A stretch of 64,000 nucleotides of DNA from Glutamicibacter sp. B1 (GTDB lineage Bacteria > Actinomycetota > Actinomycetes > Actinomycetales > Micrococcaceae), in contig NZ_CP125942.1 of NCBI RefSeq assembly GCF_039602135.1, forward strand, positions 620,001 through 684,000, in the 5' to 3' direction. The notes under the pieces were generated by a model. It saw only the letters and a program-made list of their open reading frames with translations. It made no database searches and had not been told where the DNA came from. Positions 1 through 64,000 of this stretch are shown here, piece by piece. Numbering within the stretch: the first letter of the stretch is position 1; each line of letters begins with the position of its first letter. The position numbers were made by a program, and so were the translations under genes.

Positions 1-1069
1 AGTATGTCACTGCGGCGGCACCCCAACCGATGGCCAACTGGCGCAGACCACGCTTGAGCGGGGAAGCGCCCGAGAGCAATCCGACGATCGCGCCGGTGAT
101 CATCAGTGCAATGCCCACCAAAACGACGGAGATGATGATGGCCGTCAAACCGCTGAGTCCGAAGATGTACGGCAGGATTGGAATGACCGCACCGGAAGCA
201 AAGAGGCAGAACGACGTGAAAGCGGCGCCCGTGGCGGAGCCAAGCTCCTCGTGTTCGCTTTCCAATTCCTCTGAACGTTCCTCAGGGTTCAACGAGAATG
301 ATGGGTTGCAGTCACAGGTGAACAACCCCATGCGTTCGGCGGCGCGGTGTTCTGCATCCTCATCGTTCATACCGCGGGCCTTATAGATCAGCACCAACTC
401 GTTGGAATCCAAGTCGAGGTTGGGGGCCGCGGTGAGCGTGACCTGGGTGGGTCGAGAGGCGGTCAGTAGCTCACGCTGGGAACGCACGGAGACGAACTCG
501 CCAGCTGCCATGGACAGCGCACCGGCCAAGAGCCCTGCGATACCGGAGAAGAGTACAAAGGTGGAAGAAACGCCGGTGGCCCCGATACCCATGATCAGTG
601 CCAAGTTGGAGACCAACCCGTCATTGGCGCCAAAGACTGCTGCACGGAAGTTGCCTGAGAGCTGAGCGCGGCCGGCGGTGGCCAACGCACGCACTACTTC
701 TTCGTGGACCTGTTCGTCGGCGGCCATTTGTGCGGTCGCGTCTTTGTCATTACGGTAAGGCGAGCTGCTCTCTGAGCGTTGTGCCATAGCCAGCACGAAG
801 ACTGAGCCGAAGTTGCGAGCGAGGAAACGCAGGATGGTACGGCGCAATGAGGGGCGCACTGGCTTGAAATGCTCTCCAAGCTTGGACCGCCAGTGTTCCT
901 CATGCCGGGCTTCGGCTTCGGCCAGACCTAATAGGATCTGTTTTTCCTGCCCGGTTTTCTTCTGGGCGAGGGTTCGGTAGATAGCGCCTTCGGCGACTTC
1001 ATCGGCGAGGTACTTTCGCCATCGTTGGATTTGGGCACGAGTCGGTTCGGTTGTTGAGGGGTTCGACAT
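1..1069 (-). CDS. VIT1/CCC1-family membrane protein with N-terminal ferritin-like domain (3' end beyond window)
   Basis: The reading frame stays open from an ATG at 1069 to the left edge, giving at least 356 residues; the C-terminus lies outside the window. The first ~135 residues look like a ferritin-like/rubrerythrin di-iron helix bundle: Glu-rich helices with an EAEARHEEHW motif near residues 54-63 and an EQVHEE motif later. A VIT-type domain follows, with GANDGLVSN and MAAGEFVSVRSQ, which are typical of vacuolar iron/manganese transporter-like proteins, and then hydrophobic segments. The arrangement resembles membrane-bound ferritin MbfA, so a role in iron or manganese export or storage at the membrane is likely. 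That role is inferred from the family. No regulator is adjacent. Confidence 0.85.
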   Translation of the reverse strand, partial: MSNPSTTEPTRAQIQRWRKYLADEVAEGAIYRTLAQKKTGQEKQILLGLAEAEARHEEHWRSKLGEHFKPVRPSLRRTILRFLARNFGSVFVLAMAQRSESSSPYRNDKDATAQMAADEQVHEEVVRALATAGRAQLSGNFRAAVFGANDGLVSNLALIMGIGATGVSSTFVLFSGIAGLLAGALSMAAGEFVSVRSQRELLTASRPTQVTLTAAPNLDLDSNELVLIYKARGMNDEDAEHRAAERMGLFTCDCNPSFSLNPEERSEELESEHEELGSATGAAFTSFCLFASGAVIPILPYIFGLSGLTAIIISVVLVGIALMITGAIVGLLSGASPLKRGLRQLAIGWGAAAVTY

Positions 1070-1124
1070 CACGAAAACAGCTCTCTTGGCAGGTCGAATT
1101 TCTTAGCGAAACTCGGTGAACGGG

Positions 1125-1391
1125 TCAGCTACCAAGTTTAGTGAGGGGCTTCAGGCTTGGGAATTTGGCAAGGCTAAAAGCAATGCTGCGCCCCTGTGAT
1201 TGCCCGACCGTGGCCACACCCAGGACCAGTTCAGAGGAATCAGGGTTGAAGAGCGGACGACGTGCGCAGCGGGCTAGTAAGTGTTCTAGTTGCCCGGGGT
1301 CATCAACGTAGCGGATCAGCCATTGGCCCTGGAACTTAAATTGCACTTGACCGGTTTGGCGGTCGAGGATGGGCAGAACAGAATATGCCAT
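1125..1391 (-). CDS. small hypothetical protein (88 aa)
   Basis: A short frame on the same strand as the VIT gene, which begins 56 bases downstream of it. I chose the ATG at 1391 (MAYSVLPILDRQ...) because the upstream extension to 1460 is Arg/Lys/Cys-rich and looks non-coding. The ribosome site upstream is weak (GAGAG about 10 bases away). The product is soluble-looking, without signal peptide or membrane segment, and has a beta-strand pattern around residues 10-30. I do not recognise the family. It could be spurious; only its position between two same-strand genes supports it. Confidence 0.45.
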   Translation of the reverse strand: MAYSVLPILDRQTGQVQFKFQGQWLIRYVDDPGQLEHLLARCARRPLFNPDSSELVLGVATVGQSQGRSIAFSLAKFPSLKPLTKLGS

Positions 1392-1590
1392 GTGATGCGC
1401 TCTCGCTGAGTTCTTGCCCGAACACAGTGAGTGAACGGACCGCTTCTTCATCCGAACCACCCATGAATCTGGGGTTGGTGCACGGCTAGTCGGAGCTTAA
1501 CGCCGTGTCTCGTGAAGCAACACTTGTGATGCTACCCGCCGGTGCTACGCAGAATGAAGATCTGTTCCGTTATGTGACTTGTTCTGGTGC

Positions 1591-2175
1591 TCACTCTTGA
1601 GTTTTGGTGGTGGCGAGGCGGTCGATCGCTTCGTATTGCTCGGCCCATTGTGCCGCTGAATAGTCGGGGAGGTTTGGGGCTGCCGCACGTAAACCGACGA
1701 AACCATCAAGCTGTTCGCGCACGATATCAAGATGGCCAGCATGCCGAGAGGTTTCTGCGATCATGTGCACCATGAGATGTTCGAGTGTGGTGTGCCGTCG
1801 GCGAATCCACCACGGAACTTCCGCCGGCGCGTTCAGAGGCAAGGCCCGGATCCCTGCGTCGGCGAAAGCAGTCGATTCTTGGTAGAGCGTGATAATTTTG
1901 TCAGCGCTGAGCTGGGCCGGTGGTAGGAAATCGGTTTGTGGATCATCGATGTCCAAGAGGTTTTGGATATAGGGATCATCAATGGTGCGGTTCAGGCACT
2001 GTCCGAAGTATCCGTATTCCGTAATGGCCAGATGATGGATTACACCAAGGATATGCGTTCCTGTGGGGGTTAGTGGTTTGCGGGCCAGGCGATCGTTCAG
2101 GTCTTGGGCCTTGTAGACGATGGCTTCGCGGGCATCGGAGAGATATTCCTGCAGGAGTTCTTTGCTGTGATCCAT
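1591..2175 (-). CDS. DinB-like (DUF664) family protein
   Basis: A 194-residue four-helix-bundle protein of the DinB/DUF664 type. The likely metal-binding histidines are at HHLAITEYG (near residues 47-48) and in HMIAETSRHAGH (near 136-147), spaced as in DinB-like proteins. Actinobacterial members include mycothiol- or bacillithiol-dependent transferases, but many have no known reaction, so the substrate is not assigned. The gene is divergent from the XRE regulator, with a 175-bp shared intergenic region holding a palindrome at 2260-2276. The ATG start at 2175 is the only good start. Confidence 0.8.
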   Translation of the reverse strand: MDHSKELLQEYLSDAREAIVYKAQDLNDRLARKPLTPTGTHILGVIHHLAITEYGYFGQCLNRTIDDPYIQNLLDIDDPQTDFLPPAQLSADKIITLYQESTAFADAGIRALPLNAPAEVPWWIRRRHTTLEHLMVHMIAETSRHAGHLDIVREQLDGFVGLRAAAPNLPDYSAAQWAEQYEAIDRLATTKTQE

Positions 2176-2259
2176 GCACAGAGTCTAAGTAAGTATGTAC
2201 GTGCCTTGAGTATGAAGCGTGTGAGACACAGCATATTTGCAGGCTGGGCGCTATGCTCT

Positions 2260-2276
2260 GTTTACTATTAGTAAAC
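2260..2276. promoter_or_regulatory. perfect palindrome, probable XRE-cupin operator
   Basis: GTTTACTA-T-TAGTAAAC is a perfect 8-1-8 inverted repeat, 74 bases upstream of the XRE-cupin start and 84 bases from the divergent DinB start. GTTTAC/GTAAAC half-sites in this place suggest an autoregulatory site. Binding by the neighbouring regulator is inferred. Confidence 0.55.
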
Positions 2277-2350
2277 TCGCCGCGGTGAACCCTTGAATCA
2301 CTCAATCGTTGCCTGGTGTGCCCTAACGAACGACCCGATGGAGTGAATGC

Positions 2351-2914
2351 ATGAAAACCCTGCCCGTGGAATCAAGCGGAGCTGCAATCAATATTGGTTC
2401 TCGGTTACGTGGGGTACGTCAGCGACAGCGCATGACTATCGACCAGGTGGCCGAGCTTTCCGGATTAACCAAGGGGTTTCTTTCGCGGGTGGAGCGAGAT
2501 TTGACGAGCCCTTCGGTGTCAACACTGCTGAAGCTGTGCGAGGTGCTGGGTATTGAGGTGGGGACGCTATTCGAAGTGCCCGAAACCATGTTGGTTCGGC
2601 TTCACGAAGCACCGCGGGTGTCCTTGGGCGGTGATGGGATTACCGAACAGCTGGTGACTCCGCGCGGTGAAAAACGGGTACAGATGATCCGAGCTGAAAT
2701 TGCACCCAAAGGTGTCGGTGAAGCAGAACTGTATTCGGTGGATTGCGAATTAGAAGTGCTGCATGTGATTGCCGGAAGGTTCACCCTCGTTCTGCCTGAG
2801 CAGCGCGTTGAACTTGAGGCCGGTGACACCATGACTTTTTCCGGGCGGGAACCGCATAGCTGGGAAAACGAGTCCGATGAAGTCGCTTTGGTGACGTGGA
2901 CTTTGATCCTCTGA
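2351..2914 (+). CDS. XRE-family transcriptional regulator with C-terminal cupin
   Basis: 187 residues. A helix-turn-helix spans about residues 15-70 (GSRLRGVRQRQRMTIDQVAE..., then LTKGFLSRVERDLTSPSVST). A single cupin domain covers about 110-185 (LHVIAGRFTLVLPEQ, LEAGDTMTFSGREPHSWEN). This is the PuuR-like architecture in which the cupin senses a small amine, amino acid or related ligand. The start at 2351 has a GGAG ribosome site 7-10 bases upstream. The ureohydrolase and decarboxylase genes lie downstream on the same strand after one membrane gene, so control of amino-acid or guanidino-compound catabolism is a reasonable inference. Confidence 0.88.
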   Translation: MKTLPVESSGAAINIGSRLRGVRQRQRMTIDQVAELSGLTKGFLSRVERDLTSPSVSTLLKLCEVLGIEVGTLFEVPETMLVRLHEAPRVSLGGDGITEQLVTPRGEKRVQMIRAEIAPKGVGEAELYSVDCELEVLHVIAGRFTLVLPEQRVELEAGDTMTFSGREPHSWENESDEVALVTWTLIL

Positions 2915-3010
2915 TCTGTTCGGCACCTATTCGGTGTGGTGTTGCCAAGCGCGTATTCTAAAAAGGTGTGCTCATCGTGCGCACTGAGTGCGGTGATTGA
3001 TAGGAGTGGC

Positions 3011-3436
3011 GTGAGGACAAGCGAGGAAACTGGTGCACGGGATCAGCTCCGTTGCATCGGCTGGTGGGCTTCGGTGCTTGTTGGCGTTCTTGCCGGCACC
3101 ACCCTGACGTGGATTCGCACGCAACGTAATTTCTTTTTCATTGGCGCAGTCATTATCGCGGTGGTGATTGTGGTCATCGGGCTACGCACGATTCGACGTC
3201 GCGCCCGCTTCCCGCAAATGGCTCAATCTCATGTTTCCTGGTCCTATGGCCTGTGGATGATCATCTTACTCATCCTTGTGGGCCCCATTCAGTTGGTCTA
3301 TGTGGCCGATGACCTTTCGGAACTCATGCTGAAGTCCTTGGTACTTTCTGCTGGATTTGCGGTGGCCATCCATGAGCTCGACCGTTCACTTGTTAAGGCC
3401 AGTATCAAAAACTACCGCGAACCACCCTTGTCTTAA
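3011..3436 (+). CDS. small integral membrane protein, unknown function
   Basis: Four predicted membrane segments: WWASVLVGVLAGTTLTWI, FFFIGAVIIAVVIVVIGL, YGLWMIILLILVGPIQLVYV and LMLKSLVLSAGFAVAI. I chose the GTG at 3011 because AGGAG lies just upstream (3002-3006), though the 4-base spacing is short. An ATG at 2936 in the same frame would add 25 residues of unconvincing sequence (many Cys/Ser) very close to the end of the regulator gene. I recognise no family. It follows the XRE gene by about 100 bases and may share its transcript. Confidence 0.6.
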   Translation: MRTSEETGARDQLRCIGWWASVLVGVLAGTTLTWIRTQRNFFFIGAVIIAVVIVVIGLRTIRRRARFPQMAQSHVSWSYGLWMIILLILVGPIQLVYVADDLSELMLKSLVLSAGFAVAIHELDRSLVKASIKNYREPPLS

Positions 3437-3506
3437 GTCCGGATTCCTGCGCAGCAGAAATGCAGGACGGATCTTTGAAGGCAGGTTTTGCACCGATTGC
3501 ACCTTG

Positions 3507-3543
3507 TTAGATGCCGTGACCCTTATAGGGTCACGGCATCTAA
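3507..3543. terminator. strong inverted repeat / probable terminator
   Basis: Two perfect 17-base arms (TTAGATGCCGTGACCCT and its complement) flank a 3-base loop. It sits 70 bases after the membrane gene and 147 bases before the ureohydrolase. There is no long T tract, so termination efficiency is uncertain, but the position fits a transcript boundary. Confidence 0.65.
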
Positions 3544-3622
3544 TGCATTAAGCGGGTTTATGGGTAATAGTCTCAGATTTGGGTGCGTGTATCTTGACGT
3601 GACTTCGATAACAAAATAGCAT

Positions 3623-3646
3623 AATAGGAAACTGAAGTTTCGTATT
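3623..3646. promoter_or_regulatory. inverted repeat upstream of ureohydrolase operon, possible operator
   Basis: AATA-G-GAAACT-GA-AGTTTC-G-TATT has 11-base arms with a single mismatch, 45-68 bases upstream of the ureohydrolase start. The two halves (TAGGAAAC and GTTTCGTA) resemble the half-sites of the palindrome in front of the XRE gene (TAGTAAAC and GTTTACTA) but in outward orientation. Control by that regulator is inferred. Confidence 0.45.
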
Positions 3647-3690
3647 AGGCAACTGCGATTAATGTCGTCAAGCGCCGGGAGGGCAAGAAC

Positions 3691-4677
3691 ATGAAAGAAG
3701 TCCGCATTGAGGAAAACGGCCACCTAGGGCCAATCAACGCAGCGGTTATTCCACGCTATGCAGGCGCTGGAACCTACGCCCGCCTGCCACGCCTTGACCA
3801 GGTTGAAAACGCCGACATCAAGATCATCGGTGTACCTTTTGACACCGGCGTTTCCTACCGCCCAGGAGCCCGCTTCGGCGCCAACCACGTACGTGAATCC
3901 TCGCGCCTGATCCGTCCTTACAACCCAGCCACCGATACCTCACCATTTGCGCAGAGCCAGGTAGTGGACGCCGGTGACCTCGCAGTTAACCCGTTCAACA
4001 TCAACGAGGCTATTGAAACCATCCAGGACGAAGCTCTGGAACTGACCGCAGATGGTTCAAGCCTGGTCACCATCGGTGGCGACCACACCATCGCACTGCC
4101 ACTGCTGCGTGCAGCTTCGCAGCGCGCCGGTGCCCCGGTGGCCATGCTGCACTTCGATGCCCACTTGGATACCTGGGACACCTACTTCGGTGCCGAATAC
4201 ACCCACGGCACTCCATTCCGCCGTGCGGTCGAAGAAGGCATCCTGGATACCGAGGCGATCTGCCACGTAGGTACCCGCGGCCCGCTCTACGGCAAGAAAG
4301 ACCTGGAAGACGACAAGCGTTTCGGCTTCGGTATCGTGACCAGCTCGGACGTCTACTACCAGGGTGTACGCGAAATCGTTGACAAGCTGCGTGATCGCAT
4401 TGGCAACCGTCCGCTGTACATCTCGGTGGACATTGACGTGCTGGACCCTGCCCACGCACCGGGCACCGGAACTCCAGAAGCCGGCGGCATCACCAGCCGT
4501 GAACTACTCGAAATCCTGCGTGGCCTGCGCGGACTGAACATCGTGGGCGCCGACATCGTTGAGGTGTCGCCAGCCTACGACCACGCAGAACTGACCGGCG
4601 TCGCCGCCAGCCACGTCACCTACGACCTGATCTCCCTGATCAGCGACTTCCGTTCCAACAAGGGGCTGAACAAGTAA
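3691..4677 (+). CDS. speB: ureohydrolase: agmatinase / guanidinobutyrase
   Basis: 328 residues, full length for the arginase/agmatinase superfamily. The binuclear manganese ligands are visible: GGDH (near 130), [11 protein letters not shown] (near 154) and [16 protein letters not shown] (near 248). The enzyme removes urea from a guanidino compound. Family members accept agmatine, 4-guanidinobutyrate or related acids, and the sequence alone does not settle which. The stop overlaps the ATG of the ThDP decarboxylase (ATGA), so the two are translationally coupled, and that partner favours guanidinobutyrase in arginine breakdown. A GGGAGGG ribosome site lies 7 bases before the ATG. Confidence 0.85.
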
Positions 4678-6320
4678 TGAGCGAACAGCCCCAACGCAAT
4701 GGTGGCGACCTGGTCATTGAGACCCTGAGCGCGCTGGGCGCCAAAACTGTGTTCGGCATCCCCGGACAGCACGCCTTGGGGCTGTTCGACGCGCTGTCGC
4801 GTTCCAACTTGGAATTCGTTTCCTCGCGCGTAGAAAACAACTCCGCCTTCGCCGCCGATGGTTACTCCCGTGCCACCGGCGAAGTGGGCGTACTCTTCCT
4901 CTCCACCGGACCAGGCGCACTGACTTCCCTGGCCGGGTTGCAGGAAGCGTACGCCACCGGTGTGCCCATGGTCGTCGTGGCCAGCCAGATTCCACTAGAT
5001 GGATTGGGTGCACGACGCAAAGGCATGCTGCACCAGCTTGATGACCAGAAGGCTTCGGCTGCCAACGTCACCAAGTTCCAGCAAACCGTCCACCATGCTT
5101 CGGGCATCCCCTCGGCTATTCAGGATGCATGGGCTCGGGCCATCACCGTGCCTATGGGACCGGTCTGGGTGGAAGTGCCACAGGATGTTCTCCTCGCACA
5201 GGTGATGGTTCCACCGGTACAGGATGCTTTAGCTGAAGCCTATGAGCACCCACCCCGTGAAGAACTGGTTCGCGAAGCGATCAACTGGCTTTCGGATGCT
5301 CAGCGCCCGGCGATTATCGCCGGTGGCGGTGTACGCCGTGCCGGGGCACAGGCAGAACTACTCGCGGTGGCCGAAACCCTGCAGGCACCGGTACTTTCCA
5401 GCCCCGGCGGCAATGGAGCCTTCCCCTGGAACCATGAGCTGTCTTTGCAGTCATGGGTTGAAGATCGCCACGCCACCGAGGTCATGGAAGATGCCGACGT
5501 ACTGCTGGTGATCGGCTCTGCATTGGGAGAAGTGACCAGTAATTACTTCACCATGGAACCGCGCGGCAAAATGATTCAGATTGATGCTGAACCGCGGGTG
5601 CTGGAATCTAATACTCCGGCACTGGGTATCCGTGCCGATGCTCGCGAGGCACTGAAGTTCCTCGACCGGGATCTGAAAGCCGCTGGTTTCACTTCCCGGG
5701 CCTCGTGGCATGGCCGCAGCCCCCAGCAGGTGGTAGCTGACACTCTGGAGAAAATTCAGGAGCGTCTTGACGGGCAAGATTTGGCCAAGGAACGAAAGTT
5801 CATGGCCGATATCCGTGAAGCGATACCAGCGTCGATGCAGACCTTCTGGGATATGACCATTGCCGCCTACTGGGGTTGGAGCTGCTGGGACGCCAAAGAT
5901 GGGCAGTTCCATTCGGCCCAGGGTGCCGGCGGGCTAGGCTATGGTTTCCCTGCGGCTATTGGCGGGGCCATTGGCACCGGGCAGCGTGTACTCGCGGTCA
6001 GCGGTGATGGCTCCTCGATGTATTCGATTGCTGAGCTGGCCACGGCCAAGCAACATCAAGCTCCGGTGACCTGGCTGATTGTTGATGACGGTGGATACGG
6101 CATCCTGCGCGAATATATGGAAGGTGCCTTTGGCAAAGCAACCGCCACCGAGTTGGCACGACCTGACTTCGTGGCGCTGGCTCAGTCCTTTGGAGTACCA
6201 GCTCGCGAGGTAGCGGTGGATCAAATCGGTGCAGCGCTCACAGAAGCGTTGGCTGAGCAGGGACCGAATGTCATTGTGGTCAAGACTCTGCTGAAGATGT
6301 TTGCCCCAACGCACCTGTAA
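4677..6320 (+). CDS. thiamine diphosphate-dependent 2-oxoacid decarboxylase/synthase family enzyme (AruI-like candidate)
   Basis: 547 residues with the three domains of the acetolactate synthase / benzoylformate decarboxylase family. The N-terminal PYR domain carries the activating Glu in SSRVENNSAFAADGYSRA (near residue 53). The C-terminal PP domain has GDGSSMYS (near 443) and ends the ThDP motif with DDGGYG where many relatives have NN. No regulatory-subunit gene is nearby, arguing against a biosynthetic acetolactate synthase. Because it is fused by overlap to a ureohydrolase, I infer decarboxylation of 2-ketoarginine to 4-guanidinobutyraldehyde, as by Pseudomonas AruI in the arginine transaminase pathway. 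The family call is firm; the substrate is not. Confidence 0.85.
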   Translation: MSEQPQRNGGDLVIETLSALGAKTVFGIPGQHALGLFDALSRSNLEFVSSRVENNSAFAADGYSRATGEVGVLFLSTGPGALTSLAGLQEAYATGVPMVVVASQIPLDGLGARRKGMLHQLDDQKASAANVTKFQQTVHHASGIPSAIQDAWARAITVPMGPVWVEVPQDVLLAQVMVPPVQDALAEAYEHPPREELVREAINWLSDAQRPAIIAGGGVRRAGAQAELLAVAETLQAPVLSSPGGNGAFPWNHELSLQSWVEDRHATEVMEDADVLLVIGSALGEVTSNYFTMEPRGKMIQIDAEPRVLESNTPALGIRADAREALKFLDRDLKAAGFTSRASWHGRSPQQVVADTLEKIQERLDGQDLAKERKFMADIREAIPASMQTFWDMTIAAYWGWSCWDAKDGQFHSAQGAGGLGYGFPAAIGGAIGTGQRVLAVSGDGSSMYSIAELATAKQHQAPVTWLIVDDGGYGILREYMEGAFGKATATELARPDFVALAQSFGVPAREVAVDQIGAALTEALAEQGPNVIVVKTLLKMFAPTHL

Positions 6321-6347
6321 AGGGAGCAAAGAGTAGCGGACAGTATG

Positions 6348-6388
6348 GTGGCCTCGGAACGTTAAGAATGCTTAGCGTCCGGGGCCAC
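6348..6388. terminator. bidirectional terminator-like hairpin
   Basis: GTGGCC-T-CGG on the left pairs with CCG-G-GGCCAC on the right, with a weaker inner stem (GTTAAG/CTTAGC). It lies between the convergent decarboxylase and small membrane protein genes and is followed by a T-rich stretch (TCTTATCTTTT). Confidence 0.55.
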
Positions 6389-6412
6389 AGTCTTATCTTT
6401 TAGCGTCAGTCT

Positions 6413-6625
6413 CTAATGCGTGAAGTGATACACCACGCCAAAGAGTACTGCGGAAACGCCCATGCTAATACCGATGAGCAGTGGCTCCCAGTCCGAAGAC
6501 TGCATAGCCAACATCACTGCGAAGGCGCCGAAGAGAGCTATTGCTCCGAGGCCTCCCAGGATCACTCCTCCGCCTCCATGGTGCCGCACGGCGGAGTGTG
6601 CGGTCCGGTGGAATAGTGGTTCCAT
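6413..6625 (-). CDS. small membrane protein (70 aa), unknown function
   Basis: A His/Gly-rich N-terminus (residues 1-20) is followed by two hydrophobic helices (VILGGLGAIALFGAFAVMLA and PLLIGISMGVSAVLFGVVY), giving a small two-helix membrane protein. I see no clear ribosome site before the ATG at 6625. It occupies the gap between two larger genes and ends near a terminator, which supports a real gene, but no family is recognised. Confidence 0.55.
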   Translation of the reverse strand: MEPLFHRTAHSAVRHHGGGGVILGGLGAIALFGAFAVMLAMQSSDWEPLLIGISMGVSAVLFGVVYHFTH

Positions 6626-6686
6626 GTCGCTATGATACGTCCGAATCGGTATTAAGCCGAGGGGTCGAGGCGGAACTTAGCTATTG

Positions 6687-7562
6687 TCAGACTTCTTCAG
6701 CCGTGCCACGAGTGCGCAACTGGTGGATATGTTGCGCGGCGCGATCCAGCGATGGATAGTCTGCTCCTGGACCTTGAGCGATAAATCCTGGACACTCGTG
6801 ATCAGCTAGATCCGCATGCCCGAAAGACAATCCTCGGAAAGTACCATGAGCCATGCGTACCAGGTGGGCTCCGGCGGCCACATCCCACACCTTGGTATCA
6901 AAACCTATGGTGGCATCGCACCAGCCGGCAGCCACATGGGCTAGAGCTAGGGCGGCGCTGACCTTGCGCCGCACCGTGGCGAAGTCCTGTATCCACTGGC
7001 CAAAGAGCTGTAGTGCCAGCTCACCGTCTCGCTCTAATGACTCGGCCCCTGGATAGTCGGTCATGAGATTGGCTTGGGACTGTGCTGGACGCATCGCTGG
7101 GTTGAGCTGAACATCGTTGAGCAGCGCCGTGTCGAGGTTAGCGGTGAATTCGTCACCTGAAATCGGATCAATAATTACCGCGGCAACTAGCTGTCCGTCT
7201 ATTGCGGCTGCGATAGAAATACAAAAGAAGGCAATGCCGTGGACAAAGTTGCTGGTCCCATCAATGGGGTCAACTATCCATTGCACACTTCCAGGAGTCT
7301 GCTGACCGGAGTGGGCAGAGATCTTTTCTTCTCCTAGGACCCAAGAGCTAGGCACCGTCGTGAGCAAAGATTCGGTAATGATCTGTTGGCTGCGCCGATC
7401 AATCTCGGTGACCAAGTCATGAGTATTGGTTTTATGTTCGGCATTTACCGAAGTGCGGAAGGTAGAGCGCAGTAGATCAGCTGCACTTCGAGCCGCGTGT
7501 AGCGCGGCGACACGTAGTTCTTCGGCGTAGGAATGTTCGCAGATTGCTGGTTGCTCACTCAC
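6687..7562 (-). CDS. inositol monophosphatase family protein
   Basis: 291 residues with the metal and substrate motifs of the IMPase/FBPase superfamily in order: Glu in GEEK (near 98), WIVDPIDGTSNFVHG (near 114-128) and KVWDVAAGAHLVRM (near 224-237). The family dephosphorylates inositol phosphates, histidinol phosphate, fructose bisphosphate or 3'-phosphoadenosine 5'-phosphate; the substrate cannot be told here. The start is GTG at 7562, the only suitable start near the N-terminal helix. It is divergent from the GntR regulator. Confidence 0.85.
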   Translation of the reverse strand: MSEQPAICEHSYAEELRVAALHAARSAADLLRSTFRTSVNAEHKTNTHDLVTEIDRRSQQIITESLLTTVPSSWVLGEEKISAHSGQQTPGSVQWIVDPIDGTSNFVHGIAFFCISIAAAIDGQLVAAVIIDPISGDEFTANLDTALLNDVQLNPAMRPAQSQANLMTDYPGAESLERDGELALQLFGQWIQDFATVRRKVSAALALAHVAAGWCDATIGFDTKVWDVAAGAHLVRMAHGTFRGLSFGHADLADHECPGFIAQGPGADYPSLDRAAQHIHQLRTRGTAEEV

Positions 7563-7725
7563 CGTGTCAGCTTATCGTGCCACCGGTTGCACTCGAACCT
7601 CGGGTCGCGTCGACAACAGTGAAACGAAACCTGCAACGTCCCTAGTTCAGCATTCAAAAGCACCAATGGCATAGTCACGCGAGGTGTATACGGCCTTGGC
7701 ATCGCGATGTTTGCAGGGCGCATCC

Positions 7726-7753
7726 TTGTCGCAAAGGTGAATCACGATAAGCT
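7726..7753 (+). promoter_or_regulatory. probable promoter of the GntR regulator (leaderless arrangement)
   Basis: TTGTCG (7726-7731) and TAAGCT (7748-7753) are separated by 16 bases. The hexamer ends 7 bases before the ATG at 7761, so transcription would begin at or next to the start codon. No ribosome site precedes that ATG. Confidence 0.5.
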
Positions 7754-7760
7754 TCTGCAC

Positions 7761-8480
7761 ATGAGTAGCATGCAACCGATCGCGCCCAAAGCCTCGCTGA
7801 CCGAGCAGGTCACCACGATGATTCGAGCGGCCATCGTTGCAGGGGAGATGGCTCCCGGTCAGCACTATTCAGCCATCGGCATTTCCGAGAAACTCGGTGT
7901 CTCACGCACTCCGGTGCGTGAAGCCTTACAGCTGTTGGAAAAAGAAGGAATTGTCACCGTCGCCAAAAACCGCGGTGTTCGGGTCAACCAGATTTCTTTA
8001 GAAGATATCGTTGAAGTCTTCCAACTGCGATTGGCCATCGAACCACCCGCGGCGGCCCGCGGAGTCATCAATGCCACCGATGATGACCGTGCACGGCTGG
8101 CTCAACTTCATAAACAACTATTGCAGGTCGGACACACCGGAGATGGCCGCGCGACTCTCGAAGCCGACCGAGAATTCCACCTCTACCTGCTAGGGCTGGC
8201 CAACAACAAAAAGTTGGACGGCGTGGTGGGGGAGTTGCGGAACCTGGTCCTGGCGCATGGGCAGACCACGATCCCCTATGCTCGTAGCGCCCAGGAGCTC
8301 GCCGGTGATCGTGAAGAAATCATGGCAGCAATTCTTGCGCAAGATGCACCGGCTGCTGCCACTGCGGTACGAGAGCACATTATGCGAACTGCGCAGATGC
8401 TGATCCGTTCCATTTGCTCGCGGACCGAAGGAATGGAAGCGCAACCATTCCTAGATCGCCTGAATGACTTGATTTCCTAG
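7761..8480 (+). CDS. GntR-family (FadR/FCD) transcriptional regulator
   Basis: About 239 residues from the ATG at 7761, chosen over the in-frame ATG at 7707 because a -35/-10 pair overlaps the upstream extension. An N-terminal winged helix-turn-helix (SEKLGVSRTPVREALQLLEKEG) is followed by an all-helical FCD ligand domain with the usual acidic/His metal ligands (EADREFHLYLLGLANN, later VREHIMRTA). It lies directly upstream of a CoA-transferase and glutaryl-CoA dehydrogenase on the same strand, with a perfect palindrome between. Control of glutarate or a related acid is therefore the likely job. Confidence 0.85.
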   Translation: MSSMQPIAPKASLTEQVTTMIRAAIVAGEMAPGQHYSAIGISEKLGVSRTPVREALQLLEKEGIVTVAKNRGVRVNQISLEDIVEVFQLRLAIEPPAAARGVINATDDDRARLAQLHKQLLQVGHTGDGRATLEADREFHLYLLGLANNKKLDGVVGELRNLVLAHGQTTIPYARSAQELAGDREEIMAAILAQDAPAAATAVREHIMRTAQMLIRSICSRTEGMEAQPFLDRLNDLIS

Positions 8481-8531
8481 CAACACGTCCTCTTCTGACA
8501 CCTCTTGCTAAAAGTGAACTACGCAACATAG

Positions 8532-8552
8532 AGTTACATGCAACATGTAACT
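8532..8552. promoter_or_regulatory. perfect palindrome upstream of the glutarate genes, probable GntR operator
   Basis: AGTTACATG-N3-CATGTAACT: perfect 9-base arms around CAA, 32 bases upstream of the CoA-transferase start. A TACTTT hexamer overlaps its right edge and could be a -10. The size and symmetry fit a dimeric FCD-type regulator. Binding is inferred from position. Confidence 0.6.
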
Positions 8553-8583
8553 ACTTTGCTGTGGACGACATTGAGGTGACAGG

Positions 8584-9729
8584 TTGGGCCAACCATTAGA
8601 GGGGATCAAAGTCATTGATCTCTCACGCATTCTCGCCGGACCACTATGCACCATGACTCTGGGTGACTTCGGTGCACAGGTACTCAAGGTTGAAAGCCCG
8701 GCAGGGGATGAAACTCGCGGATGGATTCCACCGGTAACAGCCCACGGCGTCAGCACCTATTACTGGTCGGTGAACCGCAACAAAGAATCGATCATCGCTG
8801 ACTTCACCAATGCAGACCACCTGACACGACTCCAAGAACTCATCCAAGACGCTGACGTCCTCGTGGAAAATTTCCGCCCCGGAGTTCTGAGTAAATTTGG
8901 GATGGACTACGAAAGCCTCAAAAGACAGAACCCGCGGCTCATCTATTGCTCGATTTCCGGATTTGGGGAACAGCAAGGAGCCGAGCTGCCCGGTTTTGAT
9001 CTCCTCGTTCAGGCCGTCGGCGGACTGATGAGTATCACCGGGGAACCAGAAGGCACCCCTAGCAAGGTGGGGGTCGCCCTGGTTGACGTGCTAGCTGCAC
9101 AAAATGCTGTCGCCGGAATACTGCTAGCCCTGCGGGAAAGAGAAAGCAGCGGTCAAGGGCAACGCGTCAGTATTAATCTGCTTAGCTCGGTACTAGCCGG
9201 GATGACCAACCAAACCAGTAGCACGCTAGCTACCGGACAATCACCAGCCCGCATGGGTAATGCCCACCCAAGCATTGCACCCTATGAAACTTTCAGGGCC
9301 AGCGATGGAGTTGTTGCCATCGCCGTGGGCAATGACCGGCAGTTCTCTGCCCTGTGCCATCAACTTGGCGCCCCGGCGCTCGCCGATGATCCTCGATTCC
9401 TCACCAACGCTGATCGGGTTGCACACCGCGTAGAGCTGAAGATATTGATTGAAAATGTGACTACTCAACGCAGCGCAGCAACCTGGGCCGAGCAGTTGAT
9501 GTCGGCCGGGGTGCCAGCGGGCAAGGTCAATACCATCGCTGAAGCTTTACAGTTCGCACAAGACTTGGGGCTGGAACCGGTGGCGGAGATGAAAGATCCC
9601 GAAACGGGAGAACCAACAACACATATTGCCAGTCCCATCGGACTATCACGCACAGCCGCGCAATATCGGACCCCACCACCGGCCCATGGTCAGCACCAAG
9701 AACTTTTCGAACTCAAGACTTATCGCTAA
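8584..9729 (+). CDS. CaiB/BaiF-family CoA-transferase, probably glutarate CoA-transferase
   Basis: 381 residues, the usual size for class III CoA-transferases. It begins with the family signature GIKVIDLSRILAGPLCTMTLGDFGAQVLKVE. The catalytic Asp is expected in the conserved GFDLLVQAVGGLMSITGEPE region (near 140). The start is TTG at 8584, supported by GAGGTG 5 bases upstream. It precedes glutaryl-CoA dehydrogenase by 17 bases, the arrangement of succinyl-CoA:glutarate CoA-transferase systems, so it probably activates glutarate with CoA from another thioester. Another dicarboxylate or acyl substrate remains possible. Confidence 0.85.
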   Translation: MGQPLEGIKVIDLSRILAGPLCTMTLGDFGAQVLKVESPAGDETRGWIPPVTAHGVSTYYWSVNRNKESIIADFTNADHLTRLQELIQDADVLVENFRPGVLSKFGMDYESLKRQNPRLIYCSISGFGEQQGAELPGFDLLVQAVGGLMSITGEPEGTPSKVGVALVDVLAAQNAVAGILLALRERESSGQGQRVSINLLSSVLAGMTNQTSSTLATGQSPARMGNAHPSIAPYETFRASDGVVAIAVGNDRQFSALCHQLGAPALADDPRFLTNADRVAHRVELKILIENVTTQRSAATWAEQLMSAGVPAGKVNTIAEALQFAQDLGLEPVAEMKDPETGEPTTHIASPIGLSRTAAQYRTPPPAHGQHQELFELKTYR

Positions 9730-9746
9730 ATCGCTAAGGAGCGACA

Positions 9747-10925
9747 ATGAACAACACTGAACACGCCCTTGATCCCTCCGATCTGATCAACTTCGATTCC
9801 TTGCTAAGCAGTGAAGAGATCGCCTTGCGTGAGACCGTGCGTGGTTTCGTGAAAGAGCACATTAAGCCGAATATCGCCCAGTGGTACAACGACGCGGTCT
9901 TCCCGCTGGACATCGTTCCGGAAATGGCCAAGCTGGGCCTGTTGGGCATGCACTTGAACGGCTATGGCTGCGCCGGTCGCTCTGCCGTGGAATACGGCAT
10001 CGCAGGAGCAGAATTGGAAGCAGGCGATTCGGGACTGCGCACCTTCGTTTCGGTCCAGGGCTCGCTAGCTATGAGCGCTATCTACAAGCACGGCTCCGAA
10101 GAACAGAAGCAAGAATGGTTGCCAAAGATGGCAGCCGGCGAAGCCATCGGCTGCTTCGGCCTGACCGAACCCACCGCAGGTTCGGACCCATCAAGCATGA
10201 AGACCTTCGCCCGCCGCGACGGCGATGACTGGGTGATCAACGGCTCCAAGCGCTGGATCGGCCTGGCCAACGTGGCGCAGGTAGCAGTCATCTGGGCACA
10301 GACCGACGAAGGAATCCGCGGATTTGTCGTACCAACAAATACCGCAGGGTTCACCGCGACCCCAATCGAACAGAAACTCTCCATGCGAGCTTCAATCCAG
10401 TGCGAAATCGACCTCGTTGATGTGCGACTGCCAGGTACCGCGGTCTTACCTAATGTCACAGGCCTAAAAGGCCCATTCTCCTGTCTGAACGAAGCCCGTT
10501 ACGGAATTCTTTGGGGTTCCATGGGTGCAGCTCGTGATGCTTTTGAAGATGCTCTTGCCTACTCGCAGCAGCGTCTTCAGTTTGATAAGCCGCTTGCTGG
10601 GTACCAAATGACCCAGCAGAAGCTGGTCGACATGGCATTGGAAATCAATAAGGGGTTCTTGCTGGCCCTGCACATCGGCCGGTTGAAGGACGCCGGGAAC
10701 CTAGATTTGCACATGATCTCGGTCGGTAAGCTGAACAACTGCCGGGAGGCGATCAAAATTTGTCGCGAAGCCCGCACGATCCTAGGCGGCAATGGCATCA
10801 CCTTGGATTACTCTCCACTACGCCACGCCAACAATTTGGAATCGGTACGTACCTACGAGGGCACCGATGAAGTGCACACACTGATTCTGGGCAACAAGCT
10901 CACCGGCGTACCGGCGTTCCGCTAG
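9747..10925 (+). CDS. gcdH: glutaryl-CoA dehydrogenase
   Basis: 392 residues, full length for the acyl-CoA dehydrogenase family. The glutaryl-CoA branch is suggested by MHLNGYGCAG near residue 70, FGLTEPTAGSDPSSM near 140 and the catalytic Glu in RTYEGTDEVHTLILG near 372. The enzyme is FAD-dependent, oxidises and decarboxylates glutaryl-CoA to crotonyl-CoA, and passes electrons to ETF. An AAGGAG ribosome site sits ideally before the ATG. It is the last gene of the regulator/CoA-transferase set and works with it in glutarate (hence lysine) catabolism. Confidence 0.92.
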   Translation: MNNTEHALDPSDLINFDSLLSSEEIALRETVRGFVKEHIKPNIAQWYNDAVFPLDIVPEMAKLGLLGMHLNGYGCAGRSAVEYGIAGAELEAGDSGLRTFVSVQGSLAMSAIYKHGSEEQKQEWLPKMAAGEAIGCFGLTEPTAGSDPSSMKTFARRDGDDWVINGSKRWIGLANVAQVAVIWAQTDEGIRGFVVPTNTAGFTATPIEQKLSMRASIQCEIDLVDVRLPGTAVLPNVTGLKGPFSCLNEARYGILWGSMGAARDAFEDALAYSQQRLQFDKPLAGYQMTQQKLVDMALEINKGFLLALHIGRLKDAGNLDLHMISVGKLNNCREAIKICREARTILGGNGITLDYSPLRHANNLESVRTYEGTDEVHTLILGNKLTGVPAFR

Positions 10926-11129
10926 CCCACGCCACAGCTGTTTTCGAAAGTGGTTGGGGCTGGGTGCGATGCACTTGCCTTAGATCATTCGCGTGAAGAG
11001 TTCAAAAACAGCGGATGCGGACATAATGCAGGTAGATTCAGAATCAGCAGGTAGTAATTCATCTCTGTCTGCTCAAAGTGTGTCAAAGCATCTGCCTACT
11101 GTAACCCACAGGTAAGGGAAGAAAAATCA

Positions 11130-11987
11130 ATGAAGATTGAACGTATTTTGGTTATTGGTGCAGGAACTATGGGCCGGCAAATCGCCATGAGTTGCGCCTT
11201 GGGTGGCTACTCGACGATCTTGCAGGACATTTCTGACGACGCTCTAACAGCTGCCCGCAATCAGCTAGAGTCATGGGCCGCGTCGAGGATCGCGAAGGGC
11301 AAGCTTGAGTCAGCTGACGTCGACGCAGCGCTGACTCGCCTGAGCCAGAGTACCGATCTCGTAGACAGCGCCAGCAGTGCAGATCTCGTGATTGAAGCTG
11401 CCGTGGAGCGGCTTGATATCAAGGAACAGATCTTTGCGACGTTGGGAGAACACGCGCCAGATCACGCCATCCTTGCGACGAACTCTTCGACCTTGCCATC
11501 TTCGCGCGTGGCCGAAGCCAGCGGGCGTCCGGAGCAGGTTTGCAATATGCACTTCTTCAACCCTGCATTGGTGATGAAATGCGTTGAGGTAGTGCGCAAC
11601 GAGCAGACCAGCGATGAAACCATAAAAGCCGTTACCGAGGTGGCTACTCAGCTTGGCAAACAACCTGTCCTAGTAAATAAGGAAATCCCGGGCTTTATCG
11701 CCAACCGCATGATGGGCGCCATCAACGCTGAAGCCCTAAACCTGGCCCACGCAGGAATTGCCAGCATTGAAGATATCGATACCACTGCCAAAACGGCGCT
11801 TGGTCACCCCATGGGTCCTTTTGAATTGATGGACATGGTGGGCCTGGACGTCATTGATTTCATCGCGCAGGCGACGTTCGCTGAAACGGGAGAAGAATCG
11901 GATAAGCCTCATCCGCTGATCACCCAAAAAGTTCAGGCTGGTCACTTGGGGCGCAAGAGCGGTGAAGGGTTCTACTCGTATTCCTAG
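11130..11987 (+). CDS. 3-hydroxyacyl-CoA (3-hydroxybutyryl-CoA) dehydrogenase
   Basis: 285 residues, the single-domain short form. The N-terminal Rossmann motif is VIGAGTMGRQIAMSCALGGY. The catalytic region has NSSTLPSS and the His of NMHFFNPALVMKCVEV (near 137), and a C-terminal helical domain follows (GFIANRMMGAINAEAL). It oxidises 3-hydroxyacyl-CoA with NAD. Located 200 bases after gcdH on the same strand with its own ribosome site (AAGGGAAG), it could take hydrated crotonyl-CoA onward to acetoacetyl-CoA; no enoyl-CoA hydratase is present here. It may have its own promoter. Confidence 0.88.
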   Translation: MKIERILVIGAGTMGRQIAMSCALGGYSTILQDISDDALTAARNQLESWAASRIAKGKLESADVDAALTRLSQSTDLVDSASSADLVIEAAVERLDIKEQIFATLGEHAPDHAILATNSSTLPSSRVAEASGRPEQVCNMHFFNPALVMKCVEVVRNEQTSDETIKAVTEVATQLGKQPVLVNKEIPGFIANRMMGAINAEALNLAHAGIASIEDIDTTAKTALGHPMGPFELMDMVGLDVIDFIAQATFAETGEESDKPHPLITQKVQAGHLGRKSGEGFYSYS

Positions 11988-12077
11988 ACAGTCGACTCTG
12001 AACTAGGTAAAGAGCGAAGTTTGCTCCAGCGGTTTGTCGTTTTCCAAGGTTTGGCGAGAACATGAAAGACTGTGAAC

Positions 12078-13151
12078 ATGAGTCACATTTCGACTGATCA
12101 ACGAGCTCGTCACGTTGCCTCGCGTGTGGAAGACAGTTTTCACAATTGGCGTGCAAAACGAGCGCTGGCTAAGGGGCAAGGGGCGGTTATTCTGCCCTAT
12201 ACCGGATATGGATCAACCGGCAATGACGGTGGTTGGATTCGTGTTCTGGCACGCGTAGTTCTTGCCGGTCCCGGCGCTTTCGAATTTGGGCAACATCGAG
12301 CCCAAGTCATTGCCGACGGGATCCGAGGCTTTCGAAATTTCATCTCGCCAATCCTGCCCTTCGGCAAAGTCAGCATCATGGTCGGTGAGCAGCGCTTCGA
12401 AGTGCAAGCAGACCGTGGTGGCGTCATTGATGTGAAACTATCGGTCGACCTGCCAGCAGGGTGGAATGAAGTACATCTTCAGGCCCATGATGGTGATGAG
12501 GCCACAGCCCGCATTATGGTCATTGATCAGGCGCAGAAATTTGGCGTGATCAGCGACGTCGACGACACCGTCGTCGTCACGGCCCTGCCACGCCCGTTGC
12601 TTGCTGCCTGGAACTCATTTGTGCTCTCTGAGCATGCTCGCGTTGCCACGCCCGGGATGGCTGTCATGCTTCAAAAGGTGCGTCAAGAACATCCTGGCGG
12701 ACCAATGATTTATCTCTCCACCGGAGCATGGAACGTTGCCCAAACCTTGGAACGCTTCATCTCTCGCAATCTCTATCCTGAAGGCCCCTTACTGCTGACC
12801 GATTGGGGGCCGACAGATCGTTCGTGGTTCCGTAGCGGCATGCAGCATAAGGTTGACCAGTTGCGGCGTTTGGCTCAGGAATTTCCGCATATCTCGTGGG
12901 TCTTGATTGGCGATGATGGGCAGCACGACCCAGCCATTTATGCTGAATTTGCCCGTCGCTATCCCGAACTTGTTCGCGCGATCGTGATTCGTCAGCTGAC
13001 ACCTTCCGAAGCAGTATTAGCTGGTGGTCGTTCAAATGAATTGCGACGCACCACCCCAGGTGTGCGTTGGATTTATGAACCAGATGGCGCGCGGATACTG
13101 GACCAGCTGGTGAAGCAAGGTCTGGTTGAGGCTGATACGAAGAAATTGTAG
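12078..13151 (+). CDS. App1-family phosphatase (DUF2183)
   Basis: About 357 residues. The phosphatase core shows the HAD-like DxDxT motif as ISDVDDTVVVT (near 155-165), a Ser/Thr motif in MIYLSTGAWNVAQTL, and a late acidic motif WVLIGDDGQHDPAIY, as in the phosphatidate phosphatase App1 catalytic domain. Bacterial members are widespread and mostly uncharacterised, so lipid phosphatase activity is inferred. I prefer the ATG at 12078 to the GTG at 12072; the two differ by two residues. No signal peptide is seen. The thioesterase gene follows after 14 bases. Confidence 0.85.
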   Translation: MSHISTDQRARHVASRVEDSFHNWRAKRALAKGQGAVILPYTGYGSTGNDGGWIRVLARVVLAGPGAFEFGQHRAQVIADGIRGFRNFISPILPFGKVSIMVGEQRFEVQADRGGVIDVKLSVDLPAGWNEVHLQAHDGDEATARIMVIDQAQKFGVISDVDDTVVVTALPRPLLAAWNSFVLSEHARVATPGMAVMLQKVRQEHPGGPMIYLSTGAWNVAQTLERFISRNLYPEGPLLLTDWGPTDRSWFRSGMQHKVDQLRRLAQEFPHISWVLIGDDGQHDPAIYAEFARRYPELVRAIVIRQLTPSEAVLAGGRSNELRRTTPGVRWIYEPDGARILDQLVKQGLVEADTKKL

Positions 13152-13165
13152 AAGGAAGAATGCTT

Positions 13166-13633
13166 ATGGCTGGACCGATGCTTCGTGTGCAGGTACCCAT
13201 GCGTTGGGGCGATATGGATGCGTATGGGCACGTAAATAACGTCAACCTCATTAGGCTGATGGAAGAAGCACGTATCGCAGGGTTTGGAGTACCGGGAGGC
13301 ACTGGGGCACCTGGTGTTGAACCTCAGGCGGATATTTTCTCTGCGGTTCCCGAAGGTATACAAATCTTGGTTGTTGAGCATCGCGTGCGGTACTCCAAAC
13401 CGTTGGAATACCGCAATGTTCCCGTCAACGTAGATCTGTGGGTAGCCAACATCAAACCTGCCAGCTTTGATATTTGCTACGAGTTCCGGGACCCAATTGA
13501 GGATTACCTATGTGTCAAAGCTGCAACGACGCTGGCCTACTTTGACCCATCTACTTCGAGAGTTCAGCGGTTGAGCCCTGAAGAACGTGCGGGTCTGAGC
13601 GCTTTTGAAGGTGCATCGACCTTCCCGAAGTAA
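13166..13633 (+). CDS. acyl-CoA thioesterase, 4HBT/hotdog family
   Basis: About 155 residues with the hotdog-fold thioesterase motif RWGDMDAYGHVNNVNLIRLMEEAR; the Asp of WGDMD is the likely catalytic residue. The ATG at 13166 is preferred because AGGAAG is 7 bases upstream; an ATG at 13160 is too close to that site. It should hydrolyse an acyl-CoA or aromatic acyl-CoA, but the substrate is unknown. It is closely spaced with the App1-like gene upstream and probably cotranscribed. Confidence 0.85.
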   Translation: MAGPMLRVQVPMRWGDMDAYGHVNNVNLIRLMEEARIAGFGVPGGTGAPGVEPQADIFSAVPEGIQILVVEHRVRYSKPLEYRNVPVNVDLWVANIKPASFDICYEFRDPIEDYLCVKAATTLAYFDPSTSRVQRLSPEERAGLSAFEGASTFPK

Positions 13634-13696
13634 CCACTGACGCTCCTGTCAATTAGGATTGATCTATCTACTCTTATTAAGACAGGAAGTGATGAA

Positions 13697-14551
13697 ATGT
13701 CACAGCCAGCTGGCGGACGTCCACGAACCGAAGCTCGACCTGCACGTCCTCAGGTTGTTTTGCAGGTACTTAAACGAGAACAGGTTGCACCACATTTGGT
13801 CCGTCTGACCCTTGGTGGACCTGGGTTTGAGAACTTCGTCGACAAAGAGGCGACGGATCGTTACGTCAAGTTCTTGTTTGCCAAGCCAGAACTGGGCCTG
13901 CAGATGCCCTACGACATGGATGAGTTACGCGGTCAACTAGCACCGGAAGACATGCCGGTGCGTCGCACCTACACCGTGCGTCGTAGTGACCATGAAGCGC
14001 GAACCATTGAGGTTGATTTCGTCGTTCATGGTGAAGAGGGGCTTGCTGGCCAGTGGGCTCGCGACACTGAGATTGGTTCTTCCATCTGTTTCGTCGGTCC
14101 CGGAGGGCTTTTTGTGCCTAACGATGAGTTCGATTTCCACTTCTTTGCTGGTGATGAGACGGCGATTCCCGCTATTTCTGCGGCTCTGGAAGCCATGGCA
14201 CCTCAGATGAAGGGGCTGGCTGTTATCGAGGTGGAGAACGCCGCCGACGAGATGGAACTTGTTCGACCCGTGGGCGTGGAAGTTCGGTGGTTGCATCGTG
14301 ACGCTCCGTTTACCCCACAGAGCACCATTCTGGAAAATGTTGTGCGTGAGTACCCCTGGCCGGAGGGGCGTGTTCAGGTTTTTGCCCACGGTGAGCGTGA
14401 AGTCATGAAGAGGCTTCGTCTTTACTTCTATGATGAGCGTGGTGTTGACCGTCGCGATATGTCGCTATCTGCCTACTGGGCCTTTGGCCGAGCCGAAGAC
14501 GCTTTCCAAGCTGAAAAGCGCACCGAGGTTGGCAAGATTTTCGCCGACTAG
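13697..14551 (+). CDS. siderophore-interacting protein (FAD/NAD(P)H ferric-siderophore reductase)
   Basis: 284 residues of the SIP/ViuB family. The N-terminal FAD-binding barrel has RRTYTVRR (near 95) and the conserved VDFVVHGEEGLAGQWA. The C-terminal NAD(P)H-binding half includes FFAGDETAIPAISAALEAM and ends with the tryptophan-containing YWAFGRAEDA. It reduces ferric siderophores in the cytoplasm to release iron. The ribosome site GGAAGTGA precedes the ATG. No siderophore biosynthesis genes are nearby. The small RNA locus follows about 90 bases after its stop. Confidence 0.9.
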   Translation: MSQPAGGRPRTEARPARPQVVLQVLKREQVAPHLVRLTLGGPGFENFVDKEATDRYVKFLFAKPELGLQMPYDMDELRGQLAPEDMPVRRTYTVRRSDHEARTIEVDFVVHGEEGLAGQWARDTEIGSSICFVGPGGLFVPNDEFDFHFFAGDETAIPAISAALEAMAPQMKGLAVIEVENAADEMELVRPVGVEVRWLHRDAPFTPQSTILENVVREYPWPEGRVQVFAHGEREVMKRLRLYFYDERGVDRRDMSLSAYWAFGRAEDAFQAEKRTEVGKIFAD

Positions 14552-14637
14552 AGGGCTGTCTGAAGCCACAGATCTAGCGTCACTTGGTGAAGTTAGACGT
14601 GCCTAATAGAAAATTATCAAAATTAGGTGATCTGGGG

Positions 14638-14675
14638 TTGACGTTATTGGGGTCAGTTAGGTTATGCTTATTCCA
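14638..14675 (+). promoter_or_regulatory. promoter of small RNA locus with overlapping partial DtxR/IdeR-like iron box
   Basis: TTGACG (14638-14643) and TATGCT (14663-14668) are 19 bases apart, with the predicted start about 14675. The -10 is overlapped by TTAGGTTATGCTTATTCCA (14657-14675), which by my count matches 13 of 19 positions of the DtxR/IdeR consensus, including all 8 bases of the left half. Promoter and iron control are both inferred; the right half of the box is poor. Confidence 0.45.
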
Positions 14676-14884
14676 GAGCTTCTCCCGTGTGTGGTCGGGA
14701 GAAGCGACAAACTTGACCGATATCATCGGCCAGTTCGCTACGGTTCGGGGCTGCTCACCTCGACCTAGTGGTCGGCTCAGCCGGCTTGAATAAGGGGAAT
14801 AGGGAATCGGGTGACCTGCTCAGTCGCCCGAGTCGCAGAAAAGGGAACTTACCAAGATTGCACACCTTGGTAGGTTCCTTTTTC
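14675..14884 (+). ncRNA. unassigned structured small RNA, about 210 nt
   Basis: No convincing protein frame fits here, yet the stretch is full of hairpins. A perfect 10-base stem GCTTCTCCCG / CGGGAGAAGC (14678-14705) stands at the predicted 5' end. Then come CCGAT/ATCGG (14718-14730), CGACC/GGTCG (14761-14774), an 8-base stem CGGGTGAC / GTCGCCCG (about 14808-14830), and an intrinsic terminator. It does not match what I know of tmRNA, SRP RNA, RNase P RNA, 6S RNA or common riboswitches. A riboswitch reading is excluded because no same-strand gene follows. Function unknown. Confidence 0.5.
14840..14884. terminator. intrinsic terminator between small RNA and AlkA gene, probably bidirectional
   Basis: GGAACTTACCAAG pairs with CTTGGTAGGTTCC (13 bases, one wobble) around a 9-base loop. 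TTTTT follows on the plus strand and TTTT on the minus strand. It closes the small RNA and also lies just past the stop of the minus-strand glycosylase gene. Confidence 0.8.
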
Positions 14885-14888
14885 ATTG

Positions 14889-15734
14889 TTAACGCTTTTC
14901 GGCGTCGTAGGCCCATAGCAGTAACGTGGCGAGATATTTTGAATCGGCCGGCAGTGAAGAGCTGCTGAAGTCGGGCATAGCCAGATTTTTGAGTGCGCGT
15001 CTGACCACTAAGTCAGAATCCAAGAAAATCTGTGGATCACGTAACCCACGTAGCGCCATATAGTCTCTAGTCCACGGACCTACTCCGCGTAAAGACAGGA
15101 GTTGGCTGAGGAATTCTGTCGGCTGGTGAACAAGGTCTTGTCCGCAGTCTTGAGACCAGGTGGATACGGTATGCAAAGTTGTAGCTCGTGCCAACGGACA
15201 CCGAATGATGGACTGAATTTCACCTCGGCTAAGACTCGCGGTGGCTCTGGCAGTGGGGAAGGCGCGCAGTCCTGAAGGGTGTTCCTCGCCAAGATGTTCT
15301 ACATACCTTCCGGCGAGTGTACGAGCCGCAGCTAAAGATACCTGTTGACCGATGACCGTGGTGGCAAGTGCCTCAAATGGGTCCGGGTAACTGATGAGTC
15401 GTAGATTCGGATATGCCTCGGACAATTCCTTGAAGCCGGCGAGGTCCGAGAATGATGCATAAGCAGTTGCGGTGTCTTGCGTCAGGCCGAACCAATGGTC
15501 AATAGTCGCTTGCAAACGAGGCACAAGACTCGCGGGCGCATCGTGAATGACAGAGATTCCTGAATCATCCAATCTCAGGTAGACATCAACAAGGGTGTCT
15601 TTAATGCGCAGAATCCGGTGGACTTCAGCAGTTCTTGTATCAATCTCTTCTTGAGCCGGTAAGGAATGGATGCTCAGCACGGATAGCGTGTGAGCGATAT
15701 CCAGAGTCCCCACGGATTTGAGGCGTAGTTCCAT
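14889..15734 (-). CDS. AlkA-type DNA-3-methyladenine glycosylase II
   Basis: 281 residues. An N-terminal beta-rich AlkA domain (about 1-95) precedes a helix-hairpin-helix GPD domain. The hairpin motif LSLRGVGPWTRDYMALRGL (near 222-240) is followed by FLDSDLVVRRAL, carrying the catalytic Asp and its neighbours. PDPFEALATTVIGQQVSLAAAR is a typical family stretch. It excises alkylated purines from DNA to start base excision repair. It follows the Tag gene by 6 bases on the same strand, so the two alkylation-repair glycosylases form an operon. Confidence 0.88.
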   Translation of the reverse strand: MELRLKSVGTLDIAHTLSVLSIHSLPAQEEIDTRTAEVHRILRIKDTLVDVYLRLDDSGISVIHDAPASLVPRLQATIDHWFGLTQDTATAYASFSDLAGFKELSEAYPNLRLISYPDPFEALATTVIGQQVSLAAARTLAGRYVEHLGEEHPSGLRAFPTARATASLSRGEIQSIIRCPLARATTLHTVSTWSQDCGQDLVHQPTEFLSQLLSLRGVGPWTRDYMALRGLRDPQIFLDSDLVVRRALKNLAMPDFSSSSLPADSKYLATLLLWAYDAEKR

Positions 15735-15740
15735 GCGGGA

Positions 15741-16334
15741 TTAGGCCCAAATTCCTGAACTGTTCCGGCGATGCGAACCAACGAGATGCGTATCCACCAT
15801 TCCAATAGCTTCCATCAGTGCGAACATCGTGGTTGGGCCAACAAATTTGAATCCGCGTTTTTTCAACGCTTTGGCGAGTTCTTTCGACTCGACGCTTTGA
15901 GTTGGGATCTCCGCCAGCGTGCGCGGGGCAGGAGTTTCTTCTGGTTTGAATGACCAGATGAAATCAGCCAGCCCACCTTCCTCTCGCATCATGAGTGTGG
16001 CTTCCGCGTTGGCGATCGTGGCGCGGATTTTCAGCTTGTTGCGCACAATCGCGGGGTTGTCCATGAGGCTTTCAAAGTCGTTTTCGGTGAATAGTGCGAC
16101 TTTTTCGGGGTCAAAGTTTGCGAACGCTTCTCGGAAAGCTTCGCGCTTAGAAAGGATGATGGCCCACGATAGCCCAGACTGGAAGCACTCTAGGCTTAGA
16201 CGTTCGAATACCCCGGACTCGGTGCGCACCGGCATGCCCCACTCAGTGTCATAGTAGGCGCGGAGCATGTCGCTGGTTGCTGCCCATTGCGGGCGGGCAA
16301 GACCATCGTCACCGATAACAAGATCTTCGTTCAT
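15741..16334 (-). CDS. tag: DNA-3-methyladenine glycosylase I (Tag family), zinc-ligand variant
   Basis: 197 residues. Family hallmarks are present: YYDTEWGMPV (near 27), LECFQSGLSWAIILSKREAFREAF (near 48), an ALKKRGFKFVGPTT stretch (near 160) and a C-terminal DTHLVGSHRR. It removes 3-methyladenine from DNA. Of the four zinc-snap ligands of E. coli Tag (Cys4, His17, His175, Cys179), alignment by eye gives Pro, Tyr, His and Ser here, so zinc binding is probably lost. It is the first gene of a tag-alkA pair. Confidence 0.88.
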   Translation of the reverse strand: MNEDLVIGDDGLARPQWAATSDMLRAYYDTEWGMPVRTESGVFERLSLECFQSGLSWAIILSKREAFREAFANFDPEKVALFTENDFESLMDNPAIVRNKLKIRATIANAEATLMMREEGGLADFIWSFKPEETPAPRTLAEIPTQSVESKELAKALKKRGFKFVGPTTMFALMEAIGMVDTHLVGSHRRNSSGIWA

Positions 16335-16640
16335 GGTTCTATCTTCGCATTGAGTGAGGTCAAGGGCGTAAACGGAAGAGAATCTTCAGTGTTTGGTAAG
16401 TGTTTTTGGTGGCGGATGGCAGCGGGTGTTTGTGATGATTCCAAGACCTGTGTCCTTGCGTTTCGCTATGAATCAAAACTAAGAACTGATTAAGAAGATA
16501 CGCTACCTCGGTTGGCAAAAGTACCTCTCGTGCCTGCGCTGCCGTAACATTCCGAAGTCCTTGCAACTATCACTTCAGTGGCGACGATCCCGTATTGCTG
16601 ATTGACCGCGTGAAGGGGTTTAGCTTTTCCCAACAAACAA
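16335..16640. other. intergenic region without recognised gene
   Basis: About 306 bases between divergent tag and arsR. The short frames here have poor composition and no ribosome sites. The one notable element is a second AACTATCA plus GGCGA(C/T) segment at 16565-16588 that resembles, imperfectly, the operator at 16641-16666. It may hold the tag promoter. Confidence 0.4.
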
Positions 16641-16666
16641 CTATCATCGTTATATGGCGATAATAG
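16641..16666. promoter_or_regulatory. ArsR/SmtB-type operator overlapping -10 and start codon
   Basis: CTATCATCG-N8-CGATAATAG is an inverted repeat with 9-base arms and one mismatch, centred on the arsR ATG at 16654. The left arm includes TATCAT (16642-16647), a fair -10 hexamer ending 6 bases before the ATG. Repressor binding would block both initiation and the first codons. Confidence 0.6.
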
Positions 16667-17025
16667 AGTCCAAGGGCGATAAGGCGATCGATCGTAACGG
16701 AAAGACACGACAAGCAGCTTTGTTCCATGCCCTCGCTGATCCGACGCGTTTGCTGATCCTTGAACACCTGAAAACCGGTGAACACAAAGTCCGCGAACTT
16801 ACCGAGCATCTTGGACTGGCTCAAAGCACTGTCAGCGCACATCTAGCCTGCCTGCGCGACACAGATTTGGTCACCGTCCGCGCTCAAGGGCGATCGAGCA
16901 TCTATTCGCTGGGACAGCCGGAGTCTCTGGACGAATTACTCTCTGTTGCGGTGCAGCTCATTCCCGGGCAAGCATCAGAGCATCACTGGCAAGAAGCGCA
17001 CGCACAACGGACAGCAGGTGTTTAA
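16654..17025 (+). CDS. ArsR/SmtB-family metal-sensing repressor
   Basis: 123 residues with the winged-helix core ALFHALADPTRLLILEHLKTGEHKVRELTEHLGLAQSTVSAHLACLRDTDLV. The tail is His-rich (EHHWQEAHAQ, near 112), suiting a zinc-type sensor; the alpha3 ELCVCDL-type cysteine motif is absent. No ribosome site precedes the ATG at 16654, which fits a leaderless transcript. The CDF efflux gene follows after 2 bases, so it most likely represses its own operon until zinc or a related ion is in excess. Confidence 0.88.
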   Translation: MAIIESKGDKAIDRNGKTRQAALFHALADPTRLLILEHLKTGEHKVRELTEHLGLAQSTVSAHLACLRDTDLVTVRAQGRSSIYSLGQPESLDELLSVAVQLIPGQASEHHWQEAHAQRTAGV

Positions 17026-17027
17026 GC

Positions 17028-17954
17028 ATGGGGCATGATCACTCACATGGTCACTCCCACGACCATACGGACGCGAACCGGACACGACTGGCCTGGGCCT
17101 TCGCAATCACGGCGAGCATCCTCGTTGCCGAAGTGATCGGGGCAATCGTCACTAGTTCGCTAGCGTTGCTTGTCGATGCTGCTCACATGCTCACCGATAC
17201 GCTCGGATTGCTCCTTGCCCTTACGGCAGCGAATTTGATTGCGCGCAAGCCCACCACTAAACGAACTTGGGGTTTTCGTCGCGCCGAAGTTCTCTCGGCA
17301 ACGGTTCAGTCAGCACTGCTGCTGGCCGTAGGAATCTACGCTGCCATCGATGCAGTGCGCCGCTTGTTTGCCCCGGCAGAAATTCACCCAACGGGTCTGT
17401 TGTGGTTTGGTGTGATCGGTTTGCTCGGAAATGTCATTTCCATGTGGATCATTTCTGCTGGCCGAAAGAACAACTTGAACATGCGCGCTGCATTCCTTGA
17501 AGTTGTTAATGATGCTCTGGGATCAGTTGCCGTGATCGTTGCGGCCATCGTTATCGCTACTACGGGGTGGATGCGCGCAGACTCGATTGCGGCTCTCGTG
17601 ATTAGTGCCCTGATAGTTCCGCGAGCCATGAAACTCCTGGGCGAAACAACCCACATTCTTTTGGAATCCACGCCGCGAGGACTGGACCTACTGGCTGTGC
17701 GGGAGCATCTAGAGAATCAACCAGGTGTCATTGCAGTCCATGATTTGCACGCCAGCCAAATTGCTTCGAACTTACCTGTACTCACTGCCCATGTGGTCGT
17801 TGAAGACTCGATGTTCTCTGCCGGAGTGGCTGGAGATCTTTTGAAAAACTTACAAAAATGCGTGGCTGACCACTTCACGATCAGTATTGAACATTCGACA
17901 TTTCAGATTGAACCCGCATCGCATCAAAGTACCGAACATCAGCACGGTTGTTAG
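17028..17954 (+). CDS. cation diffusion facilitator (CzcD/ZitB-like) metal efflux transporter
   Basis: 308 residues. It opens with a His-rich stretch (GHDHSHGHSHDHTD), then six membrane helices, with the transport-site motifs LLVDAAHMLTDTLGLLLAL (TM2) and FLEVVNDALGSVAVIVAAIV (TM5). A cytoplasmic C-terminal domain has VHDLHASQIASNLPVLTAHVVV, and a His-containing tail ends the protein. CDF proteins export Zn2+, Co2+, Cd2+ or similar ions against protons. It is the second gene of the arsR operon. Confidence 0.92.
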   Translation: MGHDHSHGHSHDHTDANRTRLAWAFAITASILVAEVIGAIVTSSLALLVDAAHMLTDTLGLLLALTAANLIARKPTTKRTWGFRRAEVLSATVQSALLLAVGIYAAIDAVRRLFAPAEIHPTGLLWFGVIGLLGNVISMWIISAGRKNNLNMRAAFLEVVNDALGSVAVIVAAIVIATTGWMRADSIAALVISALIVPRAMKLLGETTHILLESTPRGLDLLAVREHLENQPGVIAVHDLHASQIASNLPVLTAHVVVEDSMFSAGVAGDLLKNLQKCVADHFTISIEHSTFQIEPASHQSTEHQHGC

Positions 17955-18098
17955 GCGGAAACACCGAAAGAACCCGGTCCAATAACCTGTGACCTAGTTT
18001 TGTTGTGGCTGGGTCATACCTGAGTATGATGCACTGTCCAAGCAAGTCAAGCCTGTTGGTTGATGCCCCTCTGGCTAGGAAATTTATATTCTTTTGAT

Positions 18099-18848
18099 AT
18101 GACTTCTGAAACACTGCCAAAAACTGACTTTGCGGTCGCCGCGCGTGGGCTGACCAAAACCTACGGACACGACACCACCCGAGTCGAAGCCCTTCGAGGA
18201 GTCGACGTTTCTTTCGCCCGTTCTCGCTTCACCGCCATCATGGGTCCCTCCGGATCCGGCAAATCAACCCTGATGCACTGCCTTGCTGGATTGGACTCAG
18301 CAGACGGCGGAGAAATCATCATCGGTGGCAAGAACCTGCTCTCGCTCAGCGACGATCAGCTCACCGAAATGCGACGCGAACAAATCGGTTTCGTGTTCCA
18401 GTCATTCAACTTGGTGCCCACCATCAACGCACGAGAGAACATCTTGTTGCCACTGTCCCTGGCCGGCAAAAAACATGACCGAGAATGGTTCAACACCGTC
18501 ATCAATGCCTTAGGACTGCGTGATCGCCTCACCCACAAGCCACATGAACTCTCCGGCGGCCAGCAACAGCGTGTAGCCGTGGCCCGTGCACTGCTCACCC
18601 GCCCTGAAGTTGTTTTTGGTGACGAGCCAACGGGTAACCTAGATTCGCGAACCGGCGCCGAGGTGTTGTCCTTGATGCGTACCTCGACCCGCGAAATGGG
18701 TCAGACCATCATCATGGTCACCCATGATCCGGTGGCAGCATCCTACGCTGACACTGTCCTGCTCATGAAGGATGGTTCCATCGTTGGCACCATCGAGGAG
18801 CCCACCGTGGCTACCGTGTCCGAGGCACTTGCCTCATTGGCGGAGTAA
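18099..18848 (+). CDS. ABC transporter ATP-binding protein (MacB/LolD type)
   Basis: About 249 residues. Walker A is GPSGSGKST, the Q-loop [11 protein letters not shown], the signature [15 protein letters not shown], Walker [13 protein letters not shown] and the switch His VTHDP, all of the MacB/LolD subfamily. I chose the ATG at 18099. A TATTCT hexamer ends 6 bases before it, suggesting a leaderless start; the nearest AGGA is 18 bases away. The permease follows after 3 bases. Such pairs drive mechanotransmission or lipid/peptide export and often antibiotic resistance; the substrate is unknown. Confidence 0.9.
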
Positions 18849-18851
18849 TCG

Positions 18852-21347
18852 ATGTTGCACGTAGCTCTTTCAAATATCAAAACCTATGCGCGACGCTATA
18901 TCGCCGTCGTGCTGGCCGTGGCCATCGGTACCGCATTCCTTGCGGCCACCCTAGCCGTGAACTCATCAACTCAGGCAACCTTGAAGAATTCCTTGGGGGA
19001 TTCTTACAAGCACGCTGACTTGGTGGCCTACTGGAACCCGGACCCGAGCGCAGATGAGGGCCAGACCGTAGACCTGACTGCTAAAGACATCACCGGTGTC
19101 CGAGAACTGCCCGGAGTATCCACCGCCTATGGGCTGGGATACGCCTACGGTCAGCTGCATACCGCTGATAACGGCTACACCGTACAGCTTCAGCCAGTGG
19201 ACCCAAAGCAGGGGTTGGGTGGCATGGAACTGCTCGAAGGCCGTGCTCCACTATCCAATAACGAGATGATTATCGACGCCTCACATGCGCAGGATATGGG
19301 CATCTCCATCGGTGATGTTGTGGCCTTGAGCGATGACCAGGGCAAGAGCCAAAACATGACCATCGTCGGTATTCAGCGTTCCTCGACTAACCCGCAGACT
19401 TCTGCCTACGCCTTGGGCGGCATGAGCGAAAAAGCTTGGAGCCATTTCGCCGGTGACGGTGCCATGTTCAGTGACATCGTGATCAACAGTGAAGGCTCAA
19501 CCGACGCTGTCGCACAGGAACTCAAAGACTACTTTGCACAGCAGAAGATGAGTGACATGGCTGTGGTCACCGCGGATCAAAAGGTCATTGACGAAGTCGC
19601 ACAAATGACCGATGGCACGGACCAGCTGAGCGTCATCCTGATCATCTTCGCCTTGATTGCACTGGTCGTCACGGGCCTCGTTGTGGTCAACACCTTCTCC
19701 GTGGTGATTGCCCAGCGTACCCGCGAATTGGCATTGCTCCGTACCCTTGGAGCCAAGCGCAAACAGATCCGCAGCTCGGTACTGCTCGAAGCATTGGTCA
19801 TCGGCATTGTCGCTTCGGTGATTGGCGTCCTGCTAGCCATCGCCTTGATGAGCGGACTCATCCAGCTATTGCACGCCCTGGTGCCGGCCATGTCCTATGC
19901 CACCTTGGCGCTGACTCCTGTGGGTCTCATCGTTCCGATCGCTGTCGGTATCTTGATGACGGTCATTGCCGCTAGCCTGCCTGCCCGCCGAGCCATGAAA
20001 CTGGCACCGTTGGCAGCGCTGCGTCCCTTTGACTCAGCCAGCATGAAGAACCGTGCAGGCATCGTGCGCATCGTCATTGGTGCCCTGCTCGCCCTGATCG
20101 GTGCAGCCCTGTTGATCTACGGTGCAATCCAGGGCGATCTGATCATCGCCTTCCTCGGAGGTTTGGTGTCATTCCCTGGTATCTTGATGCTCGCCTCACT
20201 GTTCGTACCGAGCAGTGTCGCAGGAATTGGCAAGCTGGTTGCCGGTAACTCGACTTCCCGTCGTTTGGCAGCACTGAACGCAGTACGTAATCCAGGGCGC
20301 ACCACCGCTACGGCAACCGCATTGCTCATCGGCGTGACCTTGGTATCGATGATTATGGTTGGTGGGCAGACCGCTAAAGCCAGCCTGAATAATTCGGTGG
20401 CAGCGGAATATCCCGTGGACATGATGGTGTCGTTCTACGACGGGACGACCAGTAAGGCTAAGGCTGATGAACTGGCCAAGAAGATCGACTCCGTGGATGG
20501 AGTCAGCGCGACGTCGACGTTCACCAGTTCCTATGCCGAAGTGAACCTGACTGAAGGCGACCCGGTGTCCTTGCAACTGCTTGCGGTTGATCCACAAGAA
20601 TATTCCAAGACGGTTCTGGACCAGAGCGTTGTGCCAGAAAATGGCGAACTCGTCTTGTCGCAGTGGAATACCGACCTGAAATCTGTAGAGATCGGCGGTA
20701 AAACGCTGAAGATCAAGAAGTCGGGTGCGTTGCTCTCAGGAAACCCGGTGACTAGCCAAACGTTCAAGACCTTGGACATTAAGGATCCAGAGTCGTACCC
20801 AGGCATTATCGTCAAGGTAGATTCCGGTGTCGCTGGCTCGCAGATCAATGAGCTAGTCACTGAAATTTCAGACATCACCGGTGTGGATTCTTCGATGATT
20901 GACGGTGGTGTGGTGATGAAGTCAATGTTCACTCAGATCATTGACGTGCTGCTGACCATTGTTTCGGCGCTGCTTGCAGTGGCTGTGCTGATCGCCTTGA
21001 TTGGTGTCGCTAACACGCTCAGCCTCTCGGTGCTTGAACGCACCCGGGAGAATTCACTGCTGCGGGCGCTGGGCCTGAAGAAGAAGCAGCTACGCAGCAT
21101 GCTGGCTACCGAAGCGGTACTGATCGGTGGCGTAGCAGCATTGCTGGGCATGATCCTCGGCGTGATTTACGGTTTGTTGGGTGCGCAGTCGGCGTTGTCA
21201 TCTATGGGAACGATGACCTACTCGATCCCTTGGTGGCAGTTGGCAGCGGTTCTTGCCATCAGCGTGATCGCAGCCCTGCTGGCATCGATTACGCCAGGGC
21301 GTCGGGCAGCGAAGCTTTCACCCGTTGAAGGCTTGGCCACCGAGTAA
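18852..21347 (+). CDS. ABC transporter permease, FtsX/MacB-like, duplicated core
   Basis: 831 residues with two FtsX-like membrane units. An N-terminal anchor helix precedes a large extracytoplasmic domain (about 45-250), then three helices with the coupling motif RTRELALLRTLGAKRKQIRSSV. A central helix pair and second extracytoplasmic domain (about 510-690) follow, then three more helices with RTRENSLLRALGLKKKQLRSM. This layout suits a fused homodimer-like permease working with the ATPase immediately upstream. Transport of a specific compound cannot be deduced. A strong terminator follows. Confidence 0.9.
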   Translation: MLHVALSNIKTYARRYIAVVLAVAIGTAFLAATLAVNSSTQATLKNSLGDSYKHADLVAYWNPDPSADEGQTVDLTAKDITGVRELPGVSTAYGLGYAYGQLHTADNGYTVQLQPVDPKQGLGGMELLEGRAPLSNNEMIIDASHAQDMGISIGDVVALSDDQGKSQNMTIVGIQRSSTNPQTSAYALGGMSEKAWSHFAGDGAMFSDIVINSEGSTDAVAQELKDYFAQQKMSDMAVVTADQKVIDEVAQMTDGTDQLSVILIIFALIALVVTGLVVVNTFSVVIAQRTRELALLRTLGAKRKQIRSSVLLEALVIGIVASVIGVLLAIALMSGLIQLLHALVPAMSYATLALTPVGLIVPIAVGILMTVIAASLPARRAMKLAPLAALRPFDSASMKNRAGIVRIVIGALLALIGAALLIYGAIQGDLIIAFLGGLVSFPGILMLASLFVPSSVAGIGKLVAGNSTSRRLAALNAVRNPGRTTATATALLIGVTLVSMIMVGGQTAKASLNNSVAAEYPVDMMVSFYDGTTSKAKADELAKKIDSVDGVSATSTFTSSYAEVNLTEGDPVSLQLLAVDPQEYSKTVLDQSVVPENGELVLSQWNTDLKSVEIGGKTLKIKKSGALLSGNPVTSQTFKTLDIKDPESYPGIIVKVDSGVAGSQINELVTEISDITGVDSSMIDGGVVMKSMFTQIIDVLLTIVSALLAVAVLIALIGVANTLSLSVLERTRENSLLRALGLKKKQLRSMLATEAVLIGGVAALLGMILGVIYGLLGAQSALSSMGTMTYSIPWWQLAAVLAISVIAALLASITPGRRAAKLSPVEGLATE

Positions 21348-21377
21348 AAGTCAACGGTGGTAGTAGTTTCAACGACT

Positions 21378-21424
21378 AAGGTCGGGTTCGGAAATCAGTC
21401 TCTGATTTCCGAACCCGACCTTTT
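21378..21424. terminator. strong bidirectional terminator
   Basis: Perfect arms of about 21 bases (AAGGTCGGGTTCGGAAATCA on the left) flank a 3-base loop, ending in TTTTC. It lies between the convergent ABC permease and JetC genes and can serve both. Confidence 0.9.
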
Positions 21425-21439
21425 CTCGTGCTTAGCGCG

Positions 21440-24400
21440 CTAGTTACGTAGCGTGATCGTGGTGGCCATTGCCGGTGAACGTCCGGTGGTCACGAAGCCC
21501 GAGATATTAGATCCAGGGTGTTTGATGATGTCGGTAATCGACCCAAGATGTCGGCTCAGATCAATCTTGTCCTCGGGGGCAGCAAGCACCAGGTGGAAAC
21601 CGAATTCTTGCAAGGCACGGATGCCGGCAGCAGCATATTCAGAGTTTGCCTGAATGAACGCTTCATCGATCATCACGGTGCCAAAGGAGGTGAACCCTGC
21701 CGATGCGAAGCCCAACTGGTACGCCAAAGCAGCACCCATGATGAAGGAAGTGAAACGTTGACCCTCACCACCGGAGAGGGTGCCTGGCTCCAAGCCAGTT
21801 TCGATTTCGCCATTGGTCTTATGCTCGTTACAGCTAATGATCACGTGTTGGCGAACATCTAATACGGTGGAACGCCACGCATTAAGTGCCGGATCGCTCA
21901 ATGCCGTCACGAGAGCTTCCAATGCCTGATACGACGTCGCCAAGGTCGTTTCATCCTTGGTGGTGTAAGCCTCCTGCAAAGCATCTTTCAGTTCCTTGCG
22001 GAAGTTTCCAGCCTCCACAGGAATAGCATTCTGCACTTCCAAACGCAGAATGGATCCATGCTCAAACGTCACCTCAGCCAGAATCTGGTTCAGAGGTTTG
22101 ATGCGTTCAGAGATCATCCGGCGTTCTTCATCAAGCAGCTGCAACAGGTCACTGAAGCGCTCGTAGGAGCGATTCGCGAAGTATTCGCGGAACTGCGCTT
22201 CGTGGTGTGGCAAACCGTCAGCAACAATCTGATCGTGCAGCTGGGTGTAGTGTTCAGCAGCCTCGGCAGAGGTACCGTGAGTTTGGGCGTGCGAGGTGCC
22301 AAAGTCGCGGGCAAAGCGGCGGAAAGTTTCACTGAGCGTGCTACCAATTTCTTGGCGCTGGCTGTTCAGCGAATTCATCTGGCTACCGAGCTGCAGTTTG
22401 ACCTCGGCGAACGCCTCACTGATGTTTTCACTCGAGGGGCAGTTCCCGGAAATGACTTGATCGAGCACCGGTCCCAGTAACTGATGCTGGCGTAGCGAGA
22501 GTGGGATCGATTGCTCCCAATCAACACCTGGAGCTTGCGCAGTGGACAAAACTTGCTCGGCTCGCTGGACCTGCAACTGTAGGTCTTGAATACGGGAGCG
22601 GACCAGTGCCAGGTCCCCGACGAGCTTTTCTGCTTCTGCCTTAGCTGCTTCAATTTGCTGACGTACGCGCGAGGAATCGCCCGAGAGCGAGAGGGCGTCA
22701 CCGAGTTTCTGTTCGCCACGACGCAGAGCTTCCAACGCCGGTGAAGAATCTAGCTGGGTGAAGCTACGTTCATCGGCAATGATGGCCTTCAGCAACTGTG
22801 ATTTGGCGACGACCTTGTTCTTGGCAGCGCTGCGCTCATCGGCAGAGGCTTGGGCCTTCGTTATTTTCTCTTCAAGGCGGGCAGCCTTGGACTCAAGCTC
22901 AGCGATCTTTGATTCGTTGGTGAATCCGAGCAAGTACTCTGAGGCGGGAAGCCCACGAGTGTCTCGTTCGAAGGTTCCGTTACCGGTCTTCATCGTGCCA
23001 GCTGGAGTGATGGCCTTGGGATGCACATGCATCGCGGCATCGGTGTCGACGCAGGCCAGTGGATAGTCTGCGGTGATCTTTGCTTTGAGCCAAGTACCGG
23101 CCTCGCCGGGAGCGAAGTCGAGTTTGGTGACTAGGTCAGCTGGGCCTGCTTCAGCATCCTTGGGTTGCTGGGAGATATCGGTCCAACGCACCCGTCCCAG
23201 ACCATCAAGCTGGTCGATAGCGTGGGTGACCTGAGAGATGAGTTCACCGGGGACCAATAGGGTGCGGGCCAAAGAATGCAAGGCCTTCTCGGCGGCCAAT
23301 CGCCAGGTCGAAGCATCTGCCGAAACGTCCATGAGCTCGCCGGCGAAAGGCAACTGCTCTTCCTGCAACGAGCAGGCAGAGGCGATGGCGCGGCGTGCGG
23401 CGATAGATCGATCGTCAATGTTGCTGGCACGACGCTGGTAGGAACGGATCTGTTCAGCCAGGGTCTCGGCTCGCTTGCGTAGGTTAACCAAGGACGCCAT
23501 GGCCTCATATTCCACGGTTTGAGCGTCCTGGGTGATGGAAGCCAGCTGTTGCAAAGTTCGGGCAGCATTGGCACGCAACTCATCTAGACCCGTGGCAGAG
23601 AATTCAAAGCTCAACCCCGCATCCGAGGCTTGCTGCTGCAAGGCGCGGATGGTGTTTTCTTTTTCGCTCAACGCCTTGCGGGCAACATCTGCTTCGCGTT
23701 CCAACAGCATCAGCGAGGCAGAACCTGCAGAATCGTGGGCAGCCTCTAAGGACTGCAGCTGATCATCGAGCTGTTCTTTGCGTGTACGTAGCTCTTCTTC
23801 TTCAGACTGCAAGGTTGCCAGTTCGCTTTGATGCGATTGCAGATCATTGCGTAGGACTAACTGGCGGACCTGGGCTTCCAGATCCTGCACATCACTTTCG
23901 AGCAGCTGCCGGGTTTCGGTAATCTGCTGGGCCAGCTGACGGTAGGCCTGATCCTGGTGTGGAACTTCGGCCAGCGCATCTCGTTGGGCCCGGGCAGTAT
24001 CCAGCTGACGGTAAATGCCACGCAGGTGGGCGAAGTCTTCAACCGCAGCTGCCGCAGCTTTGAGCGTTGCAGGTTCTTCGAGTACTTCGTGACGGAAGAA
24101 CTGGTTAACGCCCTTGGCTAAGCCCTTACCATTTTGCAGGGTGCGTAACAGAGCGAAAGCCTTATCGCTTTCGACCCCGAGCCGGCGACGAAGACGCTCA
24201 ATGAAGGCCTTGTGGGTGTCGAAGGCTTCACTCGGCGCTAGAGCCTTGGACAGTGAAGAGACAGTGAAACGGCGCGGACCATGATTTTCCAGCTCAGCAA
24301 TCTCGACCTTCCCCTCACACAAGAGATAGTGCTTGGAAACTTGGCCTTCTAGGCCGGCATCGGGCAGATCAAAGACAGCTCCGGCACTTACGGTATTGCC

Positions 24401-24766
24401 CATGCCATCGTCATAGCTGAGGATGATGGCGCTCCACGTAGCCCCAGGGCGTTGATAGACGGTACCCTCGGTGGTCTTGAACTGGCGGCCACGCATATAG
24501 GAGAACGTGGTGCGGCGGTCTTCGCGGGTGGCCGCGTCATTGGCCGATTCGTTCAGTCGCGGGGTAGCAAAAAAGACGTGACCCATGGCATCAAAAAGGG
24601 TTGATTTGCCCACGCCAGGGTGTCCAGTCACCAGTGTTCCAGCTCGGTCCACGGCCAGATCGTGAAGCCCGTGGAAGGTTCCCCAGTTAACAATCTGTAC
24701 TCGGCTGAGGCGATGCTGGCCCGGGTTGACTGCGCCGCCCAGCGGAAGCGTCATTTCAATACTCAT
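21440..24766 (-). CDS. jetC: JetC/MksB-type SMC-like ATPase
   Basis: 1108 residues. Walker A GHPGVGKST is at 48-56, the ABC signature LSGGEGQ at 997-1003 and Walker B VMIDEAF near 1031-1037. Long coiled-coil arms rich in Gln/Glu/Leu lie between (about 280-470 and 640-760) and join at a hinge-like middle. The N-terminal RVQIVNWGTFHGLHDLAV is characteristic of the MksB/JetC branch rather than Smc. In Wadjet/MksBEF systems this ATPase extrudes DNA loops and detects small circular DNA. It is the third gene of jetA-jetB-jetC, starting 3 bases after jetB. No JetD follows. Confidence 0.88.
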   Translation of the reverse strand: MSIEMTLPLGGAVNPGQHRLSRVQIVNWGTFHGLHDLAVDRAGTLVTGHPGVGKSTLFDAMGHVFFATPRLNESANDAATREDRRTTFSYMRGRQFKTTEGTVYQRPGATWSAIILSYDDGMGNTVSAGAVFDLPDAGLEGQVSKHYLLCEGKVEIAELENHGPRRFTVSSLSKALAPSEAFDTHKAFIERLRRRLGVESDKAFALLRTLQNGKGLAKGVNQFFRHEVLEEPATLKAAAAAVEDFAHLRGIYRQLDTARAQRDALAEVPHQDQAYRQLAQQITETRQLLESDVQDLEAQVRQLVLRNDLQSHQSELATLQSEEEELRTRKEQLDDQLQSLEAAHDSAGSASLMLLEREADVARKALSEKENTIRALQQQASDAGLSFEFSATGLDELRANAARTLQQLASITQDAQTVEYEAMASLVNLRKRAETLAEQIRSYQRRASNIDDRSIAARRAIASACSLQEEQLPFAGELMDVSADASTWRLAAEKALHSLARTLLVPGELISQVTHAIDQLDGLGRVRWTDISQQPKDAEAGPADLVTKLDFAPGEAGTWLKAKITADYPLACVDTDAAMHVHPKAITPAGTMKTGNGTFERDTRGLPASEYLLGFTNESKIAELESKAARLEEKITKAQASADERSAAKNKVVAKSQLLKAIIADERSFTQLDSSPALEALRRGEQKLGDALSLSGDSSRVRQQIEAAKAEAEKLVGDLALVRSRIQDLQLQVQRAEQVLSTAQAPGVDWEQSIPLSLRQHQLLGPVLDQVISGNCPSSENISEAFAEVKLQLGSQMNSLNSQRQEIGSTLSETFRRFARDFGTSHAQTHGTSAEAAEHYTQLHDQIVADGLPHHEAQFREYFANRSYERFSDLLQLLDEERRMISERIKPLNQILAEVTFEHGSILRLEVQNAIPVEAGNFRKELKDALQEAYTTKDETTLATSYQALEALVTALSDPALNAWRSTVLDVRQHVIISCNEHKTNGEIETGLEPGTLSGGEGQRFTSFIMGAALAYQLGFASAGFTSFGTVMIDEAFIQANSEYAAAGIRALQEFGFHLVLAAPEDKIDLSRHLGSITDIIKHPGSNISGFVTTGRSPAMATTITLRN

Positions 24767-24769
24767 GGG

Positions 24770-25456
24770 TTACTCCTGCACCAACTCGGGTGTTTGTTCT
24801 GTAAGTTCATCGTTCTCGTCGGCCGACAGGTTAAAAGCCGGTTCGTTGGCATCAATCGCTGCGATGTAGCGCGGGATGTCCGCAATATTTTTCAGTGGTA
24901 GGGCCATCGCGAGTGCTGGGGAGATCCGGAATTCGTTCTCCAGTTCGGTGCTGGTCAGTAGTCGCAGCGACTGCAAACGAGCGATACCGGCCTCACAAGA
25001 TTCAGCAAAACGCTTGTCATCACGGTCGCTGGCCTGACGGTGTTCGGACAAGATTTCATGCATGGCGGAGCGTGAAATGACGGCATCATTCCCACTGCCT
25101 GACTGTTGTTCCAACAACAGTCGCAGGCGTAGAGCCAACAGGGTTTCATCGCGCTTAAGCGGGCGACGAGGAGCAATCGGTGCAGTATGTACTTGTTCAA
25201 TTTGTACTGGGGCGAGCATCGCAATTTTGCGATCCATGTCCAGGGTCAATGCCAAGAAAATCTCTGAGAAGTAATCACTGATGCTCTGTTGCTGATCAAG
25301 CAAGAGTTGCCATGCGGCAGCGTCGAGCGAGCCATCCAGGTACGGTCCGCGCAGAAGACGGACCAGCAACTGGCGCAAAGGCAGGGAGTATTTTCCGGTA
25401 TCACCTTCGAACAACGGTTCTGCGATGGGTGCTGCGTAGGCATCGCTCGTGGTCAT
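24770..25456 (-). CDS. jetB: JetB/MksE-type subunit (DUF4194)
   Basis: 228 residues, acidic, of the DUF4194 family: LRQLLVRLLRGPYLDG (near 27) and a winged-helix KITE-like core through ISDYFSEIFLALTLDMDRKIAML. Its ATG overlaps the jetA stop (4 bases), and jetC begins 3 bases after its stop. In the SMC complex the KITE protein binds the kleisin and helps hold DNA. The C-terminus is Glu/Asp-rich (ENDELTEQTPELVQE). Confidence 0.85.
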   Translation of the reverse strand: MTTSDAYAAPIAEPLFEGDTGKYSLPLRQLLVRLLRGPYLDGSLDAAAWQLLLDQQQSISDYFSEIFLALTLDMDRKIAMLAPVQIEQVHTAPIAPRRPLKRDETLLALRLRLLLEQQSGSGNDAVISRSAMHEILSEHRQASDRDDKRFAESCEAGIARLQSLRLLTSTELENEFRISPALAMALPLKNIADIPRYIAAIDANEPAFNLSADENDELTEQTPELVQE

Positions 25457-26913
25457 AGCGGCTCCTTCGTAAAGCTCAGGGCGGGCAAGATCGCGGTTCT
25501 CATCGAACCATCAAGCTGTTGGAATTCAATGTTGATCAATTCGGCGTCGTTGAGGGACTCACCGTTGGTGCGGCCTATCTCAACGAGGGCACGGATGGTA
25601 TTCAAATGTCGGTGCTCATCATCTAGGGCAGCAAATACTTCATCCATGCCTACTGCCGCGGTTGATGAATTTTTCAGCTGTGTAGTGATTGATTCCCGCA
25701 ATAACGCCATATTGGCTTGTGGCGTTGTTGGGTTACGAACGATGTCCGCTTCACTGTATTCAGGTGCCTGAGCCAGTGGGGGAGGCGCCACATGTTCGGA
25801 AGGATCGTAGATCCCCAAACCGGAAAGGGTCATCAGCTGCGGGGTGTACAAATCCATGGGGGTCAGTCCAGTACGCGGTTTGAGCGCTGATGACTTGCTG
25901 ATGGCCAGTTCGGCTTCGCGGACAGCCTGTCGTAGAAGCTCGGCTTGTTTGTAATCCTCTGACTGAACAAAAGCGTGCAAAGATTCGGAAAGCTTGCCGT
26001 ACGATGCGTGAACTTCAGCAGCCTGACGTCTAAGCTCACGCAACAGATTTGTCAGGATCTGACGCTCGGTGGCATCAAGATCATCAACAAAGTCGCGTTC
26101 GAGAACTTCAGCCAACGCCGAGCGGAAACGCTGCTGGGCCTCGGGAGAATTAAGGAACTCGGTAAACCCGCTAAAGGTTTCACCTTCGGCCGTTGAACGC
26201 AGCTGGCGGTCAGCTTCGAGGACCTGGCCCACAGCCACACCCTTCGCTGTGGAAGCATCAAGGATGCCTTCACGCAGCGAATGCAACATATCCTGAACGC
26301 CATCTCGCATGCGACGGAAATCTGCTGGCAGACTCGAAGCAAGATCCAAGAGCGAACGGGTGGCAGACAAGGCCGTAGTGCGTGAAAGCACCGCAGGGTC
26401 ATCCCCACTACGAAGCTGTTCAATCTGAGCCTGGCGTTGGGCGATCTGAGATTCCAAAGCCCTGATTCGTGCTTCAGGATCAGGGTCAGTTTCGTGTACC
26501 AACGACTCCAAGGATGAAAGCAGCGTGTTCAAGCGCGAAGAGTTCAAGTGGGAGTCATCGGTGGAAAAATCAGCGAGGAAACGCAAGGTGCGCAGAGTCT
26601 GCGCACTTGGCTCATAAACGAAGCGGCCATCGATGAGCGGACGGGCCAGAATGCCTTGTTTCACCCAGCTCTCCGCAAAATCTTGGGCAGAGTAGGACTG
26701 GGGAATCTGTTCGTCGCTTTTACGTGCCTGCTTTAAGAATGAATCTAACGAGGCATGGAATAGTTCCAGCGCGACGCGGGAGCGATCTGCGGTGAACTCG
26801 GCTCGAATGAAGGCAACTGCCCAGGGCTGGGCCGTCAGAAGACGAAATGCTGCCGATCCTTTGAACTGTTGAGCCTGTAGCCACAAACTATTCGCGCGGT
26901 GCGAGGGCTGCAT
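25453..26913 (-). CDS. jetA: JetA/MksF-type kleisin subunit (DUF3375)
   Basis: 486 residues of the DUF3375 family. The helical N-terminus (FLADFSTDDSHLNSSRLNTLLSSLESL) is followed by a coiled coil with repeated Gln/Leu/Arg (RALESQIAQRQAQIEQLRSG) and a C-terminal domain containing YTPQLMTLSGLGIYDPSEH. It is the first gene of the operon, with ribosome site AAGGAAG before the ATG at 26913. It should bridge the JetC ATPase heads. A small palindrome (TTAGG-TCG-CCTAA, 26929-26941) lies just upstream. Confidence 0.85.
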   Translation of the reverse strand: MQPSHRANSLWLQAQQFKGSAAFRLLTAQPWAVAFIRAEFTADRSRVALELFHASLDSFLKQARKSDEQIPQSYSAQDFAESWVKQGILARPLIDGRFVYEPSAQTLRTLRFLADFSTDDSHLNSSRLNTLLSSLESLVHETDPDPEARIRALESQIAQRQAQIEQLRSGDDPAVLSRTTALSATRSLLDLASSLPADFRRMRDGVQDMLHSLREGILDASTAKGVAVGQVLEADRQLRSTAEGETFSGFTEFLNSPEAQQRFRSALAEVLERDFVDDLDATERQILTNLLRELRRQAAEVHASYGKLSESLHAFVQSEDYKQAELLRQAVREAELAISKSSALKPRTGLTPMDLYTPQLMTLSGLGIYDPSEHVAPPPLAQAPEYSEADIVRNPTTPQANMALLRESITTQLKNSSTAAVGMDEVFAALDDEHRHLNTIRALVEIGRTNGESLNDAELINIEFQQLDGSMRTAILPALSFTKEPL

Positions 26914-27137
26914 GTACTTCCTTGATCTTTAGGTCGCCTAACTAAGCAATTCTAGATCATCGGACTCAACGCTAAGTGTGAGTTTTTCGCATAGTCCCGT
27001 GATTCCCGAGTCTTCTCGGAGAATCGGCGTGCTGGGGTGTTGTCAAAACCTCATTCTGTGTAGGGTCGAAATAAGAAGAGGACAACCTGTTTTCTGCTGG
27101 CGATGAGCCAAAGCAGAAGGCCCTGAGGTGGCGATCA

Positions 27138-28394
27138 ATGAAGCCCTTGCGATTAGTAGTAGCTGTTGGCCTGGTTATGGCCCTGGCAGCGTGTAGCACT
27201 CAAACTCCAACCGAAAACCCGAGCACCGAGTCTTCCCAAGACGCACAAGCACAGCAGGAGCAAGAACGAGTCGACAGCGTTAAAGCCGAAATTAATAGGC
27301 TTGCTGATGGCTATGACTACGATGCTGCGATAAAACTTGCGAAAGAGGATAGCAACACAGAATTGTCGTCAATGGTTGGCGGACTGGAAGACGAAAAAGA
27401 GCACACAACAGCATGGGCCGAACCGGATAAGATTCCGCACCTGTTTTTCCACTCACTGATCGTGGACACCGATCGTGCCTTCGATAAGGACAGCCGCTCT
27501 GCCGGGTACGAAGACTACATGGTGACCCAGAAGGAATTTGCGGCGATTCTTTCATCGCTCTACGCCAAAGACTATGTGCTGGTTAACCCAGAAGATTTTG
27601 CCGGTCTGAACGATAAGAAGCAGATGGAGTATCGAAAGATCATGCTCCCCAAGGGCAAAAAGCCTCTCGTCTTATCCGTGGATGATCTCAGTTACTACGA
27701 ATATATGGACGGCGACGGTTTCGCCAGCAAACTGGTGCTCGACGACAACGGCAAGGTCCGCAACGAGTATGTTGATGCCGACGGCAAAAAACACATCGGC
27801 GCTTACGACGTGACCACGATGGTTGATGACTTCATCAGCGAGCACCCGGATTTCACTTATCGTGGCGCACGTGGGTTGGTGGCGATGACTGGTTATAACG
27901 GTGAATTTGGCTACCGCACTTCGGAAAGTCAGTACCCGGATGATAGGAACATCAAGCAGGATCAGGAAAAAGCTACAGCGATTGCAACGGCCATGAAAGA
28001 CACCGGTTGGGTCTTTGCCTCGCACTCGTGGGGTCATATCCAAACCGATTCGGTGAGCATGGGGCGCCTGAAGCGTGATACCAAACTTTGGGAAAAAGAG
28101 GTTGAACCGATCGTCGGCGCGACCGATCAATACATATATCCTTTTGGCGCCGACATCGCCCATACCAGCGCTTATTCGGGTCCGCGCTACGAGTACCTGA
28201 AAAGCCAAGGATTTAGATACTTCTACGGTGTGGATGGCACCACTGAAGCCTGGATGCAGCAACGCCCAGAGTATCAACGTCAAATGCGTATCAACGTTGA
28301 CGGACTGCAATTCGCCAAGGAAGAAAAAGGTGACCGCCCAGTCTTAGGCGCGTTCTTCGACGTTGAAAAGGTTATCGATCCGGCCAGAAAATGA
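27138..28394 (+). CDS. polysaccharide deacetylase-like lipoprotein
   Basis: 418 residues. A type II signal peptide ends in the lipobox LAAC with Cys19, so the protein is anchored on the outer face of the membrane. A Glu/Gln-rich linker follows. The NodB-like domain shows LVLSVDDLSYY (acidic metal site), FASHSWGHIQTD (paired His) and YIYPFGADI. These fit carbohydrate-esterase-4 deacetylases acting on cell-wall or exopolysaccharide. It is divergent from the jet operon and convergent with the nuclease-helicase gene. The substrate is unknown. Confidence 0.82.
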   Translation: MKPLRLVVAVGLVMALAACSTQTPTENPSTESSQDAQAQQEQERVDSVKAEINRLADGYDYDAAIKLAKEDSNTELSSMVGGLEDEKEHTTAWAEPDKIPHLFFHSLIVDTDRAFDKDSRSAGYEDYMVTQKEFAAILSSLYAKDYVLVNPEDFAGLNDKKQMEYRKIMLPKGKKPLVLSVDDLSYYEYMDGDGFASKLVLDDNGKVRNEYVDADGKKHIGAYDVTTMVDDFISEHPDFTYRGARGLVAMTGYNGEFGYRTSESQYPDDRNIKQDQEKATAIATAMKDTGWVFASHSWGHIQTDSVSMGRLKRDTKLWEKEVEPIVGATDQYIYPFGADIAHTSAYSGPRYEYLKSQGFRYFYGVDGTTEAWMQQRPEYQRQMRINVDGLQFAKEEKGDRPVLGAFFDVEKVIDPARK

Positions 28395-28415
28395 CCGGAC
28401 CGACAGCCCGCCCGA

Positions 28416-31400
28416 CTATAACGCCATAAACGCGCCCAATTCTGACAGTCCCCGCGGGGAGGACGGCAAATAATCTGTGAGCCGCTCGCTGCGCACGATG
28501 ATGGCCTTCCACTGTCCGCGGGAGATGGCAACGTTGATGCGGTTTCGATTCAAGAGGAACTCGATGCCGCGGGAGGCATCATCGGCGCTGGAGCAGGCCA
28601 TGGTCATCAAAACCACTGGGGCTTCTTGGCCTTGGAATTTGTCGACGGTTCCAACCTTGACCGCGTCCAACCCCTGCGAGGCCAGGACCTCACGAACCAG
28701 ATTGACTTGGGCGTTATAGGCCGCGACGACTAAGATGTCAGTGGCTTCTAACCCGCGAGCTGTCTTACCGGGACCGGGAGTCCACAACATGCCAAGATGT
28801 TCACGGACAAGTTGCGCGATTGCTTCGGCTTCCTCAACCGAACTGACGGTGTTCCCTCGGTGCTCAACGAAGCTCGTGCTCACTCCTGCGGGTGTTCCAT
28901 CAAGGACTCGCTCCCCGGCAGCCGGCGCCGAAAACAGCTGATGGTCATAGCTCAAGGCAGACACCTTGGCGCACAGCTCTGGGTGCATGCGCCATGATGC
29001 CGCCAAAAAATACCCAAGTTGTGAGGGCAGCACGGGTTCTCCGGCTGAAAGCCACCCCAAGGCTGATTCATCAACAGGCTGCGGATGAGAACCCTGGGTA
29101 ACCTGTGGCAACTGTTGCGGATCACCGAGCAACAACAGGTTGCGGGCAGCACGAGATACCGCCAAGGTATTGGCCAAAGAGGAACTGTCCGGCCTCGTCA
29201 ATCACCAACAGGTCCAGGCTCTGCGCAGGGACCTTAGAACCGGTCAGGGTCCAGGCCGTCCCACCAATCAACGCGCCTTCAGCCGAGTTCAGGACGTTTG
29301 TTATGGAATCCTTAGACGTTTCGGTCCAAGGTACTGGATCCTTGTGCTTAACTTCCTTAGCAACTACTGATGGGTCGACGCCGGCTTGGATAGCCTTGCG
29401 CAGTACATTTTCAACCACTGCGTGGGATTGAGCCACGACACCGATTTTCCATCCATCATTGATCAGTTCACGGATCACGTGCGAGGCCACGAAGGTTTTG
29501 CCCGTGCCGGGAGGGCCTTGGACGGCAAGATAGGACTGATCAAGATCCTTCAGGGACTCAACGACCGCTTGGTAGGTCTGCGGTTGGCCGTTGACGACCT
29601 CTGGCTGCGCTGGGGCCGGCAACGTTGTGAATCGTGGTGAGATGCGGCGCAGAATATCGATCCCCGGCTGCTTCGGCAGCACAGGAACCGTAGAACCGAC
29701 CTTTTGGGCGATCTCCAACAACGCGTCATCGATGCTCTTGGTCATCAAAGGCTTATCCGGGGTCAACGCCATGGGCATCGAACCGTAGGGAGGGATTTTG
29801 GCACTGGATTTTTCAGCAACGGTAATCCACCCCTCGCCAAGTTCCACGACAGTCGTGTTAAACGCACCGCCTCGCAGTGATTCGTCCACTTCCATGCCTT
29901 CAGGCAAAGGGGCAGCGAACATGGCAAAGACGGAGGCGCCGGGGGAGAGCAACGAACCTTCGGCCAGAGTACCGTTGAGCCTGGTCACCCTAGTAAAGGT
30001 CCGGGCTCGTTCGGTGGGTTTGTGCCAATCCTCAAGCACTTCGGCACCGTCAACAATGAAAACGCCCCGGACATCGCTCCAATCATCTACTGGTGCCGAG
30101 AGACGATCGAAGTGCTCCCACCAAAACTGTTTCTTCTCACGGCGGTTGTAGCCGGTCGCTGCAGCGACCATGGCAATGGCGCGGTCATCATCACTCAGTG
30201 CCTGACCCTGTGGAAGAATCGCGAGGTAGTCCTGCAAACGCAGCTCTTCGGCGCTGGGCTCATATGCTTCTTTGGTATCTTCGGCCAATGGCATGGCAGG
30301 AAGAGTCTGAGGATGATGTTCCTCTAATGACAGCAGCCAATCACGCAAGCGAAGGGTGGAGAGGCAATCGTATTCGTTGTAATCGGCAATCGAAGCCAAG
30401 ACTTCATTAGCTGTGGCGGTGTCGTGAGCATCCCGGGCCTGCATGTACTGGGCATACGCCACGACAGAGGCGCCGGCATCGGTGACGTCGCCACCTCGAA
30501 GATGTTGCCCCATATATAGGGGTTCAAGTTTTTTGATCGAGTAGGAGCGAGTGGAGACTACTAGTGAATTGCGTACGGTCTCGTATAGATCCACTAGCAA
30601 GTTTTCCCGCAACCAGCTATCAATGATTTCTTCACCGGCAATATGCACCTGAGAGAGCTTGCGCAAAGCGCTCTTTTCATAGGCTGCGTAGTGGTAAATC
30701 TTCATATTGGGGAAGCGCTCACGCCGTTGCTGCACATAAGCGATGAAATCTAAGAACGCTTGGCGCTCCTCTGCCCGGCTGTGCGCCCAGAAAGGCTTGA
30801 ACACTGGTTCTTGAGTGTCATATTCAATAACTCCGAAGAGGTACTCCAGTCCCCATGACCCATCAGTGCTTTCTTGGTATAACGGGTCGCCTTCAAAATC
30901 AAAGAAAATATCGCCTGCATCAGGGGCAGGAAGATGAGAAATCGTTTGACTGGACTTGACCCGGTAACTTACCCCCTGCACTTCTCCGTCTTTACGTCCC
31001 AACCCCAATTGCATTTGGGCTTGGTCGATAAAACGGGCCAGAGAAGTTTCGGGTGCGGCCTTCAACGCAGCTAATTGGTCAATGGTAAAGATCTGGCGTT
31101 TGCGCAGCTTTTCGCGCTGCACCATCGACATTCCTGCGACGAGCAAAACATCTCTGGTTGCTTGAACTTGCTCGGAGCAGTAATCGCAACGGCCACAGAG
31201 TCGAAGCTGATCTGAATCCCAAGCCACTGGCTGTGAAGAATCGCGATGATTCTGAATCATCGTCAAGAATCGTGCGCGCTGAGCCCGGAACACCGGCAGT
31301 ACCTCATCCACCCGATGCACCGAGTGCGTGCCGTCGCCGAGCACGAGAGTAGTTTTACTGGAGACGCTGATACCCTCTGTGATCATCTGATCTGCGTAGG

Positions 31401-31872
31401 CGGCCACCTGCAGCAGGGCGCTCACGCGAGCATGCCGGGCTAGCTTGGTATCCCAGACAGCCCACGAACCATCTGACTGGCGAACGAGGAAGTCAGCAAA
31501 ACCGATGAACGACCCATCGAAGAAAGTGGCCTGGAAAATAACGTCAGCACCACTACGCAAGACGTGCATCGTTTGCTCGTGTGCTTCGCGAAGGCCTTCA
31601 GGCGTCATTGTCGGACGGTCATGAAACTGCTTAACACCGGTGCCCGCAATCGGATCGTAATCGCCATAAGTTTCGATGAGCTGCTCTAAGACATTGTGCT
31701 CATGAACATCCCCTAAGACTGCGGTGCGTTCGAGCATTTCGTCGCGGGTTTTTTCGGTGGCCGGACGGCGGCCAAGTTTGACGTCCAAGAGGAACAGCGA
31801 CTGATAGTTGCAGTCGACAGACACAGCAAGGTCGCTGGCGGAAAAGATGAACTGATCCTCTAAAAAGAACAC
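28416..31872 (-). pseudogene. TM0106-type RecB-like nuclease / superfamily 1 helicase, split by a one-base frameshift
   Basis: Two frames make one protein: 29122-31872 (916 aa from GTG) and 28416-29201 (261 aa). The first has the RecB-like and RNase H-like parts (FFDFEGDPLYQES near 325) and Walker A GPPGTGKT (786-793), then reads LLVIDEAGQF and runs out of frame. The second resumes with SLANTLAVSRAARNLLLLGDPQQLPQ, the helicase motif III region, and carries VDKFQGQEAP and NVAISRGQ (motifs V-VI). Dropping one G at 29181-29182 joins them into about 1151 residues. Either a genuine inactivating mutation, a programmed shift, or a sequencing error. Confidence 0.85.
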
Positions 31873-31982
31873 GGGGGCCGGTGCCTTTCGCTGACTGATA
31901 TCTACCTAGTCAACGTAGCACCGGACCCCGACAGAATCATTGTTCTGCATCGTCACTAACGTTATTGAATAGCGAGAGATCC

Positions 31983-32303
31983 TTAGGACAGATCACCCTT
32001 CGACTTCTTTGATCCACCGATGATCAGCGACAACAGGGCAACACCGGCGGTGACACTGTTGACTGCTGGCCAAGCACCGATCTTCTTGGCCAGTGGGTGG
32101 GAGGCGCCGAAGCCACCGACATAGGCGCTAATGAGTGCGACGGCCTTGCCGGTACCTGCGTCTTTCTTCCAGATCAGGAAAGAGCCAACACCAGCAGCAC
32201 CAAGCACCACAGCCGCAAGCGGGCGTTTCTTGGTAGCTCGACCGGTAGCGTAACCACCAGCCAATCCAGTGGCGGCTAATGCAGTTGAAGCTAAGCGAGA
32301 CAT
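31983..32303 (-). CDS. small membrane protein, unknown function
   Basis: About 106 residues from the ATG at 32303, chosen because GGAGGATCTTC precedes it; a longer frame to 32327 lacks such a site. Three or four weak hydrophobic segments rich in Ala/Gly (LAATGLAGGYATGRA, LAAVVLGAAGVGSFLIW, AVALISAYVGGFGA, VTAGVALLSLIIGG) and a charged Lys tail. No family recognised. It is separated from the nuclease-helicase by about 110 bases. Confidence 0.65.
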   Translation of the reverse strand: MSRLASTALAATGLAGGYATGRATKKRPLAAVVLGAAGVGSFLIWKKDAGTGKAVALISAYVGGFGASHPLAKKIGAWPAVNSVTAGVALLSLIIGGSKKSKGDLS

Positions 32304-32462
32304 GAAGATCCTCCAAATATTTTGCACAGTATCTCGCTATGCAGACTATGCCGTGCACCTGTGATGTTTCCTAGAACGTGGGTGAAGGGTTGAGCCGTGG
32401 CAGACGCGATGGGGCAGTCCTTGTAAGAATAGGCAGTAGCGGTGCGTGAATGAGGAGCTTGA

Positions 32463-33182
32463 ATGAACTTTGATATTGCTGAAGCTTGGCATCGCCTGGC
32501 GCAACCAGTCATTGTTGACCTGAACGCGTGGCAGTGGGTGATTATTACTGCCGTGGTGTTGGCGATGGTCATTCCTGCGCCGGCATGGCGAATTACCGGA
32601 CTGTACTCAACATTGGTACACGAACTTGGGCACATCGTCTCGGCGCTATTTACCGGCAGATTTGTTACCGGGCTTCGATTGGGTTGGGATCACTCTGGCG
32701 AAGTAGTGAGCCGTGGGCGTGGAAAACTGTCGGTGATCATTTCGGGGATATTCGGATATCCGGCGCCATCATGGGTCTCAGCGTTGATGCTGTGGGCCAT
32801 TTCTATTGGATACGCCGGTCAAGCCCTAGGGATCTACGCGATCCTCTTTTTGCTCGCACTGATCTTCGTCCGCAATTGGCCAGCCTTTGTGGTGTGCACG
32901 GTTAGTGCCTTCTTTGCGCTCGCCGTGGTCTTTTTCGCACCAGCAGCTGCCTACCTTTATCTCGCACTACTCATCGCAGGTTTCTTGCTCATCGCGGGAA
33001 TACGCGACTACGTGAAGCTGATTTCAGTGCATACCTGGCGCCGTCGGGACATCGGGCAATCCGATGCTTATTTGATCGCCCGATCGACGCATACCTTTGC
33101 TGGCCTGTGGCTTTTGGTGATCATCCTTCTAGGCGCCGGCGCCCTGTGGTGGGCTGCCAACAGCTTACTGACGCTGTTCTGA
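32463..33182 (+). CDS. M50-like membrane metallopeptidase
   Basis: 239 residues with at least five membrane helices. HELGH at residues 53-57 (in STLVHELGHIVSALFTGRF) is the zinc-binding HExxH of site-2-protease-like M50 families, placed just after the first helix. A second-ligand motif is not obvious. This matches M50B-like actinobacterial proteins of unknown substrate. The 3' end overlaps the convergent YihY gene by 18 bases. Confidence 0.82.
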   Translation: MNFDIAEAWHRLAQPVIVDLNAWQWVIITAVVLAMVIPAPAWRITGLYSTLVHELGHIVSALFTGRFVTGLRLGWDHSGEVVSRGRGKLSVIISGIFGYPAPSWVSALMLWAISIGYAGQALGIYAILFLLALIFVRNWPAFVVCTVSAFFALAVVFFAPAAAYLYLALLIAGFLLIAGIRDYVKLISVHTWRRRDIGQSDAYLIARSTHTFAGLWLLVIILLGAGALWWAANSLLTLF

Positions 33183-34352
33183 TCCGTCTTTTGCCTCTTT
33201 GCGTGGCGAGCTACTCATCGTCGCCCGGGAAATGACCCAGGCGGCAGTTGCCGCTACTCCGATGGGCAGGAGTTTCATCTTGCGTTTGGTACGGTGCGGC
33301 GGATCAATCTCCATGTCTTGAAGTGGGTCGCCTCCGTGCGCGATACGGATATCTTGCGCTTGAACAAGATCTTTGTAAGTGGCCAGTTCCTGTTTGGCAA
33401 CCAAGGAGTCATCACGCAGCGGGAGCAGGACCTCTTCAGCCGCGGGCAGGCCTGTGCGCAATTGACGTAGTCGAATGAACTCGATGTCCACCAGTGCCCC
33501 GAGCAGCAGTGCGATATTACTGATCCAGCAGGCCAGGACCAGAATGATCACGCCACCGATAGTTCCGTAGGTGGCGGAGTAGCTGGCGAACTGCGAGAGG
33601 TAAATGGCAAAGCCAATCAGTGACAGTCCCAAGATGACCAATGCAGTCCACGTCCCGGCCGAGAACCAGCGGAATCGTGAGCGTTTAACGTTCGGCGTGA
33701 AGTAGTACAGCAGTGCGAGCACGAGCAGGATCATCGCCAGCATGATGGGTGGCTTTGCGATGTTCAACATGAGCACGAAGCTATCGCCTAGACCGAACAC
33801 GTTACCGATACCGCGGGCCACGGAACCGGAGGCTACTAGAAGGACAAGCGTGACCACCGCAACCAGCATGATCAGCACGGTGATCAGGAACATCTGAGGG
33901 CGACGTTTCCATTGCGGGCGCCCCTCGGGCACTCCGTAGAGTCGGTTCAAACTTCGGCCAAAGGCTGTGACATAGCCAGAAGTACTCCACAGGGCGCCGA
34001 GAGAACCAATGAGTATTGCCCAGAAAGTTCCACTGGCTTGCGAGGCCAGTCCGTCAAGTAATTGCTCGGCGGTGTCTAGCAGCTGTTGTGAGTCACCATT
34101 GGGCTGACCATTAGGTGCTAGACCCTGTCTAAGGATCTCCATGATCCAATCGGTGCCGCTTTCGCTGGCCCCGGCCAACGAAAGTAACGAAATCAAGGCC
34201 AGAAGTCCCGGGAACATGGCCAAGACCATGAAGTATGAAAGCGACGCAGCAACGTCTAGGCCACCACTTCTGAAAAATTCACGCAGCGCGCGGGGGAAGC
34301 AAGTTAGAGATTCTTGCATGCGTTCTTTGGTGAATCTCTCTTGAATTGGCAT
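33165..34352 (-). CDS. YihY/BrkB-family membrane protein
   Basis: About 395 residues from the ATG at 34352, supported by GGGGA a few bases upstream; in-frame ATGs at 34385 and 34406 are less well placed. Six membrane helices and family motifs are seen: AASLSYFMVLAMFPGLLALISLL, ALWSTSGYVTAFGRSLNRLYGVPEGR, YFTPNVKRSRFRWFSAG and TYGTIGGVIILVLACWISNIALLLGALVDIEF. The long charged C-terminal tail is cytoplasmic. The role is unknown; the old RNase BN annotation for this family is wrong. Confidence 0.88.
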   Translation of the reverse strand: MPIQERFTKERMQESLTCFPRALREFFRSGGLDVAASLSYFMVLAMFPGLLALISLLSLAGASESGTDWIMEILRQGLAPNGQPNGDSQQLLDTAEQLLDGLASQASGTFWAILIGSLGALWSTSGYVTAFGRSLNRLYGVPEGRPQWKRRPQMFLITVLIMLVAVVTLVLLVASGSVARGIGNVFGLGDSFVLMLNIAKPPIMLAMILLVLALLYYFTPNVKRSRFRWFSAGTWTALVILGLSLIGFAIYLSQFASYSATYGTIGGVIILVLACWISNIALLLGALVDIEFIRLRQLRTGLPAAEEVLLPLRDDSLVAKQELATYKDLVQAQDIRIAHGGDPLQDMEIDPPHRTKRKMKLLPIGVAATAAWVISRATMSSSPRKEAKDGSEQRQ

Positions 34353-34386
34353 CGGGTTCCCCTGTCTGGCCATTGAATTCGGCATT

Positions 34387-34488
34387 GTGATGATCCGGTT
34401 TCGCACATCACATTACCTAAATGCCACTTCAGTGACTAGGTATTTTAGTTTTGCGCCGTGTCTTCGGCGTCCGTGATGATCCGGTTTC
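34387..34488. repeat. 16-bp direct repeat pair
   Basis: GTGATGATCCGGTTTC occurs at 34387-34402 and again at 34473-34488, 86 bases apart in the same orientation, in the region between the YihY and Rpf genes. No inverted repeats or transposase are associated. Its nature is unknown. Confidence 0.6.
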
Positions 34489-34820
34489 TCGCTGATGGTG
34501 TTGGGGAGCGAAGAAAAACTGCGTTCGCTCACTGCACTGAAAAGTGTAAATACTGAGTGAAAATGGCTGAGATCTGCAGCGCCGAACGTGATGTTGTGGA
34601 CGACGAATCTGCAGCTTTTAAGGCCCCTTCAGCAGATTGAAAGCTATATCACAGAAACTTGTTTGATATCCAGTTCCGTTTTGTAACATTCTTGGCGGTT
34701 CACAAGGAGTTTAAGGGCTCAAATCCCGTTAGAATCTAATTTTTTCCGAAGATCGTGACCTGTAATTACGCGGAATCTGGACGTTTCCTGACTTGCCAAG
34801 AGGGTAGGGGTCTGGGTTAG
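34489..34820. other. intergenic stretch upstream of the Rpf leader
   Basis: About 330 bases, AT-richer than the surroundings, with no plausible protein frame and no recognised RNA. It probably contains the rpf promoter, but I cannot pick a convincing -35/-10 pair. Confidence 0.4.
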
Positions 34821-34826
34821 TGTCTT

Positions 34827-34991
34827 TATAACGTTTCGATAACACTCGCTGTGTTATTGGGGAAACAGGTACTGCCGGGACTTCCAAACCGCTCACCAGG
34901 GCAGTGCTTCATACAACGTCGAAATGCGACGCTGAGCGGTGCACGAAGATGGTCTCGGAAGACCTGAGCGCGGGAAGAGCACTGGAGAATC
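34827..34991 (+). promoter_or_regulatory. long structured 5' leader of the Rpf gene, riboswitch-like
   Basis: About 150 bases of leader after a TATAAC hexamer (34827-34832) contain several stems: ATAACAC/GTGTTAT (34839-34857), CTGCC/GGCAG (34872-34904), CCGCTCA/TGAGCGG (34889-34939) enclosing CGTCG/CGACG, and GGTCT/AGACC (34951-34964). CAGTGC (34902) can alternatively pair with GCACTG (34979), next to the GGAG ribosome site. Actinobacterial rpf genes often carry c-di-AMP (ydaO) riboswitches, but I do not see the core GGGTGAAT or CCGACAGC motifs. Confidence 0.45.
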
Positions 34992-35780
34992 ATGATCCAG
35001 CAGAAGACTAAAAAATTGATCCGTCGCGGCGGAGCATCGCTGGCAGCTGTAGCAGTAGCCGGTGGCGCAATCGTTGCCACGACCGCACCAGCTAACGCTG
35101 CGAGCACCTGGGACAAGCTGGCTCAGTGTGAGTCCGGCGGAAACTGGTCCATCAACACCGGTAACGGCTACTACGGTGGCCTGCAGTTCTCGCTGTCGAC
35201 TTGGAAGGCATTCGGCGGTTCCGGCATGCCAAACCAGGCTTCGAAGGCTGAGCAGATCCGTATCGCAACCAAGGTTCAGGCTTCCCAGGGCTGGGGCGCA
35301 TGGCCAGCATGTACCGCAAAGCTAGGCATCAGCGGTACCCCAACCGGCAGCTCCTCGAGCGACTCCTCGTCGAGCACCCAGACCAAGTCGACCACTCAGA
35401 AGTCGACCACCCAGAGCAAGTCGACTACCTCGACCAAGTCGACCACCTCGGCCAAGAAAAGCACCCAGACTCAGCAGGCTACTCCAAAGGCTTCCACCAG
35501 CACCAAGACTTCAACCAACAACTCGGTGAAGTCCACCAAGCAGGTTGCTCCAAGCACCTCGGGCAAGCGTGCAGCCTCGACTACGCAGGCAACCACCTTC
35601 AACATTGACGTCAAGGATTCGGGCAAGAACTACACCGTCAAGTCCGGCGACACCCTGGCCAAGATTGCTGACCAGCTCGGTGTTGACGACTGGCGCGGCC
35701 TGTTCGTACTGAACGACGATCAGCTGACCAACCCAGACCTGATCATGGTTGGACAGACCCTGAACGTTCCAGCGAACTAA
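34992..35780 (+). CDS. rpf: resuscitation-promoting-factor-like transglycosylase with LysM domain
   Basis: 262 residues, secreted. The signal peptide spans about 1-36 (basic start, Ala/Val core, ANA cleavage). The Rpf domain spans about 37-113: STWDKLAQCESGGNWSINTG with the catalytic Glu47, then GYYGGLQFSLSTWKAFGG. A Ser/Thr/Lys-rich low-complexity linker covers about 115-205, and a C-terminal LysM motif (NYTVKSGDTLAKIADQLGV... NVPAN) about 212-262. It cleaves peptidoglycan glycan strands and is tied to growth resumption and division. Ribosome site GGAG. A terminator follows. Confidence 0.93.
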   Translation: MIQQKTKKLIRRGGASLAAVAVAGGAIVATTAPANAASTWDKLAQCESGGNWSINTGNGYYGGLQFSLSTWKAFGGSGMPNQASKAEQIRIATKVQASQGWGAWPACTAKLGISGTPTGSSSSDSSSSTQTKSTTQKSTTQSKSTTSTKSTTSAKKSTQTQQATPKASTSTKTSTNNSVKSTKQVAPSTSGKRAASTTQATTFNIDVKDSGKNYTVKSGDTLAKIADQLGVDDWRGLFVLNDDQLTNPDLIMVGQTLNVPAN

Positions 35781-35796
35781 TTTCGCATCGTTAGCT

Positions 35797-35840
35797 AATT
35801 AGATCCGTAGCGTGCCACCTGGCGCACTACGGATCTAATT
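35797..35840. terminator. terminator-like hairpin after Rpf
   Basis: AATTAGATCCGTAG pairs perfectly with CTACGGATCTAATT, with an inner GTGCC/GGCGC stem, 17 bases after the Rpf stop. Confidence 0.75.
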
Positions 35841-35892
35841 GCATTTAACGTACCTATATATAGGGAGCAATTCCGCGCAGTAGTGTAGTTCC

Positions 35893-37263
35893 ATGGGAAT
35901 CGCTGAATCCGCTAACGAAATAGTGAAAAGAACTCTCGGCACCGGTTTTACACAATCTGGAGTGTTGGAACTTTCTCAGGCTCCGCGCATTCGAGGCCCG
36001 CAGTCATGGTGGGGTGGCCCATTGGCTGTTGAGCAACTTGCGTTGGGCTCGGTAGGTCTCGTAGCTACCGCACTTCACGAGCTCAGTGACGGCAGTATCG
36101 ATGTGGAGATCGATTCTAGTCAGGTCGCAGCCGCGTTCAATTCGTCGAGTCTTCTTGAGATCAACGGTGAAAAGTCCGCAGGATTCGCTGAGCACTCAGG
36201 CTTTTATCGCACCAGTGACGGTTGGATCAGGACTCACGCAAACTATCCGCATCATGAACGCGCACTATTGCAGGCGACAGGTACCACACCGGGCGCCGAT
36301 CTCGCAAAGGAGCTGAAGCAGTACACAGTGGTTCAAGCCCAAGAAATTATCGTGGACGCCGGCGGTATTGCCACTGCAGTACAGACTCGGGAGCAATGGC
36401 TTCAATCAGAGGCCGGCCAAGCTGCGCAGCGCGGTGAATGGGCACAGTTCTCGCTGCGCGCCCCGGGCGAAGGGCGCGTATGGAACTTCAATCCACGAGC
36501 CCCCCGTGCATTAGAAGGATTACGGGTTCTGGACTTAACACGCGTTATTGCCGGCCCTACCGCGACAAAAACACTTGCGGCATTTGGTGCTCAAGTACTG
36601 CGGATAGATGCTCCACAATTGCCCGAGCTACGAGAACAACACATCGATACCGGGTTCGGTAAACGCAGCGCCTTACTCGATTTCTCCTCTGCCACTGACG
36701 CTCAGCGCATGACGGGCTTGCTGGAACAGGCTGACGTTGTGATCATCGGATATCGCCACGGAGCGTTGAGCTCATTTGGTCTTGGTCGACAAAGCCTTAG
36801 CGAGAAATATCCAAACCTCATCATTGCCGAGCTCGATGCCTGGGGGTATACCGGACCGTGGGCCAACCGGCGGGGATTCGACAGCATCGTTCAAGCTGCC
36901 TGCGGAATCGCTGATGCCTATGGCACCGAGGACGGCGTGCCCGGAGCCCTACCCGTGCAAGCATTGGATCATGCTACCGGGTACGGGCTGGCCGCGGCCA
37001 TCATCGCAATGGTCCGGGCCCGCGCAGAACGTCAGGCAGTTGGCAGCGTTCGATTTTCTTTGGCTCGAACAGCGCAAGCACTCTTTGATTTTGGGACGCC
37101 TGCCCTGCCCACAGAAAATCTCGATGCTCCGCGCATGGGCCAGATGGACAGCTCCTATGGAACGTTGAACTACGCGCAATCACCATTCATCTGCGAGGGG
37201 CAGGGCCTTGATTTCGCTTCTGCCCCGCCGCCTTACGGGGAGGATGAGCCGATTTGGCTTTAG
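35893..37263 (+). CDS. CaiB/BaiF-family CoA-transferase, long form
   Basis: 456 residues. The typical N-terminal signature of the family (ALEGLRVLDLTRVIAGPTATKTLAAFGAQVLRID) appears only near residue 205, preceded by a domain resembling the family's C-terminal half (SQVAAAFNSSSLLEINGE, GFYRTSDGWIRTHANYPHH). It therefore looks circularly rearranged or like a degenerate tandem dimer. CoA transfer between acids is assumed; the substrate is unknown. A perfect CCTATATATAGG palindrome (35853-35864) could hold its -10. Its stop overlaps that of the convergent PaaX-like gene by 4 bases. Confidence 0.82.
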   Translation: MGIAESANEIVKRTLGTGFTQSGVLELSQAPRIRGPQSWWGGPLAVEQLALGSVGLVATALHELSDGSIDVEIDSSQVAAAFNSSSLLEINGEKSAGFAEHSGFYRTSDGWIRTHANYPHHERALLQATGTTPGADLAKELKQYTVVQAQEIIVDAGGIATAVQTREQWLQSEAGQAAQRGEWAQFSLRAPGEGRVWNFNPRAPRALEGLRVLDLTRVIAGPTATKTLAAFGAQVLRIDAPQLPELREQHIDTGFGKRSALLDFSSATDAQRMTGLLEQADVVIIGYRHGALSSFGLGRQSLSEKYPNLIIAELDAWGYTGPWANRRGFDSIVQAACGIADAYGTEDGVPGALPVQALDHATGYGLAAAIIAMVRARAERQAVGSVRFSLARTAQALFDFGTPALPTENLDAPRMGQMDSSYGTLNYAQSPFICEGQGLDFASAPPPYGEDEPIWL

Positions 37264-38117
37264 GAGCCTAGCACTGAAGTAACGAATTGCTGGGCTGGAT
37301 CCTTAAAAACCTGCGACAACGCCAAGAACCGGTCCCTGCTCTGTCGGCCAGACCACGAATCTGGCAACATCGATTCAGGCAATCCTGGATCAAGGTAGGG
37401 CAGGGCCCGCCACGCATCAATCATGCTGACATAACCACGGTAGGCTTCAGCGGGCTGCGTCTGATCCTCAGCGAGATCCGCGGTGGCCTCCAGAAACTGC
37501 CGGTGCAATGAATTCAAATGATCCAGATCCCACCACTGGGAAGCCGCTTCTTTAGCGGTGGTTGGGAAGTGCGGCTCTTGTACGGTGAAGATTGTGGCTT
37601 GCGCGCGAGCTTGTAAGGCCACTAACACTGCTTCAACTTCTTCATGCAGGTACTCAGGAAAAATCCACAGTCCGGCAGCGACTAGGCCACCGCCGAGCTG
37701 TTGGAAATGTTTGCGGATCTGGTGTCGTAATGGGCGTAGCGCTTCGGGTAGGGAATAAGCCACCAAACACCATTGGCTCGCCTGAGACATTTGTCGTGGA
37801 GTGAAAATTCTGCGACTTCCGCGTTCAAACATTGCCTGGGCCGGCGATGGCACACACAAGGTAGACGGCGAATCGCTGTCTAACACCTGCTTATCGATCA
37901 ACCGTGAAATGGCGGTCTGTGCTGTTGTAGCAGGTACCCCCGCCGCGGTAGCCAGCTCCACCACCTGCGTGCGGGGGACCGACGCTGATTGGTGTCGAAG
38001 GTAGAGACCAGTAATGGTGCGGATGATGGACGTGGCGCTACCGGTTCGAGCCTCAAAATCATCGAGGCTAAAGGCAGAAATTTTAGTGTTAGTTACCAAT
38101 TTCGGTGCGCACCGCAA
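37260..38117 (-). CDS. PaaX-family transcriptional regulator
   Basis: 285 residues from a TTG at 38117; a TTG at 38099 is an alternative that shortens the overlap with the upstream dioxygenase. An N-terminal winged helix (VVELATAAGVPATTAQTAISRLIDKQVLD, about 50-80) leads to the PaaX central part (SQASQWCLVAYSLPEALRPLRHQIRKHFQQLG) and the C-terminal domain (EAYRGYVSMIDAWRALPYLDPGLPESMLP). PaaX proteins repress phenylacetate and related catabolic genes and respond to CoA thioesters. Its overlap with tryptophan dioxygenase and the adjacent CoA-transferase suggest control of an aromatic pathway here. Confidence 0.82.
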   Translation of the reverse strand: MRCAPKLVTNTKISAFSLDDFEARTGSATSIIRTITGLYLRHQSASVPRTQVVELATAAGVPATTAQTAISRLIDKQVLDSDSPSTLCVPSPAQAMFERGSRRIFTPRQMSQASQWCLVAYSLPEALRPLRHQIRKHFQQLGGGLVAAGLWIFPEYLHEEVEAVLVALQARAQATIFTVQEPHFPTTAKEAASQWWDLDHLNSLHRQFLEATADLAEDQTQPAEAYRGYVSMIDAWRALPYLDPGLPESMLPDSWSGRQSRDRFLALSQVFKDPAQQFVTSVLGS

Positions 38118-38955
38118 AGAGTTCGGGGAAGAACGTTAAGTCCAAGGCGCGCTTGAGGAAGTCAACGCCTGAAGAGCCACCGGTGCCGCGTTTGAAACCA
38201 ATGGTGCGCTGAACAACGCGTAGGTGGCGGAAGCGCCAGGCTTGGAAGTTATCTTCTACGTCAACCAAGTCTTCGCAGGCTTGGTAAAGGCTCCACTTGG
38301 TTTCTTCGGATTCGTAGATTTCCTTGAACACTGGAACCAGTGCTTCTTGGAAACTCCATGGCTTGGTGACGTCTCGAGACAGGACTTCCTCAGGGATCTG
38401 ATATCCATGACGGGCCAAGGCAGCTAAGAAGACGTCATAAAGACCTGGCTCATTCAGCAAGTTGGTCAGTAGTTCATGGGCTTTGGGGTCAGCTTCGTGA
38501 ACCTTGAGCATGCCTGGATGTTTGTTGCCAAGGATGAATTCAATGGCGCGGTATTGGAAGGACTGGAACCCGGAGGATGAGCCGAGGAAGCCTCGGAATT
38601 GTGCGTACTCTCGCGGGGTCAAGGTGGCGAGAACTGACCATTGCTCGGTCAGGGTTTTCTGGATGTGCTTCACGCGGGCCAAGCATTTCAGGGCTTTACC
38701 AATCTCATCCACGCCCAAGAGTCGGCGAGCTTCCACGAGTTCATGGAGCATGAGCTTGAGCCACAGTTCGCTGGTCTGGTGCTGGATGATGAACAGCATT
38801 TCGTCGTGGTGCTCAGGCACGCTCACCGGGTGTTGCGCGGATAGTACGCGATCCAGATCCAGGTAACTGCCGTAGGACATGGTGTTTCTGAAGTCGGTGC
38901 GTACGCCTTCTTCGATGTCGCGCTGGTTTTCGGTCTGTGGCTTCTGGGTGCTCAT
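38089..38955 (-). CDS. kynA: tryptophan 2,3-dioxygenase
   Basis: 288 residues, full length. Family stretches: MSYGSYLDLDRVLSAQHPVS, HHDEMLFIIQHQTSELWLKLMLHEL (with substrate-site residues), RGFLGSSSGFQSFQYRAIEF and FRHLRVVQRTIGFKRGTGGSSGVDFL, the last holding the haem-ligand His. It opens the indole ring of tryptophan to N-formylkynurenine. No other kynurenine genes are in the window. No ribosome site precedes the ATG at 38955, but TACACT ends 6 bases before it, as in a leaderless transcript. The 3' end overlaps the PaaX-like gene by 29 bases. Confidence 0.93.
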   Translation of the reverse strand: MSTQKPQTENQRDIEEGVRTDFRNTMSYGSYLDLDRVLSAQHPVSVPEHHDEMLFIIQHQTSELWLKLMLHELVEARRLLGVDEIGKALKCLARVKHIQKTLTEQWSVLATLTPREYAQFRGFLGSSSGFQSFQYRAIEFILGNKHPGMLKVHEADPKAHELLTNLLNEPGLYDVFLAALARHGYQIPEEVLSRDVTKPWSFQEALVPVFKEIYESEETKWSLYQACEDLVDVEDNFQAWRFRHLRVVQRTIGFKRGTGGSSGVDFLKRALDLTFFPELFAVRTEIGN

Positions 38956-39076
38956 GAATCGAGTGTATCAATATCTTTACGATCGTCACAGTAGTGAAAA
39001 TAGCGTAGCGGGAATAGAGTGCGCAGACCTTGTGTTGTTACATGCATACGCATATAAATCGTGGAAGGTAACAACA

Positions 39077-39763
39077 ATGAGCAAGTCTGTGGTCATCATC
39101 AGCGGTGGCCTAGGCACACCGTCCAGCTCCTCTTTGCTAGGCCGACAAATTGGCGACAGCATTGCAGAAAAACTGACTTCGGCAGGCGTGCAAGCTGACG
39201 TGAGCAACATTGAACTTCGTGAGTACGCCAGCGAAATTACCAACAACATGCTCACCGGGTTTGCAGCTCCCAAACTGCAACGAGTGATCGATACGGTGAC
39301 CGCGGCGGATGTACTGGTCGCAGTCACCCCAGTATTCACAGCCTCAATCTCTGGGCTGTTCAAATCATTCCTTGACATCCTTGATCCGAAATCACTGAAT
39401 GGAAAACCGGTCGTGCTCGCCGCAACAGCAGGAACGCAGCGCCACCAGCTAGCGATCGATTACGCCATGCGTCCAATATTCAGTTACCTGCGCGCCACCA
39501 TCATGCCAACCACGGTCTTTGCTGCCTCAGAGGACTTTGGTGGGCAAGGCATCGCAGGAACTCTGGCCGAACGAACGCGCCGAGTTGCGGGTGAAGTCCT
39601 CTTGTCCCTTGGCGCCACCAACGGGCGACTCGATGCCGATACCGATTTGGGTGACACCCGTTCAATTGCTCCTTCGGTCAGTGAGTTCGCGGATCCCAAT
39701 GATGAGATGACCTCACTTCCCTTCGAAGCACTGCTGGCCAATGTGAAAGCGTCCAACAACTAA
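39077..39763 (+). CDS. NADPH-dependent FMN reductase (CE1759-like)
   Basis: 228 residues from the ATG at 39077, with GAAGG 8 bases upstream; a longer frame to 38879 is rejected because it runs back through the kynA start. Flavodoxin-like fold: VVIISGGLGTPSSSSLLGRQI binds FMN phosphate, and VLVAVTPVFTASISGLFKSFLDILDP lines the flavin. It supplies reduced FMN to a monooxygenase. The usual partner, a luciferase-like oxidoreductase, is not adjacent, but HpaH-HpaI follow, so service to an aromatic hydroxylase is possible. Divergent from kynA. Confidence 0.83.
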   Translation: MSKSVVIISGGLGTPSSSSLLGRQIGDSIAEKLTSAGVQADVSNIELREYASEITNNMLTGFAAPKLQRVIDTVTAADVLVAVTPVFTASISGLFKSFLDILDPKSLNGKPVVLAATAGTQRHQLAIDYAMRPIFSYLRATIMPTTVFAASEDFGGQGIAGTLAERTRRVAGEVLLSLGATNGRLDADTDLGDTRSIAPSVSEFADPNDEMTSLPFEALLANVKASNN

Positions 39764-39895
39764 AACGGGCCAGAAATGTTAGTACGATGTGCCATGCGCA
39801 CCGAAGCTCGGTACGATCAAGAAACGTGAGCCAACTCATCGACTAGGTCGGTGGGGCTCGCCTTGGTTTTGACTGAAGTGAAAGGTGTAGCGCCG

Positions 39896-40681
39896 ATGCT
39901 ATCCGAGGAAACAATCACGGCTATTGCCGATGAGCTGGTCCAGGCCGGCCAAACGCGTACGCCAGTACCGCGCCTGACCGCACGCTACCCGCAGATGACC
40001 GTCGAAGATTCCTATCGCGTGCAAAACCTCTGGCGTCAGCGCTCCGAGGCGGCCGGACGAGTGCTCGTAGGGCGCAAGATCGGGCTCACCTCCCGCGCGA
40101 TGCAGATGGCCACCGGAATCACCGAACCTGACTACGGAATCATTTTTGATGACATGGTTCATGACTCCGGGGCCACCTTCAACTTCTCTGAGTTCACCGG
40201 TGCCCGCGTGGAAATGGAGTTGGCCTTCAAACTCAATAAGGATATTGAAGGCCCTCGCGCCAATATCTTTGACGTCTTGGAAGCCACCGAATACGTGATC
40301 CCAGCCCTTGAAATCCTTGACGCCCGTGTCGAGATGGAAGGGCGCACCATCGTTGACACGATCAGCGACAACGCTGCCATGGGCGCTATGGTCATCGGCG
40401 GGAACCCGGTCAAGCCAGACGCGGTAGACCTGCGTTGGGTCTCGGGCATCCTGTTCAAGAATCAGACCGTAGAAGAAACCGGCGTGGCTGCCGGCGTGCT
40501 GAACCATCCCGCCGCCGGCGTGTACTGGTTAGCCAATAAGATTGCCGCCCACGGGGACAAGCTCAAGGCCGGCGAACTGATCCTCGCCGGTTCCTTCACC
40601 CGTCCTATGTGGGTGGACGCGAATGACACGGTCTTTGCTGATTACGGAGCGTTGGGAACGGTGACATGTCATTTCGAGTAG
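39896..40681 (+). CDS. hpaH: 2-oxo-hept-4-ene-1,7-dioate hydratase
   Basis: 261 residues from the ATG at 39896, with AAAGGTG upstream. Hydratase family motifs: [45 protein letters not shown] (metal ligands Glu-x-Glu) and [10 protein letters not shown]. It hydrates 2-oxohept-4-ene-1,7-dioate in homoprotocatechuate (4-hydroxyphenylacetate) breakdown. A related substrate such as 2-oxopent-4-enoate is possible. The start of hpaI overlaps its end by 16 bases, and the pairing supports the assignment. Confidence 0.88.
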
Positions 40682-41475
40682 AACCTGATCCGTCACTCAA
40701 GGATGCACTCAAAGCAGCCGATCATTCACTGGCCGGAATTTGGGTGTGCTCCGCTTCGCCACTCATCGCCGAGATTTGCGCTGGCGCCGGGTTTGACTGG
40801 GTCTTCATCGACGCCGAGCACTCCCCGAATGATCTGCAAAACATCTTGGCCCAACTCCAAGCGGTGCGCAGCTATCCGGTAGTGCCCGTGGTGCGTCCGG
40901 CAGTTAATGACCCGGTCATCATCAAACAGTTCTTGGATCTGGGCGTGCAGTCGTTGATCATCCCGATGGTCAACGATGCACAACAGGCCGCCGCAGCCGT
41001 GGCAGCGTGCCAGTATCCACCCAAGGGTGTGCGCGGTGTGGGCTCAGCCCTGGCCCGCTCGGCACGCTGGAATCGTATTCCGGAGTATCTGACCCGCGCC
41101 GATGAAACCATCACCGTGATGGTGCAAATTGAAGCTGCGGAAGCGGTGGAGAATGTTCAAGAAATTCTCGACACCGATGGCCTGGACGGCATTTTTATTG
41201 GACCTTCTGACCTGGCAGCCTCGATGGGTGTCATCGGCCAGCAGAACCACCCCGATGTGGTGGACGCCGTGCTCAAGTCCATTAAGGCGGCGAAGGCAGC
41301 GGGCAAATACGCTGGCGTGAATGCTTTTGATCACGACACCGCCCGCAAATACATGGACGCCGGAGCGGACTTCGTGGGAGTCGGCGCAGATGTAGCCTTA
41401 TTGGCCCGTGCCACAGAGGCTTTGGCAGCAAGCTTTAGCAACGAATCACAGACGCCAGCACCAAAGAGCTACTAG
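40666..41475 (+). CDS. hpaI: 4-hydroxy-2-oxoheptane-1,7-dioate aldolase (HpaI/HpcH family)
   Basis: 269 residues of the class II pyruvate aldolase family: WVFIDAEHSPNDLQNIL, the metal-binding Glu in MVQIEAAEAVENVQEIL and Asp in IFIGPSDLAASMGV, and PKGVRGVGSALARSARW. It splits 4-hydroxy-2-oxoheptanedioate into pyruvate and succinate semialdehyde. Translation overlaps hpaH, so both are made together. The earlier pathway genes (ring-cleavage dioxygenase, dehydrogenase, isomerase) are not in this window. Confidence 0.88.
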   Translation: MSFRVEPDPSLKDALKAADHSLAGIWVCSASPLIAEICAGAGFDWVFIDAEHSPNDLQNILAQLQAVRSYPVVPVVRPAVNDPVIIKQFLDLGVQSLIIPMVNDAQQAAAAVAACQYPPKGVRGVGSALARSARWNRIPEYLTRADETITVMVQIEAAEAVENVQEILDTDGLDGIFIGPSDLAASMGVIGQQNHPDVVDAVLKSIKAAKAAGKYAGVNAFDHDTARKYMDAGADFVGVGADVALLARATEALAASFSNESQTPAPKSY

Positions 41476-41559
41476 AGCGCCAGCTCTGAGCAAGCGCCCA
41501 GCCCAAGGTTGCGCGTCGAAGGGCGCAGGGCAGGGCGTTTGGTGGCAACATTGAAAGTG

Positions 41560-42870
41560 ATGAGTCGCGAAAAGAAACCCATGAAGGCCGTGATGTTGCG
41601 TCTGCGCAACGGTTGGCCAATGCCCCTGGCGTTGCAGGGTGTATTCGAAATCCTGCAATCTGTCGTGTTTTGCCTGGCCCTGATCATGCTGCCCTTGGTC
41701 GCTGTGTACTTCAGTGGCGGGTTCCTGGAGGATTCCTTCAACGTCATCTTGCAGTTCGCTGGATTTGTGTGGCTACTGATTCACGGAGTTCCCATCGAGG
41801 TGCTCAATCTGGGGCCGGAAGCTGATCCGGGGTCCGTCTCTGGATGGCTCACACTCATCCCACTGGGGCTATCCCTTTTGCCTTTTGCCTTCAGCCTGCG
41901 CGCAGGTCGACGCATCGCCCGCGCCTCCTACACTGACCAACTGTGGCAGGGGCTACTCGGGGCCTTCATGGCCTATGGGGCCATTGGCGCTGCCGTGGGT
42001 TCACTATCCAATAACAGCTATGGGCGAGTCAACGTGTTCGCCGCGACCTTCATCCCCTTGATCATTGCGGCCGTAGGACTGATTATCGGTGCACGTCGTG
42101 AGGCGGGGTCCTGGGCCCGGCTGTTCGGGGTGGACATTGCCGCCTATATTCAGCGGATTTCCCCGCACCGTCGGTGGGCAGGATCCTATGTCTGGCACGT
42201 GGTCGTCGCAGGTTTCCTCGGCTATGTTGCCGCCGTGGGGATCAGTGGCCTGCTGCTGACCGTGAACTTGGCCCTGCACTGGACCGAAGTCGCCAACGTT
42301 TACCAGGAACTACGTCCTGGGCCCATCGGCTCTGCCGCACTGACCCTGGTGCAGTTGTCCCTGATCCCTAACTCGGTCTTCTGGGTGCTGTCCTGGATCA
42401 GCGGTGGCGGATTCACCCTGGGCACCGGCAGTACCCTGTCGACCTTGGAAACCACGGTTGGCCCGTTGCCATCCATCCCGATGCTCGCCTCCCTGCCAAC
42501 CGGCGAGATGGCCCATCAATGGTTGTTCCTGCTCTTGCCGGTGGTTGCTGGCATCATGGCCGGATGGTACTTCCTGCGTGGCGGAGAGAACCACCTGGAA
42601 GATTGGTTCGCGCGCCGCATCCCGTTCAACATGCTGTCTTTGGGTCTTTCCACCGCGTGCCTGTCACTGTTCACTGGCATTGTGGCCGGAGCCCTGAGCC
42701 TGATCGGATCCTGGCTGTCCTCGGGCTCCTTGGCCATTGGCCGCTTGGTAGATATCGGACCAAATATGTGGCTCACCGCGGGCGCACTGGTCTTGCAGGT
42801 GGGTGTGGGTACCGCAATTGGTTACCTGATCGCGCCACTATTTGAAACTGACCCAGTGCTCGAAGGCTAG
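41560..42870 (+). CDS. DUF6350 / PerM-like multi-pass membrane protein
   Basis: About 436 residues from the ATG at 41560 (weak GAAAG upstream; an ATG at 41581 is an alternative). Around ten or more hydrophobic helices occupy nearly the whole chain, with few charged loops; FVWLLIHGVPIEVLNLGPEADPGSVSGWLTLIPLGLSLLPF is a typical stretch of this actinobacterial family. Members next to purN have been called cell division protein PerM in mycobacteria. That role is inferred from family and position only. Its stop overlaps that of the convergent DinB-like gene. Confidence 0.8.
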   Translation: MSREKKPMKAVMLRLRNGWPMPLALQGVFEILQSVVFCLALIMLPLVAVYFSGGFLEDSFNVILQFAGFVWLLIHGVPIEVLNLGPEADPGSVSGWLTLIPLGLSLLPFAFSLRAGRRIARASYTDQLWQGLLGAFMAYGAIGAAVGSLSNNSYGRVNVFAATFIPLIIAAVGLIIGARREAGSWARLFGVDIAAYIQRISPHRRWAGSYVWHVVVAGFLGYVAAVGISGLLLTVNLALHWTEVANVYQELRPGPIGSAALTLVQLSLIPNSVFWVLSWISGGGFTLGTGSTLSTLETTVGPLPSIPMLASLPTGEMAHQWLFLLLPVVAGIMAGWYFLRGGENHLEDWFARRIPFNMLSLGLSTACLSLFTGIVAGALSLIGSWLSSGSLAIGRLVDIGPNMWLTAGALVLQVGVGTAIGYLIAPLFETDPVLEG

Positions 42871-43397
42871 GCGTCCACGGACTCTAAATCCCAGAGATGA
42901 TGCACCACGTCATGCCAGGCATACTGGTTCAAAGTTTCTATGGTAAACGCCGCACCATTGGAACGAAGCCCGCGCCGCGAGTAGGAAGCTTCATCGATGC
43001 TGCCCAACTTGTCGGTATATCCGGTTGACGCCTGGTGCAGCTGACGGATCACCTCATCAGTGTCCAGGGCGTTGTAGTTGCCCTCGTTGGCTGCCTGATC
43101 CTGATCCCAGTTGGGGAAGGTCGGGTCATCCTGTTCAAGCATCAGATCTAGTCGGTGATTCATCACCACCAGCATGTGCGCCACATGCGTGACATACTCC
43201 TGAACGCTCCACCGTGCAGGGTTGGTACGTACGCGCACCTTAGGCCCGGCAAGAGCTGCTTCATAACGCTGGATGGCATCGGGTAGTTGCTCGATGACAT
43301 CACTCACGCTCACCGTACGCACGTCGTACTGGCATTCGGGGCAGATGGACTCCAAGACGAAGGTCCAATTCTTCTGATCTGGCACAATTTCGCTCAT
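42867..43397 (-). CDS. DinB-like family protein with CPEC motif
   Basis: About 176 residues from the ATG at 43397; the longer frame to 43472 has no better start. A CPECQYD motif lies near residue 19, followed by a DinB-like helical bundle with HVAHMLVVMNHRLDLML and a C-terminal YAWHDVVHHLWDLE (His cluster). Actinobacteria carry several such proteins of uncertain function, perhaps thiol transferases. Convergent with the DUF6350 gene and divergent from purN. Confidence 0.8.
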   Translation of the reverse strand: MSEIVPDQKNWTFVLESICPECQYDVRTVSVSDVIEQLPDAIQRYEAALAGPKVRVRTNPARWSVQEYVTHVAHMLVVMNHRLDLMLEQDDPTFPNWDQDQAANEGNYNALDTDEVIRQLHQASTGYTDKLGSIDEASYSRRGLRSNGAAFTIETLNQYAWHDVVHHLWDLESVDA

Positions 43398-43505
43398 AAG
43401 CCCATCTTCCACCCTGGAAGTGAGCCTTGCTAGTTTGCGACTAGAAGAAGCAATAATCTTGGGCCGAATCAATAACTGGTGGTCATGAACCGTAGAATTA
43501 AGTTC

Positions 43506-44075
43506 ATGCGCATTGTGGTTTTGGTTTCAGGTACCGGTTCAAATCTTCAGGCAGTCATCGACGCAGTACAGGCCGGTGACCTAGCCAACGTCGACATCGC
43601 AGCTGTGGGCGCCGACAAACACGGAACCTATGGTGTGGAACGTTCGGCCCAAGCCGGAATCGAAACCTTCGTGGTCAATTTCAAAGACTATGAGGACCGC
43701 AAGGACTGGAACCACGCACTGACCGAAAAGTGCCTGTCCTACCAACCTGATTACGTTGTTTCCTCGGGCTTCATGCGCATTGTCGGTGAAGAGTTCATCA
43801 ACGCCTTTGATGGCACCTACATCAACACCCATCCGGCCCTCTTGCCTTCCTTCCCCGGAGCCCATGGCGTGCGCGATGCGCTGGCCTATGGCGTGAAGGT
43901 CACTGGATGCACCGTACACATCGCCGACACCGGAGTGGACACCGGCCCCATCCTGCGCCAAGAAGCGGTAGTCATTGAAGAGGATGACACCGAAGAGAGC
44001 CTGCATGAGCGCATCAAGGTGGTTGAGCGTCGCTTGCTGATTGCCACCCTGGCCGACCTAGCCCAGGGCAAATAG
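43506..44075 (+). CDS. purN: phosphoribosylglycinamide formyltransferase
   Basis: 189 residues from the ATG at 43506 (MRIVVLVSGTGSNLQAVIDA). Family motifs: VSGTGSNLQA (phosphate site), FMRIVGEEFINAF, and NTHPALLPSFPGAHGVRDAL with catalytic Asn-His, plus the Asp of VDTGPILRQE. It transfers a formyl group from 10-formyl-THF to GAR in purine synthesis. A frame to 43479 would add nine residues without a better start signal. purH, its usual neighbour in related genomes, lies 8 kb downstream here. Confidence 0.92.
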   Translation: MRIVVLVSGTGSNLQAVIDAVQAGDLANVDIAAVGADKHGTYGVERSAQAGIETFVVNFKDYEDRKDWNHALTEKCLSYQPDYVVSSGFMRIVGEEFINAFDGTYINTHPALLPSFPGAHGVRDALAYGVKVTGCTVHIADTGVDTGPILRQEAVVIEEDDTEESLHERIKVVERRLLIATLADLAQGK

Positions 44076-44134
44076 CTCACCACCTATAAGCAGGCCTCAA
44101 AGCAAACCTGCGAGGCCGTAAAATTGGTGGGGAG

Positions 44135-45649
44135 ATGACTGAGCAAACTCCCCGCCCCGAAGCGGCTGAACCCACCGAACTATTTACCGATGCGGAACTA
44201 GCGACCGCACTAAAAGTACTCTCGGTGGTGCACCAACTGGATTCCACCGACGAACGCCATATCGCCGTACGTCGTGCCACCAGCAATATGTTCAAAGCAG
44301 CCAAGCGCTACCGCAAGTCGCAGAAGCGTGCCGAGATCAGTGCCGCTGACCGTGCGCTCATTGAAAGCACCGCCACCGGATCACCGCAACGCCTGGATGA
44401 TGAAACCCTGGGCCTTGACCTGAGCACACCAACTCAAGGAGCCAGCGCAGGGGAGTTCCGCAAACCCCGTGGCTGCTACATCTGTAAACAGCGCTACACC
44501 ACCGTGGATGCCTTCCACCACTACCTCTGCCCTGACTGTGCAGCAGCCGGACGGGAACGACGCGACGCCCGCGCAGACCTAAGCGGCAAGCGCGCACTAC
44601 TGACCGGTGGACGCGCAAAAATTGGTATGCACATTGCCCTGCGACTCTTACGCGATGGAGCACACACCACCATCACCACCCGCTTCCCCAAGGACGCCGC
44701 ACGACGCTTTGCCGCCATCGAGGATAGCGACCAATGGCTGCATCGACTGCGCATTGTCGGAATTGACCTGCGCGACCCAGCCCAGGTGATTTCCTTAGCC
44801 GACCGCGTGGCCGCCGAAGGACCACTGGATATCCTGATCAACAATGCTGCACAGACCGTACGCCGAACCACCAACTCCTACCAGCACCTGATCGAATCAG
44901 AACAGCAACCCCTGGCCCCAGGACTACTCGCCGAAAATGGTGGCCCAGAGCTGTGGGGTGAAGCTAATCCACCAGCTGAGCACCCCAAAGCTTTGGCCAG
45001 TGCCTTCCGGCTGGATGACTCCGCGCTCCTGGCCCCTGTCTCGGCAGGCACGTACGATGCACAGCAGTTGGCCGAACTTGCCATGAAAGCCGGCTCGGCC
45101 TCTCTGGCACGAATCAGCGAAGGCACCGCCATCGACGCCGGCGGTTTAGTCCCGGACGTGGTCACCGAAAACTCGTGGACCCAGATCCTCGGAGATGTTG
45201 ACGCCCTAGAAATGCTGGAAGTGCAGTTGTGTAATGTCACCGCGCCCTTCCTCTTGGCATCACGACTGCGCCCAGCGTTGGCTGCGAGCGAGGCGCGGCG
45301 CAAGTACATCGTGAATGTCTCTGCGATGGAGGGCCAGTTCTCCCGACGCTATAAGGGCTCGGGCCACCCACACACCAACATGGCTAAGGCCTCGCTGAAT
45401 ATGCTCACCCGAACCAGTGCGCAAGAAATGCTCAGCACGGACCGCATCTTGATGACCGCGGTGGATACCGGGTGGATCACCGATGAACGTCCACACGATT
45501 CGAAGGTGCGGATGGTGGCCGAAGGTTGGCACGCACCCTTGGATCTGATCGATGGGGCCGCGAGGGTCTACCAGCCGATTGTTGATGGGGAGCGAGGCAT
45601 TGACCTCTACGGGTGCTTCCTGAAGGACTACGAACCTTCGCCGTGGTAA
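44135..45649 (+). CDS. SDR-family oxidoreductase with N-terminal zinc-ribbon extension
   Basis: 504 residues, about twice a classical SDR. Residues 1-110 are helical and charged. A four-cysteine ribbon follows (GCYICKQRY with Cys114/117, CPDC with Cys132/135), then the SDR domain from about 150. The nucleotide motif LLTGGRAKIGMHIAL and ILINNAAQTV are intact, and Ser is in VNVSAMEGQF, but the usual YxxxK reads TNMAK (in HPHTNMAKA), so the catalytic Tyr appears replaced. An insertion of about 110 residues splits the core. Substrate unknown. Confidence 0.8.
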   Translation: MTEQTPRPEAAEPTELFTDAELATALKVLSVVHQLDSTDERHIAVRRATSNMFKAAKRYRKSQKRAEISAADRALIESTATGSPQRLDDETLGLDLSTPTQGASAGEFRKPRGCYICKQRYTTVDAFHHYLCPDCAAAGRERRDARADLSGKRALLTGGRAKIGMHIALRLLRDGAHTTITTRFPKDAARRFAAIEDSDQWLHRLRIVGIDLRDPAQVISLADRVAAEGPLDILINNAAQTVRRTTNSYQHLIESEQQPLAPGLLAENGGPELWGEANPPAEHPKALASAFRLDDSALLAPVSAGTYDAQQLAELAMKAGSASLARISEGTAIDAGGLVPDVVTENSWTQILGDVDALEMLEVQLCNVTAPFLLASRLRPALAASEARRKYIVNVSAMEGQFSRRYKGSGHPHTNMAKASLNMLTRTSAQEMLSTDRILMTAVDTGWITDERPHDSKVRMVAEGWHAPLDLIDGAARVYQPIVDGERGIDLYGCFLKDYEPSPW

Positions 45650-45659
45650 ACGGCGAAGG
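45635..45659. terminator. short hairpin spanning SDR stop codon
   Basis: CCTTCGCCG / CGGCGAAGG, a perfect 9-base stem with a 7-base loop holding the TAA. It lies between the convergent SDR and mannosidase genes; there is no T tract. Confidence 0.5.
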
Positions 45660-45667
45660 CCCGGTAG

Positions 45668-48600
45668 TTATTTGGCCAGCGTGAAGCGCAGGGTACGCAC
45701 TTCAAAAGGACCCATCACTAAGGGCAGCGAGCCTTCGGAAAGCTCGAGCTGCCCGTCATCTAGCGGATCCTCCAACAGGCTTGCCGTGCTCACGGAAGAC
45801 ACTGGGATATTAACCTGCAAGCTGCCACGGGCCCGACGACCCAGCGACTCATAAACACGGACCAACAGGTCACCAGAACGGTCAGCAGCCAGCTTCACGC
45901 TGGAAATCACCAGACCTTCACCAACAACGCTCGCCAACGGTGCCACAGGGTTGGCACCATTCACCGTGCGCTCGGCACTGTTCAGGAACGCCCCGGCCTC
46001 AGTGACCGTGGCAATATCCGCACCCACAACCAGACCATAACGGTGGGTTTGTAGCCCCTGATCTGTTTGTGGATCCGGGAAGCGCGGAGCCCGCAACAAC
46101 GACAGACGCATGGTCGTGGCGACCTGGGTGTCCTTCACGTCGCGGGTGACATCAAAACCATAGATCGAGTCATTGATCAGCCCGACACCAAAGCCAGGCT
46201 CTTGGGCCAAAGCAAAGCGGTGCATGGACGTCTCAAACTTCGCTGCTTCCCAACTGGTATTCACATGGGTCACCCGCTTGTGATAACCAAATTGGGTCTC
46301 GGCAATAATGTGTTCGGAACGCACATCCAGCGGGAACGCCACCTTGAGGAACTTCTCGGCCTCATGCCAATCGGTGCTCTGGCTGATCTGTACGATGCGC
46401 TCGCCGGGAGCCAGCGATACTTCCTGAACCACCGTGGATTTGGAGAAGCTGCGGCGCACGGTGATGACCTGCCTGCCGTCTGCAGTCGAGGAAAGCTCCA
46501 AGGAGTCCAGTTCGCGCAGGTCGGTGACCTGGTTGCGATAGTACTTGTCCACGTCCCAGGCATCCCACATATTCGGGAAGTCCTGGTGCAATTGCAAGAG
46601 GTTAGCTTCCTGGCCTGGCGCGATCGCCTCACGCCCACTGGCCAGATCAACGGCCGAAGTAATCAGGCCCTGAGCATTAACCACGACCCGGATAACACCG
46701 TTATCAAGAACATAGCCACCGGCAGCACTGGTTGCCTGGACCGAAGCTGCGTCGACCGGTTGCACTTCACCAGCTTCACCGAAGGCCAACGCATTGCGGG
46801 TGAAACCAGCAGCGTTGAAGGTAATGGGCGTGGAGCCAACACCTGCGAGGCGCTGCTGGGCAGTACTGATCAGTGCCTCGGCCTGTTCGATGACTTGGGC
46901 GTAGCGTGCCACCACTTCACGATGCACCCACGCGATGGACGTGCCGGGCAAGATGTCATGGAATTGGTGGAGCAATACGGTTTCCCAAAGCTCGTCGAGC
47001 TGCTCATAAGGGTAGTGAGCCCCGGTGTACGCGGTAGCGGTCGCAGCCCACAACTCGGCCTCCACCAGCAATTGCTCGGTGCGACGGTTACTTTGTTTCG
47101 TCTGGTGCTGACTGGTCAGCGTGGCACGGTGCAATTCTAGGTACAGCTCACCGACCCACACAGGTGGTTGCTCAAGTTCTGCCTTGGCGCGCTGGAAGAA
47201 GTTGTTGGGGTGTTCCCAACGCACCTGCGCACTACCTTCGAGATTAGCCAGACGCTTAGCCTTGCCGGTCATTTCACGGGTGGTACCGCCACCACCATCA
47301 CCCCAGCCCACCGGGGCAATGGAGTTATTGGTCAGACGTGCTTCGCGGAACTGGCGTGACGCCTTGGCTACTTCCTCACCGGAGAGTTGCGAATTGTAGG
47401 TATCCATTGACGGGAAGTGGCTGAAGATACGAGAGCCATCAATGCCTTCCCAATCAAAAGAGTGATGCGGGAACTTGTTTTGTTGGTTCCAAGAGATTTT
47501 CTGGGTGAAGAACCACTCAAATCCAGCTCGACGCATCAGCTGTGGCAGGGCAGGGGAGTAACCGAAAGAGTCGGGCAGCCAGACGCCCTTGGAACTCACG
47601 CCGAATTCGTCGCGGAAGAATTTCTGGCCGTAGAGGAACTGGCGGACCAGCGATTCGCCCGAGGGCATCACGGTGTCGGATTCAACCCACATTCCGCCCA
47701 GGGGCAGGAAGCGTTCATCGGCAACTGCCTGTTTGACCCGGTCCCACACCTCGGGGCGGTGGGTCTTGAGCCACTTGTACTGCTGGGCGCTGGACATGCC
47801 GTAGAGGAACTCGGGTTCATCACCGAGCAGTTCAACCATGGACGAGCAGGTGCGCGAGACTTTGCGGATGGTTTCACGCAATGGCCAGAGCCAGGCCGAA
47901 TCAATATGTGAGTGGCCGATGGCGGAAATCTGATGGGCGCTGTGTTCTGCTGGGGCGGAAAGGACGCCTGCGAGTTCATCGCGGGCCTGTTGCGCGGTCG
48001 CGGTGATGTTTTGCAGGTCCAGGACGTCTAAGGCGTTGTCCATGGCTTGTAAGATCTGCATCTTGCGTGGGCTCTGCGGTAATTGTTCTTGGAGCTCAAG
48101 TAAGACTTCGAGATCCAGGGCAAGATCGTGGACCACTGGTTCAAAGACGGCAAGATCCATGCGACGGGTGGTGTAAAGCCTGTTGCTGGACGAGGTGAGG
48201 ATATCGCCCTGTTCGGTAGGCAGGAATGGGTGGTGGTCCAAGAGCACCGGGTTTGATGCCGCTTCAAGGTAGAGATCGACCAGTTCATCGCCCTTAGCCG
48301 CTTCGGCGATCGGTACCCATTGGTTGCGTGGGTTCAGTGCCTTGATGGTGATGCCATCTGGACGATAGATCAGCCCTTCGCACTGGAAACCGGTCATGTT
48401 CACGTCAAAACCAAGATCGATGACCGCTTCGACGCGTCGCCCGGCCCAGTGTGCAGGAACTTTGCCCTGCAGGTGGAACCAGGTGGTGCCCCATGCAGCA
48501 CCCCAGGCGGTGCCTACCTGGGTTGGCGAGTATTCAAGAGCCAGACCTTCGGTGGGGGTGACCGGTTCACTGGGAAGTTCATGCCACGACACATCTAGGG

Positions 48601-48688
48601 GAGTCGACTCAGAGTAAATCGCGGGGCGAATGCGCTCCTGCAGTACTCGATTGACTCGACCGGTGGTCAGTGAGGTGTCGTCGTGCAT
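45668..48688 (-). CDS. GH38 alpha-mannosidase
   Basis: 1006 residues, the usual size. The zinc/catalytic motif AIGHSHIDSAWLWPLRE has His259, His261 and Asp263. The likely nucleophile Asp338 is in GGMWVESDTVMPSGES. Downstream HQFHDILPGTSIAWVHREV and the C-terminal beta domains (from about 640) complete the fold. No signal peptide is present, so it acts in the cytoplasm on mannosides taken up from glycans. It stands alone without other sugar genes; the TetR-type gene upstream is divergent across 267 bases and could control it. Confidence 0.92.
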   Translation of the reverse strand: MHDDTSLTTGRVNRVLQERIRPAIYSESTPLDVSWHELPSEPVTPTEGLALEYSPTQVGTAWGAAWGTTWFHLQGKVPAHWAGRRVEAVIDLGFDVNMTGFQCEGLIYRPDGITIKALNPRNQWVPIAEAAKGDELVDLYLEAASNPVLLDHHPFLPTEQGDILTSSSNRLYTTRRMDLAVFEPVVHDLALDLEVLLELQEQLPQSPRKMQILQAMDNALDVLDLQNITATAQQARDELAGVLSAPAEHSAHQISAIGHSHIDSAWLWPLRETIRKVSRTCSSMVELLGDEPEFLYGMSSAQQYKWLKTHRPEVWDRVKQAVADERFLPLGGMWVESDTVMPSGESLVRQFLYGQKFFRDEFGVSSKGVWLPDSFGYSPALPQLMRRAGFEWFFTQKISWNQQNKFPHHSFDWEGIDGSRIFSHFPSMDTYNSQLSGEEVAKASRQFREARLTNNSIAPVGWGDGGGGTTREMTGKAKRLANLEGSAQVRWEHPNNFFQRAKAELEQPPVWVGELYLELHRATLTSQHQTKQSNRRTEQLLVEAELWAATATAYTGAHYPYEQLDELWETVLLHQFHDILPGTSIAWVHREVVARYAQVIEQAEALISTAQQRLAGVGSTPITFNAAGFTRNALAFGEAGEVQPVDAASVQATSAAGGYVLDNGVIRVVVNAQGLITSAVDLASGREAIAPGQEANLLQLHQDFPNMWDAWDVDKYYRNQVTDLRELDSLELSSTADGRQVITVRRSFSKSTVVQEVSLAPGERIVQISQSTDWHEAEKFLKVAFPLDVRSEHIIAETQFGYHKRVTHVNTSWEAAKFETSMHRFALAQEPGFGVGLINDSIYGFDVTRDVKDTQVATTMRLSLLRAPRFPDPQTDQGLQTHRYGLVVGADIATVTEAGAFLNSAERTVNGANPVAPLASVVGEGLVISSVKLAADRSGDLLVRVYESLGRRARGSLQVNIPVSSVSTASLLEDPLDDGQLELSEGSLPLVMGPFEVRTLRFTLAK

Positions 48689-48955
48689 TGTTGCCTTTCG
48701 AAGGGCGGTCCCCCGAAAACACCGGGGTGGTTCTCTGCCAGAGTACCGAAAATCACTGATGAACAGCTATTTATTCGATTGCTGAAGAAAGTTTTCTGGC
48801 AAATGGCTTGAGATAGTGGCCGATGCACAGAGTTTCTGGAAAAATCACTGGAGCTTGGATTCAGCCATTGAGCTATTTTTCCAAGTTCTCTACCCGCCGG
48901 TAGAAGATGGCGAACTAGCCGTCTTAGCTTCCGATTGAAAGGCATATAACGTTCT

Positions 48956-49528
48956 ATGCGCTCAGATGCATTGCGACGACGTGAGACGATTCTGTGTACA
49001 GCGCGCGAACTCTTCGCACAGCATGGTGCCAACATTGCGATGGATCTTATTGCAGAGCGAAGCAATGTAGGTATCGGAACCCTGTACCGTAACTTCGCTT
49101 CCCGCACGGAGCTGGTTGAAGAAGTGACCGTCTCGACCTTGCAAGAAATCTTGAACGCATCAACGGCAGCTGAAGCTCGGTTGAACGAAGACCATGATGC
49201 ATGGACCGAGTATCTGGAGAACCTCGTCGGTTTAAACATCGGAGCGCTGAGTGAAGCGCTGGGCGCTGCTTTACCCATGACGCTGAGCGATCGGGTGCTG
49301 GGCATTCAACGTGAATGTGCCCAAGCGGTGAGCCGAGTTCTCGAATTGGCCAAACTCCACGAACTGGTACGTGAAGACCTGAACGGTGTTGAGCTGGTGA
49401 CCGCTATTGGAGCTGTCACTCGTCCCTTGCCCCGTGCCTTTAGAGACCAAGCTCCGCATCTTCAATCACGGTTGGTGCAACTGATGCTGGACGGGTTCAA
49501 GCCTCATGCCATGGCGGTCAGTGCCTAG
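48956..49528 (+). CDS. TetR/AcrR-family transcriptional regulator
   Basis: 190 residues. The N-terminal helix-turn-helix is clear: RRRETILCTARELFAQHGANIAMDLIAERSNVGIGTLYRNFASRTELVEEV. The C-terminal ligand-binding helices have no recognisable specificity. It is divergent from the alpha-mannosidase gene and convergent with the MFS gene, either of which may be its target. The ATG follows an AT-rich stretch (CATATAACGTTCT) that may hold a -10 element. Confidence 0.85.
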   Translation: MRSDALRRRETILCTARELFAQHGANIAMDLIAERSNVGIGTLYRNFASRTELVEEVTVSTLQEILNASTAAEARLNEDHDAWTEYLENLVGLNIGALSEALGAALPMTLSDRVLGIQRECAQAVSRVLELAKLHELVREDLNGVELVTAIGAVTRPLPRAFRDQAPHLQSRLVQLMLDGFKPHAMAVSA

Positions 49529-49678
49529 TAGTTGCGGTAGTTTGAACGCTCTGTTGGTCTTAAGGTCAGGCGCGTAAAAGGTCAGCAACAATTGAGAGTA
49601 ATTCAGCCCAGTGTTCACGAAACCAACTACGGCGCTTCTTGGGTCGCGAACGTTTCACAGTTCTTGCCAGAGATTCAT

Positions 49679-51016
49679 CTAGCCCAGTTCCTGACCCTTG
49701 GTTTCAGGAGCAAATTTAGCCATGAAGATCATGGCTATGATCACCAGAATCGTAGCCCCGGTAAACAGTGCTGGGAGGCCAACCACTGGCCACAGCGCGG
49801 CGAAGAGTAGTGGTCCAAAGCCGGCGGCGAACCGCGACATGGTGGAGGCCCACCCGAATCCGCTGGCGCGTAATTCGGTCGGGTACAACTCTGAGACGTA
49901 GGCGTACAACACTGGGATTGCCACCTGAACGATCACGCCGAACACCAAGACCCAGCCCACGGCTGCCGATGGAATCTGCAGATTCAGGGCTACCAGGATC
50001 AACACAATTCCTGAAAGTGGGGCGGAAATCGCCAACAGCCATTTGCGTCCAACTCGTTCTACCAATAACGCAGCCAGTACCACTCCCACCAGCCCCATCA
50101 AGGCCATGACTGCAGTGGCAAAGAAGGATGCCGATTGGGCCATGCCGGCCTCGGTCAGGATGGATGGGAGCCACGTGAGCGCCAGGTAGTACACCAGCAA
50201 GACGGTGACAAATAGCAGCCAGCTTGTCGCGGTGATCTTCCATGAGTAGCGCCCCAGTGCCACCACCTGTTCCCACCAGCGTGCAGGGCGTTCAGCGGTG
50301 GGCTGTTCAATGACATAGTCCCGTACCGGGGCACCGGTGCGTTCCACCAGCTGATCTATGACGGCTCGCGCTTCGGTTTCTCGACCCTTGGCCGCTAAAT
50401 ACAAAGGGGACTCGGGAACGTTGCGACGGATTAAAAACACCATCAATGCTGGCAGGATCATCACAGCCAGGATCAGCCGCCAGTTATCGGCTGTGGCCAT
50501 CACCCAGCCCGAAACGAAGAAGGACAGCGCAGCGCCAACGGGCCACCATCCGTCCATGGCGGTCAGGACCCGGCCACGGAGTTTCGCCGGGGTAAATTCA
50601 CCGACCAGTGCATAGTCCACCGGAATGCATCCGCCCAAGCCGACACCGGCAAGAAAACGGAAAGCAACAAAGAATCCGAAGTTGGGCGATAGCGCACCCA
50701 AAACGGTGAAAACTGCGAACATCAGCAGGGTCAGGCTAAAGGCGTTCTTACGTCCGAAGCGATCGGCAATGCCACCCCAGAGGAAAGCGCCCAGGGCCAT
50801 GCCGACCAAGTTTGAGGTGCCAAGTAGTGCTGCGGTGGGGCGATCTAGTCCCCATTCTTCGGCGACTAGCGGGATCAAAGCCCCATTGAGGGTCACATCC
50901 CAGGCATCAAACATGAACCCCAGTCCACCGATGATGAAGATGGCGCCTTGAACTTTCCACTTAAACGGAAGTTCTTGCACGATGGTCGTGCCCGAGGTCG
51001 GGAGTGCAGAAGACAC
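49679..51016 (-). CDS. major facilitator superfamily transporter (organic acid / sugar-acid type)
   Basis: 445 residues with 12 membrane helices. GGLGFMFDAWDVTLNGALIPL in helix 1, the loop 2-3 motif GGIADRFGRKNAF and PVDYALVGEFTPAKLRGR in the first half are typical of the AAHS/sugar porter branch (Asp in helix 1 for proton coupling); YVSELYPTELRASGFGWASTMSRFAAGFGPLL closes the second half. It starts at GTG 51016 with GAAAGGCG upstream. It probably imports an aromatic or other organic acid with protons; the substrate is not deducible. Confidence 0.87.
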   Translation of the reverse strand: MSSALPTSGTTIVQELPFKWKVQGAIFIIGGLGFMFDAWDVTLNGALIPLVAEEWGLDRPTAALLGTSNLVGMALGAFLWGGIADRFGRKNAFSLTLLMFAVFTVLGALSPNFGFFVAFRFLAGVGLGGCIPVDYALVGEFTPAKLRGRVLTAMDGWWPVGAALSFFVSGWVMATADNWRLILAVMILPALMVFLIRRNVPESPLYLAAKGRETEARAVIDQLVERTGAPVRDYVIEQPTAERPARWWEQVVALGRYSWKITATSWLLFVTVLLVYYLALTWLPSILTEAGMAQSASFFATAVMALMGLVGVVLAALLVERVGRKWLLAISAPLSGIVLILVALNLQIPSAAVGWVLVFGVIVQVAIPVLYAYVSELYPTELRASGFGWASTMSRFAAGFGPLLFAALWPVVGLPALFTGATILVIIAMIFMAKFAPETKGQELG

Positions 51017-51165
51017 GGTGCGACGCCTTTCTCAGTGCGAGCAAAAATTGTGTGTACCGCGTCGAAGCATAACCGAAAACCCGTCCAAGCCCCCAGCTCT
51101 CTACGCTTCTTTGCTTGCCACGTCAAGGCCTGTTGTCTAGGCGAGTCTAGGGGTAATCTCTGGGC

Positions 51166-51945
51166 ATGGGAGTAGATTGGGCCGCTCTCGAAGAGGCGAT
51201 ACGGGTGACCGCCCTTCGGCACGCGGCGGAAGTGATAACAGGACACCCGGACCAAGACTTCTATGCCATTGCCCTGCACGGGGTGAGCACCGAGGAAAGC
51301 GAAAGCATCGCCATGCCGTTGCTCGCGTTGAACTCGGTCCAGGCTCTTGAAAGAGACCGTGTGACGGCGTCGCGAGAAGAATTGGTGGAACGTGGCGAAG
51401 ACGCCGATGAACCAGCCGATTATGAGGACCGTTCCGATGCTCAGTTGGAGGATCCAGTAGAAGCCGAAGATGTCACATTGGAAGAAGACTCTGTTGTGAT
51501 TTCTGACGCGGAAGATGACGATGAATTCGAGGGTGAGGATCAAGAGTTCGATGATGACGAAGACCTTGATCAGGTTCTTGCTTCACTCGAAGAAGGTTTA
51601 GATCAGGACGACTCCGAGAGTTTCTATTCGGATAAGTGGGAACCCAGTGATTGGCACTGGTCATCCATTGATTTATGTGAGGATCCCGCAGCGGGTATCT
51701 GGTCTGATGCAATGACTGATTTAGCCTCGCATGAGGGTTGGGAACCGACCATTAGACGCTACTACGGCACGCTGGTGGCCGTGGCTAACTCACTACGAGA
51801 AGAGCTGCAACAACGCACTACCGCGGATCTGGTTTGTTATGTGGCCGATGAAGAGCACGCTGAAAAACTCCTCAAGTTATGCCTGACTGACCAGCAACTT
51901 TCCAAGTATTTCCCGCAACTGACCGAGTTGGTTGAAGGGGAGTGA
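51166..51945 (+). CDS. DUF4303-like protein with acidic insertion
   Basis: 259 residues. The N-terminal HAAEVITGHPDQDFYAIALHGVS and the later EPSDWHWSSIDLCEDP are typical of DUF4303. Between them (about 70-155) is a very acidic low-complexity stretch rich in Asp/Glu (EDDDEFEGEDQEFDDDEDLD). The C-terminal part (EWEPTI-like helix, VCYVADEEHAEKLLKLCL) resembles other family members. No function is known. It is divergent from the MFS gene and precedes purH by about 100 bases. Confidence 0.75.
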   Translation: MGVDWAALEEAIRVTALRHAAEVITGHPDQDFYAIALHGVSTEESESIAMPLLALNSVQALERDRVTASREELVERGEDADEPADYEDRSDAQLEDPVEAEDVTLEEDSVVISDAEDDDEFEGEDQEFDDDEDLDQVLASLEEGLDQDDSESFYSDKWEPSDWHWSSIDLCEDPAAGIWSDAMTDLASHEGWEPTIRRYYGTLVAVANSLREELQQRTTADLVCYVADEEHAEKLLKLCLTDQQLSKYFPQLTELVEGE

Positions 51946-52042
51946 CACGAACTAAATAATCCAGCAAGCCCTTCGATAGAATGGCTGCGGTGGCCTATGC
52001 GCTGCCCGCCCCATTCATTCTCACCGCCGGGAGAAAAATTTC

Positions 52043-53713
52043 GTGAGTAAGACCGTCCTGGACAAAGTCGCTATCCGCCGCGCACTGATTTCCGTCTACG
52101 ACAAGACCGGCTTGGAGGAGTTGGCCGCCGGACTGCACGCTGCAGGCGTTCAGCTGGTCTCCACCGGATCCACCGCCAAGAAGATCGCAGCGGCAGGTAT
52201 CCCTGTGACCGAAGTTGAGCAGGTGACCGGTTCCCCTGAAATGCTTGATGGTCGTGTGAAGACCTTGCACCCACGGATCCACGGTGGCATCCTTGCAGAC
52301 CGTCGCGTTGCTGAGCACATGGACACCCTGTCCTCCATGGACATCGAGCAGATCGACCTGGTGGTCGTGAACCTGTACCCCTTCGTGCAGACTGTTGCCT
52401 CGGGTGCAGCCCAGGATGAAGTGGTTGAGCAGATCGACATTGGCGGTCCAGCCATGGTTCGTTCGGCCGCTAAGAACCATGCTGCAGTCTCCATTGTGGT
52501 TGACCCAGCTTTCTACCCACAGGTGATCTCGGCAGCGGCCGACGGTGGCTTCGATCTGAAGACCCGCCAGCGTCTAGCAGCTAAGGCTTACGCACACACC
52601 GCAGCCTATGACACGGCAGTTGCTTCGTGGACCGCCAGCCAGTTCCTGGATGAAGATGGCGACGGCGTTATCGACTGGCCAGCCTACGCAGGTGTTGCAC
52701 TGCAGCGCTCGGCAGTACTGCGCTATGGCGAGAACCCACACCAGCAGGCAGCACTCTACGTGGACGAAGCTGCCCCAGCCGGTATCGCCCAGGCTGATCA
52801 GCTGCACGGTAAGCCAATGAGCTACAACAACTACGTTGATGCTGATGCCGCACTGCGCGCAGCCTTTGACTTCGAGAAGCCAGCCGTGGCTGTGGTCAAG
52901 CACGCTAACCCATGTGGTGTTGCTGTTGCTTCCGATGATGCAGCTGATCCAATTGCTGATGCACACCGCAAGGCACACGCCACCGACCCAGTGTCCGCTT
53001 TTGGTGGCGTGATTGCCGCTAACCGTACGGTGACCAAGGAAATGGCCGAGACCGTCAAAGGTATCTTCACCGAGGTAGTCATTGCCCCTGACTTCGAAGC
53101 CGAAGCCGTAGAGATCCTTTCCGCGAAGAAGAACATTCGCTTGCTGGCACTGCCAGAGGGCTACAGCCGGAACAAGAATGAATTCCGTCAGGTTTCCGGT
53201 GGCATGCTGGTTCAGGCCGGCGACAAGATTGATGCTGACGGGGACAATCCAGAAAACTGGACCTTGGCCGCCGGTGAGGCAGCCGATGCTGCAACCCTGG
53301 CTGATCTTGAATTCGCTTGGAGCGCGGTCCGTGCAGCGAAGTCCAACGCCATCTTGCTGGCCAAGAACGGTGCTGCCACCGGTATTGGTATGGGTCAGGT
53401 CAACCGCCTCGACTCCTGCAAGCTAGCTGTTGAGCGTGCCAACACCTTGGGTGTGAAGGTTGACTCCGGTGCAGATGCTGCCGGTGGAGCCGAGAATGCT
53501 GACGGCGCTGCTTCCGAGCAGCGTGCAGTGGGCTCCGTGGCTGCTTCGGATGCGTTCTTCCCGTTCGCTGATGGTCTGCAGATCCTGATCGACGCTGGCG
53601 TAAAGGCTGTTGTGCAGCCAGGTGGTTCGGTCCGCGATGAGGAAGTTATTGCGGCTGCGAACGAAGCTGGTATCACCATGTACTTCACTGGTGCACGCCA
53701 CTTCTTCCACTAA
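52043..53713 (+). CDS. purH: bifunctional AICAR transformylase / IMP cyclohydrolase
   Basis: 556 residues. The N-terminal cyclohydrolase domain has [17 protein letters not shown] and [16 protein letters not shown]. The C-terminal AICAR transformylase has the Lys-His pair in [11 protein letters not shown] (near 289) and the [18 protein letters not shown] and GARHFFH ending. It performs the last two steps of IMP synthesis. The start is GTG at 52043 with GGGAG about 10 bases upstream. A near-perfect terminator follows. Confidence 0.95.
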
Positions 53714-53728
53714 TAAATAATCGCTTCA

Positions 53729-53774
53729 AAAAGCCACGATTCACACGATTTCTATCGTGTGAATCGTGGCTTTT
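53729..53774. terminator. strong terminator after purH
   Basis: Arms of 21 bases (AAAAGCCACGATTCACACGA on the left) with a 4-base loop, followed by a T run (CTTTTGC). Confidence 0.9.
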
Positions 53775-53903
53775 GCATTGCGGATTTATCGACGATATCT
53801 CAAGTATCAGGCGGGATTTTGTCGAATCACCATTGGAACCGGTAAGGCGCTAATCTGTTTTCAGTAGTCGATGGTAGTGGCGTGAAATCTACGAAACATA
53901 AAA

Positions 53904-53946
53904 TTGTTCAACAACATCTTGCCAAGGTTGTTCAACAACCTGTAAT
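53904..53946 (+). promoter_or_regulatory. twin GntR-type operators within promoter of the NRAMP-DUF1445 genes
   Basis: TTGTT-C-AACAA at 53904-53914 and GGTTGTT-C-AACAACC at 53926-53940, centres 24 bases apart. TTGCCA (53919-53924) and TGTAAT (53941-53946) form a -35/-10 pair whose 16-base spacer is almost exactly the second operator. The same core recurs in front of pxpA at 62388. The regulator is presumably the FCD-type GntR at 57495-58172. Confidence 0.65.
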
Positions 53947-54006
53947 GTCGTGTGCGTTACATTGATTCTGTGACGGCTGTCACCACTATCGCATTGGAAC
54001 GTCACC

Positions 54007-55227
54007 ATGGCACTTCCTGAGTCAAAGACTGAAATGAGCCCCAAGGCTCGGCGCGCGGCCCTGTTAGGGGCCATGTTCCTGATGGCCACCAGCGCCATCG
54101 GTCCCGGGTTCATTACCCAGACCACTGAGTTCACCGTACAAATCGGTGCGGCTTTCGCTTTTGCCATTGTCGTTTCGATCCTGGTTGATATCGCAGTACA
54201 GCTCAATGTTTGGCGCGTTATCGGTGTCACGGGAATGCGTGCCCAAGAACTAGGAAATAAAGTTCTGCCCGGCGTTGGATGGTTCCTCGCGGTCCTCGTC
54301 TTCATCGGCGGCATGGTCTTCAACATCGGCAACATCGCCGGTACCGGACTTGGCGTGAACGCCATGCTCGGTGCGGACGCCAAGATCGGCGGAGCGATCT
54401 CCGCCGTGATTGCGATCTTAATCTTCTTGTCCAAGAAAGCCGGAATGGCCCTAGACCGCATTGTGGTCCTGCTTGGTGCCATCATGATCCTGCTGATGCT
54501 CTACGTAGCCATCGTCGCAGCACCGCCAGTAGGTGACGCGTTGCGCAATGTTGTCCTGCCCGAGAAGATTGACTTCCTGATCATTACCACCCTGATCGGT
54601 GGCACCGTGGGTGGCTACATCACCTACGCTGGCGCACACCGCATGATCGATTCGGGCACCAGCGGCATCGAGCACATCAAATCAATTTCCAACACCTCGG
54701 TCTTGGCCATCATTGTCACCGGCGTGATGCGCGTGCTTTTGTTCTTGGCGATCCTCGGCGTTGTGGCCGGCGGCGTAGTTTTGGCCAGTGATAATAAAGC
54801 TGCCGAAGCCTTCGGACATGCAGCAGGAGACATTGGAATCCGTGCCTTTGGCATCATTCTCTGGGCTGCTGCATTGACCAGCGTTATCGGTGCCGCCTAC
54901 ACCTCGGTTTCCTTTATCACCAAGCAGACCACCTCTGAACGTACCCGCAATCTCATTACCGTTGCTTTCATCGCGGTCTGCGGTGTTATCTACCTGCTAC
55001 TCGGCAAGGCACCAGCCACTCTGCTGATTTTCGCTGGCGCATTCAACGGCCTGATTCTGCCAGTTGGCTTCGCGGTCCTGCTGTGGGTAGCTTGGCGTCG
55101 ACGTGACCTCATGGGCGGTTACAAGTACCCGAAGTTCCTCCTCACTGTCGGTGTACTGGCATGGTTGCTCAGCGTGTTCCTCGGATGGAACTCATTGACC
55201 GGTCTCGCTGCACTCTGGCAGGCCTAA
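54007..55227 (+). CDS. NRAMP-like transporter (YcsG type)
   Basis: 406 residues with about 11 membrane helices of the NRAMP/divalent metal transporter fold: AIGPGFITQTTEFTVQIG in helix 1 replaces the classic DPGN metal motif of MntH, so metal transport is doubtful. It pairs with the DUF1445 gene 12 bases downstream, as ycsG and ycsI do in Bacillus subtilis beside the kipI-kipA-ycsF 5-oxoprolinase genes. Uptake of 5-oxoproline or a related compound is a guess from context. The ATG has GGAACG upstream. Confidence 0.82.
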   Translation: MALPESKTEMSPKARRAALLGAMFLMATSAIGPGFITQTTEFTVQIGAAFAFAIVVSILVDIAVQLNVWRVIGVTGMRAQELGNKVLPGVGWFLAVLVFIGGMVFNIGNIAGTGLGVNAMLGADAKIGGAISAVIAILIFLSKKAGMALDRIVVLLGAIMILLMLYVAIVAAPPVGDALRNVVLPEKIDFLIITTLIGGTVGGYITYAGAHRMIDSGTSGIEHIKSISNTSVLAIIVTGVMRVLLFLAILGVVAGGVVLASDNKAAEAFGHAAGDIGIRAFGIILWAAALTSVIGAAYTSVSFITKQTTSERTRNLITVAFIAVCGVIYLLLGKAPATLLIFAGAFNGLILPVGFAVLLWVAWRRRDLMGGYKYPKFLLTVGVLAWLLSVFLGWNSLTGLAALWQA

Positions 55228-55239
55228 GGCGATCAAGAA

Positions 55240-56049
55240 ATGAACAACCTCAAAGATCTGAACCTAGACCAGCGCGCCGCATTATCCCCGAAGGAAGCAC
55301 GAGAGTACTTCCGTAAAGGCCAGGTGCTTCCAACCGCCGGTATTAGCGCTGGATACGCGCAAGCAAATTTGATGATCGTGCCACAAGAGCTGGCTTTCGA
55401 CGTCTTGCTATTTGCGCAGCGTAACCCCAAGTCTTGTCCGGTGTTGGGCGTGCTCGAAGCCGGGGAAGTATCCAGTGAGCTATTTGCCGGTGGAGATATC
55501 CGAACCGATGTGCCACAGTACATGGTTTACGAAAACGGCGTGAAAGTTGCTGAACCGACTGACCTGAGCGAGTACTGGCGCGATGACCTGGTCACCTTCA
55601 TCATCGGCTGTTCGTTCACTTTTGAGTCGGCCTTGATCGATAGTGGGATCTCCGTCGCCCACATTGAGCAGGGTGTGAACGTACCCATGTATAAGACGAC
55701 CCTTAGGTCCAAAACTGCCGGGAAAATGTCTGGACCTATGGTTGTTTCAATGCGACCTATTCCGGCTTCACAAGTTGCTGATGCAGTCCGGATTACCTCC
55801 AGATATCCTGCAGTGCACGGAGCACCGGTACATATTGGTAACCCCGAAGAACTAGGCATCACGGATCTTTCAAAACCAGATTTTGGTGATGCCGTTGACA
55901 TCCAGGAAGGCGCTGTTCCAGTGTTCTGGGCCTGTGGGGTCACACCACAAGCGGCCGTCATGGAGTCGAAGCCAACCTTAGCTATCGGACATGCGCCGGG
56001 GCACATGCTGATTACTGATATCAAAGATTCTCAATACCAAGTGCCATAA
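55240..56049 (+). CDS. putative hydro-lyase, DUF1445 (YcsI-like)
   Basis: 269 residues, full length for DUF1445. Conserved features: the N-terminal SPKEAREYFRKGQVLPTAGISAGYAQANLMIVP, then FIIGCSFTFESALIDSGI (a Cys near 123), HIEQGVNVPMYKT and VFWACGVTPQAAVMES (Cys near 231). Some relatives are called D-glutamate cyclase-like or hydro-lyase; if it makes 5-oxoproline from a glutamate derivative it would feed PxpABC, but this is inference. It is cotranscribed with the NRAMP-like gene. Confidence 0.82.
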   Translation: MNNLKDLNLDQRAALSPKEAREYFRKGQVLPTAGISAGYAQANLMIVPQELAFDVLLFAQRNPKSCPVLGVLEAGEVSSELFAGGDIRTDVPQYMVYENGVKVAEPTDLSEYWRDDLVTFIIGCSFTFESALIDSGISVAHIEQGVNVPMYKTTLRSKTAGKMSGPMVVSMRPIPASQVADAVRITSRYPAVHGAPVHIGNPEELGITDLSKPDFGDAVDIQEGAVPVFWACGVTPQAAVMESKPTLAIGHAPGHMLITDIKDSQYQVP

Positions 56050-56053
56050 CCAA

Positions 56054-56099
56054 AAGTACTGCGGTGTTCTTCCGCTTCGGGAAGAACACCGCAGTACTT
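56054..56099. terminator. strong bidirectional terminator
   Basis: AAGTACTGCGGTGTTCTTCC pairs with its complement around GCTTC, then TGTTT. It lies between the convergent DUF1445 and deaminase genes. Confidence 0.88.
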
Positions 56100-56119
56100 G
56101 TTTAAGACACGATTCTTAG

Positions 56120-57109
56120 TTAGTGCTGGTTAGCCCAAGCTTCTACTTCGGCCAGACGTTCTTGCTTTGCAGCGTCGTCAATGAATGAAGATTCAAAAGA
56201 GTTTCGAGCCAATTGGGTCAGTTGCTCGGTGCTGAAATTGAACGACTCCATGAGGGAAGCAAAGTTGGCATCCATGTAGCCACCGAAGTAGGCGGGATCA
56301 TCTGAATGGACTGAAACTTTCAGGCCTGCTTCGAGCATGGACGGCAATGGGTGATCTGCCATCGTATCGACAGCGCGCAGACGGATATTTGATAGCGGGC
56401 AGACCGTCAGTGGCATCTGTTCTGCAACAAGTCGTTGCACCAGCTTTTCATCATCCAAGCAACGGATGCCATGATCTACTCGTTCAACTTTCAGCAGATC
56501 TAGCGCTTGCCAAATGTAGTCAGCTGGACCTTCTTCGCCGGCGTGGGCGACAACATGCAGGCCATTGGCTCGGGCGAGGTCGAATACCTCGATAAAGAGT
56601 TCCGGTGGGAAACCTAGCTCGGAGGAATCTAGACCGATACCGTCGATTTCGTGCTTCTCGGTGATCATCAAGCGTAATAGGTCCAATGCCTCGCTCGCTG
56701 GGGCATGTCGCCAGAAGCAAGCGATGAGCTTGTGCGAGATTCCCCAGTTTTCTTCGGCTTCGTTCAATGCCTCACGAATTCCGGAAATGACGTCACGCAG
56801 GTCCATGCCACGCTCAACATGCGCCTGGGGATCAAAGAACAGCTCAACATGGCGAACACCGCAGTCGTTGGCACGTTGAAGGTAGGCCATGGTGATTTCG
56901 TGGAAGTCTTCGCGAGTGCGTAGCACCATCATGTTGGCGTAGAACAGGTCAAGGAAGGACTGTAAGCTACTGAACTCGTACTGTGCTCGAAGCCCGTCAA
57001 TTGAGCTGTATGGCAGCTCGATGGAGTGCTTGGCAGCCAACGCCATAATCATCTCGGGTTCCAAGGTTCCTTCGAGATGGATATGTAATTCGGCAACGGG
57101 CAACTTCAC
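56120..57109 (-). CDS. adenosine deaminase-family enzyme, probably adenine deaminase type
   Basis: 329 residues of the metal-dependent adenosine/adenine deaminase family. Zinc site HIHLEGT (near 9), HVVAHAGEEGP with His and the catalytic Glu (near 192), VDHGIRCLDD and HSDDPAYFGGY (near 272). The SDDPxxFGGY ending is, from memory, that of adenine deaminases (yeast Aah1-like) rather than classical adenosine deaminase. It produces hypoxanthine or inosine. The start is GTG at 57109 with AAAGG 8 bases upstream. It sits between the two halves of the 5-oxoproline module with no evident link. Confidence 0.87.
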   Translation of the reverse strand: MKLPVAELHIHLEGTLEPEMIMALAAKHSIELPYSSIDGLRAQYEFSSLQSFLDLFYANMMVLRTREDFHEITMAYLQRANDCGVRHVELFFDPQAHVERGMDLRDVISGIREALNEAEENWGISHKLIACFWRHAPASEALDLLRLMITEKHEIDGIGLDSSELGFPPELFIEVFDLARANGLHVVAHAGEEGPADYIWQALDLLKVERVDHGIRCLDDEKLVQRLVAEQMPLTVCPLSNIRLRAVDTMADHPLPSMLEAGLKVSVHSDDPAYFGGYMDANFASLMESFNFSTEQLTQLARNSFESSFIDDAAKQERLAEVEAWANQH

Positions 57110-57494
57110 GGGCGGAACCTTTCAGCAACGGCTAGCGGACTCGATCTCACCGGCCCAGGTGGGGACTCGCAAGATTTCCTTAAACCTTACGCTGAGTAAC
57201 TAAGCACCGGCTGGGCGATAGGCCCATTGTGGAAACGACTATCACGACAATTGCCAGTGGAGCTTAACTTCGTCTGGACTTCGGCGCACGGGTACGTTTG
57301 GGAGGCCTCGATGAGGCTAGATACCGCGGAAATCTAGACTTTGAGGCAAGGAAGAACATCCGAAAGGAACTAAACGGGTGAGTAGAAAACGGCGAAGATG
57401 AATCAAAGAATTCAAGGTAGTGGATGAGCAGACCGTCGAGCCACTGATGAGACAGAAGTCGCAAGACATCCGTTGTTCAAAGCCGCGGATGCCG
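57110..57494. other. intergenic region with hairpins, no recognised gene
   Basis: 385 bases between the deaminase (minus) and GntR (minus) genes. It holds the deaminase promoter presumably, a GCCTC-GAT-GAGGC hairpin near 57305-57317, and CTAGAT-N9-ATCTAG at 57317-57337. AGCCGCGGA/TCCGCGGCT (57481-57507) overlaps the gntR stop and may be its terminator. Short frames here look like chance. Confidence 0.4.
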
Positions 57495-58172
57495 TTATTC
57501 CGCGGCTGCCTTAATGTGCTCCAACAGCTCAGCCTCCGCGGTATCCAAATAGCCACGCAAGGCAGCGGCTGCTTCATCCCGCTTACCTTCGCTCAGCAAC
57601 TGAACCAGCTGGGCATTTTGCTCCACATAGTGAGAGTGAAAATCTGGGGCATCACTCATCGCGTGGAAGACCAAGCGCATGCGAGCCAGCACTCGTCCCA
57701 TAAGTTCTTGAACCAAAGTGCTATCAGAAGAACGAACCAGCTGTTGATGGAACGCCTGATTAGCGCTGGCCATCCGGGGGATATCTGCATCCTCAAGGGC
57801 AGCGCGAGCTTCAACGATGATTTTGCCCAGTTCCGCCAGGTCCAGTTCCGGGCCCCAAGCCAAACAAGCAGGCTCAATCGTGCGTCTCACCGCATAAATT
57901 TCACGCACATCATCAGCATCCGGTGACGCGACAAAAACCCCACGGTTGGGGATTCTCGTGATGATCAGTTCACTGTCCAACAGGGTGAAGCTTTCGCGCA
58001 AGGTATTGCGCGAAAGCCCTAACGACTCCGCTAGGGACTGCTCTGAGAGCTTGTCTCCAGGCAACAGTTCACCTTCGGCAATGCGAGAACGCAAAAGATC
58101 CGCAGCCCACACGCTGGTATGCGCATGGGGTGCTCTGCTCGGAAGTGCCGAAAAGCTGCTGCTGGAGTTCAT
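57495..58172 (-). CDS. GntR-family (FCD) regulator of the 5-oxoproline module
   Basis: 225 residues. The N-terminal winged helix (LSEQSLAESLGLSRNTLRESFTLLDSE, about 42-70) is followed by the FCD domain with its metal-site residues (EIYAVRRTIEPACL, NQAFHQQLV, HSHYVEQNAQL, LRGYLDTAEAELL). It lies 52 bases after the biotin carboxylase on the same strand, so it is probably the last gene of the pxp operon. Shared TTGTT-C-AACAA palindromes at pxpA and the NRAMP gene are its likely binding sites. Confidence 0.86.
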   Translation of the reverse strand: MNSSSSFSALPSRAPHAHTSVWAADLLRSRIAEGELLPGDKLSEQSLAESLGLSRNTLRESFTLLDSELIITRIPNRGVFVASPDADDVREIYAVRRTIEPACLAWGPELDLAELGKIIVEARAALEDADIPRMASANQAFHQQLVRSSDSTLVQELMGRVLARMRLVFHAMSDAPDFHSHYVEQNAQLVQLLSEGKRDEAAAALRGYLDTAEAELLEHIKAAAE

Positions 58173-58224
58173 TAGTCCAACTTATCCCAACTCGTTGCCC
58201 AAAAAGGAACAGGCGGCCACCGCG

Positions 58225-59964
58225 TTACTGGATGCTACCCAATGTATCGGAACGACGAACCGTGGCCCCAACCTCAAGTTCTGCCTTCGTGAAAACACCA
58301 TCGCGATGAGCCACCACAGCAGACTCCATCTTCATGGCTTCAACTACAGCGACAGTCTGTCCCTTGGATACTTGCTCGCCATCTTCAACAGCAAACCGGA
58401 CAAGGTTGCCATCCATGGGGCTGAGCACCGCAGCCTCATCCGTATCTGCCGCTTCGTCGGCTTGAGCTGAAGTGGCCGCGCCTGCACCCGAGGGGTTGCG
58501 CAAAGCATTGGTCAGGGCAGCTGGCAATCCAAGCTGCACGGCCTTGCCATCAAGTTCAATGGTGATGGTTTCCCGACTGGTATCAGGCTGGTCAAGATCA
58601 ATCTGATCACTGGCCTGAACCTCGTTGAGGAACTCATCTTCAATCCACGTGGTGTAGACCTTCAACTCTTCACCGTTAAAGTCTTCGTTTTCCAGGACCG
58701 CACGGTGGAAGGGTAGGACGGTGGGGACACCAGCGATGGTGATTTCGTCCAAGGCCAAGCGTGCACGACGCAGGGCTTGGGCACGGTCAGCCCCGTGCAC
58801 AATTAGCTTGGCAATCATTGAATCGTAGAACGGCGGGATGACCGAACCGCTTCGAACGCCAGAATCAATACGCACCCCGGCACCGGTAGGAGCCTCGAAG
58901 CGTTCTACCGTTCCCGGAGAAGGAAGGAAGCCACGGGCTGGGTCTTCAGCATTGATACGGAATTCAAAGGCGTGCCCCTGCGGTGCTGGGTCTTCTGTCA
59001 ACGACAGTGGCAGTCCATCTGCGATGCGGAACTGTTCAGCGACCAGATCCACGCCGGCAGTCTCTTCGGTGATCGGGTGTTCCACCTGCAACCGGGTATT
59101 GACCTCCAAGAAGGAAATCAGTCCATCCTGGGCCACCAGGTACTCGACGGTGCCAGCCCCCACGTAACCTGCCTCTTTGCAGATTGCCTTGGCCGACTCA
59201 TGAATGCGGGTCCGCTGTTCATCGCTGAGGAAAGGCGCCGGGGCTTCTTCCACCAGTTTCTGGTGTCGACGCTGCAGAGAGCAATCACGGGTGCCAACAA
59301 CGATCACGTTGCCGTGGCTATCGGCCAGTACCTGAGCTTCGACGTGTCGTGGCTTGGAGAGGAAACGCTCCACAAAGCATTCACCACGGCCAAAGGCCAC
59401 GGTGGCTTCACGAGTGGCCGATTCGAAGGCCTCGGTGATCTCATCTAATGAATACGCGATCTTGATGCCTCGGCCGCCACCACCAAAGGCAGCCTTAATG
59501 GCGACGGGTACACCGTACTCTTCAGCGAAGGCACGAACCTCGGCAGCATTTTCAGCCGGACCATCGGTGCCCGGAGCCAACGGTGCACCAGCGCGCACCG
59601 CAATCTGCCGCGCAGTGACCTTATTACCCAAATCTTCAATGGCCTGCGGCGAAGGGCCAATCCACTTCATGCCCGCATCAATGACCGCCTGGGCGAAGTT
59701 GGCGTTCTCCGAGAGGAAACCATAACCCGGGTGAACTGCATCCGCCCCAGAGCGTTGGGCGATCTCAATGATCTTTTCAATATTCAGATAGGTGTCCGCA
59801 CCGGTGGACCCGTGCAGTGGGTAAGCCTCGTCGGCACGGCGCACATGCAGTGCATCGGCATCCGGGTCAGAGTAAATAGCTACCGAAGAAATGTTTGCAT
59901 CAGTGGCGGCCCGAGCAATACGGACTGCGATTTCGCCACGGTTGGCGATGAGTACCTTTTTCAT
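58225..59964 (-). CDS. accC: biotin carboxylase fused to biotin carboxyl carrier domain
   Basis: 579 residues. The biotin carboxylase ATP-grasp domain spans about 1-445 ([63 protein letters not shown]). A linker follows, then a biotinyl domain (about 505-579) with the lysine in [11 protein letters not shown]. No carboxyltransferase gene is adjacent; the gene sits 15 bases after the PxpB-PxpC fusion, as in many 5-oxoprolinase/urea-amidolyase-like clusters. What it carboxylates here is unknown, but a part in the 5-oxoproline pathway is inferred from the operon. Confidence 0.9.
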
Positions 59965-59979
59965 GACAATCCTAAGAAG

Positions 59980-61578
59980 TTACTTGGCCGTCAAAGCGGC
60001 GGGGGACTGGAGAACAAAACGGATCCTGCTCCCCGGCGGAAGCTGGGCTGCGACGCTGAGATCTTCAGCGAGAACTGTGGCAATCACCGGATAACCACCG
60101 GTGACCGGATGATCCGCAAGGAAGAGTACCGGTAAGCCAGAAGGTGGAACCTGCAAGGAGCCTCTCGCGACGCCCTCACTGGCCAGCTCCCCGGTGAGCA
60201 CACGTTCTAGTGGTGTTCCCTCGGTTGCTAAGCGGATACCCACACGATTCGACTCACTGGTGACATCCCAGAGCTGACCGGTCAGGTGGTCTAGGCCTTG
60301 CTGGCCGAACCATTCGGTGCGCGGACCGGCAATCACCCTGAGCTGATACACGCCGTCATCATCGGGAACCACCAGTGTGCTGGGCTGCGGGTTACCCACA
60401 ATGTGCCCGATCTTTGGGGATTTGACCGGAATGAAAGACCCCGAGGTCAGCGGATCCGGCCCCACCGAGGATAGGGTATCTGTCGACAGTGAACCCAGTA
60501 CCGGTGGCAGAGCGATCTCGCCACGAACAGCGAGATAACTGCGCATCCCTTGGCCATCGGGCTCTACACTCAAGCGCTCGCCGTTAAGCAGGGCAAAGGG
60601 CGTATTGCTCAGAACCTGTCGGGTGGTGCGCACCGGATCATCCTTGGCCGGGGTAATGAAGAGTTTGGCCTGTGCCCCTGAATGCGCCAGTACTTGGTCT
60701 TCACTGGCTTCCAGGGTGATGATACTGCCCAGGTTTTCAATGACCGCGTGGTCTAAAGCATTGCCTACCAATGAATTAGCTTGACGGTATGCTTTTGGAT
60801 CCGCTGCTCCGGCGGCCCCAACCCCAAGGTTTCCGTAGCCAATGCGTCCGGCATCTTGTAATAGGGATTGCAGGCCAGCATCGATCACTTTGAGGCCGCT
60901 GGTTGGTTCAGTGATGCCGGTGTCTACTGGTGCATCGGCTTGCTGACTAACGCTCAGCTTCTGCGTGGTCGCAATGAACTGGACAGTATCCTGTGGGCGG
61001 ATCAGTGCCGGATTCTCGCGGTCTAGATCCCACATCTGCAGATCGGTGTGGCCAATCAGCTGCCAGCCACCAGGGGACTGGCGGGGATAAACCGCAGAGT
61101 AGTCGCCAGCTAATGCCACGGCACCTGAGGGCACCTTGGTTCGTGGGGTATCTCGACGGGGGACGTTCAGTTTCTGGTTCTCGCCCAGTAGGTAGGCGAA
61201 GCCTGGGGCGAACCCGCCGAACACTGCTCGCCATGTTTGGGACGTGTGCACGTTGATGACGGCTTCGACGCTTAGCCCGGTGAGCTTTGCTAAGGCCTCT
61301 AGGTCTTCACCGTCGTAGTGCACCGGAATTTCCACCAGCTTGCCCGCGCTGCGATCTGCAGAAGCAACTTCGAGATCTGGCAGCGTGGCCATGGCTGCTT
61401 TAGCTTCTTGTGATGAGCTGAATTTCAGGAAAACTGTCTGCGCAGCAGCGAGTAGGTCACGTTGACCGGGTAGTGGAGAAGCTTCCAACGCGGCATTGAG
61501 CGCCAGCACCGCATCAAGCGAGTCGAGGTCAATGAGCAGATCATGAGAACCGGCCCGGTGTATGGCGCGGATGCTCAC
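59980..61578 (-). CDS. pxpBC: 5-oxoprolinase subunits B and C fused (KipI-KipA)
   Basis: 532 residues, close to the sum of separate PxpB and PxpC. Residues 1-215 are KipI-like ([71 protein letters not shown]). Residues 228-532 are KipA/AHS2-like ([34 protein letters not shown], ending [25 protein letters not shown]). Together with PxpA it hydrolyses 5-oxoproline to glutamate with ATP. The start overlaps the pxpA stop (ATGA). The fusion fixes a 1:1 ratio of the two subunits. Confidence 0.9.
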
Positions 61579-62333
61579 GCGAAGCTCCGGATCTGCACTC
61601 CGGCGTTTTCTAATCCGCTGCGTACGGCACGAGCCATGGCCACGGCTCCCGCGGTATCTCCGTGTAGGCAGATGCTTTCCGCGGGCATGGTGATGGTGCT
61701 GCCATCAACGGCAATGATGGTGCCTTCGGTGGCCAGACGGATCATATTGTTGGTGACTGCCTCGGGATCATGCAGTACCGCATTGGCTTCGCGGCGGGAT
61801 ACCAAGGTGCCCTCGGGAGTGTAGTTGCGGTCGGCAAAGGCTTCGGCGACGGCGCGCAAGCCTGCGGCTTCAGCTTTTTGCAGGGCTACAGATCCTGGAA
61901 GAAGCAGAACGGGCAGGTCGGTGCCGAAGGCCTTAATGGCATCGATGACCGCTTGGGCGTGGATCTCGTGGTGCACGATGGTGTTGTACAGGGCCCCGTG
62001 GGGCTTGACGTATTTGATTTCGCCGCCGGCACTGCGAGCCAGGGCTTGTAGGGCGCCGAGCTGGTAGAGGACGTCATCGGCGAGTTCGGTGGCTGAGCAG
62101 TCGAGGAATCGGCGGCCGAATCCTGCGAGGTCTCGGTAGCCTACGTGGGCGCCGATGGTGACGTTGGCGCTTACGGCGTCACGGCAGGTCTGTGCGATGG
62201 TGCTGGGGTCACCGGCGTGGAAACCGCAGGCAATATTGGCAGAAGAGACCGAGGTGAAAATGGCTGCGTCGTCGCCCATTTTCCAGTTGCCGAAAGACTC
62301 GCCGACGTCAGAATTTAGGTCTATGAATGGCAT
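61575..62333 (-). CDS. pxpA: 5-oxoprolinase subunit A (LamB/YcsF family)
   Basis: 252 residues, full length. Conserved stretches: [70 protein letters not shown] and [19 protein letters not shown]. It is the first gene of the pxpA-pxpBC-accC-gntR operon. The ATG at 62333 has GGGG about 6 bases upstream. Its promoter carries the TTGTT-C-AACAA palindrome over the -35. Confidence 0.92.
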
Positions 62334-62360
62334 TGTGATCCCCGTCTCGTGAACAACTCT

Positions 62361-62400
62361 TGGTAAAAGAATGCCCTACTTTTGATAATTGTTCAACAAT
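62361..62400 (-). promoter_or_regulatory. pxpA promoter with GntR-type operator over the -35
   Basis: ATTGTT-C-AACAAT (62388-62400) is a perfect palindrome with the same core as the twin sites at 53904-53940. On the minus strand TTGAAC (62396-62391) within it and CATTCT (62373-62368) are 17 bases apart, forming a -35/-10 pair; the start would be near 62361, 28 bases before the ATG. Confidence 0.65.
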
Positions 62401-62442
62401 CTGGGGAAGGTTTTCTTAACTTCCGTCACACCATTGCATTGC

Positions 62443-64000
62443 CTAGGACAGTCCCACTGCCTTTCCAGCCTGATCAACATCCATGCGCAGCGCGGCCGGA
62501 ACTTGGGGCAAGCCAGGCATGGTGGTCAGCACACCGGTAATGGCAACGATGAAGCCGGCGCCGGTTTTAGGGATCAATTCACGGATCTGTAGCCGGAAGC
62601 CAGTAGGAGCACCGAGTGACTGAGGATCATCAGAGAAAGAGTACTGAGTTTTGGCGACGCATACCGGAAGATGATCCCACCCGTTGGAGTGAATCTGTTC
62701 CAGCATCCGCAGTGCCTTGGGGGAGTAGTCAACACCTTCACCGCCATAGACATCACGCACCAGAGATAAAAGTTTCTCTTCGATACTTTGCTCAAGGTCG
62801 TAGAGGTGAGTGAAGTTGGTGGGGGAATCCAATGCGCGCAATACTGCGGTAGCCAATTCGCCTGCGCCCGCCCCTCCCTGACCCCAGACATCCGCCGTGG
62901 CGCACTCAATGCCGTTCTCTGCTGCCCAATCGGTGACAATCTTCAGCTCGTTAGCGGTGTCCAAGGTGAACTGGTTAATGCCGATGACCGGTGGGATGCC
63001 AAACTTCTTGATGATCTCCACGTGACGCGCCAGGTTGGGCAGTCCGACCCGCACCGCTTCAAGATTCTCTTCACCCAGATCTTCTAGAGATACCCCACCG
63101 TGCATCTTCAGTGCACGAATCGTGGTCGTGATAACCACAGCGTTCGGAGCGCAGTCGGCAAAGCGTGCCTTGATATCCATAAATTTTTCGGCCCCGAGAT
63201 CCGCACCAAAACCTGCCTCGGTCACCACCACATCTGCTAATGAGCGTGCGGTGTTGGTTGCGATGGCTGAATTGCAGCCGTGGGCAATATTGGCAAAAGG
63301 GCCACCATGGATGAAGGCCGGGGTTCCAGCGATGCTCTGGACGAGGTTAGGTTTGATGGCGCCTTTGAGCAACAGGGTCAAGGCTCCCGCCGCGCCTAAA
63401 TCATCGACCGTCACCGGCTCTTTGGTATACGAGTAGCCGATGGTCATCTTGCCTAGTCGTTTGCGTAGATCCGCTAGGTCCGTGGCAAGACAAAAAACAG
63501 CCATGACTTCTGAGGCTGCGGTGATCTCGAATCCGGTCTCGCGGGGCACACCGTCGGTGGGCCCACCCAATCCGATAACCACCGTGCGCAAGGAGCGATC
63601 ATTCATATCCATGACGCGTTTAAAAGTGATACGCCGTGGATCAATGCCTAGCTTATTTCCGTGGTGCAGATGGTTGTCCACCATCGCCATGAGTAGATTG
63701 TTGGCGCTGGTAATGGCGTGAAAATCCCCGGTGAAATGCAGATTGATGTCATCCATGGGCAACACTTGAGATTGGCCACCGCCGGTGGCCCCGCCCTTCA
63801 TGCCAAAACTGGGGCCAACGGAGGGCTCGCGTAAAGCGATCATGGTTTTTGTGCCACTGGCGGCCAGTGCATCAGCGAGGCCCACCACCATGGTCGTCTT
63901 GCCTTCACCGGCGGGAGTGGGCGACATTCCGCTGACCAAAACCACTCGTCCACGCTTAGTGTTCTTGGCTGACAATAGTGCCGGATCCACCTTGGCTTTG
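62443..64000 (-). CDS. fhs: formate-tetrahydrofolate ligase (5' end beyond window)
   Basis: The frame runs to the right edge and reads [17 protein letters not shown] at its visible start, so the N-terminus (about 35-45 residues) lies outside. The nucleotide-binding motif [20 protein letters not shown] follows, then the family stretches [35 protein letters not shown] and [22 protein letters not shown], and a C-terminus ending GKAVGLS. It makes 10-formyl-THF from formate and ATP, which also feeds the PurN and PurH reactions encoded elsewhere in this window. Confidence 0.95.

Follow-up and report, generated by a model that had tools for sequence, protein, structure and literature searches.

The jetABC locus

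The window analysed is a stretch of 64,000 nucleotides from Glutamicibacter sp. B1. At positions 21440-26913, on the minus strand, it carries an intact jetA-jetB-jetC operon of three co-oriented, tightly packed genes. The features of the locus and its surroundings are:

25453..26913, minus strand: jetA, 486-aa DUF3375 kleisin subunit (MksF-like)
24770..25456, minus strand: jetB, 228-aa DUF4194 KITE subunit (MksE/MukE-like) with an N-terminal LFEGDTG motif
21440..24766, minus strand: jetC, SMC-like ATPase of 1108 aa in which Walker A, signature and Walker B are intact
21379..21421, no strand assigned: perfect 20-pair hairpin where jetC and an ABC permease gene converge
18060..21347, plus strand: ABC transporter ATPase and permease genes, convergent to jetC and named from the sequence-only reading and from their translations
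27138..28394, plus strand: gene for a 418-aa protein, divergent from jetA
28416..31872, minus strand: gene for a RecB-like (TM0106-family) nuclease / SF1 helicase, broken into two frames that overlap

jetB and jetA overlap by 4 bp and a gap of 3 bp separates jetB from jetC. JetA matches DUF3375 (PF11855) with 347 bits, JetB matches DUF4194 (PF13835) with 121 bits and MksE (PF21980) with 34 bits (cut-off 27), and JetC matches AAA_29 (PF13555) and SbcC_Walker_B (PF13558) with 66 and 54 bits, respectively. The top PADLOC models are JetA1 (768 bits), JetB1 (287 bits) and JetC1 (1092 bits). The ATPase motifs of JetC are GHPGVGKS at residue 48, LSGGEGQ at 997 and VMIDEA at 1031. A previous, sequence-only reading of this DNA had described a Wadjet-type operon of these three families; its coordinates proved exact and its assignments, ATPase motifs included, are confirmed.

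Comparisons with solved structures agree with these assignments. JetC gives a near full-length match to the JetC chain 8dk2_C (E 1.2e-69) and JetA matches solved JetA chains with E 1e-13. The sequence search found no solved relative of JetB; its predicted fold resembles the JetB chain 8dk1_E (E 5.7e-9) and also MukE. The predicted fold of JetA resembles JetA 8as8_E with a Foldseek E value of 3.8e-13 but a TM score of 0.33, the model itself having a mean pLDDT of 74 and a pTM of 0.33. The subunits required of Wadjet type I, namely JetA, JetB and the JetC SMC ATPase, are all present in the operon. At the JetB N-terminus the motif LF.GDTG, a broad pattern, is found in 79 of 80 named loci, and its retention may indicate that a partner still docks there.

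The sequence-only reading had jetC followed by a strong terminator and a convergent permease gene. The hairpin and the permease (18852-21347, plus strand) are present, but the clear T tail of the hairpin is on the plus-strand, permease side, so that its description as a terminator of jetC is partly correct at most. The ABC transporter genes are a syntenic neighbour outside the system; their 831-aa protein has an opposite-strand homologue downstream of the operon in 14 of 41 loci, including the window and 11 of the 11 genus relatives compared. The gene for the 418-aa protein, which has no match in Pfam, NCBIfam or PADLOC, is also a syntenic neighbour. Elsewhere the genome carries an smc gene, split over two reading frames in the assembly and intact in five of five congeners examined; if the break in smc were genuine, the JetABC motor would carry far greater importance in this strain.

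Absence of JetD

In Wadjet type I the fourth gene encodes JetD, a Toprim nuclease, and the system cleaves small circular plasmids. Neither the operon nor the complete 3.6 Mb genome was found to hold a JetD, in agreement with the earlier description of an operon lacking it. Profiles of JetD_C (PF09983) and JetD_N (PF11795) gave no match in the single contig of 3,603,828 bp, the C. glutamicum control being positive, and a profile made from 18 local JetD proteins gave none at E<=10. Within the genus this last profile detects JetD in 5 of 18 genomes (four intact, one broken). A JetD elsewhere in the Glutamicibacter sp. B1 genome, which the sequence-only reading had named as evidence against itself, is rejected on the Pfam and local-profile searches. 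The fourth gene that Wadjet type I requires was found in neither operon nor genome, and what is present is an SMC-kleisin-KITE operon without an MksG nuclease, the arrangement of the P. aeruginosa MksBEF condensin.

A second profile, from 30 local JetDs, recovers its training sequences and JetDs not used to build it, for example L105 and L111-L115. At E<=10 it matched none of 41 loci, in each of which the sequence runs on for 1.5 kb or more past jetC. It also matched none of the 80 named loci; 71 of them extend 1.4 kb or more beyond jetC, and the other nine stop less than 1.3 kb after it, where a whole JetD could not show.

Three further leads were set aside. A same-strand frame of about 400 aa follows jetC in genus g11, of the sister group, and was considered as a divergent fourth gene; it is a BenE transporter in L093 and L097, and the L072 frame matches no family. 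The signature SGGE is carried by 128 of 129 JetD-less JetCs, the odd one apparently a pattern artefact, with SGGQ in 25 of 25 JetD-bearing actinobacterial JetCs other than L102. It is no marker of JetD loss, since the PA14 and E. coli chains of solved Wadjets carry it too, as do the JetD-bearing L102 and L232. For each subunit, residues kept in JetD-bearing operons but lost from JetD-less ones were also compiled; they are not assignable to JetD docking.

Distribution in the genus and family

One jetA of the JetD-less class, as assigned by score, is present per genome in 18 of 18 Glutamicibacter genomes. JetD in the genus is patchy, unlike jetA. A family sample of 197 genomes yielded 136 full-length DUF3375 matches. 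In 44 of these (409-493 bits) JetD follows on the same strand 6.0-6.5 kb on, start to start. A further 90 (257-364 bits) occur one per genome, and the search to 12 kb found no JetD near them, although at least three (G052, G076 and G087, counting minus-strand hits only) lie too close to a contig end to exclude it. The remaining two fit neither class. Bit score is not a perfect divider, since G596, outside the 197-genome sample, has a 303-bit JetA with an adjoining JetD; the tree places it in a sister group in which both states are mixed, outside the jetD-less clade.

The complex could in principle borrow JetD in trans from a co-resident full Wadjet. Some JetD_C match is indeed present in 28 of the 90 operon-bearing genomes, and 25 of those have a full locus. 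However the other 62, Glutamicibacter sp. B1 among them, have no such match, though a few of these assemblies are incomplete. Borrowing is refuted as a general explanation and we give it very little credence; the suggestion in the sequence-only reading that the nuclease lies elsewhere falls with it. Full Wadjet occurs in 25 of the 90 genomes with the operon as against 19 of 107 without (Fisher p 0.12), and because the two co-occur without exclusion the JetD-less operon seems not to replace the complete system. Nor is the operon strictly chromosomal, since copies are carried on two Arthrobacter megaplasmids.

Phylogeny and selection

The sampled Micrococcaceae operons form a single fully supported JetC clade within JetD-bearing Wadjet type I. 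In one JetC tree a jetD-less clade of 48 rows has an SH-aLRT value of 100, and in another a clade of 17 rows, with support of 100/100, is nested among JetD-bearing rows. The absence of JetD is old and lineage-wide, neither a strain-specific loss nor the mark of a decaying remnant; the comparison with related genomes that the sequence-only reading had proposed points away from a local event. Its second condition for refutation, that in related genomes this type never has JetD and acts purely as a chromosome condensin, is borne out in its first half, in that no examined member of the Micrococcaceae clade has an adjoining JetD.

As judged from the coding sequences, purifying selection acts on all three genes. 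The median dN/dS is 0.04 for jetA (18 pairs), 0.085 for jetB and 0.052 for jetC (each from 17 pairs, a saturated pair having been removed). A decaying, functionless Wadjet might be suspected from the subunit loss in itself, from a broken JetD remnant in congener G112, situated away from the jetABC operon, and from the split jetC of one relative among the 80 named loci (L211). Purifying selection across genera contradicts this, as do three intact genes with low dN/dS and an operon class represented in every one of the 18 genus genomes; an internal stop is absent from every jetA match listed in the family search. Decay is accordingly a highly improbable explanation.

The descent from a plasmid-restricting Wadjet evident in the JetC tree would suit a different role, in which JetABC recognises small circular DNA and compacts or mis-segregates it without cutting. 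Against this, the genomes yielded no sign of plasmids as a target, full Wadjet loci stand alongside in the 25 genomes noted above, and copies of the operon reside on the two Arthrobacter megaplasmids. We consider such restraint of plasmids unlikely.

A RecB-like nuclease/helicase gene upstream

The operon shows a partial link to a RecB-like nuclease/helicase, which the sequence-only reading did not mention. The product matches TIGR03491 with 177 bits (cut-off 97) and also RNase_H_2, AAA_11 and AAA_12. In 13 named loci of the Glutamicibacter group (L136-L148) the frame is intact, at 1158-1163 aa.

Might JetABC have recruited this upstream nuclease/SF1 helicase as a swapped effector and still destroy or process DNA? 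In 30 of the 90 jetD-less genomes, spread over five genera, the gene is found upstream on the same strand at a distance of no more than 12 kb. Of 45 high-scoring loci (44 with an adjoining JetD), by contrast, not one has a copy inside 15 kb, and the closest is 60 kb away. The distance from the end of the gene to the jetA match is 33-75 bp in the named Arthrobacter loci L170, L172, L176 and L180, and on an Arthrobacter plasmid of 754 kb it stands 151 bp ahead of jetA. It is found in 67 of 90 genomes with the operon and 34 of 107 without, an odds ratio of 6.3 uncorrected for phylogeny. However linkage and co-occurrence are not constant. No TIGR03491 match at E<=1e-10 turns up in 23 of the 90 jetD-less genomes, among them every one of the 11 from genus g32, so that the gene is at most an optional partner. 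In other genera it is 42 kb to megabases from the operon or on another contig, and an opposite-strand gene separates it from jetA in the window and in the 11 genus relatives compared. It is split in the Glutamicibacter sp. B1 genome, it is present in 34 of the 107 genomes that lack the operon, and shared synteny could explain the linkage. Recruitment as the explanation for the operon is improbable on this balance. With linkage in one genome out of three, a partner nuclease is a possibility, and it is conceivable, if doubtful, that in part of the clade JetD was replaced by the RecB-like nuclease/SF1 helicase (recB-like/helicase-jetA-jetB-jetC), the rest being a nuclease-free motor. Such a replacement, if true, would be a new SMC-driven DNA-processing or defence system.

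Proposed function

The operon most likely encodes a JetD-independent, Wadjet-derived SMC motor, whose function we infer. A complex working without cutting, one of two options left by the sequence-only reading, is the best reading. Our preferred account, which we regard as reasonably probable, is of a chromosomal SMC-kleisin-KITE motor derived from Wadjet type I, which lost JetD in the stem of a Micrococcaceae lineage and has been kept by selection since. Because the machine has long been maintained intact across a group of soil bacteria without its cutting subunit, it probably now shapes or holds DNA rather than destroying it; by analogy it is perhaps an accessory condensin like the MksBEF of Pseudomonas.

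From known Wadjet biochemistry, JetABC would load onto DNA, dimerise via the kleisin and extrude loops driven by ATP; a motor reaching the end of a circle would then, lacking JetD, not cleave it. Less certainly, and on the P. aeruginosa MksBEF analogy, the retained activity might be chromosome folding or segregation beside Smc and not defence. Proximity to the origin was considered as a sign of a condensin and rejected, since JetD-bearing loci are just as origin-proximal: all 31 loci lacking JetD and all 11 bearing it are no farther from dnaA than 0.195 of the chromosome, some chromosome lengths being rounded.

The lineage offers a natural experiment in the conversion, or return, of an SMC motor from immunity to housekeeping. 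Relatives that have kept the cutting subunit can be set against ones that lack it, in some cases within one cell (25/90 genomes), and comparing them would reveal what JetABC does to a chromosome when unable to cut. There is also a practical aspect. The PADLOC models score these JetD-less genes so highly that surveys which take JetABC genes for Wadjet may exaggerate the extent of anti-plasmid defence in Actinobacteria.

Comparison with known systems

The operon resembles Wadjet type I (JetABCD / MksBEFG / EptABCD) in its three subunits, gene order, sequence and fold. It differs in that no JetD/MksG nuclease was detected in operon or genome, and in distribution, the JetD-bearing form being patchy and the JetD-less operon single-copy per genome and genus-wide. 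To our knowledge the nearest studied actinobacterial relative is MksBEFG of C. glutamicum. In the accessible text of its description that system acts on plasmids and does not organise the chromosome (PMC7083940), which counts against the condensin reading.

In the related genus Paenarthrobacter, P. lasiusi also has JetA, JetB and JetC without JetD (PMC11719660, Table 6). There PADLOC reports the JetABC-only match alongside a complete type I system, and the accessible text carries no remark on it (PMC11719660). The Borrelia burgdorferi MksB is likewise an Mks protein, reported in the accessible text to promote long-range chromosomal contacts; MksE and MksF are absent in Borrelia, and MksG appears nowhere in that text (PMC10406323).

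Pseudomonas aeruginosa MksBEF is likewise a three-subunit Mks complex, and it is found in cells possessing Smc, the gene for which is read in two frames in the Glutamicibacter sp. B1 assembly. It belongs to another phylum, and a putative chromosomal role is ascribed to the present operon by analogy. An mksFEBG operon including the nuclease has been shown in P. aeruginosa strain PA14 (PMC10123090), and a review, in the section available, proposes loss of JetD as the origin of P. aeruginosa MksBEF (PMC10586767). The principle of a nuclease-free Mks complex has precedents.

Operon organisation and subunits

The sequence-only reading had placed the three genes exactly, in coordinates and in strand:

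25453-26913, minus strand: jetA, kleisin (MksF-like); DUF3375 profile, best PADLOC model JetA1
24770-25456, minus strand: jetB, KITE protein (MksE/MukE-like); DUF4194/MksE profiles, best PADLOC model JetB1
21440-24766, minus strand: jetC, SMC-like ATPase; AAA_29/SbcC_Walker_B profiles, best PADLOC model JetC1

jetA and jetB overlap by 4 bp and 3 bp separate jetB from jetC. In sequence searches JetC matches a solved JetC over nearly the full length (E 1.2e-69), with its ATPase motifs intact, and JetA matches a solved JetA with E about 1e-13. Sequence search gave no solved relative of JetB, the predicted fold of which (mean pLDDT 76) resembles JetB and MukE (8dk1_E, E 5.7e-9). The JetA model (pLDDT 74, pTM 0.33) resembles JetA chains in Foldseek (E 3.8e-13) with a low overall TM-score of 0.33. 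Between jetC and the permease gene that converges on it lies a hairpin of 20 pairs, with a T tail that mainly serves the permease side. No sigma-70-like promoter was found by consensus scan, a weakly informative method. Synteny is genus-wide: all 11 fetched relatives have the divergent gene upstream and, past jetC on the other strand, the permease homologue.

By NG86, jetA has a median dN/dS of 0.04 over 18 pairs. With one saturated pair dropped, the medians over 17 pairs are 0.085 (jetB) and 0.052 (jetC). In many pairs, those of the window included, dS is near saturation. Pairs with dS below 0.7 give values under 0.15 for jetA and jetC and under 0.34 for jetB. On these substitution patterns, purifying selection has retained all three genes.

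Absence of JetD

The genome is a single contig of 3,603,828 bp, and neither JetD_C, JetD_N nor a profile of 18 local JetD sequences matches anywhere in it. As positive controls, the Pfam models detect JetD in C. glutamicum and the local profile does so in five of 18 genomes of the genus, one of the five broken. The earlier description of an operon without JetD is therefore borne out, while its suggestion that the nuclease might lie elsewhere in the genome fails against the same three profiles. The observation was correct and proves sharper than first put, in that the absence of JetD is a trait of the lineage.

All 18 Glutamicibacter genomes searched carry exactly one jetA of the jetD-less class by score (340-364 bits); four also have a second, JetD-type jetA. 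The closest named jetA among the best 80 of 202 relatives is that of Arthrobacter sp. NIO-1057 (99% identity). A family sample of 197 genomes gave 136 full-length DUF3375 hits, two short fragments being set aside. JetD follows on the same strand, 6.0-6.5 kb on from start to start, for 44 hits. Another 90, in 90 different genomes of 12 genera, score lower and have no JetD within 12 kb, at least three being too close to a contig end to reveal one. The two exceptions are in G108, where the contig ends on the downstream side, and G139. JetD_C has no match in 62 of these 90 genomes and a JetD-type locus is also present in 25. In a phylum sample of 396 genomes DUF3375 occurs in 17, and coordinate comparison finds the jetD-less state in two further families, f4 and f6.

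The flanks fetched for the 80 named loci (the best 80 of 202 relatives) contain no JetD, although nine end less than 1.3 kb past jetC. Because these loci overlap with the sampled genomes, the two sets of counts are not independent. The operon is also borne on two Arthrobacter megaplasmids, of 754 kb and 1.35 Mb. In 12 of the 80 named loci (L169, L170, L172-L176, L178, L180, L181, L209, L213) the contig stops 44-2804 bp past jetC, which points to a downstream repeat in many of these Arthrobacter-type genomes. One of them, L175, is titled Sporosarcina beigongshangi, a Bacillota name, and its JetA is 50% identical to the window's, in keeping with the Arthrobacter loci of similar rank among the relatives; the record is likely mislabelled or a mixed assembly. 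Two plasmid-borne jetABC-like loci, in Tsukamurella (L228, 22 kb) and Mycolicibacterium fortuitum (L231, 220 kb), have a short or split jetA annotation and no annotated JetD; the match sits at the very start of the circular Tsukamurella record, where jetA may only be cut.

Phylogeny

An 86-row JetC tree, built on a selection of the fetched loci, groups the jetD-less operons of Micrococcaceae in a single clade (48 rows, SH-aLRT 100). A second tree of 60 rows, built by a careful method with proteobacterial JetD-bearing Wadjets as outgroup, nests this clade (17 rows, 100/100) among JetD-bearing systems, and at least three changes of state are needed to account for its supported branches; the root is imperfectly clean, as one row intended for the outgroup, Sphaerotilus, was placed inside and long branches come together. 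The sister group holds both states, with JetD-bearing L102, L229 and L232 (the last from Glutamicibacter G596) and several JetD-less rows. Four loci of genus g11 count among the 90, and the three placed in trees fall in this sister group; the trees hold only part of the 90. A separate jetD-less clade, with a long stem and support of 100, has six rows in the larger tree and five in the smaller:

L103, L104, L106, L107, L108, L110: jetD-less JetABC loci of f6, another family of the same class

The simplest reading is a loss of JetD on the stem branch of the Micrococcaceae clade, with independent losses elsewhere. On contig 5 of G596 a JetD-bearing sister-group Wadjet and the jetD-less operon (L232, L233) stand divergently about 12.5 kb apart. 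A congener (L130; G112:C2, about 62790-63189) has a broken JetD remnant and no jetABC within the fetched 19 kb that surround it, a sign that the full Wadjet comes and goes and the jetD-less operon stays.

The JetB N-terminus bears the motif LF.GDTG (window 25394-25414), found in 79 of the 80 named jetD-less loci by a broad pattern (75 by a strict one), five of six sister loci without JetD, 11 of 26 JetD-bearing loci and none of six from f6. It could not be aligned with IFDR, the JetD-contacting motif reported at the JetB N-terminus (PMC10586767).

A RecB-like neighbour

Could another nuclease partner JetABC? The candidate lies upstream:

28416-31872, minus strand: RecB-like nuclease/helicase gene, two frames in the window (frameshift split)

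A gene of this kind (TM0106-family nuclease, SF1 helicase) stands on the jetA strand, upstream and within 12 kb, in 30 of the 90 genomes, from five genera; in six more genomes the distance is 42-76 kb. None lies within 15 kb of the 45 high-scoring loci, 44 with JetD. Its end lies 33-75 bp ahead of the jetA match in four named Arthrobacter loci and 151 bp ahead of jetA on the 754-kb plasmid. It is not a required subunit, as TIGR03491 (E≤1e-10) has no match in 23 of the 90 genomes and the gene occurs in 34 of 107 without the operon. Common descent of the gene neighbourhood suffices to account for most of this pattern, and we consider a RecB-like partner improbable.

The gene is intact in a single frame in 13 named Glutamicibacter-group loci. 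The canonical smc of this genome, outside the window (G000:C1:1574430-1577976), likewise falls into two frames, of 966 and 250 aa, and is one open frame of 1194-1198 aa in five of five congeners examined. Either assembly indels or a truly broken smc would account for this; two such splits suggest indel errors in this assembly. With a real break, the JetABC motor would gain in importance.

Comparison with known systems

In Wadjet, JetABC dimers are described as binding and translocating DNA with ATP and sensing circles, which JetD cuts (PMC10586767); in C. glutamicum the nuclease MksG is tied to MksBEF through the kleisin MksF (PMC10123090). The complex encoded in the window has the motor but no cutter. 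It might restrain plasmids without cutting them, which we think unlikely, if a little less so than a RecB-like partner. By analogy we favour an accessory condensin: MksBEF is credited with roles in chromosome organisation and segregation (PMC7485682), and a review proposes that the Pseudomonas aeruginosa complex arose through loss of JetD (PMC10586767). Against this, MksBEFG of C. glutamicum is reported not to fold the chromosome (PMC7083940), although that complex has its nuclease and the window's has none. In Borrelia, MksB reportedly affects chromosomal contacts (PMC10406323).

JetC relatives (120 listed of 362) that carry a source name mostly go by 'ATP-binding protein' or 'chromosome segregation protein SMC'. 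Wadjet is reported in 42% of actinobacterial genomes by a survey whose accessible text never mentions JetD (PMC10482375), and our search, thin on subscription journals, found no literature on a JetD-less actinobacterial lineage. The nuclease-free Mks complex is already known in outline as a kind. In Paenarthrobacter lasiusi a JetA-JetB-JetC hit without JetD is listed beside a full type I Wadjet (Table 6 of PMC11719660, undiscussed in the accessible text).
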